Part shown: piece by piece, positions 1 to 51,977 of the stretch | Numbering within the stretch: position 1 is the first letter of the stretch | How the letters are laid out: each line of letters starts with the position of its first letter | NCBI GenBank assembly: GCA_005799065.1 | Contig: SYHW01000003.1 | Location: 1-51,977 of the forward strand | Origin: Bacteroidota bacterium | GTDB lineage: Bacteria > Bacteroidota > Bacteroidia > UBA7662 | DNA: 51,977 nucleotides | Direction of reading: 5' to 3' | The notes under the pieces: generated by a model | Seen by the model: the letters and a program-made list of their open reading frames with translations, nothing else | The model's database searches: none | Told to the model about the DNA's origin: nothing | Position numbers and translations under genes: made by a program

Positions 1-87
1 AATGATGATACCTCCAGCGGTTTTTTCTTCTGCAGCGGTGGCTTGAACGAGCACCCGATCTGCAATGGGCTTGATTTTTACTGACAT
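1..87 (-). CDS. groES: GroES co-chaperonin, N-terminal part (gene runs off the window)
   Basis: The minus strand from position 87 reads MSVKIKPIADRV, then LVQATAAEEKTAGGIII, which is the first 29 residues of the 10-kDa chaperonin GroES. The K-P-x-x-D-R-V core and the start of the mobile loop (EEKTAGGI) are visible. GroES caps the GroEL folding chamber in the cytoplasm. The gene continues to the left of base 1, and groEL would normally follow. The long upstream region (88-376) carries repeated CTGNCAAA elements and a -7 promoter box, described separately. Identity is certain; the rest of the gene cannot be seen. Confidence 0.95.
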   Translation of the reverse strand, partial: MSVKIKPIADRVLVQATAAEEKTAGGIII

Positions 88-199
88 AAGTTTTAAGTTT
101 AAAAGTTAAATGGTTTGATGTCCCCCAATAAGCAGCAACTGTGCCAATAGCTGGATCCTTGTATCGAATGAACCAAAAAGTGGGAAAATCAAATGGTAG

Positions 200-258
200 A
201 CTGACAAACTGGCAAATCAACCTGTCAAATAGAACAGTACCAAAGATATTTTGTCAGT
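200..258 (-). promoter_or_regulatory. groES control region: four CTGNCAAA elements and a TATCTTTG -7 box
   Basis: Plus-strand copies CTGACAAA (201-208), CTGGCAAA (209-216) and CTGTCAAA (222-229) face an inverted copy TTTGTCAG (250-257). The outer pair forms the 9-bp inverted repeat ACTGACAAA/TTTGTCAGT at 200-208 and 250-258. On the minus strand a TATCTTTG box (241-248) matches the Bacteroidota -7 consensus TAnnTTTG. Transcription would start near 234, about 147 bases before the groES ATG. No -33 TTG is evident and no CIRCE sequence is present. The rest of the 369-base stretch between groES and secG (88-456) holds only this region and the secG terminator. Confidence 0.55.
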
Positions 259-376
259 TTCGCTGCCGTTCTTGCCTATTCCAAGGCACCGAATGAATGA
301 ACGCGCTAAGTTGCACACTATCGTAACACTACATAACATATCTACATTCGGCATTCAACCAGAAGCAACGAACAAG

Positions 377-401
377 AAAGGCCCCCAGATGGGGGCCTTT
401 T
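377..401 (-). terminator. Rho-independent terminator after secG
   Basis: AAAGGCCCCC (377-386) pairs with GGGGGCCTTT (391-400) around the loop AGAT. Read on the minus strand the stem is followed by TTTCTTGTT. It lies 56 bases past the secG stop and before the groES control region, so it separates the secG transcript from groES. Confidence 0.8.
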
Positions 402-456
402 CTATGAAGACTAATATTGATTAATCCACAAACAAGGTTTGCAAGCCTGTTGCTGT

Positions 457-855
457 TTACCGTACAGGGGTGGAGGCACCCGGAGCGGCCCCTTGGCCCT
501 GAGGAGCGGGCGCTGTACCCCCGCCAGCAGGCGACTGTGCACCTGGAGCAACTGGCGCTGGAGTACCAGGCGCAGGCACATCAACCGATTCTGCTTTATC
601 ACGGAGCTGAGTCGCATCTTGTGCTTCGCCCCCGCGATCAATCCACAAATTAATCATGAGGGTAAACACCAATAAAGCCAAACTCAACATCCAAGTAGAT
701 TTTTCCACCACATCGGTGGTCTTTTTAACACCCATGAGTTGACTGCTGCCTGCAAAATTGGCACTAACCCCTCCACCTTTTGGCTTTTGAATCAATACAA
801 TTAAAATAAGCAGAACACAAATCAAAATAATTAAAATGGTAAATAAAGTATACAT
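457..855 (-). CDS. secG: SecG, preprotein translocase subunit
   Basis: This 132-residue protein has two membrane segments (about 3-22 and 54-72) joined by a loop with the SecG signature QKPKGGG, followed by SANFAG. SecG is the accessory third subunit of the SecYEG channel. The C-terminal 50 residues are rich in Pro, Ala and Gly and are longer than in the E. coli protein, as is common in Bacteroidota. It is the last gene of a minus-strand series miaB, sigma-54 activator, lptE, TPR-like gene, secG, and a strong hairpin terminator follows it. Confidence 0.93.
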   Translation of the reverse strand: MYTLFTILIILICVLLILIVLIQKPKGGGVSANFAGSSQLMGVKKTTDVVEKSTWMLSLALLVFTLMINLWIDRGGEAQDATQLRDKAESVDVPAPGTPAPVAPGAQSPAGGGTAPAPQGQGAAPGASTPVR

Positions 856-879
856 AAGTGAGTTTTCAGACGAGATAAA

Positions 880-1803
880 TTAACCTTTGGCTTTTTTAAA
901 TTCAGCTATTCGGGCTGCAAATATCGGCATTTTTTCTGGATTCATCAAAATGAGTTGTTCATAAACAGCAATGGCGTGATCCCACTCTTGTTGACGGGCA
1001 AAAACCTCCGCTAAGGTTTCACTTGCTGGCAACTGTTCGTCGTCGATACTGGCCTGTGCCAACATTCTGATGGTATGCATCGCATCGGCTGTAAGTGGAT
1101 CAGCCTGCTCATCATCCACCTTCACTCTGAATGCATCGATTCCTTGCGTTAGCAATGGTGCTGATGGTGCATTCAATAAATCAGAGGAAGCGGCCATTTT
1201 CAGTTCTCGTTCGTAATCCGAACCCAGACCTTGGGCAGACAAATCCGATTTATCCGCCGGATTTTTCCAAAAATCTCTCCCCTGTGCGGCAGACTCTTGT
1301 ACAGCAGCCTCATGTGCAGCAGCCTCATGTGCAGCAGCCTTTGGCGCATGAGGTTGTGCTAAGTGGGCATAAAAACGAAACCAATCGTGTAAATCATGGG
1401 GTTGATGCAAGAAATCAACGGACTCCTCTTGATTTTGGTTTGGTCCCGCCATTGGATGATCGACGCCCGGTTCTACAATCTCCTTTGCTTCAAAAAAGCG
1501 CTCCTCAGGCTCCTGCGGTGGATCCACAATCGGATGATCTGCAGGTTCGCAAGCATCCACAACACCCCAAGCATCGCCTTCCGTAAATAAGAAAGCCCGC
1601 ACGGGGTCAGGAGCCAATGCCAGCATTTTTCTGTGCTGCTTTTTATACCGACTGCTGTTCTGAATTCTGTATTGCTTTAGCAACAGGAGTTGACCCGCCG
1701 TAAAAAAGGGATATTCGTGAAGCAGTTCCTCCAATTCAGCCAAGGGGTGATTGGCCAATTCAGAAGGATCACGGTAATATTGAGCGAGGCGATTGAGGTT
1801 CAT
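880..1803 (-). CDS. TPR-like protein of unknown function between lptE and secG
   Basis: This 307-residue protein has no signal peptide. The first 70 residues (MNLNRLAQYYRDPSEL, then EYPFFTAGQLLLLKQYR) resemble the N-terminus of an uncharacterised Bacteroidota family found at this place. The middle is low-complexity and acidic, with an Ala/His/Glu repeat (AAAHEAAAHEAA, bases about 1308-1345) encoded by a 15-bp tandem repeat. The last 50 residues look like one TPR hairpin (AEVFARQQEWDHAIAVYEQLILMNP, split here as AEVFARQQEW and DHAIAVYEQL). It overlaps the lptE stop by one base. A role as scaffold is inference only. Confidence 0.7.
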   Translation of the reverse strand: MNLNRLAQYYRDPSELANHPLAELEELLHEYPFFTAGQLLLLKQYRIQNSSRYKKQHRKMLALAPDPVRAFLFTEGDAWGVVDACEPADHPIVDPPQEPEERFFEAKEIVEPGVDHPMAGPNQNQEESVDFLHQPHDLHDWFRFYAHLAQPHAPKAAAHEAAAHEAAVQESAAQGRDFWKNPADKSDLSAQGLGSDYERELKMAASSDLLNAPSAPLLTQGIDAFRVKVDDEQADPLTADAMHTIRMLAQASIDDEQLPASETLAEVFARQQEWDHAIAVYEQLILMNPEKMPIFAARIAEFKKAKG

Positions 1804-2363
1804 TACCAGTTAACAAATGCACGGTTAAAGATATCATCAACAAGCTGTCGAACTATCTCCTGATTCAGTTGGTCTTCCACCTGCCTGAGATCCAGGCTGG
1901 CATCGAAATCGGCATACCGAACAAATCTCTGCTCCCAACTATCGGCTGCACGAAATCGATTCGTGTATCGCACCTGAACGGCAATACTCAACCGGCTTAA
2001 AGAAGTGGTCTCCCCCGCGGCTACCGCGGCTGGAGCCACGGAATAATCGACAATGCTGCCCTCAAACGATAAATCGGCATCGGAGTTCTGTAACCGAAGT
2101 CGACTCTCAGCCAGGAATTTGTCGCGCATTCGGTCCGACAAGACCTGTGATAATTGAGGAACCACGACCGCTGCCCGGTTGTCGAATTGAGCGATAGATA
2201 GACTCACCGCTTCGGGCGGGATGGAGGCTCCACTGAACTTGTAGACCCCACATGAACCGAAGCCAGCCAAAAAAATACTTCCCATAAGAAGATTGACAAA
2301 GCAGCGACGCAGATCATCTCGGGTAGGAAAGCCGAGTCCTACACTAACTTTCCTCCATTCCAT
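1803..2363 (-). CDS. lptE: LptE-like LPS-assembly lipoprotein
   Basis: This 186-residue protein has a lipoprotein signal ending LAGFGSC (Cys about residue 38), followed by GVYKFSGASIPPEAVSLSI, the pattern seen in Bacteroidota LptE. LptE is an outer-membrane lipoprotein that plugs the LptD barrel and helps deliver LPS to the surface. The first ATG overlaps the end of the sigma-54 activator by 20 bases. A second ATG at 2285 (MGSIFLAGF) would give a shorter, more usual signal peptide, so the start is uncertain. It lies between the activator gene and the TPR-like gene on the same strand. Confidence 0.82.
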   Translation of the reverse strand: MEWRKVSVGLGFPTRDDLRRCFVNLLMGSIFLAGFGSCGVYKFSGASIPPEAVSLSIAQFDNRAAVVVPQLSQVLSDRMRDKFLAESRLRLQNSDADLSFEGSIVDYSVAPAAVAAGETTSLSRLSIAVQVRYTNRFRAADSWEQRFVRYADFDASLDLRQVEDQLNQEIVRQLVDDIFNRAFVNW

Positions 2364-3609
2364 ATTCCTTGATTTTGCGGTATAAAGTCCGCTCCGAAAT
2401 CCCCAATTCTTGCGCGGCGTATTTGCGCTTGCCAGAATGCTTGCGCAATGCCTTGTCGATCATCCTGCGTTCAACTTCCTCCAAGGAAAAGTTCTCTTCG
2501 ATGTCCTCTACTGCCGGTTGATCTTCGAAAACAACACGCCTCGGCATTGCATGCGCTACAATTTCCGAGGATCCTTGGATGACATCCGCTTCGACCGGAC
2601 GATTCGGCGTTTCAGCATGGGTCCAATCGGTGGGATGATCAAATGCCGCTCGGCTGGGCATCTCTACGCCTGAATCGGCTGCCGATTGCATGAGCCGTGC
2701 CACAATCTGTTTGAGCTCAACGATGTCCTTCTTCATATCGAACAACACCTTATATAGTATGTCTCTTTCACTCATGTCTTCCGAACCTACCGGCAAACCC
2801 AATGCAATGGGAAGGGTGCGGGTGGTTGACTCTGCTGGCAGATAACGACGAACCTCATCGCCTTCCACCAATCTATAAGGAGCAAGAACCGACATCTGCT
2901 CTGCCACATTCTTCAACTGACGGATGTTGCCCGGCCACCGATACGATGCCAACACCTCCTGTGCGTGCGCGTCGAGCTGTACGGGCTGACTGCTGTAGCG
3001 CTCCGCAAAATCAACGGCAAACCTCCTGAACAAAAGCGGGATATCGCCAGGTCGTTCGCGCAAGGCAGGAATCTGGATGGCAACCGTACTCAAGCGGTAA
3101 TAGAGATCTTCACGGAACTTCCCTTTTCTGATTTGTTCCATGAGATCGACGTTGGTAGCCGTGATGACCCGCACATCCGTCTTCTGCACTTTACTCGATC
3201 CCACTTTAATAAATTCACCCGATTCCAACACGCGTAGAAGCCTAGCTTGAGTGCCTAAGGGCATTTCAGCCAATTCATCCAGAAAAATAGTTCCCCCGTT
3301 CACGGTCTCAAAATAGCCCTGGCGCGCTTCAAAAGCACCCGTAAACGATCCCTTTTCATGACCAAATAACTCTGAGTCGATCGTGCCCTCTGGTATGGCA
3401 CCGCAATTCACCGCGATGAATTTACCATGCTTTCTGCGGCTCAATTGATGGAGTATTTTGGAAAAAACCTCTTTTCCAACGCCGCTTTCGCCCGTAATGA
3501 GCACCGTGATATCGGTGGGGGCCACCTGTACCGCCGTATTAAGTGCATAGTTGAGTGCCGGCGCATGGCCGATAATTCCAAACCTCTGTTTAACGGAAGT
3601 CAATTCCAT
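2344..3609 (-). CDS. Sigma-54-dependent transcriptional activator (AAA+ and Fis-type HTH, no receiver domain)
   Basis: The protein starts almost directly with the AAA+ domain. Walker A GESGVGKE is at residues 40-47, the sigma-54 contact loop GSFTGA at 87-92, Walker B GGTIFLDE next, and the arginine-finger segment REDLYYRL later. A Fis-type helix-turn-helix (KYAAQELGISERTLYRKI) closes the protein. No response-regulator or ligand domain precedes the ATPase, so its activity must be set by level or by a partner. The start at 3609 (MELTSVKQ) sits 15 bases after the miaB stop; an upstream ATG at 3663 would overlap miaB by 40 bases. It would act with RpoN on unknown targets. Confidence 0.9.
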   Translation of the reverse strand: MELTSVKQRFGIIGHAPALNYALNTAVQVAPTDITVLITGESGVGKEVFSKILHQLSRRKHGKFIAVNCGAIPEGTIDSELFGHEKGSFTGAFEARQGYFETVNGGTIFLDELAEMPLGTQARLLRVLESGEFIKVGSSKVQKTDVRVITATNVDLMEQIRKGKFREDLYYRLSTVAIQIPALRERPGDIPLLFRRFAVDFAERYSSQPVQLDAHAQEVLASYRWPGNIRQLKNVAEQMSVLAPYRLVEGDEVRRYLPAESTTRTLPIALGLPVGSEDMSERDILYKVLFDMKKDIVELKQIVARLMQSAADSGVEMPSRAAFDHPTDWTHAETPNRPVEADVIQGSSEIVAHAMPRRVVFEDQPAVEDIEENFSLEEVERRMIDKALRKHSGKRKYAAQELGISERTLYRKIKEYGMEES

Positions 3610-3623
3610 ATCCGACAGATTTG

Positions 3624-5069
3624 TTATTGTATTCGGGTGCCAATCAAAGTGGCCTGGGTACACGAATCGATGCGCACATGCACATAATCGCCTGGCAAAG
3701 CCCCCAATCCGTCAAAAACACACATTTTATTTTGGCTGTTGCGGCCACACATTTGTTCATTCGACTTTCGTGAAGGTCCTTCAACCAATACCTCAAATAC
3801 TAGGCCTATATCGGCGCGATTGTCGATCAGCGACAACTCCGATTGCAAAGCAATAATTTCTTGTAATCGCCTGTTTTTCACTTCAGGCGGAATATCATCT
3901 GGATATTTTCGGGCGGCTAAGGTGCCCGGGCGCTCCGAATAGGCAAACATAAAGCTCATACTGTAGCGCGCCAAGCGCATCATGCTCAGGGTGTCTGCGT
4001 GTTGTTCTTCGGTTTCACCACAAAAGCCAGCGATCACATCACTGGTGATGGAACAGCTTGGCACGATCCTTCGAATCGCATTCAAGCGATCGATATACCA
4101 ATCGCGGTCATAGGTTCGGTTCATGCGTCGGAGGACTTCTGAGTTGCCCGATTGAACCGGAAGATGTATGCATTTGGCGATGTTCGGGTGTGCGGCCATG
4201 GTATGCAAGACTTCGTCGGTGATGTCTTTCGGATGACTGGTAGAAAAGCGCACCCTGAGCAATGGGTCTACAGCTGCCACCCGTTTCAGCAATTCAGAGA
4301 AACGAACTTCTGGAGCATTCTCGGTCGACCAACAATAGGAGTCGACGTTCTGACCCAATAGGGTGACCTCCCGATAGCCGCGGCTAAAAAGGTCGCGACA
4401 TTCTTCGACTATGGTCTGCGGATCTCTGCTGCGCTCTCGACCTCGGGTAAAGGGAACCACACAAAATGAACACATATTGTCGCACCCCCGCATGATGGTA
4501 ACGAAAGCCAGAACGCCTCCCCCACCCAAACGTACCGGTGTGATATCGGCATAGGTCTCCTCTCGCGACAACAAGACGTTGACCGCAGGCTGACCGCTCT
4601 CAACTTGTTTGAGCAGATTGGGGAGGTCTTTGTAGGCATCCGGGCCAACAACCAGATCTACGAGCTGCTCCTCCTCAAGTAACTTCGCTTTGAGGCGCTC
4701 AGCCATGCAACCCAGCACCCCTATGGTGAGGTCCTTATTTTTGCGCTTCACGGCCCGAAATTCTTTCAGTCGACCCCGTACTTTTTGCTCTGCGTTGTCG
4801 CGTATAGAGCAGGTGTTAATGAATACCACATCGGCCTCCTCCAATTCTGTGGTGGGGAGGTAACCCTCATCGGCCATAATCGAAGCCACAATTTCGCTAT
4901 CACTGAAGTTCATTTGACAGCCATAGCTCTCCAAATACATCTTTTTGGCAGGTGAACTCAGTTCCATGCCCACTTCTAAATTTGCCCGATACGCCTCACC
5001 TTGGCGTTGTTCGTCGTGTGGCGCTGCATGAGGCTTTGCAAAAACATTGCCTGAAAAAGGATTTGCCAT
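3624..5069 (-). CDS. miaB: MiaB, tRNA-2-methylthio-N6-dimethylallyladenosine synthase
   Basis: This radical-SAM methylthiotransferase converts i6A37 to ms2i6A37 in tRNAs reading UNN codons. The N-terminal UPF0004 domain has its three cluster cysteines in [23 protein letters not shown] and [11 protein letters not shown]. The radical-SAM CxxxCxxC is in [19 protein letters not shown], and a TRAM domain forms the C-terminus. A TATCTTTG -7 box at 5075-5082 lies downstream of the possible ATG at 5087, so translation probably starts at 5069 (MANPF), almost without a leader. A further ATG at 4967 (MELSSPAKK) is also possible. Confidence 0.95.
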
Positions 5070-5074
5070 AATTG

Positions 5075-5082
5075 CAAAGATA
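5075..5082 (-). promoter_or_regulatory. -7 box (TATCTTTG) for miaB and downstream genes
   Basis: The minus strand reads TATCTTTG, a match to the Bacteroidota -7 consensus TAnnTTTG. The expected start of transcription falls within a few bases of the ATG at 5069, so the miaB message would be leaderless or nearly so. No clear -33 TTG was found. Confidence 0.5.
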
Positions 5083-5192
5083 GTCAAAATGCGACAAAAT
5101 GTCAGTATAAACTCTATTGTTGCGCATTTGATTTAATTTAATTATTATCGTGGCACTTTTTATTGGCCCATATACCTCCATAACCTAATTTT

Positions 5193-7079
5193 ATGAAACA
5201 CAACTTACTCCTACTGATGCTCATTTCTGGCAGCATGCTCACCACAAGTGTGCATGCTCAAACCGCCCGCCTCCAACTCTATGAGGTATTTTCAGGCGAA
5301 AATTGCCCTCCTTGTGCGCCGACCAACGTATACCTCCACAACCTCGCGGTGCCCAACACAGAGAAAATTATCATGATTAAATATCAGGTGAATATCCCAT
5401 CTGCCGGACCCATTTATTTCCAAAATTCGGTCGACCCCACGGCCCGCAGAACCTACTACGGTGTCACCTCTGCGCCCAATGCCCGTCATGACGGCACCAC
5501 AATCGGAACCGGACATGGTCAAAACCTAACCCAGGCGATCATCGACCAACGCGTTTCGACTCCATCACCATTCTCCATCAATTTGTCGCACAGCTTTAAC
5601 AGCAACCGTGACTCTGTGTTCATTACTATGGCTGTTACTGCCCAGCAGGCCGTGGCTTCGGGCACTTGGGTCGGACACTTAGCGCTGATCGAGAAGCACA
5701 TGAGCTATCCAACACCTCCGGGCACCAATGGGGAAACTGATTTCTACAATGTAGTTCGTAAGATGTACCCCAGTGCCAGTGGAAACGCCCTTCCCGGCAC
5801 CTGGACTTCGGGACAAACCGAAACGGTAACGGTGGCCGCTGCTGTACCGACTTATATTCGTGACCTGGCCGAGGTGGCCGTAGTTGGATTTGTGCAAAAC
5901 AATACCACTAAAGAGGTAGCACAAACCGAAATTAGTGAGCCACTACCCGTGCCCCTCTATTCCCAAGCCATTTTTAACGACAATTCGTTCTACCGCTGCA
6001 ATTCTGCATTTAATCCAGTACTATCTGTTGAGAATTTGGGAACCACCCCACTCACCACAATGGCTATTCGCCAAATCATTGGCACCAATTCACAGCTGAT
6101 TCAGTGGACGGGGAACCTGGCTCCTGGGGCGACCACCAACATCACACTCAATCCAATAACCCTGGCCTCTGGAACATCCACCTACACCTTCCGGATCGAC
6201 AGTATGAACGGAGTCATTCACCCAAGCGCAGTACGCTCGACTGTTACAGGCAGTCTCTATTTCAGTGCCAATGCGGTTACGCAAGCCACGAATACCTTCA
6301 CCGGAGCATTTCCACCTGCAAATTTCGCAGTACGCAATCAATCGTCCGGAACCAATGGTTGGAGCCAGGCTGTACAGGGAGCCAATGGATCGCAGCGCAG
6401 TGCCCGCATCAACTTTTGGGATATTGCGTCTGGTGAAATCAATGATCTTTATCTCCCTCGCCTGAATTTATCGGCGGTAGGTGCGGGTAACGCCCTGAAA
6501 TTCTACCTCGCCCATGCCCAGTACAATGCAAGCAGCGTCGACCGATTGGATATTGAAGTGTCGACCGATTGCGGTCTGAACTGGAGTCCGCTTTACACCA
6601 ACAGCGGGCCATCACTCGCCACTGTGGCCCCTGTGGGCAATGCGGGCTATGTGCCTACCAGCGCGGCTGATTGGCGTCAGGAGTCGGTTAGCCTTGATGC
6701 GGTAGCCGGTCAAGCCAATGTTCTGATTCGTTTCCGTGGTATCAGCGACTATGGCAATAATTTGTATATCGATGAGATTAATGTTCCAGCTTCTGCCGTT
6801 GCAGTTGAGGAAAACGAACGCGATGATCTGTCAGTAAGCATTTACCCCAACCCTGTGCGCGATTGGGCGACCATTCGTGGATTCAACCCCACCAGCGGCA
6901 ACATCTCCATCACCCTTCGAAATACGCTGGGCCAGCTGATTTCAGTTGAAGAGTTGGGTGTTGCTCAAGGTGCATTTGAATTCAATGTACCCACCAGCCT
7001 GTTGAGCGAAGGCATGTACACCGCTGAGGTACGCTCGGGTCAAAACCTATCGGTTCGCCGTTTGGTTCGCCGCAATTAA
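5193..7079 (+). CDS. T9SS-exported Omp28-like protein with a CPPC motif
   Basis: This 628-residue protein has a clear signal peptide (MKHNLLLLMLISGSM, cleavage after VHAQ about residue 23). Residues 25-230 resemble the Omp28 family: EVFSGENCPPCAPTN places a thioredoxin-like CPPC near residue 40, and PNARHDG follows later. A middle beta-sandwich region is followed by a jelly-roll-like segment (about 380-530). The last 80 residues start SIYPNPVRDW and end VRRLVRRN, a type A T9SS sorting domain. It is therefore exported and anchored or released at the surface. A redox or disulfide role is suggested only by CPPC. It stands alone and is followed by a terminator. Confidence 0.85.
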   Translation: MKHNLLLLMLISGSMLTTSVHAQTARLQLYEVFSGENCPPCAPTNVYLHNLAVPNTEKIIMIKYQVNIPSAGPIYFQNSVDPTARRTYYGVTSAPNARHDGTTIGTGHGQNLTQAIIDQRVSTPSPFSINLSHSFNSNRDSVFITMAVTAQQAVASGTWVGHLALIEKHMSYPTPPGTNGETDFYNVVRKMYPSASGNALPGTWTSGQTETVTVAAAVPTYIRDLAEVAVVGFVQNNTTKEVAQTEISEPLPVPLYSQAIFNDNSFYRCNSAFNPVLSVENLGTTPLTTMAIRQIIGTNSQLIQWTGNLAPGATTNITLNPITLASGTSTYTFRIDSMNGVIHPSAVRSTVTGSLYFSANAVTQATNTFTGAFPPANFAVRNQSSGTNGWSQAVQGANGSQRSARINFWDIASGEINDLYLPRLNLSAVGAGNALKFYLAHAQYNASSVDRLDIEVSTDCGLNWSPLYTNSGPSLATVAPVGNAGYVPTSAADWRQESVSLDAVAGQANVLIRFRGISDYGNNLYIDEINVPASAVAVEENERDDLSVSIYPNPVRDWATIRGFNPTSGNISITLRNTLGQLISVEELGVAQGAFEFNVPTSLLSEGMYTAEVRSGQNLSVRRLVRRN

Positions 7080-7094
7080 TTGTATTTTTTTGAC

Positions 7095-7129
7095 AAAAAC
7101 CGGGGTCCCCAGGGCTCCGGTTTTTTTTT
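7095..7129 (+). terminator. Rho-independent terminator after the Omp28-like gene
   Basis: AAAAACCGG (7095-7103) pairs with CCGGTTTTT (7117-7125), and the T run continues to 7129. It begins 16 bases after the stop codon. Confidence 0.85.
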
Positions 7130-7144
7130 GTCCCGCCCAACGCT

Positions 7145-7152
7145 TAGATTTG
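7145..7152 (+). promoter_or_regulatory. -7 box (TAGATTTG) for the acyl-CoA ligase gene
   Basis: TAGATTTG matches TAnnTTTG and lies just after the preceding terminator. Transcription would start near 7159, which supports translation from the ATG at 7174 rather than from any codon before the box. Confidence 0.5.
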
Positions 7153-7173
7153 ACGAAAACCATAACCCTTTTT

Positions 7174-8955
7174 ATGAGTGTAACCCGAATTTTCGACATT
7201 CTCGACCATCAAAAATCAACCCACGCCCTTCAAACTGCTCTGGCTTGTAAAAAAAACGGTCAGTGGGTACATTACAGCACCAACGATTTTATTGAACAGG
7301 CTTCGCGGGTGAGTCGCGGACTACTCGCAGCCGGACTAAATCCGGGGGATAAAATTGCGAATGTTTCTAATAATCGACCAGAGTGGAATATCCTGGATAT
7401 GGGTATGCTGCAGGCGGGCATGGTGCATGTGCCCCTCTACCCCACCATCACGGACGACGATTATCGATACATTTTAAAGCACGCTGAAGTGCGTATGGTA
7501 TTTGTATCGAATAGGGAGCTGTATGAACGAATCGCTCAGATTGCTGGAGAAATTCCCGAAATTTTGGGTGTATTTACCTATGACGAAGTGGATGGAGCGC
7601 CGCATTGGAGTCAAATCCCGGAACAGGCCGAAAAAGTCTCCGTGTCGCAGGTCGAGGAAATTAAGGCCCGGATAAAACCAGAAGATTTGTTCACACTCAT
7701 CTATACCTCAGGTACAACCGGCTTCCCTAAGGGAGTGATGCTCTCCCACAACAATGTGGTGAGCAACCTGCTGGCTTCGTCGCCCAGGGTGCCCTGTGAG
7801 GCAGGCGACAAATGCCTGAGTTTCCTTCCTTTGTGCCACATTTTCGAGCGGATGCTCACCTATATGATGATGTACCGGTCGATTTCCATTTATTATGCTG
7901 AGAGCATGGAAACCATCGGGGAGAACCTTAAAGAGATCAAACCAGACTTTTTCTCTTCGGTACCGCGCCTTTTGGAAAAGGTATTCGACAAAATTGTGGC
8001 CAAGGGTCATGAACAAACAGGCATCAAAAAGAAGTTGTTTTTCTGGGCCCTAAACCTTGGTCTGCGCTACGAGTTAAACGGCGCGAATGGGCCTTGGTAT
8101 GCGTTGCAGCTTAAAATCGCGAATAGGATCATTTTTAGTAAATGGCGTGAAGCCTTGGGCGGACGTGTTAAAGCGATTGTGAGCGGAGCCGCAGCTTTGC
8201 AACCCCGCCTCGCACGGGTGTTTTGGTCGGCCCAAATTCCCGTATTGGAGGGATATGGACTCACCGAAACATCACCCGTCATTGCGGTTAATTATCTGGC
8301 CACGATGCAAGTCGAGTTTGGCTCTGTAGGCCCCGTTTTAGAGTCTATTGAAGTCAAGATCGCCGAAGACGGCGAGATTTGTTGCCGGGGCAGCAACATC
8401 ATGATGGGCTATTACAAGAGTCCGGAATTGACTGCTGAGGTCATCGACGCCGATGGCTGGTTCCACACCGTTGATATTGTTCGCTTCATTTAAAAATACA
8501 ACCAAAAAATAACCGACCGTAAGAAGGAAATTTTTAAAACATCCGGTGGCAAGTACATTGCTCCACAGGTCATGGAAAATCGATTCAAAGAATCGGTCTA
8601 CATCGAACAGCTGATGGTGGCGGGTGAAAGCCGCAACTTCCCATCAGCCCTTATCACTCCTGCCTGGGATGCGCTTGCGCATTGGTGCAAGCAAGAGGGA
8701 ATTGTTGTTGGCTCAAACGCTGATCTCGTTCGTCACCCTAAGGTAGTACAGCTGTACCAATCAGAGGTCGATCGCTACAATACGGGTTTTGGTCAGTGGG
8801 AACAGGTTAAACGTTTCGCTTTGCTGCCCATTTCTTGGGGCATCGACTCCGGTGAGCTAACGGCCACCATGAAACTCAAACGGAAGGTGATTATGGAGAA
8901 GTATAAGGCAGATTATGAGGCGCTATATGCTGATGTATCATCCGGTCAAATCTAG
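7174..8955 (+). pseudogene. Long-chain fatty-acid-CoA ligase, interrupted by an in-frame TAA
   Basis: From ATG 7174 (MSVTRIFDIL) the reading frame encodes an AMP-forming acyl-CoA synthetase. The P-loop TSGTTGFPKG, the adenine motif EGYGLTETSP and the C-terminal hinge motif DRKKEIFKTSGGK are all present. At 8491-8493 the codon is TAA, yet the same frame continues with KITDRKKE and runs to the TAG at 8953-8955, giving a normal total length of about 593 codons. Just before the stop, the invariant TGD is read as TVD (GTT at 8470-8472) and the next expected Gly is Val. The part before the stop lacks the C-terminal lid, so it should not be active if the sequence is correct. Recent mutation or sequence error are both possible. 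Confidence 0.85.
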
Positions 8956-9062
8956 AAAGAGCGAGTTACATCAAGAAAGAGCGAGTTAAAACTCGAAGGG
9001 CCTAGTTAAATCTTGAAGGGTCCGGTTAAATCTTGAAGGGTCTAGTATAATCTTAAAAGAGC
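8941..9062. repeat. Degenerate 20-bp tandem repeat spanning the ligase stop codon
   Basis: The period is exactly 20 bases: units begin at 8951, 8971, 8991, 9011 and 9031, with half-units on either side. The consensus is close to TCTTGAAGGGTCTAGTTAAA. The first full unit contains the TAG of the ligase gene, so the array appears to have grown from the 3' end of the gene. It fills the space before tRNA-Arg. Confidence 0.85.
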
Positions 9063-9108
9063 CCATGGGCGATTCCCGAAGTATTTTCCGTATCATTGCG
9101 CCCTTTCG

Positions 9109-9181
9109 GGTCCCGTAGCTCAATGGATAGAGCAACTGCCTTCTAAGCAGTAGGTTACTGGTTCGACCCCAGTCGGGATCG
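9109..9181 (+). tRNA. tRNA-Arg (anticodon TCT)
   Basis: The acceptor stem GGTCCCG (9109-9115) pairs with CGGGATC (9174-9180), with one G-T pair. The anticodon stem ACTGC/GCAGT encloses the loop CTTCTAA with anticodon TCT at 9142-9144. The T arm contains GGTTCGACCCC. CCA is not encoded. It reads AGA codons. TATCATTG at 9091-9098 may be its -7 element. Confidence 0.95.
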
Positions 9182-9242
9182 CCGCCGTCGTTCTTTTAGG
9201 GTATTTCTTAAAATAAACTGCCCATTATGTCACAAATGCGGT

Positions 9243-9250
9243 TATCTTTG
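9243..9250 (+). promoter_or_regulatory. -7 box (TATCTTTG) ahead of tRNA-Ser and tRNA-Pro
   Basis: TATCTTTG matches the Bacteroidota -7 consensus and lies 28 bases before tRNA-Ser. This suggests that tRNA-Ser and tRNA-Pro have their own start of transcription. Confidence 0.5.
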
Positions 9251-9278
9251 CACCCGCGTTCTTTGATAGCAATGACCC

Positions 9279-9365
9279 GGTGAGATGGGTGAGTGGCTGA
9301 AACCAACAGTTTGCTAAACTGTCGTGCGGGTAACCGTACCCCGGGTTCGAATCCCGGTCTCACCG
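9279..9365 (+). tRNA. tRNA-Ser (anticodon GCT)
   Basis: GGTGAGA (9279-9285) pairs with TCTCACC (9358-9364). The anticodon stem ACAGT/ACTGT encloses TTGCTAA with anticodon GCT at 9313-9315. A long variable arm (GTGCGGGTAACCGTACC region) marks it as a class II tRNA. The T arm is GGGTTCGAATCCC. It reads AGC and AGT codons. Confidence 0.96.
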
Positions 9366-9389
9366 CAAAATATGAACCGTGTAGTTCAT

Positions 9390-9463
9390 CGGGGTGTAGC
9401 GTAGCCCGGTATCGCGCCTGCTTTGGGAGCAGGAGGCCGTCAGTTCGAATCTGGCCACCCCGA
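9390..9463 (+). tRNA. tRNA-Pro (anticodon TGG)
   Basis: CGGGGTG (9390-9396) pairs with CACCCCG (9456-9462). The anticodon stem CCTGC/GCAGG encloses TTTGGGA with anticodon TGG at 9424-9426. The first base is C, as usual for bacterial tRNA-Pro. It lies 24 bases after tRNA-Ser and is followed by a hairpin terminator. Confidence 0.96.
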
Positions 9464-9472
9464 CACAAATTG

Positions 9473-9508
9473 AAAAGGAGTTACTGAAGAAATTGAGTAA
9501 CTCCTTTT
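9473..9508 (+). terminator. Rho-independent terminator of the tRNA cluster
   Basis: AAAAGGAGTTACT (9473-9485) pairs perfectly with AGTAACTCCTTTT (9496-9508) around a 10-base loop, and more T follows. Confidence 0.9.
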
Positions 9509-9536
9509 TTATTCTAATTGCTTCGATTTTGCCCTT

Positions 9537-9665
9537 TCCGGAATCAATGACTGGTCCGGAATCAATGATCTGTCCGGAATCAATGACCTATTCGGAATCA
9601 ATGACCTATTCGGATATTAATGATTCGTCTGGAATCAGTGTGACCTATTCGGAAATAATGACTTG
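9537..9665. repeat. Degenerate 18-bp tandem repeat after the tRNA cluster
   Basis: About seven units close to TCCGGAATCAATGACCTA begin at 9537, 9555, 9573, 9591, 9609, 9628 and 9648. The fifth and sixth are 19 and 20 bases long. The rest of 9509-9700 shows nothing else. The array lies between the tRNA terminator and the 3' end of a minus-strand FISUMP gene. Confidence 0.85.
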
Positions 9666-9700
9666 TCAGGAAACTGCATCTTGGTCTGCTCTGCACATGC

Positions 9701-10387
9701 CTAAGGACGTCGTATGCAGCGAATGGAGAAGCCTTCGGTTTTGGAGGCCGTCATTTGATAGGGGGAAGGATTGCTAAAACCCAAGAAGTAAATGTTCTGT
9801 CGGCCACTGAGGACGTTGGTATCTGTGCTCCAGAAAGCGGTCTGTTCGCCCCGACCAAAAAATTGACCATTCGATTGACGCGTACCGGCGGGTTGTGCGT
9901 TGAATCCACTCGAGTTGCTTCCAAAATAGATAGGATCTGACCAGTTTTCCCCACTTCTGATGGCGTTTCCTGCCAGAAAACTCCCCCCTAAATCGGCCAT
10001 CATTCGATCCCAGTCGGCATTATTTGGCACTTTCCAGCCGGTTGGACATACGCCACGTGGATCGGTGATGACTGAGCGGTTATATAAAGCACCAAATACT
10101 TCAGCATCCGCTTCTGAAGAAGCATAAAAACTCCGGGAAGCTTCGGTACTATCGGCAGCCCAAAGCGAATCAACAGACTCCACAGGAATCGGATCACCAT
10201 TATTAAACTTCGCAGTCCTTAAGTTTGATGCCATCCACTCGTCATTTCCTATACGCACCACCTCATAGGTATTACCATCCGCATCCTGAATATTTTCGGG
10301 CTGATCACTCTTCTCACAAGAAATCAATGAGGAAATAGAAACCAAGCACAATAAGGAAATGGAAATCAATGGTCGTATTGTACGCAT
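9701..10387 (-). CDS. FISUMP-domain lipoprotein (short paralogue)
   Basis: This 228-residue protein has a lipoprotein signal (lipobox SLISC, Cys about residue 24). The FISUMP (Fibrobacter succinogenes major paralogous) domain follows: DADGNTYEVVRIG, then NLRTAKFNNGDPIP, PRGVCPTGWKVP and the closing SIRCIRR. The domain is common in secreted Bacteroidota and Fibrobacteres proteins and has no established biochemical role. The protein should be anchored to the cell envelope. It is the last of three FISUMP genes in a row on this strand. A -7 box lies at 10407-10414. Confidence 0.85.
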   Translation of the reverse strand: MRTIRPLISISLLCLVSISSLISCEKSDQPENIQDADGNTYEVVRIGNDEWMASNLRTAKFNNGDPIPVESVDSLWAADSTEASRSFYASSEADAEVFGALYNRSVITDPRGVCPTGWKVPNNADWDRMMADLGGSFLAGNAIRSGENWSDPIYFGSNSSGFNAQPAGTRQSNGQFFGRGEQTAFWSTDTNVLSGRQNIYFLGFSNPSPYQMTASKTEGFSIRCIRRP

Positions 10388-10406
10388 AATAGGCAGTTCT
10401 TTTCGA

Positions 10407-10414
10407 CAAATATA
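10407..10414 (-). promoter_or_regulatory. -7 box (TATATTTG) for the short FISUMP lipoprotein
   Basis: The minus strand reads TATATTTG, matching TAnnTTTG, 20 bases upstream of the ATG at 10387. The leader would be about 13 bases. Confidence 0.5.
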
Positions 10415-10451
10415 GGAGAATTAAAATGAGCCCCCAATTAAATGAGCCCCA

Positions 10452-12929
10452 TCAATAATCGCGAACACAGCGTATAGACCCCCCCCAGGGTTTTAATCCG
10501 GTGGCCCTTCTGAAATCACCCCCATCGAATCGCAAAAAATATCCATAAGGGAGGTCAGTGGATGATAATTGGGGGGTAAGCAAGAGTAAGTTGCCGCCAA
10601 ATGCCTGAAAAGTACCATCATCTCCAACACGCGTTCCCGCTGGCAGACCTGCAAAACCGAAAGCATCTCTCCCATAGTGGGGATTGGTATTGTTGTGGGC
10701 TACCCAGCGTGGATGAATGCTGGTGTTGCACGTTGCCGAAAAGGGGGTGTTGATTTGTCGACACGATTTAAGCGCATTTCCAGATCCACTTCGATTGGAA
10801 AACGTATTGGGATATCCACTGTTTTGGCAAAGGGTGGTTAAGGCCAGATATTCAGCATCAGTACCCACATGCCACCCTGCAGGGCAAACCCCTCGGGGGT
10901 CGACAACAGCATACCAATTATAAATCTTGCCATAAAGGGAATCATAGACTGCGCTGTCATTGGGTGATGCCATGGCACCCGATGTGGCTTGCCGCCACGC
11001 CGCTGTATCTAAGCCTGTCGGAATGGGATCACCATTTCGAAAGCGGCTTACGCGTAGATTTTGCTTAAACCAACAAACCGCCCGCAATTGACCATTGATG
11101 GTGAGGTTTAATGAAAGTGTCGCATAGTTCTGACCATCCAAATCCGTTGCTTGGGAAGTACCGCAAACAAATGGGGCTGGCGTTAAGAACTGAAGTTGTT
11201 GGCCATAGGCTGTTCCTGCTGAATTTGTTGCATACGACCGAACATAATAAAGAGTGGATGCCGTCAAACCCGTAATACTGCTGGTGAATACGCCGTTTCC
11301 GGTGCCATTTTGCGTGCGGTTGCCCGAAATTGTGGGGTTTGAGGTGGTAGACCAGCATACACCACGCTGGCTAACGACAGCCCCTCCATCATTCGTTATC
11401 GTGCCTCCACTCAAAGCGGTTGATTGGGTAATTTGCGAGACTGTGGTGGTAGTAATTGTCGGAATACGAGACAAAGTGATGAAGCTAATTTCAGAACCAT
11501 ACGAAGTGCCAACGCTATTGGTACCGTAGGCACGAACGTAATAGAGTGAAACAGAGTCTAAGCCGGCAACTGTGGCATTAAAGGAGCCCGTCCCTTGTCC
11601 CATCGCCTGACTCGAAGAAGCAATCGTAGGAGACTGACTGCGCGACCAACATACCCCGCGGGAGGCGACTGCCGATCCTCCATTGGATAATACTTGCCCA
11701 CCTAAAACGGCCTGATTGGCCTGAATAGATGCAGCTGGAGCGGTAGATACACTGGCTAAGGTGGGGGGCGTTGCGAAACTTTGCTCAGTACCGTATGCTG
11801 TGCCTACAGAATTGGTGGCAAATGCCCGTACATAATATAGAATGCCCGGTGCCAAATTGTTTATCACCAACCCGAATGACCCCAAACCCGAACCAGCCCT
11901 TAAGGTGTCATCGGCTGTAGTGGGCATTCCCGTGGAATTTCGACACAAACCACGAACCGAAACCACTTCACCGCCATCGGACACCACTTCACCTCCCCCA
12001 ACAGCAGAAAACGGTCCAGTTGCTGTCGCAGTCTGGGTATTGACTTGAGGCAATTCGAAGGGGATCAACAATGATCGTTCATTGCTGTAGACGGTACCTA
12101 AAGTAGTTGTAGCGAATCCTCGGAAATAATAGGTATTACCCCGAGCAAGCGGGGGACTCGTGAAACTAAAATCAGTGCTTCCTTTTCCCATTACCCTGCT
12201 GGAATCGCTTTGTTCTGGACCAGATTGTAGGTCCCAGCAGACACCACGGGCCGAAACACCCCATCCCGGTGGTTGCATGCGTATATGCATCAGCGCTATA
12301 TCCGCGTTCCTGCTGAGGGAATCCAGATACAATACGGGTGTTTGAGCCGAGGGTGTGTAGCTGGCATTGAGATCTCCGACCGACAAGGCACGAAGCCATA
12401 GGGTATCCGTTGTGCCGGGTATAGATAATCCGGGACGTGAGGTCATGAAGTTACCTGCAGCATATGAACTGGAAATTTGTGCAACCCGCCGACTCAAGGA
12501 GATGGCATCTGTGGCGTTCACTACTGTATTTGCATTGACATCGGCACAACGCATGAAAAATGAATCGACAGTAATGACCATGGCGAAGATTTGCATGACC
12601 CGCAAGGCATCGGTGGAATTCACTCCACCCCAACTGTAATTGATCGAGGCATCAATAAAATAATGGCCCGTTGGAATATCTTGAAACCTAAACTGACCTT
12701 GTGCGTTGGTGGTATCGCGAGCCACCACAAAACCTGGAAGGGCATACAACTGAATGGGAACACCCACTAATGGGGTGCGTATTGCATTTTCGTAGCGCAA
12801 ATAGCCTATGACCGACTGACTATTTTGGGCATATAATGGATCAGAAATGAGACGAAATAAGAGCCCAAAGACAAACCCCCAACGCAGTGAACTGCTGACT
12901 ACAATGTTATTCCTTAAAACATGCAACAT
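10452..12929 (-). CDS. Large secreted protein: dockerin-like region, four Ig/FN3-like repeats and a FISUMP domain
   Basis: This 825-residue protein has a signal peptide ending LYAQ (about residue 35). Residues 40-100 look like a carboxypeptidase-regulatory or Cna-B fold (VIGYLRYENA, TNAQGQFRFQDIPTG). A dockerin-like pair follows (VNSTDALRVMQIF; DVNANTVVNATDAI). Four repeats of about 95 residues occupy roughly 200-590; each carries a RGVCW or RGLCR motif and a YYVRAFATNSVGTAYG-type motif. The C-terminal 220 residues are a FISUMP domain ending IRCVRDY. No T9SS C-terminal signal is visible, so anchoring is unclear. An adhesion role is inference. Confidence 0.82.
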   Translation of the reverse strand: MLHVLRNNIVVSSSLRWGFVFGLLFRLISDPLYAQNSQSVIGYLRYENAIRTPLVGVPIQLYALPGFVVARDTTNAQGQFRFQDIPTGHYFIDASINYSWGGVNSTDALRVMQIFAMVITVDSFFMRCADVNANTVVNATDAISLSRRVAQISSSYAAGNFMTSRPGLSIPGTTDTLWLRALSVGDLNASYTPSAQTPVLYLDSLSRNADIALMHIRMQPPGWGVSARGVCWDLQSGPEQSDSSRVMGKGSTDFSFTSPPLARGNTYYFRGFATTTLGTVYSNERSLLIPFELPQVNTQTATATGPFSAVGGGEVVSDGGEVVSVRGLCRNSTGMPTTADDTLRAGSGLGSFGLVINNLAPGILYYVRAFATNSVGTAYGTEQSFATPPTLASVSTAPAASIQANQAVLGGQVLSNGGSAVASRGVCWSRSQSPTIASSSQAMGQGTGSFNATVAGLDSVSLYYVRAYGTNSVGTSYGSEISFITLSRIPTITTTTVSQITQSTALSGGTITNDGGAVVSQRGVCWSTTSNPTISGNRTQNGTGNGVFTSSITGLTASTLYYVRSYATNSAGTAYGQQLQFLTPAPFVCGTSQATDLDGQNYATLSLNLTINGQLRAVCWFKQNLRVSRFRNGDPIPTGLDTAAWRQATSGAMASPNDSAVYDSLYGKIYNWYAVVDPRGVCPAGWHVGTDAEYLALTTLCQNSGYPNTFSNRSGSGNALKSCRQINTPFSATCNTSIHPRWVAHNNTNPHYGRDAFGFAGLPAGTRVGDDGTFQAFGGNLLLLTPQLSSTDLPYGYFLRFDGGDFRRATGLKPWGGSIRCVRDY

Positions 12930-12967
12930 AGTATGAGACTGGGCCGAAAAAAATCAGCACCAATCCA

Positions 12968-12975
12968 CAAAAGTA
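12968..12975 (-). promoter_or_regulatory. -7 box (TACTTTTG) for the 825-residue FISUMP protein
   Basis: The minus strand reads TACTTTTG, matching TAnnTTTG. Transcription would begin near 12961, giving a leader of about 32 bases. Confidence 0.45.
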
Positions 12976-12999
12976 AATGAAAAAACCGATCGGGTGGGC

Positions 13000-13722
13000 T
13001 TATTCGTTATCCTTTACACAGCGTACGGATAAACCCAGGTTTTTGTCGGGACTCAGCCGAACGAGTCCGTCGCGGTAAACATCGAGCTTGCGGTACCAGG
13101 CATCGGCACCCGATTCAGACTGTGGGTCGGTCGTAGAACTCCACCAAGCAGCTGTAAAGCCATAATCCAAAAATGGATTCGGATTAAAAAAAGACTGAAT
13201 CAAACCGCGGTATCCCGCCGGTCGAGCAGCAAAACCGACGGAATTGAGCCCTTTCAACCCCCTGAACCAACCGACACTGTCTTTCAGCGCAGGACCGGAC
13301 AAAGGGCTACCACCAAGATCACGGTCGAGGCGGCTCCATTCTTCATCGGTTGGTACGTGCCAACCGGTCGGACACACGCCCCGTGGATCATCAACCGCAT
13401 ACCAATTGTAATGTAAACCAAACAAGGTATCGTTGAGCGGTTGTCCCATCTCAAAATAGCGATCTCTTCCACCCGTTGTCGCTTCGGCCCATGTTGTCCC
13501 CGTGAGGGTATCCGGGATGGTGTCGCCATTGGCGTAAACCGCGGTGCGAAGATTGGATCCCATCCAGCATTGTGCGCCTATTTTAACCACATCGTAGGTG
13601 TTATTACCCGCATCGGCTACTGTATTCGGGCACACGATAGTTTTTTCGGAATTGCATCCGACACTGATGCTCAAAAGAAATCCTATAACCGATGAATAGT
13701 AAAGTTTCCTACGTTTTGTCAT
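13000..13722 (-). CDS. FISUMP-domain lipoprotein
   Basis: The start at 13722 (MTKRRKLYYSS) gives a 240-residue protein with a lipobox LSISVGC (Cys about residue 23). Starts further upstream would push the signal inside the protein and overlap the PAP2 gene. The FISUMP domain has DAGNNTYDVVKIG, NLRTAVYANGDTIPD, DPRGVCPTGWHVP and SVRCVKD. Like its two neighbours it should sit in the cell envelope with no known enzymatic role. It differs in sequence from the other two, so the cluster is not a very recent duplication. Confidence 0.82.
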   Translation of the reverse strand: MTKRRKLYYSSVIGFLLSISVGCNSEKTIVCPNTVADAGNNTYDVVKIGAQCWMGSNLRTAVYANGDTIPDTLTGTTWAEATTGGRDRYFEMGQPLNDTLFGLHYNWYAVDDPRGVCPTGWHVPTDEEWSRLDRDLGGSPLSGPALKDSVGWFRGLKGLNSVGFAARPAGYRGLIQSFFNPNPFLDYGFTAAWWSSTTDPQSESGADAWYRKLDVYRDGLVRLSPDKNLGLSVRCVKDNE

Positions 13723-13813
13723 GAAAATCAGACAAGTGGCACTCAATTGTAATTTGCTTCTCATAGGATTGGTTTTCATAAAGAATGGGGTGGAAATATA
13801 GCAAATAAGCGGA

Positions 13814-14719
13814 CTATTTAGATGACTGCTGACCAATCGGGACAATGATATGAGCACCGAGCGGACTAGCCGAAATTTGTAGGTTGGACACCCGTTTGGC
13901 CAAAAAAGTACCGCAAGCATGCCCGATGATGGCCCCGGCCCCAACATCTGCTAACCAATGCCTGCCACTCTGTACACGTTGATAAGCGGTTCCCCATGCC
14001 AAAATAGTTGCTGCATTTCCGGGCCACGCCTTGTTGGATGGCCTCACTTTTCTAAGGTAAGCGGCAGCAGCAAAAGCCGTGGCGGTGTGACCACTCGGGA
14101 AGGCATCATGCACGAATCCACCAACCGGCCCATGAAAAACATAAGAATTATCCCCTCCGTTCTCAGGGCGTTCTCGTTGGAAGGCAAATTTTGGGACCTG
14201 GATGAGCAGGCGCGACCAAATCACTGCCGAGGCCAGACCAACGCCCAACCTCGTCTGTTGGGCATCGCGGTGGGCACGTCCGCGGACCCAGATGATGGCA
14301 GACAGTGGAAGATATAAGCTGCCATTTCCTGGCGCTTCGAGCCATCTCAATCGAAGTTGTTCATGAACAGCCCGGTCGGGTTTTAGCAAATTGTTGAACC
14401 AGGGATCGAGGGCCAAAGCAACTGCTGTGATGGCCGCTGCGCCATAGAATTTCTTTCGCTCGATAGCGGTCCAGCCAAACGGTCGAAGCACCAACGCGCG
14501 ACCATCCTGCACGAATTGATGTGCCGCAAAATGGAAGCCCAAACTATCGGGGGTTTGATCCCATTCCGACGATAGCTCAGTATGATCAATACCCTGCCAT
14601 TCGCGTGCTGCATCAACCAAAAAAGCTTGTTCATGATGACCATGAGCCAGGTTCAAAAGCGCTAACCAAAATACGACCACGAGCGCCGGTTTTCGGCTTG
14701 AATAGTGGGTTGATCTCAT
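13814..14719 (-). CDS. PAP2-superfamily phosphatase
   Basis: This 301-residue protein starts with a signal-like segment (MRSTHYSSRKPALVVVFW). The three PAP2 motifs are present: KFAFQRERP, PSGHTATAF and SGRHWLADV. This family removes phosphate from lipid phosphates or undecaprenyl diphosphate, usually on the outer side of the inner membrane. The ATG at 14719 overlaps the mazG TGA as ATGA, which supports this start over one at 14746 and suggests translational coupling. Substrate unknown. Confidence 0.87.
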   Translation of the reverse strand: MRSTHYSSRKPALVVVFWLALLNLAHGHHEQAFLVDAAREWQGIDHTELSSEWDQTPDSLGFHFAAHQFVQDGRALVLRPFGWTAIERKKFYGAAAITAVALALDPWFNNLLKPDRAVHEQLRLRWLEAPGNGSLYLPLSAIIWVRGRAHRDAQQTRLGVGLASAVIWSRLLIQVPKFAFQRERPENGGDNSYVFHGPVGGFVHDAFPSGHTATAFAAAAYLRKVRPSNKAWPGNAATILAWGTAYQRVQSGRHWLADVGAGAIIGHACGTFLAKRVSNLQISASPLGAHIIVPIGQQSSK

Positions 14720-15615
14720 CCCTTTATAGATTTGGAACGATTCCAAAGCCTATCCCAATCATTGTGGGATAAATTCTGAAGTTCCATTCCGTCGGCCCGT
14801 GCCAATTCCTCCATCCCTTGAAACCGCTGAATAAATTTGAGGCTTGCCTTGCTGAGCGCATTCTCAGGATTCACGGACAGAAATCGGGAATAATTGACCA
14901 TGCTGAACAAAACATCACCGAACTCATCTTCAATCCGATTCGGATCACCTTCTTTTTCCGCCTCATGTAGCTCTGCCCATTCCTCTTGAATCTTATCCCA
15001 TACCTGGCCCCGATGTTCCCAATCGAAGCCCACACCCCTTGCCTTTTCTTGGATGCGCATGGCCTTTACCAGAGAAGGAAGCGAGGCAGGTACCCCGGCC
15101 AAAACGGATGCAGTGCCCTCCCGGAGCTTGAGTTTTTCCCAGTTTCGCTTGACTTCAGAGGCGTCTTCAACCCGAACATCACTGTAAATATGTGGATGTC
15201 GTGCCACGAGCTTATCACAGACCCCATTTAAGACACCCGAAATGTCGAATTCACCTTGTTCGCGTGCAATACGGGCGTAAAAAACCAGGTGGAGCATGAG
15301 GTCTCCCAACTCGCGCCGGATTTCGTCGGGCTGTTGTGCGAGAATTGCATCGGTGAGTTCATAAAGTTCCTCGATGGTCAGTGGCCGAAGGCTTTCCATG
15401 GTTTGTTCGCGGTCCCATGGGCACTGTTCGCGAAGCTCATCCATAATGGTAAGCAATCGATCGAAAGCAATCAGTGCTAACTGGCGATCCCCGAGGGAGG
15501 GTGCCGACGGTGACGCGTCGGTGGCAGTAGGTGACGCGTCGGTGGCAGTAGGTGAGGTGGCGGCAGTGGATGCTGTGGGCGTCTTAGGTTCGAGACCTGG
15601 CTGGGAAGTTTCCAT
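14716..15615 (-). CDS. mazG: MazG nucleoside triphosphate pyrophosphohydrolase
   Basis: MazG hydrolyses NTPs and dNTPs to monophosphates. The core shows LREQCPWDREQTMESLRP, then EELYELTDAI and EIRRELGDLMLHLVFYA (EExxE and ExxD metal-binding residues), and a second MazG-fold half with IEDEFGDVLFSMVNYSR. The first 40 residues are an unusual Thr/Ala/Ser/Pro-rich tail coded partly by a 21-bp tandem repeat (TATDASP twice). The start may be at 15615 (METSQPG) or 15630. Its stop overlaps the PAP2 start. Confidence 0.93.
   Translation of the reverse strand: METSQPGLEPKTPTASTAATSPTATDASPTATDASPSAPSLGDRQLALIAFDRLLTIMDELREQCPWDREQTMESLRPLTIEELYELTDAILAQQPDEIRRELGDLMLHLVFYARIAREQGEFDISGVLNGVCDKLVARHPHIYSDVRVEDASEVKRNWEKLKLREGTASVLAGVPASLPSLVKAMRIQEKARGVGFDWEHRGQVWDKIQEEWAELHEAEKEGDPNRIEDEFGDVLFSMVNYSRFLSVNPENALSKASLKFIQRFQGMEELARADGMELQNLSHNDWDRLWNRSKSIKG
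15509..15550. repeat. In-frame 21-bp tandem repeat in the mazG N-terminus
   Basis: Two identical units, GGTGACGCGTCGGTGGCAGT plus A, occupy 15509-15529 and 15530-15550; a third, diverged unit follows to about 15571. The repeat adds seven residues per copy to the N-terminal tail of MazG. Confidence 0.85.
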
Positions 15616-15637
15616 CCTGTAAAAATACATCCTTTCG

Positions 15638-15645
15638 TATCTTTG
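15638..15645 (+). promoter_or_regulatory. -7 box (TATCTTTG) for the four-Cys protein and M1 peptidase genes
   Basis: TATCTTTG matches the Bacteroidota -7 consensus 20 bases before the ATG at 15666. No -33 TTG at the usual distance. Confidence 0.5.
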
Positions 15646-15665
15646 TAAGTTTTCACCCTACTTCT

Positions 15666-15875
15666 ATGGCCGTTGTTTTTTTTCTCACCCTTTCATTTTT
15701 GTTGCTGGGTTTTGCTGGAATGGGAATAAGACTTCTTGTTTTGCGCAACGGACAATTCAGAGGCACTTGCTCGAGTCACAATCCCCTACTGGCCGAAAAG
15801 GGCGTTGATTGTGCGGGTTGTCCGCATCGCTATGAAACCCACTGTCCGGCCGGCAAAAAAGGAGTTGCCCGTTAA
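15666..15875 (+). CDS. Small membrane-anchored four-Cys protein (NqrM/DUF539-like)
   Basis: This 69-residue protein has one membrane segment (about 3-25), then RNGQFRGTC, followed by GVDCAGCPHRYETHCP. The layout of one transmembrane helix with a short cytosolic four-cysteine tail resembles the small NqrM/DUF539 family and a common Bacteroidota 'membrane or secreted' protein. NqrM helps mature the Na+-NQR iron centre, but no nqr gene is in the window, so that role is inference. The M1 peptidase gene overlaps or directly follows. Confidence 0.7.
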   Translation: MAVVFFLTLSFLLLGFAGMGIRLLVLRNGQFRGTCSSHNPLLAEKGVDCAGCPHRYETHCPAGKKGVAR

Positions 15876-18309
15876 TACCAATATCTTGAATCAGAATCGC
15901 CTTATCTTTCCATTATTTGGCTTTTTTAGCCTTGCCACATGTTTTCTGGCCCTTTTTTCATCTCTCGCTTCAGCTCAGAACCTGCGCAATAACCCGAATT
16001 CCAACCACGGCAACAAATTTGAGCAGTTGGGTATCATTTTACCCGACGCCAATAGCTACAGAACAGCTTCTGGAGCTCCAGGGCACGAATATTGGCAGCA
16101 GCGCGCCGACTATAAAATCGAGGCCGAGTTGGATGAAGATGCGCAGGTCCTGCGCGGCTCTGAGCTAATCACCTACACCAATCACTCGCCCGATGTGCTC
16201 GACTACCTTTGGCTTCAGTTGGATGAAAATGAGCACCACCCGCAAGCGGAGTCGAACTATTTCAATGAAAGTCGGCTCGGCAGGCGTATGACTGAATCCG
16301 ATTTGGAACGCATGCTCCCTGCCCGTATGCTCGAGGGACACGGCGTACAAATTTTTGAAGTCAGTGACGGGAAAGGCCTTTCGCTTCCCTACACCATCAA
16401 CCAGACCATGATGCGGGTGGATTTGCGTGAACCGTTGCGTCCGGGAAAACGTGCACAGCTCAAAATTCGTTGGCAGTATAAGATTCCAGACCGCATGAAA
16501 GTGGGCGGACGGGGCGGCTACGAACAATTGAAGGACGGCAATATTTTGTTCACCATCACCCAGTGGTTTCCTCGACTTTGTGTATACAGTGACTATCAGG
16601 GCTGGAACCACAAACAATTTACAGGAAGAGGGGAGTTTTCTTTGCCATTTGGCGATTATCAAGTGAGCATGAATGTTCCCGACGACCATGTAGTGGTTTC
16701 GACGGGTACCTGTTCCAACTACAAACGAGTGTTGTCGACCGATCAATATCGCAGATGGCAAAAAGCCCAAAATACTTCGGAGCCAATAGAAATTGTGACC
16801 CGAGAAGAGGCCCTCAGGAAGGAGTCGAGCCGCTCTGTCGGCCGAAAAACCTGGGTTTTTGAAGCCAAAAATGTCCGGGACTTTGCTTGGGGCAGTTCGC
16901 GGAGGTTTATTTGGGATGCGATGGCCGTGGATATCGCAGGAAAGAAGGTCATGGCAATGAGCGCCTATCCGAAGGAGTCGTATGCCCTGTACAGAAAATA
17001 CAGCACCAAAGTTGTGGCGCATACACTAAGGGTTTATTCGAAACACACCATCCCATACCCCTACCCTGTGGCCATCAGTGTGGAGGCCTCGAATGGCATG
17101 GAATACCCCATGATCTGCTTTAATTTTGGGCGAACGCTCGAGGATGGCACCTATTCGGAGCAAACCAAATACGGTATGATTGGGGTGATTATTCACGAGG
17201 TGGGCCATAACTTCTTTCCAATGATCATCAACTCTGATGAACGGAACTGGAGCTGGATGGATGAGGGACTCAACACCTTCGTGCAATTTCTGACCGAACA
17301 AGAATTTGATAATCAGTACCCTTCGCGAAGAGGCCCCGCACACCGAATTGCCGATTATATGCGATTACCTGCTGATCAACTCGAGCCCATCATGACCAAC
17401 AGCGAAAACATCATGCAATTCGGTCCGAATGCCTACGGAAAACCAGCTACAGCACTGAATATTTTACGCGAAACGGTAATGGGTCGCGATTTGTTTGATT
17501 TCGCCTTCCGCACCTATGCGCAGCGTTGGGCCTTCAGACACCCCTCACCTGCCGATTTTTTCAGAACCATGGAGGATGCTTCTGGGGTGGATCTCGACTG
17601 GTTTTGGCGTGCCTGGTTTTTCGATATTGAACCGGTCGACATCAGCCTGGATTCGGTTCGGGTGCTCACGCCAACCGATAGTATACCGGGTAGTTTAGCC
17701 GGTGCGCCAACTACCGACCGAAACAGGGACCGTATGGGGCGTGCTTCAGAAGGCAAACACATTAGTGCATTGCGCAACAAAGCGTCGGGCATGAAGTTTT
17801 TGGTGGATCTGGATACCTCTTTACGGGACTTTTACTACTTCTACAATGATTCCTTGAGAAAAGTGGATGAAAACGAGCCCCGTTTATCGGCAGTTCGTGG
17901 TTCCGAATGGAATGACTCACTGATAAGCCAGGCCCAAATCGATGGTAAGCCCGTATTCGTATATGAATTACACCTCAGAAATGCCGGGGGCTGTGTGATG
18001 CCTGTGATACTTCGTTGGGAGTTTGAAGACGGAACGAGCCAAGAAGACCGCATTTCGGCCTATGTCTGGCGTAAAAATGAACAACAGATTGTGAAGACAT
18101 TTGTTCATTTCAAGCCCGTTCGCTCAGTTTTGGTTGACCCCCACCGTGAAACGGCTGATATTGATACAGGCAACAATCTATGGCCACGTGATGATGCACA
18201 GATGGTTCCCGGAAGAGTGGTGATGTATAAAAGTCGGCGCGAAACAGCCGGGCGAAGAAGTACGCCTGAATTAGCCAATCCCATGCAAATCCGTACCACC
18301 GGGCAGTGA
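15832..18309 (+). CDS. M1-family zinc metallopeptidase, exported
   Basis: This gluzincin aminopeptidase has HEVGH at about residues 455-459 (from ATG 15832) and the third zinc ligand Glu in WMDEG 18 residues on. The substrate motif appears as NGMEYPM. A signal peptide-like stretch (LIFPLFGFFSLATCFLALF, ending LASAQ) lies near the start. ATG 15832 overlaps the upstream gene by 44 bases and gives a long N-region. A TTG at 15886, 11 bases after the upstream stop, gives a textbook signal peptide and may be the true start. The last 39 bases overlap the convergent thioesterase gene. It probably degrades peptides in the periplasm. Confidence 0.88.
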   Translation: MKPTVRPAKKELPVNTNILNQNRLIFPLFGFFSLATCFLALFSSLASAQNLRNNPNSNHGNKFEQLGIILPDANSYRTASGAPGHEYWQQRADYKIEAELDEDAQVLRGSELITYTNHSPDVLDYLWLQLDENEHHPQAESNYFNESRLGRRMTESDLERMLPARMLEGHGVQIFEVSDGKGLSLPYTINQTMMRVDLREPLRPGKRAQLKIRWQYKIPDRMKVGGRGGYEQLKDGNILFTITQWFPRLCVYSDYQGWNHKQFTGRGEFSLPFGDYQVSMNVPDDHVVVSTGTCSNYKRVLSTDQYRRWQKAQNTSEPIEIVTREEALRKESSRSVGRKTWVFEAKNVRDFAWGSSRRFIWDAMAVDIAGKKVMAMSAYPKESYALYRKYSTKVVAHTLRVYSKHTIPYPYPVAISVEASNGMEYPMICFNFGRTLEDGTYSEQTKYGMIGVIIHEVGHNFFPMIINSDERNWSWMDEGLNTFVQFLTEQEFDNQYPSRRGPAHRIADYMRLPADQLEPIMTNSENIMQFGPNAYGKPATALNILRETVMGRDLFDFAFRTYAQRWAFRHPSPADFFRTMEDASGVDLDWFWRAWFFDIEPVDISLDSVRVLTPTDSIPGSLAGAPTTDRNRDRMGRASEGKHISALRNKASGMKFLVDLDTSLRDFYYFYNDSLRKVDENEPRLSAVRGSEWNDSLISQAQIDGKPVFVYELHLRNAGGCVMPVILRWEFEDGTSQEDRISAYVWRKNEQQIVKTFVHFKPVRSVLVDPHRETADIDTGNNLWPRDDAQMVPGRVVMYKSRRETAGRRSTPELANPMQIRTTGQ

Positions 18310-18690
18310 TTCGAAGATCGACTGCAAGCGATCGCGTGTGAGAATTTTTTGAATTTGTTTACCTTGGGCAATCAAGCGGTCTCGCTCATATGCCTGCCAG
18401 GTACAAACCAGGGTATTGCCATTCATTTCCTCCACCTTGGCCGTAAAATCGATCAAGGCGCCTGGCAGTGCACCCGATAGATGTTCGACTGATACATAGG
18501 TACCGATTCCTTCTTCATGGTCCTCGCGTGCTTCCAGAACAAATTGCCGACAGGCAAATTCTGCATCGCGGGCCAACGCAAAAGTAGCATATACCGGGTG
18601 CACGGGTCCGTTTGCAAAAGTAGCCGTATCGGCTAGCGTTACAACATGCCTCCAATGGCGGGTATCCCCAGGCTGAAACTGCCTTTTCAT
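18271..18690 (-). CDS. Hotdog-fold thioesterase-like protein
   Basis: This 139-residue protein has the size and pattern of a hotdog thioesterase: FANGPVHPVYATFALARDAE, then EGIGTYVSVEHLSGALPG and LVCTWQAYERDRLIAQGK. It resembles the FlK-like acyl-CoA thioesterase group; the substrate cannot be told. Its ATG overlaps the stop of the dtxR-type gene as ATGA, so the two are probably co-translated. Its 3' end overlaps the convergent M1 peptidase gene. Confidence 0.75.
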   Translation of the reverse strand: MKRQFQPGDTRHWRHVVTLADTATFANGPVHPVYATFALARDAEFACRQFVLEAREDHEEGIGTYVSVEHLSGALPGALIDFTAKVEEMNGNTLVCTWQAYERDRLIAQGKQIQKILTRDRLQSIFESLPGGTDLHGIG

Positions 18691-19367
18691 GGCATACGGT
18701 CTAGGCGTTTAACTTGAACACTATTGGAAACTTCCCTAGTAATGCGCCATTCGCTGCCATCTTCTCTTCTGATGCGCATACTGTTGTCAAATTTTTCTAC
18801 CGAAACCACATGAAAATGGCTTCCGGGTCGCAATTCGATCTCATCCAGATACTTGAGCAAGACATCACTGCCTTCGTCTACACACACCACCCGTGCATGT
18901 TCTCCTGAGATCAGGCTGTTCATAGGCTTGGTGGGTCTGTGTGGCATTTGCAAATGTGCCCCGGGGATCAATTCTCCATGTGGATCTTCGGTTGGGTTTC
19001 CTAAGAAGGCGTCGAGCCGAGCAATGAGTTCTGGGTGAGAGACATGTTCGAGTTCTTCTGCGATTTCATGAATCTCGTTCCAGCGAAAGCCAAGAGAATG
19101 GACCAGAAAGTGCTCCCATAATCGATGGCGCCGCACAATAAACAGTGCCTGTTGCATTCCGCTCTCGGTGAGGGTTACCCCCTTATACCGATTGTGGTTG
19201 AGCAGACCTTTATCGCTGAGGCGTCTCAGCATATCACTCACCGATGCGGGGCGGGTATCCATGCGTGCTGCGATGGCGTTGGTGGAGGCCTCCACGGCTT
19301 CTGTTGATGAAGCGCTGATCATGTAAATGGCCTTGAGGTAATTTTGCTCGGTGCGACTCAACTGCAT
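18687..19367 (-). CDS. DtxR/MntR-family metal-dependent repressor
   Basis: The N-terminal winged helix (MQLSRTEQNYLKAIY, then ARMDTRPASVSDMLRRL and GLLNHNRYKGVTLTESG) is followed by a metal-binding dimerisation domain (RHRLWEHFLV, EIAEELEHVSHPELI) and a C-terminal SH3-like FeoA domain. Such proteins repress iron or manganese uptake genes when loaded with metal. The start at 19367 is chosen because a TATTTTTG -7 box (19371-19378) ends four bases upstream, so the message would be almost leaderless. No metal transporter lies nearby. Confidence 0.9.
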   Translation of the reverse strand: MQLSRTEQNYLKAIYMISASSTEAVEASTNAIAARMDTRPASVSDMLRRLSDKGLLNHNRYKGVTLTESGMQQALFIVRRHRLWEHFLVHSLGFRWNEIHEIAEELEHVSHPELIARLDAFLGNPTEDPHGELIPGAHLQMPHRPTKPMNSLISGEHARVVCVDEGSDVLLKYLDEIELRPGSHFHVVSVEKFDNSMRIRREDGSEWRITREVSNSVQVKRLDRMP

Positions 19368-19370
19368 GCC

Positions 19371-19378
19371 CAAAAATA
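19371..19378 (-). promoter_or_regulatory. -7 box (TATTTTTG) for the dtxR-type gene
   Basis: The minus strand reads TATTTTTG, matching TAnnTTTG, directly upstream of the ATG at 19367 and partly inside the space after rsmG. The transcript should start at or next to the initiation codon. Confidence 0.45.
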
Positions 19379-19386
19379 CTAGTTCC

Positions 19387-20025
19387 CTACAATCCTGAGT
19401 AGCCCTGCCCCAACATGGGCATATGTACCACCTTTTTGGTCAGAAAAAATTCGTCTCGATAAAAATCAGCGATTGAGAAAATTTGATATGGACGTTGGCA
19501 TTCATCCAATTCCTCTTGCAAGTCACCCCCCTTTAGATATAATATTCCGTTGGTCAGTGCATGTTGCGATTCGCGCAAAAATTTTCCCTTGACCCAGGCC
19601 GAAAATGGCGCCATGCGGGTTACGGCCCGGCTCACTACGAAATCGAATCGCTCCCCTACCTGTTCGATTCTCTTTTGTTCGGCACGCACGTTAAATAGCT
19701 TCAATTCACGGCAAACTTCGCGCACCACCTTAATCTTCTTTCCGATCGAGTCGACCAACAAAAAGTTGGTTTCGGGAAATAAAATAGCCAAAGGGACGCC
19801 AGGAAAACCGCCACCCGTTCCTGCGTCCATGATCTGCGCATTCGACTTGAAGGCCTGCACCTTGGCGATGGCCAGACTATGCAAAAGATGATGAACCTCA
19901 AATTGCTCCATGTCGCGGCGAGAGATCAGATTTATCCGTTCATTCCAATAGGTATATAAAGTCTGCAATTGACCAAATTGCTCCACCTGTGGTGGTGTTA
20001 ATCCTGGAAAATGTTCGGATAACAT
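19387..20025 (-). CDS. rsmG: RsmG, 16S rRNA m7G527 methyltransferase
   Basis: RsmG methylates N7 of G527 in 16S rRNA. The 212-residue protein shows NERINLISRRD, the SAM motif MDAGTGGGFPGVPLAI, then DSIGKKIKVV and a VVSRAVTRM motif. The start at 20025 (MLSEHFPG) lies just past the stop of the glycosyltransferase gene; starting at 20061 would overlap it by 32 bases. It is co-directional with the glycosyltransferase and probably co-transcribed. Confidence 0.93.
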   Translation of the reverse strand: MLSEHFPGLTPPQVEQFGQLQTLYTYWNERINLISRRDMEQFEVHHLLHSLAIAKVQAFKSNAQIMDAGTGGGFPGVPLAILFPETNFLLVDSIGKKIKVVREVCRELKLFNVRAEQKRIEQVGERFDFVVSRAVTRMAPFSAWVKGKFLRESQHALTNGILYLKGGDLQEELDECQRPYQIFSIADFYRDEFFLTKKVVHMPMLGQGYSGL

Positions 20026-20029
20026 AGCA

Positions 20030-21199
20030 TTAGGAATCAACCGGCCTACCAGCAGATGCACGGATGGTCCATGCCATGGAGAGGAACAGATAGAGGAACT
20101 CCAAGATGGGCAGCATCAGTAAAATAATGGGGATTTGAAAACGCCTCATGGCCACGGAAAGCAAAATCCAGCGCAACAAAAACTGAACAGCGAAAGCCGC
20201 CACCACCCCCCAGAAAAATGGAGGCTGCTGCTGTGAAAACCAGGCACCGCTCAAGGCAGTGAACAATACCAGCCATGGATTCCATGCCCAATAGTTCAAT
20301 ACTGTTTGATCAACGGGCCTAAACAAGCTTCGATTGCCCACATACTTCAACTTTCGTTTCCAAAACCATTGGAAGGACTTCTCCTCGTTGATGCGCACAA
20401 ATGCCGGAGCATCCAAACAAATACCGACGTTCTTAGGTGTTGAGGCCACATTCACAAACAGGTCATCTTCACCCGAAGGATGCCTGACGTGTGCGATGAA
20501 ACCCTTGCGAAAAAAGAAAAGCCCTTTCAAATATCCCATATTCCTGCCATCGCCGGCGTAGGCCCGTCTGCGCATGGCATGACCAAATAGCTTCAAGTTT
20601 TCGCGAAGGGCATCCCACTGCATAAGAGACGAGATCAATCCAGGATAAGGCGTGTATCCGGTGTAACCGAGTACGATTTCTCGCTCTTGGCCGCCATCAA
20701 AGGCCATCTGCATATACTGAATCCAGTGTTTTGAGCTCGGGAGGGCGTCGATATGACTAAATAAAATACGCGCATGAGCTGCTGCCTTCACCCCAAGAGC
20801 CATGGCGAATTTTCGATCGGTAGGGTGCTTATCCTGCTCCTGAATATCTACAACACGGAGGCTCGGATAACGTGCTTGCATGGAAATGATGACATCCTGA
20901 CTCTCGTCGTAGGAACGGTCATTAACCAGTACAATCTCATACTCTGGATACTCTTGTTCCATCCAAACGGGCAAGTTTCTCAGAATTTGATCAGCCTGAT
21001 TGCGCGCATAGATGACCACAGAAACGGGTTCAGTGCCTGCCTCCAAAAATTCCGGTGTTCGTCCGGCACGTCGAATCACGCTGAGCCAGTAAGCCAGATA
21101 ATAATAGACTTGCAGCAAAAAGAAACACGCGAAAACGCTGATGGCCACAAACATGATGGGCTTGGCCAACTCGGGGGAAACTTCGGGTAAGGAAAACAT
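20030..21199 (-). CDS. Membrane glycosyltransferase, family 2
   Basis: The 389-residue protein has an N-terminal membrane helix (about 14-36), a GT-A catalytic domain starting PVSVVIYARNQAD and EIVLVNDRSYDES, the acceptor-site motif GEDDLFV, a QWFWKRK segment in place of QxxRW, and three or four membrane helices at the C-terminus. Such enzymes add sugars to lipid or polysaccharide acceptors at the inner membrane. The product cannot be named. It is divergent from tgt across a 53-base region in which each gene's -7 box overlaps the other's start codon. Confidence 0.88.
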   Translation of the reverse strand: MFSLPEVSPELAKPIMFVAISVFACFFLLQVYYYLAYWLSVIRRAGRTPEFLEAGTEPVSVVIYARNQADQILRNLPVWMEQEYPEYEIVLVNDRSYDESQDVIISMQARYPSLRVVDIQEQDKHPTDRKFAMALGVKAAAHARILFSHIDALPSSKHWIQYMQMAFDGGQEREIVLGYTGYTPYPGLISSLMQWDALRENLKLFGHAMRRRAYAGDGRNMGYLKGLFFFRKGFIAHVRHPSGEDDLFVNVASTPKNVGICLDAPAFVRINEEKSFQWFWKRKLKYVGNRSLFRPVDQTVLNYWAWNPWLVLFTALSGAWFSQQQPPFFWGVVAAFAVQFLLRWILLSVAMRRFQIPIILLMLPILEFLYLFLSMAWTIRASAGRPVDS

Positions 21200-21206
21200 A
21201 TTTTTG
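21199..21206 (+). promoter_or_regulatory. -7 box (TATTTTTG) for tgt
   Basis: TATTTTTG matches TAnnTTTG; transcription would start near 21213, 40 bases before the tgt ATG. The box touches the start codon of the divergent glycosyltransferase gene. Confidence 0.45.
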
Positions 21207-21245
21207 CGGGGATAAAAATAATGTAAAGGCCAACATAGTTGGGGA

Positions 21246-21253
21246 CAAAATTA
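21246..21253 (-). promoter_or_regulatory. -7 box (TAATTTTG) for the glycosyltransferase and rsmG
   Basis: On the minus strand TAATTTTG matches TAnnTTTG; transcription would begin near 21239, 40 bases before the glycosyltransferase ATG. It touches the tgt start codon. Confidence 0.45.
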
Positions 21254-22395
21254 TGCACACCATAGAATTCGAACTTGAACGCACCGATTCATCTACTGAG
21301 GCGCGTGCAGGTATCTTGCGCACTGCACATGGCGCCATTCCCACCCCGATGTTTATGCCTGTTGGTACGCAGGCTACGGTGAAAGCTGTACGCCAAGAAT
21401 CATTGCGTGATGAGGTCGGCGCACGCATTATTTTGGGCAATACCTACCACCTCTACCTGCGTCCAGGCCGGGCGATGTTGGAATCGGCTGGTGGGTTACA
21501 CGCCTTTATGGGTTGGGACAGACCCATCCTCACCGACAGTGGGGGCTATCAGGTATTTTCCTTGGCCGATCGAAGAAAAATTCGGGAGGAAGGGGTGACG
21601 TTCGCCAGTCATATTGATGGTAGTCGGCACGTCTTTAGCCCAGAATCGGTGGTCGATGCCCAACGCAGCATAGGAGCCGACATCTGCATGGCATTTGATG
21701 AATGTCCGCCCTACCCTTGCGAAGAATCCTACTTGGTGCAGTCGATGCACAGGACCCACCGCTGGCTCGACCGCTGCTTGGCGCGGTGGGACGAAACTGA
21801 AGCCTTATATGGATATCCTCAGGCCTTATTTCCGATCGTTCAAGGCGGAACTATTGCGCGATTAAGGGAGGAGTCGGCCCGCTACATCGTGGAGCGAAGA
21901 CCCTGTGAAGGCTACGCGATTGGTGGCTTGAGTGTGGGTGAACCGGCTGACATGATGTACGATATGTGCAGCCGCGTGTGCTCCATACTTCCAACCAATA
22001 AGCCCCGCTACCTCATGGGTGTAGGCACGCCCGTCAATTTATTGGAAAATATAGCCTTAGGGGTCGATCTGTTTGATTGTGTGATGCCCACGCGCAATGC
22101 CCGAAACGGCATGCTCTTTACATGGAATGGGGTCATCAATCTGAAAAATGCGCGTTGGCGCGGCAATTTCGACCGCATCGACGCTGAATCTGCCCTACCA
22201 TCTGACCGAAATTACAGCTTGGCCTATATGGCTCATTTATTCCAGGCAGGGGAAATGCTGGGACCCCAACTCGCCAGTTTACACAACCTCCATTTCTACA
22301 TAGACCTAGTTAGCCAGGCCCGCTCCCATATTTTAGACGGTAGCTTTGCCAGTTGGAAACGAGGCATCATCCCCCAACTCGAAAAGAGATTATAA
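21253..22395 (+). CDS. tgt: Tgt, tRNA-guanine transglycosylase (queuosine pathway), without the zinc cysteines
   Basis: Tgt swaps G34 for preQ1 in tRNAs for Asp, Asn, His and Tyr. Seen here: TDSGGYQVFSL with the general-base Asp, FPIVQGG, IGGLSVGEP, and LFDCVMPTRNARNG with the nucleophile Asp. The usual C-terminal zinc motif CxCxxC is absent: the segment reads DAESALPSDRNYSLAY, while the later His (LHNLHFY) is kept. I recall Bacteroidota Tgt proteins as generally lacking these cysteines, so this is probably lineage-typical rather than damage. Length 380 residues is normal. Confidence 0.93.
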   Translation: MHTIEFELERTDSSTEARAGILRTAHGAIPTPMFMPVGTQATVKAVRQESLRDEVGARIILGNTYHLYLRPGRAMLESAGGLHAFMGWDRPILTDSGGYQVFSLADRRKIREEGVTFASHIDGSRHVFSPESVVDAQRSIGADICMAFDECPPYPCEESYLVQSMHRTHRWLDRCLARWDETEALYGYPQALFPIVQGGTIARLREESARYIVERRPCEGYAIGGLSVGEPADMMYDMCSRVCSILPTNKPRYLMGVGTPVNLLENIALGVDLFDCVMPTRNARNGMLFTWNGVINLKNARWRGNFDRIDAESALPSDRNYSLAYMAHLFQAGEMLGPQLASLHNLHFYIDLVSQARSHILDGSFASWKRGIIPQLEKRL

Positions 22396-22494
22396 CAATC
22401 CTCTTAAAATCATCATCTCGGATCAGAGAATCAGACCTACCGGATTTCTTTTCAGAATGATTGAATGGGCTTTTTTCAATGAGCTTAACCAATA

Positions 22495-23061
22495 CTACTC
22501 AGGGCGGCAAATTTCGCCGTTTTCGAGAAAAGACAAATGGGCATCGACCATTCTCAAAACTTCGGAAACCGAACGAACCAGCAGGAAATTATTGACCAAT
22601 TGAAACTGAACGATGCCCTTCATATCAATGAAAAACAAACCACGATAGGCTATCATTGGGCCAGAGGCGGAAAGCCCTCCATCTGTTTCAACCTGATAAT
22701 CGCCTGCCAGGACACCATACATTTTGCTGATTACCTTACTGCTGTCGGATACCAAAGGATAGGTGACTCCTTTTATTCCACCCGCTGAAGCGTCCATGGT
22801 TAACCATACCTTGTGGGCGTCCTCTGTGTCGGTCGAGCAGGCAACAACAGCAACATTTCGTTGCTCAAATTCAGCAAGCCTTTTTTGGAATGCATGCATT
22901 TCGATCGGACAAACCGAACTAAAGTCCTTCGGGTAAAAGAAAAGAATCACGTGCTTTTTACCGATAAATTGATCCAAGCTGAAGGAGTCAATAACTTCAT
23001 TTCCACCAACAACCGCCTTAGCGCGAAATGATGGTGCCATGCGGCCAACTAAAATAGACAT
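22495..23061 (-). CDS. Typical 2-Cys peroxiredoxin (AhpC/Prx)
   Basis: This 188-residue protein reduces hydroperoxides. The peroxidatic Cys51 lies in KDFSSVCPIE, the variant of FTFVCPTE; the resolving Cys185 is in GEICRPE, three residues from the end. The C-terminal tail is therefore shorter than in classic AhpC, which may make it less prone to over-oxidation. It is convergent with tgt; the 99 bases between them show no clear terminator. Confidence 0.92.
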   Translation of the reverse strand: MSILVGRMAPSFRAKAVVGGNEVIDSFSLDQFIGKKHVILFFYPKDFSSVCPIEMHAFQKRLAEFEQRNVAVVACSTDTEDAHKVWLTMDASAGGIKGVTYPLVSDSSKVISKMYGVLAGDYQVETDGGLSASGPMIAYRGLFFIDMKGIVQFQLVNNFLLVRSVSEVLRMVDAHLSFLENGEICRPE

Positions 23062-23212
23062 ATTTTATTTTTAAGGATTTCAAAAACCAAACCATTTCAA
23101 TTAATCAGTGAATCTGCAAAAAATATCCCTAAAAGTAAATAATAAACAAAAACGGGAATCCTCCAATTGTACACTATGTCAACAAACATAAATGAGGAAC
23201 AAAAGTTTTGCA

Positions 23213-23220
23213 TATCTTTG
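23213..23220 (+). promoter_or_regulatory. -7 box (TATCTTTG) for the cold-shock gene
   Basis: TATCTTTG matches the Bacteroidota -7 consensus; the leader would be only about 14 bases, much shorter than the long regulatory leader of E. coli cspA. Confidence 0.5.
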
Positions 23221-23240
23221 CAACTTAATTTTTTAACCCA

Positions 23241-23438
23241 ATGAATACAGGTACAGTAAAATTTTTCAATGAAACCAAAGGTTACGGCTTCATCAAGTGT
23301 GATGATAGTGGAACCGAGTACTTCGTTCACGCTACAGGCGTGATCGACCGAATCCGCGAGAATGATCGGGTGTCTTTTTCCCTGAAAGAGGGTAAAAAAG
23401 GCATGAACGCGGTGGATGTGAAAATAAGCGCAGAGTAA
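23241..23438 (+). CDS. CspA-family cold-shock protein
   Basis: This 65-residue single OB-fold protein has RNP1 KGYGFIK and RNP2 EYFVHAT. It binds single-stranded RNA or DNA and acts as an RNA chaperone. It begins MNTGTVKFFN, the usual start of the family. It is monocistronic: it has its own -7 box and is followed by a strong hairpin terminator and a second weaker one. Confidence 0.95.
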   Translation: MNTGTVKFFNETKGYGFIKCDDSGTEYFVHATGVIDRIRENDRVSFSLKEGKKGMNAVDVKISAE

Positions 23439-23461
23439 TCTCCGATATCGTTCACGATTCT

Positions 23462-23487
23462 AGCCCCTCTTCGAGGGGCTTTTTTTT
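23462..23487 (+). terminator. Rho-independent terminator of the cold-shock gene
   Basis: AGCCCCTC (23462-23469) pairs with GAGGGGCT (23473-23480) around TTC, followed by seven T. Confidence 0.92.
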
Positions 23488-23518
23488 CACCTCACTGATC
23501 ATGGGTGTTTTTTAACTT

Positions 23519-23538
23519 ACCACAATAGTGGTTTTTTT
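23519..23538 (+). terminator. Possible second terminator after the cold-shock gene
   Basis: ACCAC (23519-23523) pairs with GTGGT (23528-23532) around AATA, followed by TTTTTT. The stem is short; it may back up the first terminator. Confidence 0.45.
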
Positions 23539-23585
23539 AGCTTCGTCGGGTTTTTAAACTTCACCGACCGTTAGTCGATTTAACT

Positions 23586-24530
23586 TTAAGGGGCAACATA
23601 AGTGTCCATATGTCTTTGCTTCTTCTCAGGGTAGATGTCTGCGATGGTGACCATTATTCCCGTCTCCTCTACAAAACCGAAGGCGTCGTTGATGGCCGTC
23701 CCAAAGGTTCGCATGCTTAAAGACAAGTTCATATAGGAGTTGATGAGCGGGGGAATATTCTCTCCCAGACTACGCAAACGACGATTCAGTAACTGATACG
23801 CCTCTTTATAATCTGTTCCCCAAAGTATGGACTCATCGGCAGGACCGCTGAATTGTTGGAGGACCTCATCCTTTGGCCAAACCAACTTATCGCGATCCGG
23901 AAAAAAATGTTTCAAGAAAGACATCAAAACCTCTTTTGCTTGGGAATTATAATGTGTGAACATCGTGACTTTTCCAAACAAATAGCGCAGCTGAGGGCGG
24001 CTAACAAACAACGCCCCAAGTCCATCCCAAAGATTGTCGAGTGAGAAAATCGAAGCTTTTCCGCCCGTCCCCGGCTGGTAACTGGGTTGCACAAATGATC
24101 GACCCAATTCTAAGGTATGCGGCAAAAAATCGCGCAAAAATTCTTCGCTAAAAACAAAAAGCGTCGAAGTCGATAAACTCTGACTGCCTGCTGCGGACTC
24201 GAGGGCCTCAGCACCCATCCTCATGCGATAACCTGCTACTATTTCGGCTTCTACCGGATCCCATACAATAAGCTGTTCATACGCTTGCGGACCCTGATCA
24301 TATGCGTCCAAATCCAACTCTTTTCCGGTTCCTCCCCCCGCCTCACGGAAACTCCATTCGCGGAGACGACCAACCTCAGTGAGCAGCGCTGGGCACTCCT
24401 GACCTCGAAAAATGTATATTTCTCGACCAGCTTTATGGGTTCGACGAAGCAGGAATGCACGCGAAAGATCATTGGAGAGCGCCTCTAGGCTGGGTCGATC
24501 GATAAGTGATTGTTCTTTTTTAATACTCAT
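23586..24530 (-). CDS. glsB: GNAT N-acyltransferase of glycine/ornithine lipid synthesis (GlsB/OlsB-like)
   Basis: This 314-residue protein belongs to the OlsB-like acyltransferases, earlier annotated as hemolysin. Family marks are IVAGYRMRMG, TLELGRSFVQPSYQ and IFSLDNLWDGLGALF. The enzyme attaches a 3-hydroxy fatty acid to the amino group of glycine or ornithine. It overlaps the O-acyltransferase gene upstream by 11 bases; this two-gene pair is the glsB/glsA arrangement known from Bacteroides for glycine lipids. The amino acid used cannot be told from sequence. It is the last gene of the long minus-strand cox run. Confidence 0.82.
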   Translation of the reverse strand: MSIKKEQSLIDRPSLEALSNDLSRAFLLRRTHKAGREIYIFRGQECPALLTEVGRLREWSFREAGGGTGKELDLDAYDQGPQAYEQLIVWDPVEAEIVAGYRMRMGAEALESAAGSQSLSTSTLFVFSEEFLRDFLPHTLELGRSFVQPSYQPGTGGKASIFSLDNLWDGLGALFVSRPQLRYLFGKVTMFTHYNSQAKEVLMSFLKHFFPDRDKLVWPKDEVLQQFSGPADESILWGTDYKEAYQLLNRRLRSLGENIPPLINSYMNLSLSMRTFGTAINDAFGFVEETGIMVTIADIYPEKKQRHMDTYVAP

Positions 24531-25368
24531 GGGTACCGTATTTGAGATTCGGGTGCCTGTCGTAGATCATTTGCTCGATATGGCGCGCCCATGCTAAAGC
24601 ATGCTTACCGTCAGTAAAACTCTGCCAAGATATAGATGGATGAAAAAAAATTGAAAATTCTTTATCCTTCAGTCGAAACATCTCATCGGCCAACAGAAAC
24701 ATTTCTACGTTGGCTTTCAAGCCCAATCGCTTTCTCCAACGGGCCACACGCAAGAACCTATTCGAAGTAATACCGCCGATGCTTACGGGAACGACATCCA
24801 TTTGCAACCGTATAGACATCTGTACAAATGTCTTTTTCCAGGGCAAATCACGGATTCCGTCCTGATAGGGTCGAGAAACAAAACCGGAGGGGAATATCAA
24901 TAAGGAATGATCGGTACCCACTGCCGCTTCCACTTCAGCGGTGAATTGTCGCGACTGCCGACCAAATGAATTAACTTTTATCATCCAGGGACGCAGTGGA
25001 TCGAGGTGGCTCAACAAATCGTTGGATAGCGACTTAAAACCAATTCCTGCCCGATTTAAATGCTGCATGAGCATCAGTCCATCCGGTCCTCCCAAAGGGT
25101 GATTGGCCACATAGATACTCCTCGCCGGATATGCGAAATCGGGGGAAATTATTTTTGATCGCACCCCGAGTCGATTTAATGAGGCATCAACAAACTCTGC
25201 CGGATGATCATGGGCGTGTTGGTTCAAGAATTCATTTAACTCATCTTCATGTAATACCTGTTTGATCCACCTGAGTACGAATGCAGGCAATAATCGGTAC
25301 AGAGCTGGATTTCGGCTTTTAATGATACCAGCTATATCTATGAATCTTTGTTCATTCATGTGCCGCAA
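24520..25368 (-). CDS. glsA: O-acyltransferase of glycine/ornithine lipid synthesis (GlsA/OlsA-like, PlsC fold)
   Basis: This 282-residue protein shows the PlsC-type motifs: VANHPLGGPDG (the NHxxxxD motif), SFGRQSRQF and IFPSGFVSR (the FPxG motif), then VPVSIGGI. It would add the second acyl chain, on the hydroxy group of the first, completing the aminolipid at the inner membrane. The start may be at 25368 or 25359 (MNEQRFIDI). It follows the DUF983 gene by 27 bases, which suggests co-transcription with the cytochrome oxidase genes. Confidence 0.82.
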   Translation of the reverse strand: MRHMNEQRFIDIAGIIKSRNPALYRLLPAFVLRWIKQVLHEDELNEFLNQHAHDHPAEFVDASLNRLGVRSKIISPDFAYPARSIYVANHPLGGPDGLMLMQHLNRAGIGFKSLSNDLLSHLDPLRPWMIKVNSFGRQSRQFTAEVEAAVGTDHSLLIFPSGFVSRPYQDGIRDLPWKKTFVQMSIRLQMDVVPVSIGGITSNRFLRVARWRKRLGLKANVEMFLLADEMFRLKDKEFSIFFHPSISWQSFTDGKHALAWARHIEQMIYDRHPNLKYGTHEY

Positions 25369-25395
25369 AAATAAAGGGATTCACGCCCCTTGCCA

Positions 25396-25824
25396 TTAAC
25401 CGCGAAAGGAAATCCCCCCAAATAGATAGAGCATTAACACCCTGCTGTAGCGCATACTTTGTGGCGATAACAAAATCAATGGTGTTATGACAGCTGCAAT
25501 ATATACCCATATTTCTGGGTCTTGAAGAACAACGGAAGTGATAACACCCGCAACAACTGAGATGGCAACCCCAAAGGCATAGCTGATGTACATGGCGCCC
25601 CAAAAGAAACCCGGCTCTACTTCAAAGTGCAATCCACACACTGCACAATCTTTGTGCATATCGTAGGCCCTGAACCAATTCCAGACCGGGTATTTGAACA
25701 TGTTTCCGGTACGGCATTGTGGACACAGGCATTTTCCTGCGGCCAACCATGGGCTTGGCGAGTGAGTAGGCCTCGGCGTTTTAGAAGGGCTCGGTTTTGG
25801 GGAATGATGCATCGCTGAATTCAA
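25396..25824 (-). CDS. DUF983 membrane protein with zinc-ribbon motif
   Basis: This 142-residue protein has a Pro/Ser-rich N-terminus, two CxxC pairs (CPQCRTGNMF and CAVCGLHFEVEPG) and then EPGFFWGAMYISYAFG with two membrane helices. The family often lies next to cytochrome oxidase genes; its function is unknown. It begins at the base next to the stop of the CPMC gene upstream, in the cox run. Confidence 0.85.
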   Translation of the reverse strand: MNSAMHHSPKPSPSKTPRPTHSPSPWLAAGKCLCPQCRTGNMFKYPVWNWFRAYDMHKDCAVCGLHFEVEPGFFWGAMYISYAFGVAISVVAGVITSVVLQDPEIWVYIAAVITPLILLSPQSMRYSRVLMLYLFGGISFRG

Positions 25825-26073
25825 CTATACATTTTCCCTTCGCTTACGGTAGATATAGACCGCGGAAATGGTACCGACTGCGATAAAAGGCATCGATAAT
25901 AGGTATAGAATTCCTGAGTTCAACCCTTTTCCCAATCCTTTTCCACCATCCTTTTGATTGGCTTCGACCGTTGTCTTACACATAGGGCACTGGGCAGAAG
26001 AATCGAAGTTCCCGGCTGTAAGAAGCAGAATCAAAAACAGTACACAGGAAGGTATCTTCATGAGTTTATTCAT
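25825..26073 (-). CDS. Small exported CPMC-motif membrane protein
   Basis: This 82-residue protein has a signal segment (IPSCVLFLILLLTAG, ending SSAQ) followed at once by CPMCKTTVEANQK, a Gly/Lys linker, and one membrane helix (about 52-73) with a basic tail. The CPMC lies just outside the membrane, where it could bind copper or undergo thiol exchange. Its place between DUF420 and DUF983 genes in a cox operon, and the lack of cysteines in the SCO-like protein next door, make copper delivery a plausible but unproven role. Confidence 0.72.
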   Translation of the reverse strand: MNKLMKIPSCVLFLILLLTAGNFDSSAQCPMCKTTVEANQKDGGKGLGKGLNSGILYLLSMPFIAVGTISAVYIYRKRRENV

Positions 26074-26074
26074 A

Positions 26075-26599
26075 TCAAAAAGGATAATAGGGAGAAATCA
26101 TGAGATAGACCACAACCCCAGTGGTGGTAACATACAACCAGATTGGCATTGACCAGCGGGTGATGCGCTTATGAGCTTCGATTTGTCCGGTCAAACCCCG
26201 ATAAAACGACAACAAAACCATCGGCAATACCACAGCTGCCAGAATGATATGACTGATGAGAATGATCAAATAATAAGGCCGGAGAGGATTGTCGGCAGGA
26301 AAGCGGGTTTCAACACCAAAAGCATGGAAAATGACATAAGAAATCAGAAACAGGCTCGACAAGCAAAATGCTGCGATATTCAGGCGCTTGTGCCATTCAA
26401 TTCGTCGCGCACGAATCATCCACCAACTCACCGACAACAGGATGGTACACGTTCCATTAATCCAAGCATTGAAAGTCGGTAGCTTTTGCACCAATTCAGG
26501 TACCTCTTCATTTTTGGGCAAATTAAACAACACGACAACGGCTACCAAAACCAGTGCGGAAACCGTGTAGATTAACCTTAGTGCTTGTTTTTCGTTCAT
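26075..26599 (-). CDS. DUF420 membrane protein of the cox cluster
   Basis: This 174-residue protein has five membrane segments with conserved His residues (RIEWHKRLN, YVIFHAFG, ILISHIILA, IEAHKRITRW), as in DUF420, which is related to CtaG-type and other oxidase assembly membrane proteins. The first 23 bases of the gene are unit 1 of a ten-copy tandem repeat extending upstream, so every upstream ATG copy is out of frame or stops after eight codons; only the ATG at 26599 opens the full frame. It lies in the cox run between the SCO-like and CPMC genes. Confidence 0.88.
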   Translation of the reverse strand: MNEKQALRLIYTVSALVLVAVVVLFNLPKNEEVPELVQKLPTFNAWINGTCTILLSVSWWMIRARRIEWHKRLNIAAFCLSSLFLISYVIFHAFGVETRFPADNPLRPYYLIILISHIILAAVVLPMVLLSFYRGLTGQIEAHKRITRWSMPIWLYVTTTGVVVYLMISPYYPF

Positions 26600-26806
26600 C
26601 TTAGTGCTTGTTTTTCGTTCATCTTAGTACTTGTTTTTCGTTCATCTTAGTGCTTGTTTTTCGTTCATCTTAGTGCTTGTTTTTCGTTCATCTTAGTGCT
26701 CGTTCTTCGTTCATCTTAGTGCTTGTTTTTCGTTCAACTTAATGCTCGTTCTTCGTTCAACTTAATGCTCGTTCTTCGTTCAACTTAATGCTCTTTCTTC
26801 GTTTAT
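26577..26806 (-). repeat. Ten phased 23-bp repeats copying the DUF420 start codon region, forming a chain of eight-codon mini frames
   Basis: The span 26577-26806 is exactly 10 x 23 bases. On the minus strand the unit is ATGAACGAAAAACAAGCACT plus AAG. Unit 1 is the gene start itself. Units 1-6 begin ATG, units 7-9 TTG and unit 10 ATA. Because 23 is one less than 24, each unit read from its start gives MNEKQALR and then TGA, and that TGA overlaps the next unit's start as ATGA or TTGA. Unit 6 differs by two A-to-G changes (MNEERALR) and unit 3 by GTA for GCA. Units near the gene are nearly identical; distal units are diverged. Confidence 0.95.
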
Positions 26807-26829
26807 GGGGTTAGATGATAAACAAAAAA

Positions 26830-27477
26830 TCAACGCTTTCGTTTGGGTGCAGTATTGGCATATTCCGCAATAAGGGTCCGCACATCTTCCATTAAGCGAT
26901 CCGTTTCTTTCCGGAGAATGGTACGGTAGAAGCCACGGGCTCTGTGTTGTTTATCAAACAAAATAGTGATTTCTTCTTGTTGAGATTGAGGGAACATGCT
27001 TTGCCAATCGGATCTGTAAATGGCCACTTGCCGGTAGAGCGAATCGGATAAGCGAGATTGGCCCAAAACCAACTCCAAACTCCGCAACGCTGAAGGTGGA
27101 TCATGTTGCGGAACATTCCGTTCATTTGGATGCACCTGCATCAACCAAACTAACGGATTTTCACTGAACACATCCCCCACTCTTCTTAATTGATCGTATC
27201 TCAGGCGCGTTGTATTGGAATCGCCCTCCGGGAAAAAGCTAACCACCAGGACCCTGTTGGGCTGTCGATCCGCCACACGAATAAGGGACGCTATACTGTG
27301 AAACAAGGTATCTTCTCGTCCACCGGCCACGGCCACAGGCATAACATAACGCGGCCCGAATACTGGCAGTTTGTGGTATTTGTTTTCTGCCGAATTAACG
27401 TAGGCTAAATAGATCACCACTGGCAGACCCAGCATCAAAAAGAGCAGTAGCAGCTGTCGCGCCCTGCGGTTCATCAT
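26830..27477 (-). CDS. SCO1/SenC-like thioredoxin-fold protein without cysteines
   Basis: This 215-residue protein has an N-terminal membrane anchor (about 8-27), then KYHKLPVFGPRY, the start seen in Bacteroidota SCO proteins, a NRVLVVSFFPEGDSN strand where SCO has the CxxxC copper site, and ITILFDKQHRARGFYRT near the end. There is no cysteine anywhere in the protein, so the classic copper-binding thiols are gone. SCO proteins deliver copper to the CuA site of CoxB. Its start overlaps the subunit IV stop as ATGA. It may be structural, or the chaperone job may have moved to another protein. Confidence 0.75.
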   Translation of the reverse strand: MMNRRARQLLLLFLMLGLPVVIYLAYVNSAENKYHKLPVFGPRYVMPVAVAGGREDTLFHSIASLIRVADRQPNRVLVVSFFPEGDSNTTRLRYDQLRRVGDVFSENPLVWLMQVHPNERNVPQHDPPSALRSLELVLGQSRLSDSLYRQVAIYRSDWQSMFPQSQQEEITILFDKQHRARGFYRTILRKETDRLMEDVRTLIAEYANTAPKRKR

Positions 27478-27791
27478 TCTACACCTAGCATCAGCCAGTA
27501 GTTACTCTCGTAAATGAGCGCAGCAATCACCCAGGCTATAAAAACAATCGGCAATAATATGCTGTAAATGAGGTTGATGCGCTCGAATTTAAGGTGCATG
27601 AAATAGGCAACAATATAGAAGGCCTTCAAGATGGTGAGTACCAGATATAGTCCAACCTTAAAGGGCTTTGGCATCACCGACTCCGGTATGGCCAATGCTA
27701 CAACAAACTCGATGGCAGTGATACCGGCAAGCACCCAAAATACACGCCAAATGTCTTTAACTTTAAATTCTGATGTATGTTCTTGAGACAT
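27474..27791 (-). CDS. Cytochrome c oxidase subunit IV
   Basis: This 105-residue protein has three membrane helices and the motif KAFYIVAYFMHLKFE, typical of the prokaryotic subunit IV family. It is a small structural subunit of the heme-copper oxidase. It follows the subunit III genes and overlaps the SCO-like gene by ATGA. Confidence 0.88.
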   Translation of the reverse strand: MSQEHTSEFKVKDIWRVFWVLAGITAIEFVVALAIPESVMPKPFKVGLYLVLTILKAFYIVAYFMHLKFERINLIYSILLPIVFIAWVIAALIYESNYWLMLGVE

Positions 27792-27812
27792 GAAGATGAT
27801 TTTATAGCGCGA

Positions 27813-28502
27813 TTAAATGAGGTAGAACAAGGTGAAAACGAAAACCCATACCAAATCCACAAAGTGCCAATACAATCCGACTTTCTCAATGGTTTCGTAG
27901 GTTCCTCTTCTATCGAAAACACCGGTAGCGGTCATGATGGTGATGATTATATTGATAACAACCCCACTAAATACGTGAAATCCGTGAAACCCAGTGATGG
28001 TGAAAAACAAATTGGTGAAATTGACCATGCCGGGTGTGCCGTCAGCATTCAGGAACGGATTACTGCCCCACCATGCACCATCGTGGTGGAGGTGTGTCCA
28101 CTCCCACGCCTGGCAGCCCAGGAACATTAGACCCCCTATGATGGTATAAATCATCCATTTAACGACCTCTTTGCGTGCCCCCCGGTGGCCTGCTTCTACC
28201 GCAAGTACCATGGTAACAGAGCTGGCTATGAGAATAAAGGTCATAATACCCACAAACACCAACGGAAACTTACCGTGTATGAGGGGTACCGCAGAAAAAA
28301 CTTCATCGGGCACAGGCCAACTCACCGCACTGAACCTAAGTGCTGCATAAGCCAACAACAGAGCCGAGAAAGTAAATGCGTCTGATAAAAGGAAAAACCA
28401 CATCATGAGTTTTCCGTAACTCGCTCCGAAGGGCTCTACCCCGCCACCCCACAAGCGGGCGGTGGAATTGGATTCAGAAGAAATGGTTTGGGCTGCGGAC
28501 AT
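27813..28502 (-). CDS. Cytochrome c oxidase subunit III
   Basis: This 229-residue protein has five predicted helices and the subunit III signatures KLMMWFFLLSDAFTF, LGCQAWEWTHL, FFTITGFHGFHVFSG and the end YWHFVDLVWVFVFTLFYL. Subunit III stabilises the catalytic core and proton uptake. It is the longer of two consecutive subunit III homologues, an arrangement common in Bacteroidota cox clusters. It begins nine bases after the shorter one. Confidence 0.92.
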   Translation of the reverse strand: MSAAQTISSESNSTARLWGGGVEPFGASYGKLMMWFFLLSDAFTFSALLLAYAALRFSAVSWPVPDEVFSAVPLIHGKFPLVFVGIMTFILIASSVTMVLAVEAGHRGARKEVVKWMIYTIIGGLMFLGCQAWEWTHLHHDGAWWGSNPFLNADGTPGMVNFTNLFFTITGFHGFHVFSGVVINIIITIMTATGVFDRRGTYETIEKVGLYWHFVDLVWVFVFTLFYLI

Positions 28503-28511
28503 GCGACAATT

Positions 28512-29096
28512 TTAAAAAACCAATTGGAAAAAAACGTACAAGTAAATCCAAAGCACACCCAAAAAATGCCAATAAAGCGTGCCAAGACGGATTGCAAGCA
28601 TATTCTTTGAGTGAACCTTGTATTGAAAAACCTGCGCAAATATAACGAAGAGAACGACTACTGCGCTTAGCATATGGAGTCCATGTAGACCGGTTATGAC
28701 ATATAAGAATGAAGAAGATGGATTGCCCACGAGATACAAACCAACACCGACCATCTGCTTAAATGCCAGCCATTGAGACAACAAGAAAAGAGTGCCCAGC
28801 AACAATGTTGTTGCCAAACCCATTTTAAGTTGCCCGAGTTCATCGCGTCGGGCTTTACCGACCGACCATTGGAGGCTTATGCTGCTGAACAATACGAAAG
28901 CGGTCGACCACCAAAATGCAGAGGGAAGTACATACTCCAGCCAATTTCCATCGGCCCGACGCACAATGACGGCTGAGGTAAGCCCCGCAAAAATCATAAA
29001 TACGCTAACCATAAAGGCCCAAAGCAGAAATTCCTTCGGATGTAGTTTATTTTTTTTTCGCGCAGGGGGGGTAGCGCCTGGCAGTGTTGCATCCAT
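28512..29096 (-). CDS. Second, shorter cytochrome c oxidase subunit III homologue
   Basis: This 194-residue protein has five helices, and the motifs FLYVITGLHGLHMLSA and GTLYWHFLGVLWIYLYVFF. It is shorter at the N-terminus than its neighbour and starts with a basic segment (PPARKKNKLHPKEF). Both copies probably belong to one oxidase. It begins three bases after the ctaB stop. Confidence 0.9.
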   Translation of the reverse strand: MDATLPGATPPARKKNKLHPKEFLLWAFMVSVFMIFAGLTSAVIVRRADGNWLEYVLPSAFWWSTAFVLFSSISLQWSVGKARRDELGQLKMGLATTLLLGTLFLLSQWLAFKQMVGVGLYLVGNPSSSFLYVITGLHGLHMLSAVVVLFVIFAQVFQYKVHSKNMLAIRLGTLYWHFLGVLWIYLYVFFQLVF

Positions 29097-29099
29097 ATT

Positions 29100-29954
29100 C
29101 TATAATTTAAAAAGCCAATGACCCAATTGCATAACTGGCAAATAAACAAAACTTGCCAGCATGAGTTTTCGTGCTTGCAACAATTGCTGCTGTTGAACCA
29201 GCTTCCAACAGGGATAAAGAAATGCGCCCGCCATAATCACCGAAAGAACGGCGAAACCGTAGGGCGTATACCCCAAGAGCGCGGGAGCTATTCCAACAGG
29301 GATTAAAAAAAGCGTTATGAATAATATGTAGCGTGCCACAAAAATACCCGGGTCTCCCCCACCCGGAAGTAGTCGAAATCCGCCCCGCGCATAGTCTTCA
29401 TGAAGCACCCAAGCAATCGACCAAAAATGAGGGAATTGCCAAATGAACTGAACCAAAAATAATATTCCTGCCTCAAAATTGAGGTGTCCGTTAAAAGCGG
29501 AATAGCCTATGAGAACGGGCAATGCACCCGGAAATGCACCAATAAACACAGCTACAGGACTCACCCGCTTCATAGGCGTATATACAAAACCATAGCTTAA
29601 CATGGCCATAATCGATAAAATCGTGGTGAGCACATGCGTGAAATAATCAATGAGTCCAATTCCAATGACTGCAGCCAAAAAGGCAACCAAGACTGCTTCA
29701 CTCGTTTTCATCCGCCCATCAGGCATCGGTCGCTTCCGGGTTCGGTGCATCAGCCGATCACTCTCCCGCTCTAATATTTGGTTAATTCCGTTGGATGCAC
29801 CTACAATCAAAAATCCACCCAAAGTCAGTCCCATTAAGGTAGACCCGTTCCAATCGGCTCCAGAGGCAATTAAATAGCCCAATGCAGAGCTAAACACCAC
29901 CAAACTCGCTAACCGAAGCTTTAAGAATTGGGCGTAATCGCGCAACTTATCCAT
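29100..29954 (-). CDS. ctaB: CtaB, protoheme IX farnesyltransferase (heme O synthase)
   Basis: This UbiA-family membrane enzyme adds a farnesyl chain to heme B. Motifs seen: NQILERESDRLMHRTRKRPMP (split: NQILERESD and MHRTRKRPMPDG), and YTPMKRVSP. It has about nine helices. The start at 29954 (MDKLRDYAQF) overlaps ctaA by eight bases; an ATG at 29990 would overlap by 44. With ctaA it makes heme A for the oxidase encoded alongside. Confidence 0.93.
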   Translation of the reverse strand: MDKLRDYAQFLKLRLASLVVFSSALGYLIASGADWNGSTLMGLTLGGFLIVGASNGINQILERESDRLMHRTRKRPMPDGRMKTSEAVLVAFLAAVIGIGLIDYFTHVLTTILSIMAMLSYGFVYTPMKRVSPVAVFIGAFPGALPVLIGYSAFNGHLNFEAGILFLVQFIWQFPHFWSIAWVLHEDYARGGFRLLPGGGDPGIFVARYILFITLFLIPVGIAPALLGYTPYGFAVLSVIMAGAFLYPCWKLVQQQQLLQARKLMLASFVYLPVMQLGHWLFKL

Positions 29955-31032
29955 GGAGATGAGATGGAATGGAATCCGTTGCGCCGTCATCTGAATCGGA
30001 GGGATCAGAGACAGACTTGAGTAATTGAGTATAGGTTCGCTCTAACCTGATGGCGAGCGCCATAGTGAAAGAAAATGAAAGTGAGCCCAATAAGATGTGC
30101 AACGCACGGGGTACAGCAGGGAGTCCCAGTCGCGAGAGAAGTCCACCTGTGAGTACCTGTAAGCCCAACAACATCAAAACAACAAAGGACATCGATCGAA
30201 TCACACCAGGCCCCAAATTCCGGTCGATGGAGTAACACAGATAAATGGTAGCCATTAATACAGCCATCCAGAAGTTGCGGTGCCATTCATATACAGATCC
30301 CAAGGAGCGAAAAAGCACCGCAGTGTTTAGTCTGGTAGTTTCATTCAGCCGAATCCACTCATCGACTTGCTCACGCACCTGTGTCCCAAGAACAATCTGA
30401 ATCAACATCAAAATCAAAACAGACCAGGCTTGCCAGCGTAGGGAAAAAAGAGTTGAAGACACCCCTTGATGTTGATATTGCTCTGAGGGAGACTGTTCGG
30501 GTAACGCAGAATAACGTGCCTTTAGAATCAGTGCCACAACGGCCAAAGCCAGCACAAAATGAAGGGTAACAACGCCATGGCGCAGATGTGTCATTACTAC
30601 CCAGGCACCAACGCCGCCTTGTATCACCACAAGCAGGAATGCCAAAAAAGACCAAACCGCTACTGACTGCTTTTTACTACTAAAAAAACGAATAGCGATG
30701 ATCATGTGGAAAAGTACAGCCACCCCTGTGAGGGCGCCCAACAGTCGGTTCAGATATTCTGTCCAGGTTTTAACCGCATTGAACCGAGTGTCTGCATAAC
30801 CCCGATCCGCGTAAATACGCTGATAATCTGCTGGCAAATCAATCTCTTGCACAGGAGGGATCCAAAGACCGAAGCAGCGAGGCCAATCGGGACAACCCAT
30901 CCCAGAGCCAGAGCTCCTCACAATTCCACCCGCCAAGATCAATAAAGCGAGCAACACCAAGACTATGGTGTTTGACCGAATGAAAATCGGATATTCTTCA
31001 CGGTTAGAGCGCCGATCGGATGGTTGGCTCAT
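29947..31032 (-). CDS. ctaA: CtaA/Cox15, heme A synthase
   Basis: This 361-residue protein oxidises heme O to heme A. It has eight membrane helices and the motifs GGIVRSSGSGMGCPDWPRCFG, shown here as VRSSGSGMGCPDWP, plus TWTEYLNRLLGAL, VMTHLRHGVVTLHF and YEWHRNFW, which include the heme-ligand histidines. The Cys pair in MGCPDWPRC is kept. It lies between ctaD and ctaB. Confidence 0.94.
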   Translation of the reverse strand: MSQPSDRRSNREEYPIFIRSNTIVLVLLALLILAGGIVRSSGSGMGCPDWPRCFGLWIPPVQEIDLPADYQRIYADRGYADTRFNAVKTWTEYLNRLLGALTGVAVLFHMIIAIRFFSSKKQSVAVWSFLAFLLVVIQGGVGAWVVMTHLRHGVVTLHFVLALAVVALILKARYSALPEQSPSEQYQHQGVSSTLFSLRWQAWSVLILMLIQIVLGTQVREQVDEWIRLNETTRLNTAVLFRSLGSVYEWHRNFWMAVLMATIYLCYSIDRNLGPGVIRSMSFVVLMLLGLQVLTGGLLSRLGLPAVPRALHILLGSLSFSFTMALAIRLERTYTQLLKSVSDPSDSDDGATDSIPSHLHG

Positions 31033-31048
31033 ACCGAATCAGGAATTA

Positions 31049-32959
31049 CTAGGCTTTTCTAAGACCCAACGCTTGCAACAAGCGACTAAACAACATATTC
31101 TCTGAAGCCACTGCCTCTTTAGAGGCATGATGTGGAACGGGCCGAACCGATGGTTTGCGCAATTCCTCAGGCAGATCATCGTCCTTCACCGTTTGTGGAA
31201 TGAAATCCTCGACAGCACCGGGACGGCTATAGTCATATGGCCAGCGGTGAACATGGGGAATCTCTCCGGGCCAATTGCCATGCAAATGCTCGACCGGTGC
31301 AGTCCATTCCAGGGTATTTGAATTCCAAGGATTCATCGGGGCTTTTTTGCCCATCCGCATGCTGCTGAAAAAATTCCAGATGAAAAGCAATTGGGCCGCA
31401 CTACCCAAAATTGCCGAAATGGAGATGAATCGATTGAGATCCATCCATTCAGCCATATACTCGAAACCCGTGAAATTGTAATAGCGACGAGGAACCCCAT
31501 CAATCCCCATGAAATGCATCGGGAAAAACACCATATAAACAGCTGCAAAAGTCAACCAAAAGTGTAGGTAACCCAATTTCTCATTCATCATTCGACCAAA
31601 CATACGGGGGTACCAGTGGTATACACCAGCCAACATTCCAAAGAGTGAGGCAGAACCCATCACCAAATGGAAGTGCGCCACCACAAAATAAGTATCATGC
31701 AAATTGATATCCAATGCGGCATTTCCGAGGTAAATTCCGGTGAGTCCTCCCGAAATAAACAAAGAAACCAACCCAATCGCAAACAACATACCTGGGGTAA
31801 ATCGAATATTACCCTTCCAAAGCGTTGCCAGATAGTTGAACGTTTTGACCGCTGAAGGAACGGCAATGACCAATGTGAGGATCATGAAGACATTGCCCAA
31901 GAATGGATTCATTCCTGTTACAAACATATGATGACCCCAAACAATAAACGACAAGAAAGAAATGCCCAAAAGAGAGCCGACCATAGCGCGATAACCAAAA
32001 ATAGGTTTGCGGGCATTGGTGGCGATAACCTCAGAAGTAATGCCCAAGGCTGGCATGAGCACGATATATACCTCGGGGTGTCCAAGAAACCAGAAAAGGT
32101 GCTGGAACAATATGGGGGATCCACCCGTACGGTTGAGTGTTTCACCCGCAATAAAAATCTCACTCAGATAGAAACTGGTACCAAAACTGCGGTCAAAGAT
32201 TAACAAAACGGCTGCCGAAAGCAATACCGGAAAAGAGAGAACACCTAAAATAGCCGTGGTGAAAAACGACCAAACCGTCAGTGGCATACGGGTCATGGTC
32301 ATGCCGGGCGTGCGCAAGTTGAGTATCGTAGTGATGTAGTTCAGCGCGGCCATTAAAGAAGATGCGATAAACAAAGTCATGCTGATCAGCCACAATGTCA
32401 TGCCTAAACCTGAACCTGGCATGGCTTGGGGCAAAGCGGAAAGAGGCGGATAGATCGTCCATCCAGCAGCAGCGGGGCCGCTCTCAATGAAAAGCGAGAG
32501 CAGCATAATGACGGTCGACAAGAAGAAGATCCAATAACTCAACATGTTCAGAAAAGGCGATGCCATATCGCGTGCGCCAATCTGTAACGGAATTAAGAGA
32601 TTTGAGAATGTGCCACTTAAGCCAGCGGTGAGCACGAAAAACACCATAATTGTGCCGTGCATCGTAACCAAAGCGAGGTAAAAACTGGGGTCCAAACGAC
32701 CGCCCTTGGCCCAATCGCCTAAAATCGACTCCAACCAAGGGAACGTGTCCTCGGGCCATCCCAATTGCAGACGGAAAAGCAACGACAATAATGCTGCCAC
32801 TACCGCCATAAACATTCCCGTAAGCAAATATTGCTTACCAATCATTTTATGATCCTGCGAAAAGATGTACTTAGTGATGAAGGTTTCCTTGTGGTGACCG
32901 TGGTCGTGCCCGTGGTCGTGTCCGTGGGCCGTTGATGCAGAAGGGTTGCTGTGCGACAT
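31049..32959 (-). CDS. ctaD: CtaD, cytochrome c oxidase subunit I
   Basis: This 636-residue catalytic subunit carries all metal ligands: His101 (MHGTIMVFF) and His431 for heme a, His429 (VVAHFHLVMG) for heme a3, and His294, His343 and His344 for CuB. His294 and Tyr298 (GHPEVY) are the cross-linked pair, and the Glu of GHPEVY marks an A1-type proton channel. It reduces oxygen to water and pumps protons. The first 25 residues are unusually rich in His, Gly and Asp (HGHDHGHDHGHH), a possible metal-binding tail. A C-terminal extension of about 60 residues is soluble. Confidence 0.96.
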   Translation of the reverse strand: MSHSNPSASTAHGHDHGHDHGHHKETFITKYIFSQDHKMIGKQYLLTGMFMAVVAALLSLLFRLQLGWPEDTFPWLESILGDWAKGGRLDPSFYLALVTMHGTIMVFFVLTAGLSGTFSNLLIPLQIGARDMASPFLNMLSYWIFFLSTVIMLLSLFIESGPAAAGWTIYPPLSALPQAMPGSGLGMTLWLISMTLFIASSLMAALNYITTILNLRTPGMTMTRMPLTVWSFFTTAILGVLSFPVLLSAAVLLIFDRSFGTSFYLSEIFIAGETLNRTGGSPILFQHLFWFLGHPEVYIVLMPALGITSEVIATNARKPIFGYRAMVGSLLGISFLSFIVWGHHMFVTGMNPFLGNVFMILTLVIAVPSAVKTFNYLATLWKGNIRFTPGMLFAIGLVSLFISGGLTGIYLGNAALDINLHDTYFVVAHFHLVMGSASLFGMLAGVYHWYPRMFGRMMNEKLGYLHFWLTFAAVYMVFFPMHFMGIDGVPRRYYNFTGFEYMAEWMDLNRFISISAILGSAAQLLFIWNFFSSMRMGKKAPMNPWNSNTLEWTAPVEHLHGNWPGEIPHVHRWPYDYSRPGAVEDFIPQTVKDDDLPEELRKPSVRPVPHHASKEAVASENMLFSRLLQALGLRKA

Positions 32960-32977
32960 GATACGAAGTTGACTGTT

Positions 32978-34417
32978 TTAGGGTAACAATATGGAAGCGG
33001 TTTGTGTTTCAGGCTTTTTAAAATAGGTTCGTTGTTTGGCCAGCCACTGGTCATATTCCTTACGGGTCACCACAACGAACTTCATCTGCATATTGAAATG
33101 CGCTGCACCACAAATCTTATTGCAGGCAAGAACATAACTGAAATTATAGTTATTGATTTTTTCCCGCATCTCTTCAGTCGTGATGGTTGGGGTAAATACA
33201 AATTGGGTAGGCATACCCGGTACTACATTCATTTGAACGCGGAAATGAGGCAGATATGCTGAGTGAATCACATCCCTGGCCCTCAATCGAAGTACAACAG
33301 GCTCTCCTACAGGCAAATATACTTCAGGCACCAGAAGATCATCCTGACCTTCTTTACTTTCAGGGTCTATCCCCATAGAATTGGTTGCACCAATTAATCG
33401 GTAGTCATGTCTTCCCAACACACCATCTATACCGGGTAGCCTGGCTTGCCAGCCAAACTGATAAGCGAACAACTCGATTTCGTGCGCATCCTTACCAGGT
33501 TCACTTTGGGTGATCTCCCGCCAAACCTTGGTTCCATAGAGCACCAATATGGTCAGTACAATAGCCGGAACCACAGTCCAGGCAAATTCCAATCGATCAT
33601 TGTGCGCATAGTGTAGCGCCTTACTCTCGGACCCCTTCCTTCTGTAAATCCAAGGATAAACGAAAAGCAGGATATGTGTGATGACAAAAACCACAAAGGT
33701 GATCCAAAAGGTGATGGCCAGCATTTGATCCAATACCACTCCATGTTCTGAGGCGGCCACAGGAAGTGTATGGCGCATTAATCGGGCAAATTGCACGGCC
33801 ACTAAGGCCATTCCCACTACCAAAAACACAATAAATAAGCCAGCATTGATCGTATTCCAATTAAACAACCGAATTCCGCGAAGTCTGTATTGGGCGGACA
33901 ACAAGCGCCCTGCAAACAGCAACAAAGCGCCGAATACAATGAGTGCTAAGATCATGAGTGCAGATTCTCCACGGGTTGTGCCACCACCCCCGTTTGCAGC
34001 AGCAGCACCTGCACCACCATCCGCAGCCTTTGGTTTGTTCGCTAGGGCTTTCTCTTCTTCTTTGATGTAGGCCAGAACGGATTTGATCTCTTCATCCGAC
34101 CAATCGTAGGCCGGCATAGCCGTTTTATTGTATTGATTGTATAAGTCTACCGCATATTGATCGCCGGAAGCAATCACTGCTGCAGAGTTGCGAATCCACT
34201 TCAGCAACCAGGCCTCATCACGGCGTTTATCGATACCCCCCAATGCCGGACCAACCATAGGTTGATCAATTTTGTGGCAGGAAGCGCAATTATTGGCAAA
34301 CAACTCCTGCCCCGATTGCTGAGCATTCAGTGCTGAAGGAATGAATCCAACAAACAAAACGATCAGCAAAAGCCCAATAGAACGATTGATGGAGAAAAAA
34401 TACCTCTTCGGTTTCAT
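32978..34417 (-). CDS. coxB: Cytochrome c oxidase subunit II with an N-terminal cytochrome c domain
   Basis: This 479-residue protein has a signal peptide, then a monoheme cytochrome c domain (C44ASC47H48, with a likely Met ligand in TAMPAYDW), an Ala/Gly-rich linker, two extra membrane helices (about 150-168 and 186-208), the two standard subunit II helices (about 225-252 and 270-292) and the CuA domain. CuA ligands are in IHSAYLPHFRV and CNKICGAAHFNMQM (C432, C436, H440, M443). In caa3 oxidases the cytochrome c is at the C-terminus; here it is at the N-terminus. It is the first gene of the cox run, with a -7 box upstream. Confidence 0.92.
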   Translation of the reverse strand: MKPKRYFFSINRSIGLLLIVLFVGFIPSALNAQQSGQELFANNCASCHKIDQPMVGPALGGIDKRRDEAWLLKWIRNSAAVIASGDQYAVDLYNQYNKTAMPAYDWSDEEIKSVLAYIKEEEKALANKPKAADGGAGAAAANGGGGTTRGESALMILALIVFGALLLFAGRLLSAQYRLRGIRLFNWNTINAGLFIVFLVVGMALVAVQFARLMRHTLPVAASEHGVVLDQMLAITFWITFVVFVITHILLFVYPWIYRRKGSESKALHYAHNDRLEFAWTVVPAIVLTILVLYGTKVWREITQSEPGKDAHEIELFAYQFGWQARLPGIDGVLGRHDYRLIGATNSMGIDPESKEGQDDLLVPEVYLPVGEPVVLRLRARDVIHSAYLPHFRVQMNVVPGMPTQFVFTPTITTEEMREKINNYNFSYVLACNKICGAAHFNMQMKFVVVTRKEYDQWLAKQRTYFKKPETQTASILLP

Positions 34418-34464
34418 GCGTTTGGGTTAAATTTATTCAGGAAAAACGGATGTAAAACGCGATG

Positions 34465-34472
34465 CAAATATA
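34465..34472 (-). promoter_or_regulatory. -7 box (TATATTTG) for the cox run
   Basis: The minus strand reads TATATTTG, matching TAnnTTTG, in the 110-base gap before coxB. Transcription would start near 34458, about 40 bases before the ATG at 34417. Confidence 0.5.
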
Positions 34473-34527
34473 CTTCAGAGGCGCAACCAATCAGCCTCAA
34501 AACCACTGAGAAAAAGTAAAAAATCGA

Positions 34528-37218
34528 CTAGTTACCCGGATCCAATGCACGACCAACCCGATAGCGTAGCACATCAAAATGACCTTTCAAGGCCAAAGGC
34601 TCTTGCTCGTTCTGACGGGTGAGGTCTTTTCGAAGACGAATAAGCTCAGATAATGCAGCGGTTCGGGACAATTGCCCGTAACGAGGGCCGTCTAATCGTC
34701 CAGCAACGCCAGAAGGACGGGCAACATCAACAAGCATCATTAGATATTCCATCTGAAGATTTTGCCGGAATGTACTGAGGCGAAAGGGTTCATCTCGGTA
34801 AATGGACTTACTTAACCTGGCCAAAACATCGGCACCACCCCATTCGCTTCCATAGGTTCGACTATCCTCCAGACGCTGAAGGGTTGTTGGATGAAGGATA
34901 TGATCCAACGCCGCCTTTTGGATTGCCCACACCCTTTGATGAATTTTGGGATCCTCTGTTTGCGAGAAGAAGTTAAAACCCCTACGCTGAATTTGCAAAT
35001 AGGCAAACAATGTATCGGTTTGCTGAAAAGCTGAGGGACCCAAAATCTGAGAACAAATTATATCGAGGGCTCTTTTTTGGTCTGTAATCGGCACAGGATT
35101 GAATGGGCGGCCAGCACCCTCCTGACCAACCCAGGCACGATCTACATAAACACCGCCAACATATCGGCTCAATACCGATGCAGCTGTAGCCATTTCTGTT
35201 CCCAAAATAGTATAAGACTGTACCAATTTCTGGTATGAGGCGTTCGGTTCACGTTGTTTGAGCAACAATCCATTGGTTAAATGTCTGACCAGAGCCAAAC
35301 GATCAGCAGCATTTTGAATCGCATCTGAGCTCAAATCGCCTACATTTACCCGTGGGTCTATCCCTTTACCAGGCGAACGCATATCATCAGCATCGTTGCC
35401 AAATGCCAACTCAGGCCTTGTACTTTTTGCAGCTATTGCATTAAGTCGTTTTGACTCGTCCAACGAATCGATTAATGCAATCGAGTAGCCATAATCGATG
35501 GCCCACAGATCATAGGGACCCGGTCGAGTGGTGAAGTATTGCCCCTGTTTATTGGTATCGATATGCAGATTCACAGCCGGATAATCCATAACGGACCCGA
35601 GCAAACCAATGGAACGCGTGCGCTCCGCGTTGTGGAGATCTGCTGGAGCGTGAAGTTGGCTGGCGCGCATATTGTGGTTGAGACCAAGGGTATGACCCAA
35701 TTCGTGCATGACCAAATAATAAAGTGATTCCTCCAGATACTGTTTCTTTCGCGCATCATTTCCCCCTAAGCCATCCAGTGCTTGCCAGCCCAACAAAATC
35801 TGCTGATGGAGCGACCTGCCAAAATCGCATACAGCCGAATTGCCCTGTGTAGAACGATCGTGATGATCATGAAACTGGTGATCGCGCTCGGAGCCATCCA
35901 CAAGGGACTGACCGAAGAGATCCGATTGTCGCAGCCTGTTCAAGACAAAAACTTGTTCGAGCATGATGTCGGCCCCTAGAATTTGTCCGGTTCTTGGATC
36001 AACAAAACTTGGACCATAGCCCCCGAAGGGCGGAAATGGCGAGGATGTCCACCTGAGTACATTATAGCGCAGGTCGCCGGCATCCCAAGTGGCAGTATCG
36101 GGTTGTTCCTTAATTTCGAGAGCATTCTTAAACCCAGCCTGCTCAAAGGCTAAATTCCATTGAAGAGCAGCCTTCCGAATGATGGGTCTATATTCTAGCG
36201 GAGTGGTGTTCTCAATCCACCAAACGATGGGATTAATGGGCTCACTGATTTTTTGTTCGGGGTTCCTTTTCACCAAGTGCCAACGGTTGATGAAATCGCG
36301 GTAGTTGACCGTTTCGGTTGAGGTCATGTCATCGAACTGGGTGTGGAAATACCCAATGCGGGGGTCATCGCGCCGTGACTTGTAATCGCCGGAAGGTGCC
36401 TCCAGAAAAGTGTGCTGTAGCCGTACAGAGACAGCCCGTCCGTCAGCCACATCCGAGCCTGCTGAAGTTGATCCTGAGTTGTCATAAACCAATTCAACCA
36501 CCACATCGGTATTCTGTGGGTAATTACGGATCGAAAGAACGCGCGACTTCCCTTTATTGAGTGTGCCCAGTAACCCTGCAGGCATACCATCCATGCGGGG
36601 TGGACGAACCCGATCCAATTTTTCATCGATGTAAATATTACCCGCTTCAATTAAATAACGCTGGGCACTGTCGTCGCGCGCCACAATCTTCTCCGACAAG
36701 AGGAGCGAATGGCTGATATTGGCTTCGGCACTTTTGCTTAATGGATTGGCTGGATCGAAAAAATAACGGTTGTTGACCCATTCAAAATCAATACGATCAT
36801 AGTACTTCCGCAACCTAATCAACTCATTATAGCGAAACGAGCCACGATTCATTCCCGCTCCAACCGGACCATTCTCCGCATAACTCCAATAAATGTAATC
36901 ACGCTCGAATTGATCGCCTTTCACCAGCAAAAACAACTTCCCATCCGTAGTGTCCTGGTAAAGGGTAAAGAGTCCATCGAACGTCCGACATGCTTTGATC
37001 TTATCTTCGATGCCCTTTTCCTTCCTCTTGCTCGTGTCGACGGCGGATTTCGAAGACTCGGGGGTTTTACTTGCCTTACTTCGCTTAGACTGCGCAAGGG
37101 CAACGGGCTGTAGAGCAAGACCAAAACATAGCGTGCAAACGAGGGTCTTAATGGCTGCAATGAACAATACTGAATTACTCTGAGGGATGAAATGGGGCTG
37201 TTTCATACGGAATGGCAT
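34528..37218 (-). CDS. Exported zinc metalloprotease of the DUF5117/DUF5118 type
   Basis: This 896-residue protein has a signal peptide (IAAIKTLVCTLCFGLAL, ending VALAQ) and a basic Lys/Ser-rich stretch after it. The metzincin-type site HELGHTLGLNHN (HExxHxxGxxH) lies near residue 500, with SVMDYP as a possible Met-turn. The family is widespread in Bacteroidota; its substrates are unknown. The start could also be 37206 (MKQPHFIP). It lies between atpG and the cox run on the same strand; the 44 bases after atpG suggest possible read-through from the atp genes. Confidence 0.88.
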   Translation of the reverse strand: MPFRMKQPHFIPQSNSVLFIAAIKTLVCTLCFGLALQPVALAQSKRSKASKTPESSKSAVDTSKRKEKGIEDKIKACRTFDGLFTLYQDTTDGKLFLLVKGDQFERDYIYWSYAENGPVGAGMNRGSFRYNELIRLRKYYDRIDFEWVNNRYFFDPANPLSKSAEANISHSLLLSEKIVARDDSAQRYLIEAGNIYIDEKLDRVRPPRMDGMPAGLLGTLNKGKSRVLSIRNYPQNTDVVVELVYDNSGSTSAGSDVADGRAVSVRLQHTFLEAPSGDYKSRRDDPRIGYFHTQFDDMTSTETVNYRDFINRWHLVKRNPEQKISEPINPIVWWIENTTPLEYRPIIRKAALQWNLAFEQAGFKNALEIKEQPDTATWDAGDLRYNVLRWTSSPFPPFGGYGPSFVDPRTGQILGADIMLEQVFVLNRLRQSDLFGQSLVDGSERDHQFHDHHDRSTQGNSAVCDFGRSLHQQILLGWQALDGLGGNDARKKQYLEESLYYLVMHELGHTLGLNHNMRASQLHAPADLHNAERTRSIGLLGSVMDYPAVNLHIDTNKQGQYFTTRPGPYDLWAIDYGYSIALIDSLDESKRLNAIAAKSTRPELAFGNDADDMRSPGKGIDPRVNVGDLSSDAIQNAADRLALVRHLTNGLLLKQREPNASYQKLVQSYTILGTEMATAASVLSRYVGGVYVDRAWVGQEGAGRPFNPVPITDQKRALDIICSQILGPSAFQQTDTLFAYLQIQRRGFNFFSQTEDPKIHQRVWAIQKAALDHILHPTTLQRLEDSRTYGSEWGGADVLARLSKSIYRDEPFRLSTFRQNLQMEYLMMLVDVARPSGVAGRLDGPRYGQLSRTAALSELIRLRKDLTRQNEQEPLALKGHFDVLRYRVGRALDPGN

Positions 37219-37262
37219 TAAATAAGAACTTGCAAGGGTATTTGAATAAATCCTCGGGGGTT

Positions 37263-38147
37263 TTAACCAGCCAGTGCAGCGGCACCGCCCACAATTTCCG
37301 TGATCTCGGTGGTAATAGCGGCCTGACGTGCACGGTTGTATTGAAGCTTCAAGCCTTTCAACAATTCACCCGCATTTTCAGTGGCTTTATCCATCGACGT
37401 CATACGCGCCCCATGCTCAGACGCATTGGTGTCTAGAATAGCGCGGTGGAGGGACAGACGGAGGTAAGCCGGGATCAATTCAGCGATGATTTGGGCCGCA
37501 TTTGGCTCCAAAATGTAGTCAGTTCGTATTTTGTCTGCACCCGATTTTTCAGCATTCTGAACCATAGGAAGGAATGTATGGGTACGGTAGTATTGAACCA
37601 CAGGATTCTTGAATTCGCTGTAAACCACCTGAACCGAATCGTAGGTGCCTGCAAGAAAATCATTCATCAAGGCCGAACCCAAGGCCGCGGATTGATCGAA
37701 GGAAGGATGGTGCATCAGTCCTACAAATCGATCATCGATGCGCAGGCCTGATTTGCGAAAATAATCCATTCCCTTTTTTCCAACGGGAATAACCGTGCAA
37801 ACACCTTTACCCGCTGTTTGATCTTGGAAGTTTTGAATGATTTTTCGCGCTGTTTTGATGAGATTGGCGTTGAAACCACCGCAAAGTCCTTTATCGCTCG
37901 TTACCACCACGACAGCCAGATGCTGCACGGGGCGAACTGTGGCCAATGGAAGTTCAATTTCACCTTCCAAACTGGCATTGAGGTTATCGATGACGGAAGA
38001 CAATTTTAGGGTATAGGGCCGGAGTTGCTGAATAGCCGTTTGGGCACGGCGTAGCTTACTGGCCGACACCATTTTCATGGCCTTGGTAATCTGTTGGGTA
38101 GAGATTACCGAACCAATCCGAACACGAACCTCTTTTAAATTGGGCAT
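37263..38147 (-). CDS. atpG: AtpG, ATP synthase gamma subunit
   Basis: This 294-residue central stalk subunit begins MPNLKEVRVRIGSV and shows ITKAMKMVSASKLRRAQ and SDKGLCGGFNANL. The C-terminal helix has ASEHGARMTSMDKATENA and YNRARQAAITTEI. It rotates within the alpha/beta ring. It is last in the atp gene run; atpD and atpC are not in the window, as is usual in Bacteroidota. Confidence 0.97.
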   Translation of the reverse strand: MPNLKEVRVRIGSVISTQQITKAMKMVSASKLRRAQTAIQQLRPYTLKLSSVIDNLNASLEGEIELPLATVRPVQHLAVVVVTSDKGLCGGFNANLIKTARKIIQNFQDQTAGKGVCTVIPVGKKGMDYFRKSGLRIDDRFVGLMHHPSFDQSAALGSALMNDFLAGTYDSVQVVYSEFKNPVVQYYRTHTFLPMVQNAEKSGADKIRTDYILEPNAAQIIAELIPAYLRLSLHRAILDTNASEHGARMTSMDKATENAGELLKGLKLQYNRARQAAITTEITEIVGGAAALAG

Positions 38148-38155
38148 TCCGTCGC

Positions 38156-39739
38156 TTATTTGTCGATGAACTGTGACTTCAAGTCTTTCGCAACCTTTTC
38201 AAGTACGGCTGTCAGCGAATCATCGTATTTCCCTGCCCTAAGCGCGTCTAAGGTTTCTTGCTGTGTGCCCCTCATGAGGTCGAGGAATTTGGATTCAAAC
38301 TCCTTGACCCGGTTCATGGGCACATCCATCAGGATGCCTTTGGTGCCGAGATAAAGTATGGCGATCTGCTCTTCAACCTTGAATGGAGCATATTGTGCCT
38401 GCTTCAAGATTTCTACGTTGCGTGATCCCTTATCCAGAACGGCTTTGGTTGCCGCATCAAGATCGGAACCAAACTTTGCAAATGCCTCCAGCTCCCTGTA
38501 CTGGGCCTGATCAAGTTTGAGGGTACCGGCCACTTTTTTCATGGACTTGATTTGGGCGTTGCCCCCTACGCGCGAAACCGAAATACCCACGTTGATGGCT
38601 GGGCGTACACCCGCGTTAAACAGGTTAGACTCCAAGAAAATTTGACCATCCGTAATCGAAATCACATTGGTGGGGATATAAGCCGAAACGTCACCCGCCT
38701 GGGTTTCAAGGATCGGAAGAGCCGTGAGCGATCCTCCTCCTTTTGTTCTCCCTTTGAGTGAAGCAGGCAAATCGTTCATGCCAGCGATGATGTCGTCGTT
38801 GTAGTTGAGCTTGCAAGCACGCTCGAGGAGGCGACTGTGCAGGTAGAATACATCGCCCGGATAAGCCTCACGCCCTGGGGGGCGACGCAATAAGAGCGAA
38901 ACCTCACGGTAGGCCACCGCCTGTTTCGACAAATCATCATAAATAATGAGTGCGGGGCGACCCGTATCGCGGAAATACTCACCAACAGCCGCACCAGCCA
39001 TAGGAGCATAGAATTGGAGTGGAGCAGGGTCAGAAGCAAAGGCTGCTACGATCACTGTGTAGGCAAGTGCTCCTTTTTCCTCCAAAATCTTGGCGATTTG
39101 CGCCACATTCGAAGCTTTTTGTCCGACGGCAACATAGATGCAAAACACAGGCTTTCCAGCATCATAGAATTCCTTCTGGTTGATGATGGTGTCGATGGCA
39201 ATCGCCGTTTTGCCCGTTTGTCTGTCGCCAATAATGAGCTCGCGCTGACCGCGACCCACAGGAATCATAGCATCAATGGCCTTGATACCGGTTTGCATGG
39301 GCTCATGCACAGGCTGCCGGAAAATAACACCGGGTGCTTTTCTTTCGATGGGCATCTCGAACAACTCACCCTCTATGGCACCGCGACCATCGATGGGTTG
39401 TCCGAGCGTATTCACCACACGACCCAACATGCCCTCTCCTACTTTGATGGATGCGATCAGACCTGTTCTGCGGGCTGTATCGCCTTCCTTAATGCCTTCG
39501 GCAGAGCCCAGGAGCACCACCCCCACATTATCTTCTTCGAGGTTTAGCACAACACCGCGCACACCTTGGTCGAACTCCACGAGTTCGCCTGATTGCACTC
39601 GAGTAAGACCGTACAAACGGGCAATACCATCGCCCACCTGCACTACTGTACCTACTTCCTCCAGCTCAGTGGCTGATTTATAACCTGATAATTGCTCTTT
39701 GAGAATCGCTGAAATCTCATCTGGCTTGATCTGTGCCAT
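38156..39739 (-). CDS. atpA: AtpA, ATP synthase alpha subunit
   Basis: This 527-residue protein has the Walker [12 protein letters not shown], the catalytic-interface segment ISVSRVGG and the conserved [20 protein letters not shown] (seen as [15 protein letters not shown]). It forms the non-catalytic part of the F1 hexamer. It lies four bases after atpH and nine before atpG. Confidence 0.98.
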
Positions 39740-39742
39740 GGC

Positions 39743-40300
39743 TTAATATTTTTTGATGTGGGGATTGTCTGAAAATAACTGCTTGATTTCTTGAAGCGAA
39801 CGCGCAATGGATCGTTCGTAGCGCCGGTCTTCAACCTGGATCACAAAACCGGCCATTAGACTTGGGTTAATGCTGGTTGACAATTCGACGGACTTACCCG
39901 TTTGCTGAGCCACTATGGCGGAAATGTCTGATACTAAACCCTGAGGCCATTGAACTGCTGTTTCTAGACGTGCCCGAACTATGCCTTTTTGGGCACGATA
40001 CATTTGTGAAAAGCTCTGCACCATGCCGGGGATTACACTTTCTCTTCTCTTTTTGATGACCAACCGTACAAAAGCAGAGGTCAGTGGATCAGATTGCCCG
40101 GAGAAAAGGGCATCCACCACACCAATCTTGGATTCGGGTCGCGTAACCGGGCTGCGGAACATAACCAACAACTCTCTGCTGTTTGTGATGGCCAAACCCA
40201 AATGCTCCATATCGCGATAGACCGCTTCGAGCTTGTTTTGCTCGGTGGCCAAGCGCATTAATGAAGCAGCGTATCGATGGGCAACCCGGATATCAGCCAT
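39743..40300 (-). CDS. atpH: AtpH, ATP synthase delta subunit
   Basis: The start at 40300 (MADIRVAHRYAASL) gives 185 residues, the family norm; an upstream ATG at 40345 would overlap atpF by 38 bases. The delta/OSCP family end is seen in SLMAGFVIQVEDRRYERSI. It links F1 to the peripheral stalk. Confidence 0.93.
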   Translation of the reverse strand: MADIRVAHRYAASLMRLATEQNKLEAVYRDMEHLGLAITNSRELLVMFRSPVTRPESKIGVVDALFSGQSDPLTSAFVRLVIKKRRESVIPGMVQSFSQMYRAQKGIVRARLETAVQWPQGLVSDISAIVAQQTGKSVELSTSINPSLMAGFVIQVEDRRYERSIARSLQEIKQLFSDNPHIKKY

Positions 40301-40307
40301 GGAGAAA

Positions 40308-40805
40308 TTAATTGAGTTTGATTTTGTCCATCTCAGCGCGCACAAACTCCTCTTGTTTGGCTTGATCAGCGAAATGGTTACCCAATACTTTCTCAGCCAC
40401 GTCTATGGCTAACTTGGCGGCCATATTTCTCACTTCAGTGACCGCTGCCATCCGTTCATTGTGAATGGCTTCACGCGCTGTCTCCAGAATACGAGACGCT
40501 TCTTCGGTAGCCTTATGCTTAGCCTCAGAAACGATGAAATCTCTCGTTTTAGCGGCATCAGCGAGGATCTGATCGCGTTCGTCTTTTATGTCAGCAAGAA
40601 GTTTGTCGCGCTCACTTGATAGACTTCCAACCTCTTTCCTTGCATTTTCGGCTTCTTTAAGGGCTTGTGCGATCTTTTGATCACGCTCCTCTACTGCTTC
40701 CAATATAGGCTTCCATGCATATTTACGAAGAACAAACATCAAAATCAGAAAAGACAAAGACGTCCAAACGACAAGACCTAAATTGGGTTGTATGAGTTCT
40801 TTCAT
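40308..40805 (-). CDS. atpF: AtpF, ATP synthase subunit b
   Basis: This 165-residue protein has one N-terminal membrane helix (LVVWTSLSFLILMFVLRKY) followed by a long charged coiled coil (EERDQKIAQALKEAENARKE and on). It forms the peripheral stalk. It lies seven bases before atpH. Confidence 0.95.
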   Translation of the reverse strand: MKELIQPNLGLVVWTSLSFLILMFVLRKYAWKPILEAVEERDQKIAQALKEAENARKEVGSLSSERDKLLADIKDERDQILADAAKTRDFIVSEAKHKATEEASRILETAREAIHNERMAAVTEVRNMAAKLAIDVAEKVLGNHFADQAKQEEFVRAEMDKIKLN

Positions 40806-40876
40806 GAGAATATTGAATAATGGAAGTTATTCTGATCATCAATTGACCAGAACGAAACCAAAGTAAGAGCGGGGGA

Positions 40877-41095
<219 letters not shown>

Positions 41096-41128
41096 TTAAA
41101 ATTTAGTTGAGTTTTTTTGATATAAAAT

Positions 41129-42238
41129 TTAATGATGAGCGTCCGTTGCTGGTTGCTCCAAGGCAAGGCCAATAAACAAGGCGGAGAGGAGCGTAAAAAC
41201 ATACGCCTGAAGCGCGGCAACCAGTAATTCGATGCATGAAATGAACAGAACAAAGCCAAGCGCTACAGGTGCCATCGCCAAACTTTTGAACACAAAAATC
41301 AGAGAAATCAAACTAAGAATAATGATGTGACCTGCAGTTATGTTGGCAAAAAGACGAATCATGAGTGCAATAGGCTTGGCCACGACACCCACCATTTCAA
41401 CAGGAATCATTATAGGATAAAGCCACAATGGCACATGCGGGGTGAATACGTGACCCCAATACGTTTTGGTGCCGCTGAAATTGGTTATCAGCAGTGTGAA
41501 AAACGCTAATGTAGCCGTTACACTTATGTTCCCTGTGAAGTTTGCGCCGGTAGGAATCAAACCCAAAAGATTATTGATCCAAATAAAAAAAAAGGCCGTG
41601 AGCAAGTAAGGCATGTATTTCTTGTACTGATCTCCAATATTAGGGATGGCGATATCGTCTCTTACAAACAGAACCAGTGGCTCAACAACTTTGGCGATGC
41701 CTTGTGGCCTCCCGGAGGATGCATCGTAGGACTTGGCACCCCTGGTAAAAATGATCAGGAGGAGCAAGACGGCTATGAGCATAGAAGCCACGTTCTTGGT
41801 GATGGAAAAGTCCAGGACGGAATGACCGTTTGACTCGGTAATGTGGCCGTGGTTGTCGATTTCGTACGCTCGACTGCCTCTTTGAACGGTGGCGTGTCCA
41901 TGTTCAAAGGCACTGGACATGAAAACATCCAACTGCCCTTCACTCAATAAAATAATCGGCAGGGGAATCGAAACGGGATGAAGTGTTCCGTCCTGGTCTT
42001 TTGAGTCGAATAGATGCCAGTCATGGTTATCCAGGACGTGGTGCAGGATGGTGCTGATGGCATCGAATTCTTCAGCGCCCGTCTTTGATGAGTCTTCTGC
42101 GTTCGATTGATCTGAGGCCCATGATTTCCCTGAAAAGAACAGGAGCGTACAAAAAACAAAAGTAAAAATGAACGCAAATCTTGAAGCCGATAATTGGCTA
42201 ACAGGCAAAAATGCGTTTGTTTTTAGTGCTGCGGGCAT
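41129..42238 (-). CDS. atpB: AtpB, ATP synthase subunit a, with long N-terminal extension
   Basis: This 369-residue protein has a signal-like N-terminus (FAFIFTFVFCTLLFF, ending SWASD) and about 130 residues of periplasmic sequence before the conserved five-helix core. The essential Arg is in ALMIRLFANITAGHI. Long N-terminal extensions are usual in Bacteroidota subunit a. It follows the AtpZ-type fusion gene with no bases between. Confidence 0.95.
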   Translation of the reverse strand: MPAALKTNAFLPVSQLSASRFAFIFTFVFCTLLFFSGKSWASDQSNAEDSSKTGAEEFDAISTILHHVLDNHDWHLFDSKDQDGTLHPVSIPLPIILLSEGQLDVFMSSAFEHGHATVQRGSRAYEIDNHGHITESNGHSVLDFSITKNVASMLIAVLLLLIIFTRGAKSYDASSGRPQGIAKVVEPLVLFVRDDIAIPNIGDQYKKYMPYLLTAFFFIWINNLLGLIPTGANFTGNISVTATLAFFTLLITNFSGTKTYWGHVFTPHVPLWLYPIMIPVEMVGVVAKPIALMIRLFANITAGHIIILSLISLIFVFKSLAMAPVALGFVLFISCIELLVAALQAYVFTLLSALFIGLALEQPATDAHH

Positions 42239-42931
42239 TTAGGTGATTTTCGAAATCGGGCGCAAGATAGAAAAAATACCAACGAAAAGCACACAAAGGA
42301 AAGCGAAAAAAAACACAAGGAAAGGAATGGCATAATCGGGCGTTAAACTTCCCTTTTTCAACAGCAACACGATCAGGATCAGAAGGCTGTACAAAAAGTG
42401 AAATCCGATGAACACCAAAGAAATCAAAACCTTAGATCGGTTAAAAAAATCCGGCCAATGCTGTCGAATGGGATAGAGCGTAATGAACATTGAAGCTACG
42501 GGCAGAGCCTCTGCCAAGAAAATTGGATAAAAAATGGCTCGATCGATTGCGGTGAAGAAATGGCTGGAAACTTCGATTCCCAAAACAGTGGTGCATGCAA
42601 TGAGAATGAATGTGATCCAAAATATTCGATCAGAATGCCAAAAGCCCTGTCTCGATTGTGTACTGTATTCTTCCCTTTCGGGACGCTTATGGGAAGTTTG
42701 TGTTTGATCGCTTAAAGAATGAACCAGCGACCTCATGACCCATATGACCGCCAAAATGGTGGCGAGTGCAGCAAAATAGGGCCTTTTTGTTTGAAGCCAG
42801 TCATCAACAGTGGAACCCGACCAGGCGGCAATTAAAAAGACAACTGCCCATTGAAGACTAAGACTGGAGTACTTTGCCCATACTTGAGCGGATTGGTGAG
42901 CATCCTTTTCTGGCTTATTGTTTGACTCCAT
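42239..42931 (-). CDS. AtpZ/AtpI-like protein fused to a four-helix DUF6168-like domain
   Basis: The start at 42931 (MESNNKPEKD) gives 230 residues. Residues about 15-75 (VWAKYSSLSLQWAVVFL, then DDWLQTKRPYFAALATI) match the two-helix AtpZ/AtpI family that helps assemble the c-ring. After a charged linker without any Met, residues about 98-228 form four more helices, resembling the separate DUF6168 gene that lies before atpB in related bacteria. The two genes appear fused. It directly precedes atpB and follows the bactofilin gene by 38 bases. Confidence 0.75.
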   Translation of the reverse strand: MESNNKPEKDAHQSAQVWAKYSSLSLQWAVVFLIAAWSGSTVDDWLQTKRPYFAALATILAVIWVMRSLVHSLSDQTQTSHKRPEREEYSTQSRQGFWHSDRIFWITFILIACTTVLGIEVSSHFFTAIDRAIFYPIFLAEALPVASMFITLYPIRQHWPDFFNRSKVLISLVFIGFHFLYSLLILIVLLLKKGSLTPDYAIPFLVFFFAFLCVLFVGIFSILRPISKIT

Positions 42932-42969
42932 TGCCCGAAAACGTGCTACAGTTGGTGGTGAATCGGAGA

Positions 42970-43356
42970 CTAAGCCTCGCGTACCGTTCGCAATTTTTCT
43001 ACACCGGCAGGCTGCATGCTGCATCCACCAGAGAATTGCGCACCTTCCTCCACCACGAGTCGAGCGGTTTTAATATCACCATTGATGCGGCAATGTGCAC
43101 GCAGCGTCAACGATTCAGCAGCCTCTACATTACCTTGAATGAGACCACCCACATCTGCATACTGACAGATCACATTTCCTGTAACCTTGCTCTTGGGACC
43201 CAATGCCACACGCCCGGTAGAATGAATATTGCCTCTAAGTTCACCGTCTATGCGGACGTCGCCTTTGGCGTGTAAATCGCCCTGGATCGTTGAGCCTTCG
43301 ACCAATAAATTTAAGTTTTGCCCGGCTTGAACAATGTTTTTTATGGGGTTAATCAT
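42970..43356 (-). CDS. Bactofilin, polymer-forming cytoskeletal protein
   Basis: This 128-residue protein has the bactofilin beta-helix, residues about 15-105, with repeated turns such as TIQGDLHAKGDVRIDGELRG and KVTGNVICQYADVGGLIQGNV; each is listed here within its limit. Bactofilins polymerise without nucleotide at the inner membrane and often organise cell-wall enzymes. It lies between the M23-like gene upstream and the atp genes downstream, on one strand. A C-terminal Cys (GGCSMQPAG) is unusual. Confidence 0.92.
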   Translation of the reverse strand: MINPIKNIVQAGQNLNLLVEGSTIQGDLHAKGDVRIDGELRGNIHSTGRVALGPKSKVTGNVICQYADVGGLIQGNVEAAESLTLRAHCRINGDIKTARLVVEEGAQFSGGCSMQPAGVEKLRTVREA

Positions 43357-43503
43357 TGATCTAATTTGAATATTTGCAGGATTCAGGATAGGAAAGCGAG
43401 GATTCGAGGAAAAAAATGGAAATGATTGATCAAATGAGCGAAATGGCTAAGCGGAATTGCAGAGCGTAGCCACAAGGTAGGGTGGAAAATTAGAAAAAAA
43501 ATG

Positions 43504-44379
43504 TCAATAATTTAAAAAGGATGCCGGATTGAGGGCGCTGCCGTCTTGCCACAATTGCACGGAGATTGTTTGGGTCTCACCAGCTTGATTATTGTTACTT
43601 TCTGTCCTGCCTGCTAAACCGAGAACATCTCCTGCCTTCACTGATTCGCCCGTACGCCTCAAAATTTTGCGCAACTTACGGTAACAGCTGATGGCATTGC
43701 CCGGATGCTGAACGATAACAACATAAAGGTCAGATAGGGAATATCCTTGAAATACAATTCGTCCGTCGAGCATCGAATGAACCGCTTGTTCACCAACCAC
43801 CGCGATTTCGAGTCCAGCAGATGGATTGGCCGGGCTAAATGGCCGGTGCACTCGGCCATTGACGGGTTCGAACAGGCTTTGTCCGAAAAAACGAATTTGC
43901 CCACTCACATCCGACAAACGGGCATCCGTGAAATCTTGCTCAATCCACTTGCGCAGCAGAGAATCTGCCGTACTCCGCGCGAAGACGTTGGCCGCTTGAG
44001 ACATCAGAACCGTGTCTGAACGCGTCTGACTGCTCAGTGTATCGGCAGGCATCCGACCCTCCACAACCTGTGAAAAGCCCATCCAACGCGCTTCAGCGCC
44101 AGCCATGGACTGCTCTAGGGAATCGACAGTTTCTAAAAGTCGCAGCATCCTGAGACGTTGTCCTGTGTCGGCATAGCCTGGGATGTACTCCCGCAAAGGC
44201 GTGAATACAACAAGGGAGGTGATCAGGAGCGCAAAACCGATAATGGCTGTGCTGAGAATGATAAACAAATTGAGACGAGACAGGCTCACCGATGCCTGTT
44301 CCTCAAATGACCCATCGTCGAGTACCACCAATCGATAGCGGGTACTCCATTTCTTTTTCCAATCGTTGAGGCGAGTCAT
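43504..44379 (-). CDS. Membrane-anchored M23/LytM-like protein lacking zinc ligands
   Basis: The start at 44379 (MTRLNDWKKKW) gives 291 residues. A short cytoplasmic part (YRLVVLDDGSFEEQ) and one membrane helix (about 36-58) are followed by a helical region and a C-terminal LytM fold: AGLEIAVVGEQAVHSMLDG, QHPGNAISCYRKLRKILRR and SVQLWQDGSALNPASFL. In active enzymes the ligands are HxGxD and HxH; here they are SAGLE and TIS. It should not cut peptidoglycan and may be a scaffold or regulator. Active M23 enzymes often sit beside bactofilin genes, as this one does. Confidence 0.82.
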   Translation of the reverse strand: MTRLNDWKKKWSTRYRLVVLDDGSFEEQASVSLSRLNLFIILSTAIIGFALLITSLVVFTPLREYIPGYADTGQRLRMLRLLETVDSLEQSMAGAEARWMGFSQVVEGRMPADTLSSQTRSDTVLMSQAANVFARSTADSLLRKWIEQDFTDARLSDVSGQIRFFGQSLFEPVNGRVHRPFSPANPSAGLEIAVVGEQAVHSMLDGRIVFQGYSLSDLYVVIVQHPGNAISCYRKLRKILRRTGESVKAGDVLGLAGRTESNNNQAGETQTISVQLWQDGSALNPASFLNY

Positions 44380-44385
44380 AAGCGA

Positions 44386-44393
44386 CAAAAATA
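44386..44393 (-). promoter_or_regulatory. -7 box (TATTTTTG) for the M23-like gene
   Basis: The minus strand reads TATTTTTG, matching TAnnTTTG, with its last base seven bases before the ATG at 44379. The message would be leaderless or nearly so. It may also serve bactofilin and the atp genes. Confidence 0.4.
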
Positions 44394-44449
44394 GCATCAT
44401 TTGTGAACCCAATTTACCCTGCCTGGGATGAGCTCCTTGAAAAAAGATC

Positions 44450-44457
44450 TATATTTG
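44450..44457 (+). promoter_or_regulatory. -7 box (TATATTTG) for the lysyl oxidase gene
   Basis: TATATTTG matches TAnnTTTG; transcription near 44464 supports the start at 44486 over the ATG at 44462. Confidence 0.5.
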
Positions 44458-44485
44458 AGGTTTGGACTCCTCAATTTTTAACTTT

Positions 44486-46873
44486 ATGATCAGACCCTTT
44501 ACACCAATCGCGGCTATATTGCTCGTTCTATTTACGTCGCTTTCGGCGGGTGCTCAAAATTGCCCAACCGGACAAACACGTATTACGGTGGTCCTCACCC
44601 CTGATAATTATCCAGGTGAAATTTCATGGATCCTTCAAAACCAGATGGGTGATACATTGATGCAAAGGGACACTGTGGTGGGCGGACAGGTGAACCGCGA
44701 CTCCGTTTGTGTGCCAGCGGGCACCTGTGTGTATTTCACTATAGTCGATAGTTATGGTGATGGAATTTGTTGCGCGCACGGCAATGGCTCATATCAGTTG
44801 TTGGTGAACGGGCTTGTTCAGGCAAGCGGCGGACAATTTGGACGCTACGAAACCAAAACAGTGAACTGCGGCAGCAGTCAATCCTGTCAACAAGCCTTGG
44901 TGGTAGACACTGGTAGTCACGTCGCCCCTGTACGCAATAGCTGGTTTAGCTTCAAACCCGATAGTCTGGGTGCCTACAGCATCAGCACGTGTGGGGCACC
45001 AACGGGTTGGGATACCCGCATTTGGGTCTATAATAATTGCAGCATCCCTCAGCTGGTAATGGACAATACAGGAACCATTCTATATAATGATACCAATTCC
45101 TTGTGTGGGCAAAGGGCAAGGGTTCAGGCTTTTATGGACACTGCCATTACGTACCTGATCCGTATTGGAGGAGCCAATGCCCCTGGTCCTATACCATTTA
45201 ACATCTCGTTCATTGGCGCCATAGCGGGTTGTCCTGACTCGAATGCCTGTAATTACAGCCCGCTGGCCACCGTTTTCGGTCCTTGCTACTACAACAATGA
45301 CCCGATGTGCCCCCCAGGCCCAGATTTGACCATTGCGCAAGGGGTTTTCGAGACTTCACTTCAACGCTCAACAGTTAACAGTACGACGTGTAGGGTTCAG
45401 GAGAAATGCCTCACGGGTTTTGGCACCAGAACCATCATTCGATTTACCACGGATATCAGAAATATCGGTCAGAGCGACTATTTCATTGGCAGTCCCTCTA
45501 CCCACCCCGGTCAGTTTAATACGGTAAACTGCCACAACCACACCCACTATGAGGGTTATGCGGAATACGTTCTTTACCCGGAACCCACCGCTCAAGGCAC
45601 TCGTATTCCCATTGGATTTAAGAACGGCTTTTGTGTGATGGATTTGGATTGCCCTCCGGGTATGGCGAAATACGGATGCAGCAATATGGGGATCAGTGCT
45701 GGATGTGGCGACATCTACAGCCGAAGTTTAGAATGCCAGTGGATCGACATTACAGATGTGCCTGATGGCGATTATATCCTGGCCATGAAGGTGAATTGGG
45801 ATCAATCTCCTGATGCTTTGGGACGCTATGAGACCAATTATGCGAACAACTGGGCGCAGGTATGCCTGAATATTTACACCAATGCCCAGGGCAAACAATT
45901 CACACGGGATACGGCTTGTGCCCCATACCGCGATTGTGCCGGTGTGGCTTATGGAAATGCATTAAGGGATTGTGAGGGTGTATGTGGCGGACGGGCGATG
46001 ATTGGTGATTTGAATGCCGACACGGTCAGGAACGCTGTGGATTATGGCTTGTATTCTGGAGGATTGCTTCAGGATACGCTTCATTTTAGTGCTTGCAAGG
46101 ATGCGACCGGCGACAGTTTAATTGATGTTTGGGATCTGGTACAGTTGGGCAATTGCCTGCAACTCAATGGCAGCAGCGGAAGTTGTAATTTCCCCCTAGG
46201 GCTCAATAACCCAGCTCAAATTGTTCAGGTGCGCATTGATGAACTTGATACGGTTCAAAATTTCATCGACATCAGTATGCGCAACAACGATGCGGGACTG
46301 GTGGCCATGCAGTTTCAGGTGCACGGTTTGCGCTTTACTTCTGCCATGAGCCTTTTGCTGGGGGGTATGCCGGCCCATCAGTTTCAGGTGGGCGCCGATG
46401 GGATGGTTTTGTTTACCATGAATAACTTCGCCCAAGAAATTCCCCGTTCGGGATCTTGGCGATCTGCTGTCCGCTTATTCTTCAGCCGGACCACGGACAG
46501 TTTGGTTTATCTGGATGGACCGCGTGTGGCTGTAAACAATGGACTGGAAAAGAACACCTTAGAAACAGATTCAACACGGTTTAGGGTATTCCGCAACACC
46601 ACCTCCGTCAAAGATTTATCCCGCCGACCCTCATTTATTGCCTTCCCTAATCCTTCAGAGGGTCAATTTAGGTTGCAGGGGTTGCCTGATGCAAGACCTG
46701 TTTCCTTACAGGTTTTCGATAACTTGGGTCGTTTAATCCAGGAGATCGATGCAGTTGATTTTAGTAGCGGCACCACCGACTTGGATTTGGGTGGTTTACC
46801 CCCCGCGGTTTACCACCTCATGATGCGGGGGAGTAGCGGCACCGCTGCTCAACGCGTTTGGATCCGGAAGTAA
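44486..46873 (+). CDS. T9SS-exported lysyl oxidase homologue
   Basis: This 795-residue protein has a signal peptide (MIRPFTPIAAILLVLF, ending AGAQ), a DSYGDGICC beta domain (about 25-125), a C-rich SNACNYSPLAT segment, and a lysyl oxidase domain (about 280-475). The copper motif CHNHTHY holds His350, His352 and His354. The cofactor (LTQ) precursors are Lys379 (GFKNGFC) and Tyr411 (GCGDIYSRS), 32 apart as against 35 in human LOX. LECQWIDITDVPDGDY is nearly the animal signature. A dockerin-like pair (DLNADTVRNAVDYG, DATGDSLIDVWDL) and a T9SS sorting domain (FPNPSEGQF) end it. It would oxidise amines or lysines outside the cell. Confidence 0.88.
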   Translation: MIRPFTPIAAILLVLFTSLSAGAQNCPTGQTRITVVLTPDNYPGEISWILQNQMGDTLMQRDTVVGGQVNRDSVCVPAGTCVYFTIVDSYGDGICCAHGNGSYQLLVNGLVQASGGQFGRYETKTVNCGSSQSCQQALVVDTGSHVAPVRNSWFSFKPDSLGAYSISTCGAPTGWDTRIWVYNNCSIPQLVMDNTGTILYNDTNSLCGQRARVQAFMDTAITYLIRIGGANAPGPIPFNISFIGAIAGCPDSNACNYSPLATVFGPCYYNNDPMCPPGPDLTIAQGVFETSLQRSTVNSTTCRVQEKCLTGFGTRTIIRFTTDIRNIGQSDYFIGSPSTHPGQFNTVNCHNHTHYEGYAEYVLYPEPTAQGTRIPIGFKNGFCVMDLDCPPGMAKYGCSNMGISAGCGDIYSRSLECQWIDITDVPDGDYILAMKVNWDQSPDALGRYETNYANNWAQVCLNIYTNAQGKQFTRDTACAPYRDCAGVAYGNALRDCEGVCGGRAMIGDLNADTVRNAVDYGLYSGGLLQDTLHFSACKDATGDSLIDVWDLVQLGNCLQLNGSSGSCNFPLGLNNPAQIVQVRIDELDTVQNFIDISMRNNDAGLVAMQFQVHGLRFTSAMSLLLGGMPAHQFQVGADGMVLFTMNNFAQEIPRSGSWRSAVRLFFSRTTDSLVYLDGPRVAVNNGLEKNTLETDSTRFRVFRNTTSVKDLSRRPSFIAFPNPSEGQFRLQGLPDARPVSLQVFDNLGRLIQEIDAVDFSSGTTDLDLGGLPPAVYHLMMRGSSGTAAQRVWIRK

Positions 46874-46904
46874 ACGTTTTTCCTGGAGTTGTATGTCATT
46901 AGAC

Positions 46905-48893
46905 TTAACGCTGAACTCTTAGAATTCCTTGAAGGGGGGTCTTTCCGGGGACCTCGATTACATATACATAACTACCGGCTTCAAGGTCTGCTGGTTGGTA
47001 GTCGTTGGCGTAGGCCACTCGATCATAAACGGATTGTCCCCATCGATTAAAAAGCCGAACACGCGCCTGGGGATAGGCCTCTATGTAGCGAATGTAAAAG
47101 GCATCGTTGACCCCATCGCCATTCGGTGTCACTACGTTATACACCTCAAGTTCTAATTCATCAATAGAAAATTCAAGGTAATTGCTTCGGGCGTACCTTC
47201 CGTCCTGATCATTGATTGTATGCACATGCAACCGAAATCTGCCCAATTCGCGTGGCTTCGAAAAATCCAAGAAGGTGTCTGTAGTGGTGGCCACCCTCTG
47301 AGAATCTGGCCCAGCATCGGGGCGACTCATCCACAGTTCATAGCGCGGGCTTGCCCACGCCTCTGAGTAGGGAAGCCATGAAAGTCGACCATCGAAAAGG
47401 GTGGCATCGGCCAGAAAACCACTGGGATCAGTCAAAAATATTGAGCCAATCGAATCGCCCGGGGCGCAATCGGGGTTGTAATAGACCTGTAAGATCAGCC
47501 TGAAATCGCGGCTGTCCTGGGTGGGGTTAGGCTCTTCTGTGTAGTATAGCGTGTCGGACAGTTGTGTAATGAAGGCCATGTCGCGCCACTGCCTTCCTTC
47601 AGGACGATCGTTTCGTTGCAGGCGGTAGCCCCGAAAAAAATCAGGATCTATGCCGGGTGGACTTTCCCAAATGAGGTTCAAGCCCTGGTTATTGGGGGTA
47701 ACACTCACATTCAGCATGTTTACAGGCCGGGAATAAACATAACAATTAACAACACGTATGGTGAGTGAATCGAAGTCATCAATTCGGGAGTTGCAATCGC
47801 CCAAAATGGGGTTCCCATCCAATCCGTTTCGAACCACCAAATGATGGTTGCCCGATTGCACCAACTGGGTAGCGAGTACAATTAACAAGGAGTCGCTCCT
47901 TCCATCGGTACAAAAGGACCTTACCCTGTAGATAGGTATAGGAACTCCGGCTGGAGAATATAAACGCAGATCGGATCCTGTGGAATCGACAGAGGTGCAA
48001 CGAAACTTGCCGCGTGTTCGCACCCAAAGGCTATCGCTGTAGCATTCCGCCTCTATGATGGGCAGTCGACGGGTGGTGTCGATCGATTGAAATCCCAACA
48101 AGGAGGTTCCCTCGGTATAAATCACCACATCACGAATCGAATGCCGATCGGTCGCACCACCTGTGCTGGATGTGAATCCGAGGTAGCCCACATAGTTGGC
48201 GGGTGCATAAACGCCACTCAACCAAACGACACTATCAATCATAACACTCACGAAGCCGCTATCATAATCGACTTGCACCGCGTGGTAGTTGTTGGAGCGC
48301 ATAAAGCTGAGGTTGCCATTGGTGTTGTTGACCTTCACAATACCGGCGATGCACTCGTTGTAGCCCGGACCGCTGTAAATCTGAACCTCTGGATTTGCTC
48401 CGCAGCCATTATCCCATGTATCAAAAACCACTTTGAGGCCGTTGCCATTGGTGGGGATGCCCACACCGCCACCCGAAACAAATCCTGCTGGTGGGATGTC
48501 TAAAAAGCAAAATGCGATTCCATCCGCAGCGGTTCCTTCCCACATGCGAAAATCGAAGCGGGCACTCCACCGGGTGCACAGACTTAAATCGAGGGGCTGG
48601 TTGTAGAAGACTGCTCCGCTGTTGTTGTTGGTGGGAGGAACCAAGATCATCTCATTGCTGAATGTATCGACGTCCCCGTTGGTGTCTCCTATGCCTGCGG
48701 CACCGATGAGTGACCATCCTGCCGTATTCATCAATGGCTGGCCCTGAAGTCGGGCATAGACAAAGCCTTGTGTGTGCCCAAGCAAGGGGATTATGCAGAA
48801 AAGTGCACCCATAATCAAAACCCTGCTCAGAGGCGGGAAGTGATTTTTCGAATCGAGAAAAAAGAAGTTCGTCGGCCTTGTAGAATGTAGCAT
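46905..48893 (-). CDS. Secreted lectin-like protein with gliding-type (T9SS type B) C-terminal domain
   Basis: The start at 48893 (MLHSTRPTNF) gives a 662-residue protein; the signal peptide ends LGHTQ. Residues about 40-255 look like an L-type lectin fold (RFDFRMWEGTAADGIAFCF, VFDTWDNG, HAVQVDYDSGFVSVMID). Fibronectin-like regions follow. The C-terminus (VVTPNGDGVNDAFYI, RLFNRWGQSVYD, LEAGSYVYVIEV) is the CHU_C/type B T9SS domain. It should bind sugars at the surface or after release. It is convergent with the lysyl oxidase gene, with 31 bases between; no terminator was recognised. Confidence 0.87.
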   Translation of the reverse strand: MLHSTRPTNFFFLDSKNHFPPLSRVLIMGALFCIIPLLGHTQGFVYARLQGQPLMNTAGWSLIGAAGIGDTNGDVDTFSNEMILVPPTNNNSGAVFYNQPLDLSLCTRWSARFDFRMWEGTAADGIAFCFLDIPPAGFVSGGGVGIPTNGNGLKVVFDTWDNGCGANPEVQIYSGPGYNECIAGIVKVNNTNGNLSFMRSNNYHAVQVDYDSGFVSVMIDSVVWLSGVYAPANYVGYLGFTSSTGGATDRHSIRDVVIYTEGTSLLGFQSIDTTRRLPIIEAECYSDSLWVRTRGKFRCTSVDSTGSDLRLYSPAGVPIPIYRVRSFCTDGRSDSLLIVLATQLVQSGNHHLVVRNGLDGNPILGDCNSRIDDFDSLTIRVVNCYVYSRPVNMLNVSVTPNNQGLNLIWESPPGIDPDFFRGYRLQRNDRPEGRQWRDMAFITQLSDTLYYTEEPNPTQDSRDFRLILQVYYNPDCAPGDSIGSIFLTDPSGFLADATLFDGRLSWLPYSEAWASPRYELWMSRPDAGPDSQRVATTTDTFLDFSKPRELGRFRLHVHTINDQDGRYARSNYLEFSIDELELEVYNVVTPNGDGVNDAFYIRYIEAYPQARVRLFNRWGQSVYDRVAYANDYQPADLEAGSYVYVIEVPGKTPLQGILRVQR

Positions 48894-49003
48894 ATTTTTG
48901 TCCAATTCTGCAATATTAGTGTTTAAGCGCGGAGATCGCACTTTTACAACCAATTATTGGTGTAAAGTCGAAAAAAACTGCATATTGCACACCAAAAAAT
49001 ACC

Positions 49004-50668
49004 ATGCCAGCAGCCATCAACCTACCTTCCTCCGCGCACCTGGACACTAATTCTTCGCATCCCGAACAAAGCTATGGCGGTGCCCTCACTACCTTGGTTG
49101 TCGTTTTCTTTTTCTGGGGATTCATTGCCGCCGGAAACAGTGTGTTTATTCCGTTTTGCAAGCATTTTTTTCAGCTCGACCAATTTCAATCGCAGCTGAT
49201 CGATTTTGCATTCTACACCGCCTATTATGTTGGGGCGCTTGGACTATTTGGCTTTGGTATGTGGCGGGGTTTTGACCCTGTGACGCATTGGGGGTATAAA
49301 AGGAGCATTGTCTATGGACTGCTTTTTTCTGCCTTTGGGGCGTTGGTCATGATTCTGGCGGTGGAAGCCAAATCCTACGCGGCAATGCTGGGCGGGTTGT
49401 TTGTGGTGGGACTTGGCTTTTCCTTGCAACAAACCGCAGCGAATCCCTTTGCGATTTTATTGGGCGATCCCCGCAAGGGGGCGGATCGGGTGAATCTGGG
49501 CGGAGGAGTTAATTCGTTCGGTACGGCTATAGGCCCACTTGTTGTGGCTTTTGCCTTGTTTGGCAGTGCCCACAGCATGACCGATGAGCAAATCCAGAGC
49601 CTGCCCTTGGGAAAGGTAGTGACCCTCTACGCGGGTGTTGGGGCGCTCTTTTTGGCCGCAGCTGCCCTATTTTACTTCTCTAAACAAGTGCCATCGGGTG
49701 TTTCGCGTGAATCCATTGAACGCGCACCGAAAGCGTGGCGACAATTGCTCTTCATGACCCTTTTGCTGTTTGTATGGTTTGGATTCATTTTTCATTCCTA
49801 CCTATCGCCTGCTGCGCTGGTCGATGAAAGTCAGGTTGAGTGGCTCAGAATGGTGCTGCTGGTTGGGGCCTTGGCCACGGTGGTTGGCTTTCTTTTCAAT
49901 GCCCGCAACCAGAGTCGGATTGAGCCCGAAGGCTGGGGCGCCATTCAGTATCCGCATCTCGTTTTGGGCATGCTCGCTATTTTTACCTATGTAGGGGTAG
50001 AGGTGTCGATCGTGAGTAATTTGTCGGAATTATTGAAGGACCCCAAATTTGGCGCCCTACAGGCCAGTGAGATAGCGCCGTATATTTCTATGTATTGGGG
50101 TAGCCTGATGATTGGGCGCTGGACGGGTTCGCTAAGCGTTTTTAATCTGAAAGGACAAGCGAAGATGCTCGCTACTGTACTGGTGCCCTGGCTGGCTTTT
50201 GGTGTTGTTCTGGGGATTAACCTGATCGCGGGCAAGGATATGCAGCCCCTGTATGCCTATGCAGCTTGTTTATTGGTTCACCTGGGTGCCACGCTATATG
50301 CGGGCGATCAACCCGCCCGAAATCTGATGGTCTTCGCTCTATTTGGGGTGTCGGCCATGCTGGTGGGCATGCTGAGCACCGGCACGGTAGCCATTTATGC
50401 ATTTTTGGCCGGCGGACTGGCCTGCAGCATTATGTGGCCTTCCATTTTTACCCTGGCCATTTGGGGATTGGGGCGCTATGCCGCACAGGGCTCTGCTTTT
50501 CTGGTGATGATGATCTTGGGTGGGGGCATACTTCCTCCCCTACAAGGAAAGCTGGCCGACCTGGTCGGCATCCATTCCTCTTATTGGATGGCCGTGGCGG
50601 CATTTGCCTACCTAGCTTGGTATGCCTGGCGCGTTCCTTCGCTTTTAAAGGCCCAAAACTTAGATTGA
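49004..50668 (+). CDS. Sugar transporter of the major facilitator superfamily (FHS family)
   Basis: This 554-residue inner-membrane protein has about twelve helices. The N-terminal helix motif VVVFFFWGFIAAGNSVFIPF and the stretch LQQTAANPFAILLGDP are typical of FucP/GlcP/NagP-type sugar-proton symporters. It is longer than the usual 410-440 residues because of extra loops and helices in the middle. Its stop codon is two bases from the GTG of a GH20 hexosaminidase gene, which points to GlcNAc or chitobiose-derived sugars as cargo; this is inference. Confidence 0.9.
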   Translation: MPAAINLPSSAHLDTNSSHPEQSYGGALTTLVVVFFFWGFIAAGNSVFIPFCKHFFQLDQFQSQLIDFAFYTAYYVGALGLFGFGMWRGFDPVTHWGYKRSIVYGLLFSAFGALVMILAVEAKSYAAMLGGLFVVGLGFSLQQTAANPFAILLGDPRKGADRVNLGGGVNSFGTAIGPLVVAFALFGSAHSMTDEQIQSLPLGKVVTLYAGVGALFLAAAALFYFSKQVPSGVSRESIERAPKAWRQLLFMTLLLFVWFGFIFHSYLSPAALVDESQVEWLRMVLLVGALATVVGFLFNARNQSRIEPEGWGAIQYPHLVLGMLAIFTYVGVEVSIVSNLSELLKDPKFGALQASEIAPYISMYWGSLMIGRWTGSLSVFNLKGQAKMLATVLVPWLAFGVVLGINLIAGKDMQPLYAYAACLLVHLGATLYAGDQPARNLMVFALFGVSAMLVGMLSTGTVAIYAFLAGGLACSIMWPSIFTLAIWGLGRYAAQGSAFLVMMILGGGILPPLQGKLADLVGIHSSYWMAVAAFAYLAWYAWRVPSLLKAQNLD

Positions 50669-50670
50669 TC

Positions 50671-51977
50671 GTGCGGGCCGCCGGGTGGTTTATTTTTCTC
50701 TTTTTATGCCTTCCGGTTTGGGTTGGGGCCCAAGCGAAAACCGCTTCGGCTGTGCAAACCGGCGTTTCGATCATCCCCCAACCTGAACAACTGAAATGGC
50801 ATACTAAATCTGGCGTGGTGTTGCGGCTGAGCCCGCATTCACCCGTGGTGGTTGAGGGTGTCGATCCTGGTTCGGATTCTCTTGCGGGTGTATGGCGACA
50901 AAGCCTGCGTAGCCTTTGGAAGCTACAAAAATGCTCCACGAAATCTCAATGGCTGAGGCCAGCGCACCCGATTCATCTATCGATGAGCACGCAATTGGGG
51001 GCCGAAGCCTACCGTATGGAGGCTATAAACGGTCGTTTGTCGATTGTGGCTGGAGACCCAGCGGGCATGTATTACGCTTTTGTTAGTCTGCAGCAAATCC
51101 TTGAGCAGCACCCCGACGGACAGCTTCCGGCCTTCCAAATCATAGACCGTCCGCGTTTCAGCTGGCGAGGCATGCACCTCGATGTGTGTCGGCATTTTTT
51201 TACAGTCGACGAAATCAAGCGTTACCTCGATCTATTGGCGCGCTACAAAATGAATCGCTTTCATTGGCACCTCACGGAAGACCAAGGATGGAGGTTGGAG
51301 GTACCGGCCTTACCCCAGCTCACAGCTGTGGGGGCTTGGCGCAGAGAAACTGTAGTGGGAAGGCCGGTGAGCCCGATGCGCTTTGATGGTTTACTCTATG
51401 GGGGTTACTACAAGCGGAGCGACATACAAGAAGTGGTACGCTATGCGTCGGAACGACACATCGTGGTAGTGCCCGAAATTGAGATGCCCGGTCATGCCCT
51501 GGCTGCGCTAGCGGCTTATCCTGAGTTGTCTTGCACGGGTGGTCCGTTTGAACCCGCCACCCACTGGGGCGTGTTTGATGATGTGTTTTGCGCTGGAAAA
51601 GACACCGTTTTCCGCTTCTTGGAAACGGTTCTGACCGAGGTGGTGTCGCTTTTTCCGGGTCCTTGGGTACACATCGGAGGGGATGAGTGCCCTAAAAAGC
51701 GCTGGGAGGCCTGTGCGGATTGCCAAAGTCGCATGAAGGAAGAGGGTTTGGCCGATGCCCATGAGCTACAAAGTTATTTCATCCGCCGGATTGAGCGGTT
51801 TTTAGGTGGGAAAGGGCGAAAATTGATCGGATGGGATGAGATCCTGGAGGGTGGCCTCGCTCCGGATGCGACTGTAATGAGCTGGCGGGGTACTGAAGGG
51901 GGCATCGCTGCCGCGCGCGCCGGTCACGACGCGATTATGTCGCCCGGCCGGCCATGCTATTTCGATCACTACCAGGC
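50671..51977 (+). CDS. GH20 beta-N-acetylhexosaminidase (3' end outside the window)
   Basis: The frame opens with GTG at 50671 (MRAAGWFIFLFLCLPV, signal peptide ending VGAQ); a TTG at 50665 overlapping the transporter's TGA is an alternative. It covers 435 codons and runs off the window. After an N-terminal GH20b domain (SIIPQPEQL), the catalytic barrel shows DRPRFSWRGMHLDVCRHFF, HWHLTEDQGWR, PEIEMPGHALAAL and the catalytic pair Asp338-Glu339 in HIGGDECPK. It removes terminal GlcNAc or GalNAc from glycans in the periplasm. It is co-directional and almost contiguous with the transporter gene. Confidence 0.93.
   Translation, partial: MRAAGWFIFLFLCLPVWVGAQAKTASAVQTGVSIIPQPEQLKWHTKSGVVLRLSPHSPVVVEGVDPGSDSLAGVWRQSLRSLWKLQKCSTKSQWLRPAHPIHLSMSTQLGAEAYRMEAINGRLSIVAGDPAGMYYAFVSLQQILEQHPDGQLPAFQIIDRPRFSWRGMHLDVCRHFFTVDEIKRYLDLLARYKMNRFHWHLTEDQGWRLEVPALPQLTAVGAWRRETVVGRPVSPMRFDGLLYGGYYKRSDIQEVVRYASERHIVVVPEIEMPGHALAALAAYPELSCTGGPFEPATHWGVFDDVFCAGKDTVFRFLETVLTEVVSLFPGPWVHIGGDECPKKRWEACADCQSRMKEEGLADAHELQSYFIRRIERFLGGKGRKLIGWDEILEGGLAPDATVMSWRGTEGGIAAARAGHDAIMSPGRPCYFDHYQ

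Follow-up and report, generated by a model that had tools for sequence, protein, structure and literature searches.

A tandem array spanning the start of a DUF420 gene in a Bacteroidota cox cluster is probably a largely neutral minisatellite

Introduction

Bacterial minisatellites, or VNTR loci, consist of short head-to-tail units that are partially homogenised and mostly noncoding, and their copy number and unit length differ among relatives. Repeats of another kind, the mycobacterial interspersed repetitive units (MIRUs), lie at start codons and carry short ORFs that are linked to the following gene through a stop-start overlap of -4 nt, an arrangement thought, according to a review (PMC12548453), to leave expression of the downstream gene little changed. 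Stop-start overlaps are also characteristic of translational coupling, as in ATGA/TGATG gene pairs or short upstream ORFs, and leaders in which a single gene is preceded by multiple translation initiation sites have been engineered (PMC9723656).

Here we analyze a repeat array at the start of a DUF420 gene in the window, namely the whole stretch of 51,977 nt at positions 1 to 51,977 of contig SYHW01000003.1 of a Bacteroidota bacterium. The array resembles minisatellites in its short head-to-tail units, their partial homogenisation and the variation of copy number and unit length among relatives, but it spans a gene start, its last unit being coding and evolving with the gene. It shares with MIRUs a position at a start codon and a -4 nt stop-start overlap; MIRUs, however, are a dispersed, apparently mobile family present at many loci, whereas the DUF420 unit copies the start of its own gene at a single locus. 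Serial stop-start overlaps upstream of a gene recall translational coupling, from which the array differs in that several of its upstream starts have decayed. The engineered leaders, finally, are synthetic and contain several ribosomal binding sites, whereas the DUF420 array has no Shine-Dalgarno motif. Literature searches gave no earlier account of an array of this type from Bacteroidota.

Materials and Methods

The array-bearing genome (G000) is 85% complete, its draft assembly comprising 69 contigs with a total of 1.86 Mb. It was compared with three other species of its genus (G001, which is the nearest, G002 and G003) and, for some features, with further relatives (G004 to G006). Tandem arrays were sampled in about 371 kb of G000 (~20% of the genome) and about 334 kb of G001, and a more sensitive scan for repeats at starts and stops took in 296 G000 genes. 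Gene calls were simple and ORF-based, and the comparisons are to be read as those of few species with draft genomes.

Results and Discussion

On the minus strand of G000, ten contiguous 23-bp units run from 26806 to 26577 into the DUF420 gene (table 1). The array is real: TRF reports it at 26577-26803 with a period of 23, 9.9 copies, 94% matches and a score of 342, which exceeds that of all other TRF arrays in the window and is the top score among arrays in the sampled stretches of G000. The gene belongs to a cox cluster that includes COX4_pro and two COX3 genes, while a Pfam search with the product of the gene immediately upstream gave no match.

Table 1. Features at the start of the DUF420 gene (window coordinates)
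Feature	Coordinates	Strand	Description
DUF420 gene	26075..26599	-	174 aa, PF04238, E 1.4e-43, cox cluster
U1	26577..26599	-	3'-most unit, equal to DUF420 gene bases 1-23; its ATG, alone among the units, opens the frame of the gene
U2-U6	26600..26714	-	five ATG units of eight codons each, TGA overlapping the next start (ATGA)
U7-U9	26715..26783	-	three units with TTG replacing ATG
U10	26784..26806	-	5' end of the array; start codon decayed to ATA; lies where the ancestral start was, by the original leader
Ancestral leader	26807..26829	-	between the stop of the upstream gene and the array; aligns with the G001 leader
Upstream cox-cluster gene	26830..27477	-	215 aa; SCO-like by position only

The first-pass annotation had described ten contiguous 23-base units inside a cox operon, ending in the start of the DUF420 gene, with starts diverging from ATG to TTG and ATA in the distal units; TRF, the unit-by-unit reading and the neighbouring genes bear this description out. 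It had also assigned to each unit the peptide MNEKQALR and a TGA overlapping the next start, an overlap said to survive in all ten units. Every unit is indeed an eight-codon frame with TGA across the start of the next, except U1, which continues into the gene, but the peptide differs in U6 and U8-U10 (NEERALR or NEERALS) and in U3 (MNEKQVLR). All junctions (ATGA or TTGA) keep their TGA; they are nine rather than ten, U10 receiving none and having TAA at its bases 2-4.

The length of these head-to-tail units lies within the range of minisatellites and VNTR loci (about 10-100 bp), and the nine NTGA junctions reproduce, by sequence, the internal ORF of MIRUs with its -4 nt overlap on the downstream start. 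The unit is, however, confined to its own locus, with no match elsewhere in the G000 genome when <=3 mismatches are allowed, and this rules out a dispersed or mobile repeat. A structured RNA leader was likewise ruled out, since the leader has no stable fold (z +1.30, weaker than shuffles) and matches no Rfam family; an unstructured leader also fits direct initiation at U1.

G001 contains an orthologous array of five units (23/22/23/22/23 bp), which follows a leader that can be aligned with that of G000. Its upstream starts have decayed too (GTG, GTA), and its mini frames end within about 20 nt of a downstream start, one 22-bp unit ending TAA-G-ATG. G002 and G003 have a single DUF420 start about 25-30 nt past the upstream gene, and no array was found upstream of DUF420 in these species or in those further family members for which that region was inspected. 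Among the genomes compared, the array is therefore limited to G000 and G001, between which unit length has changed, and copy number differs as at VNTR loci (10 in G000, 5 in G001, a single start in G002 and G003).

We infer that the array is probably a largely neutral minisatellite grown from the start of the DUF420 gene. The first-pass annotation had mentioned this origin as an alternative to its regulatory reading, and it is now the better supported of the two in view of the G001 array, the repeat background of the genome and the decay of the starts. The seed would have been a tandem duplication of DUF420 bases 1-23, most simply in an ancestor shared by G000 and G001, followed by expansion, contraction and partial homogenisation through replication slippage or recombination. 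A start-spanning duplication of any length would leave its 3'-most copy as an intact gene start and turn the previous copy into its leader, the neighbouring copy here providing a typical A-rich one without a Shine-Dalgarno motif. The array would be tolerated, with or without reinitiation, since its last copy preserves the gene with its start and A-rich leader. Ribosomes would most likely begin directly at U1 or at units close to it; proximal units may allow some reinitiation, but this would not be what maintains the array. Facts that run counter to neutrality are the overlap of stop and next start at 9/9 junctions, the survival of a reinitiation path in both G000 and G001, and the rank of the array as the highest-scoring in the G000 sample.

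The ATGA phase would result from two features together, the ATGA start of the gene and a unit whose length is 2 mod 3. This combination is unremarkable because ATGA opens 43% of the called ATG genes here, and with random unit lengths about one in seven start arrays would show both features. Selection for keeping the TGA overlaps was rejected as non-significant: 5/23 columns vary among U1-U9, and the probability that the three TGA columns escape by chance is 0.46. The overlaps of stop and start most likely reflect simply how long the copies are, and not a translation switch; unit length alone can produce a striking phase of this kind.

A termination-reinitiation relay would explain the phase differently. 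Ribosomes entering at one of the upstream units would read its eight codons, terminate at the TGA and begin again at the start that overlaps it, repeating this through successive units, and DUF420 would remain coupled to upstream translation despite the growth of the gap from about 25 to about 230 nt. The nine NTGA junctions are spaced as closely coupled genes most commonly are, short upstream ORFs are known to mediate coupling, with MIRUs being thought harmless in this way (PMC12548453), and G001 also retains stop codons near downstream starts. We nevertheless consider the relay unlikely. A selected relay is expected to conserve its upstream starts and unit phase, but the starts have become TTG (three times) and ATA in G000 and GTG or GTA in G001, where 22-bp units depart from the length of 23, and the start-codon columns took about 4/11 of the inferred changes over G000 and G001, above their share (P about 0.045, on a rough parsimony count by eye). 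The strongest start context (90th percentile of called genes, U7-U9 falling between the 16th and 30th) belongs to U10, which lies beside the best leader where the ancestral start was, and yet its start codon is gone; the context of U1 itself is average (57th percentile).

The phased reinitiation device proposed by the first-pass annotation thus fails wherever a test is possible, and of the other start arrays of G000 presented below, that at cdsA lacks the ATGA phase and that at the gyrB-family gene has in-frame units. Among the findings that would refute its reading, that annotation had named close relatives with unit lengths breaking the phase without consequence; the 22-bp units of G001 supply half of this, the consequence being invisible from sequence.

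Start-spanning repeats recur at other genes. The cdsA gene (PF01148) of G000 begins with 25-bp units containing five ATGs without ATGA phase (C16:4346-4487), whereas its G001 ortholog has two 23-bp copies (copy number 5 vs 2) and that of G002 a single start, which overlaps the stop of a DUF2007 gene as ATGA. A gyrB-family gene (PF00204) starts with seven in-frame 21-bp copies encoding MPEVNKS in G000 (C7:12977-13123) and with six in G001, no array being present there in G002, G003 and G006. At gpsA (PF01210), G000 and G001 each have two 21-bp copies, but this gene may in fact begin farther upstream, which would make the repeat internal. An ABC permease gene of G002 has 55-bp units at its start.

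Noncoding tandem arrays number 9.4 and 9.6 per 100 kb in the samples of G000 and G001, respectively, and 2.8, 4.5, 2.3, 3.2 and 0.9 in G002 to G006; noncoding minisatellites are two to ten times denser in the G000 and G001 samples than in the other species sampled. Unit length in G000 is divisible by three in 34/37 repeats inside genes vs 12/35 noncoding ones. For this genome the DUF420 array is nothing unusual in kind, its phase being eye-catching but probably incidental. A bias of arrays toward gene starts could not be claimed: start-spanning and stop-spanning arrays are about equally frequent in the TRF classification, and the sensitive scan gave numbers too few for such a claim (six start-spanning, some of them inside genes or doubtful, and three stop-spanning).

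A broader interpretation, in our opinion improbable, is that start-spanning minisatellites form here a recurrent, self-compatible class of repeats, in which mini frames would hand ribosomes to the gene as proposed for MIRUs; arrays could then grow cheaply at the starts of operon genes, have a modest tuning effect on output and, through homogenisation, change the N-termini of conserved proteins. Whichever way they are read, units of 23, 22, 25 and 21 bp at several gene starts of sister species offer a natural series for testing reinitiation through repeated starts.

The exact copy number might also be an assembly effect, in which case the array would exist with an uncertain length. G000 is a fragmented, incomplete draft and probably a metagenome-assembled genome, several units do not differ from one another and 230 bp is more than short reads would bridge; ordered variants (U3, U6, U7 and U8-U10) speak against simple collapse or invention, and the G001 ortholog was assembled independently, so that we judge this quite improbable. 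An adaptive expression switch acting on DUF420 by copy-number tuning or phase variation, as the first-pass annotation had envisaged from copy number, is very hard to credit despite the ten and five copies of G000 and G001: similar changes affect unrelated housekeeping genes (cdsA, gyrB-family), and on/off variation by frame is contradicted because any copy number of at least one leaves DUF420's own start intact, the 3'-most unit giving an in-frame start whichever units are gained or lost.

The largely neutral minisatellite that we favour appears to have affected the protein as well. Codon 7 of DUF420 is CTA (Leu) in G000 and TCA (Ser) in G001; Leu is also the residue of G002, G003 and the closest members of the family. 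At the corresponding site of the repeats, GCATTAAG is read in U8-U10 of G000 and in one G001 unit; the remaining units and the gene of G000 have GCACTAAG, with GTACTAAG in U3, and the remaining units and the gene of G001 have GCATCAAG. The simplest reading is that a variant spread between the DUF420 gene and its array, and the direction that we infer is from array to gene: homogenisation probably rewrote codon 7 in G001, changing Leu to Ser. If so, homogenisation of repeats can enter a gene and alter a codon that near relatives otherwise conserve.

Elsewhere in the window, a stop-spanning counterpart lies at 8943-9062, where six 20-bp units begin across the stop of a gene ending at 8955, and a noncoding array of about 18-bp units (CCGGAATCAATGA) occupies 9533-9672, just past a tRNA cluster.
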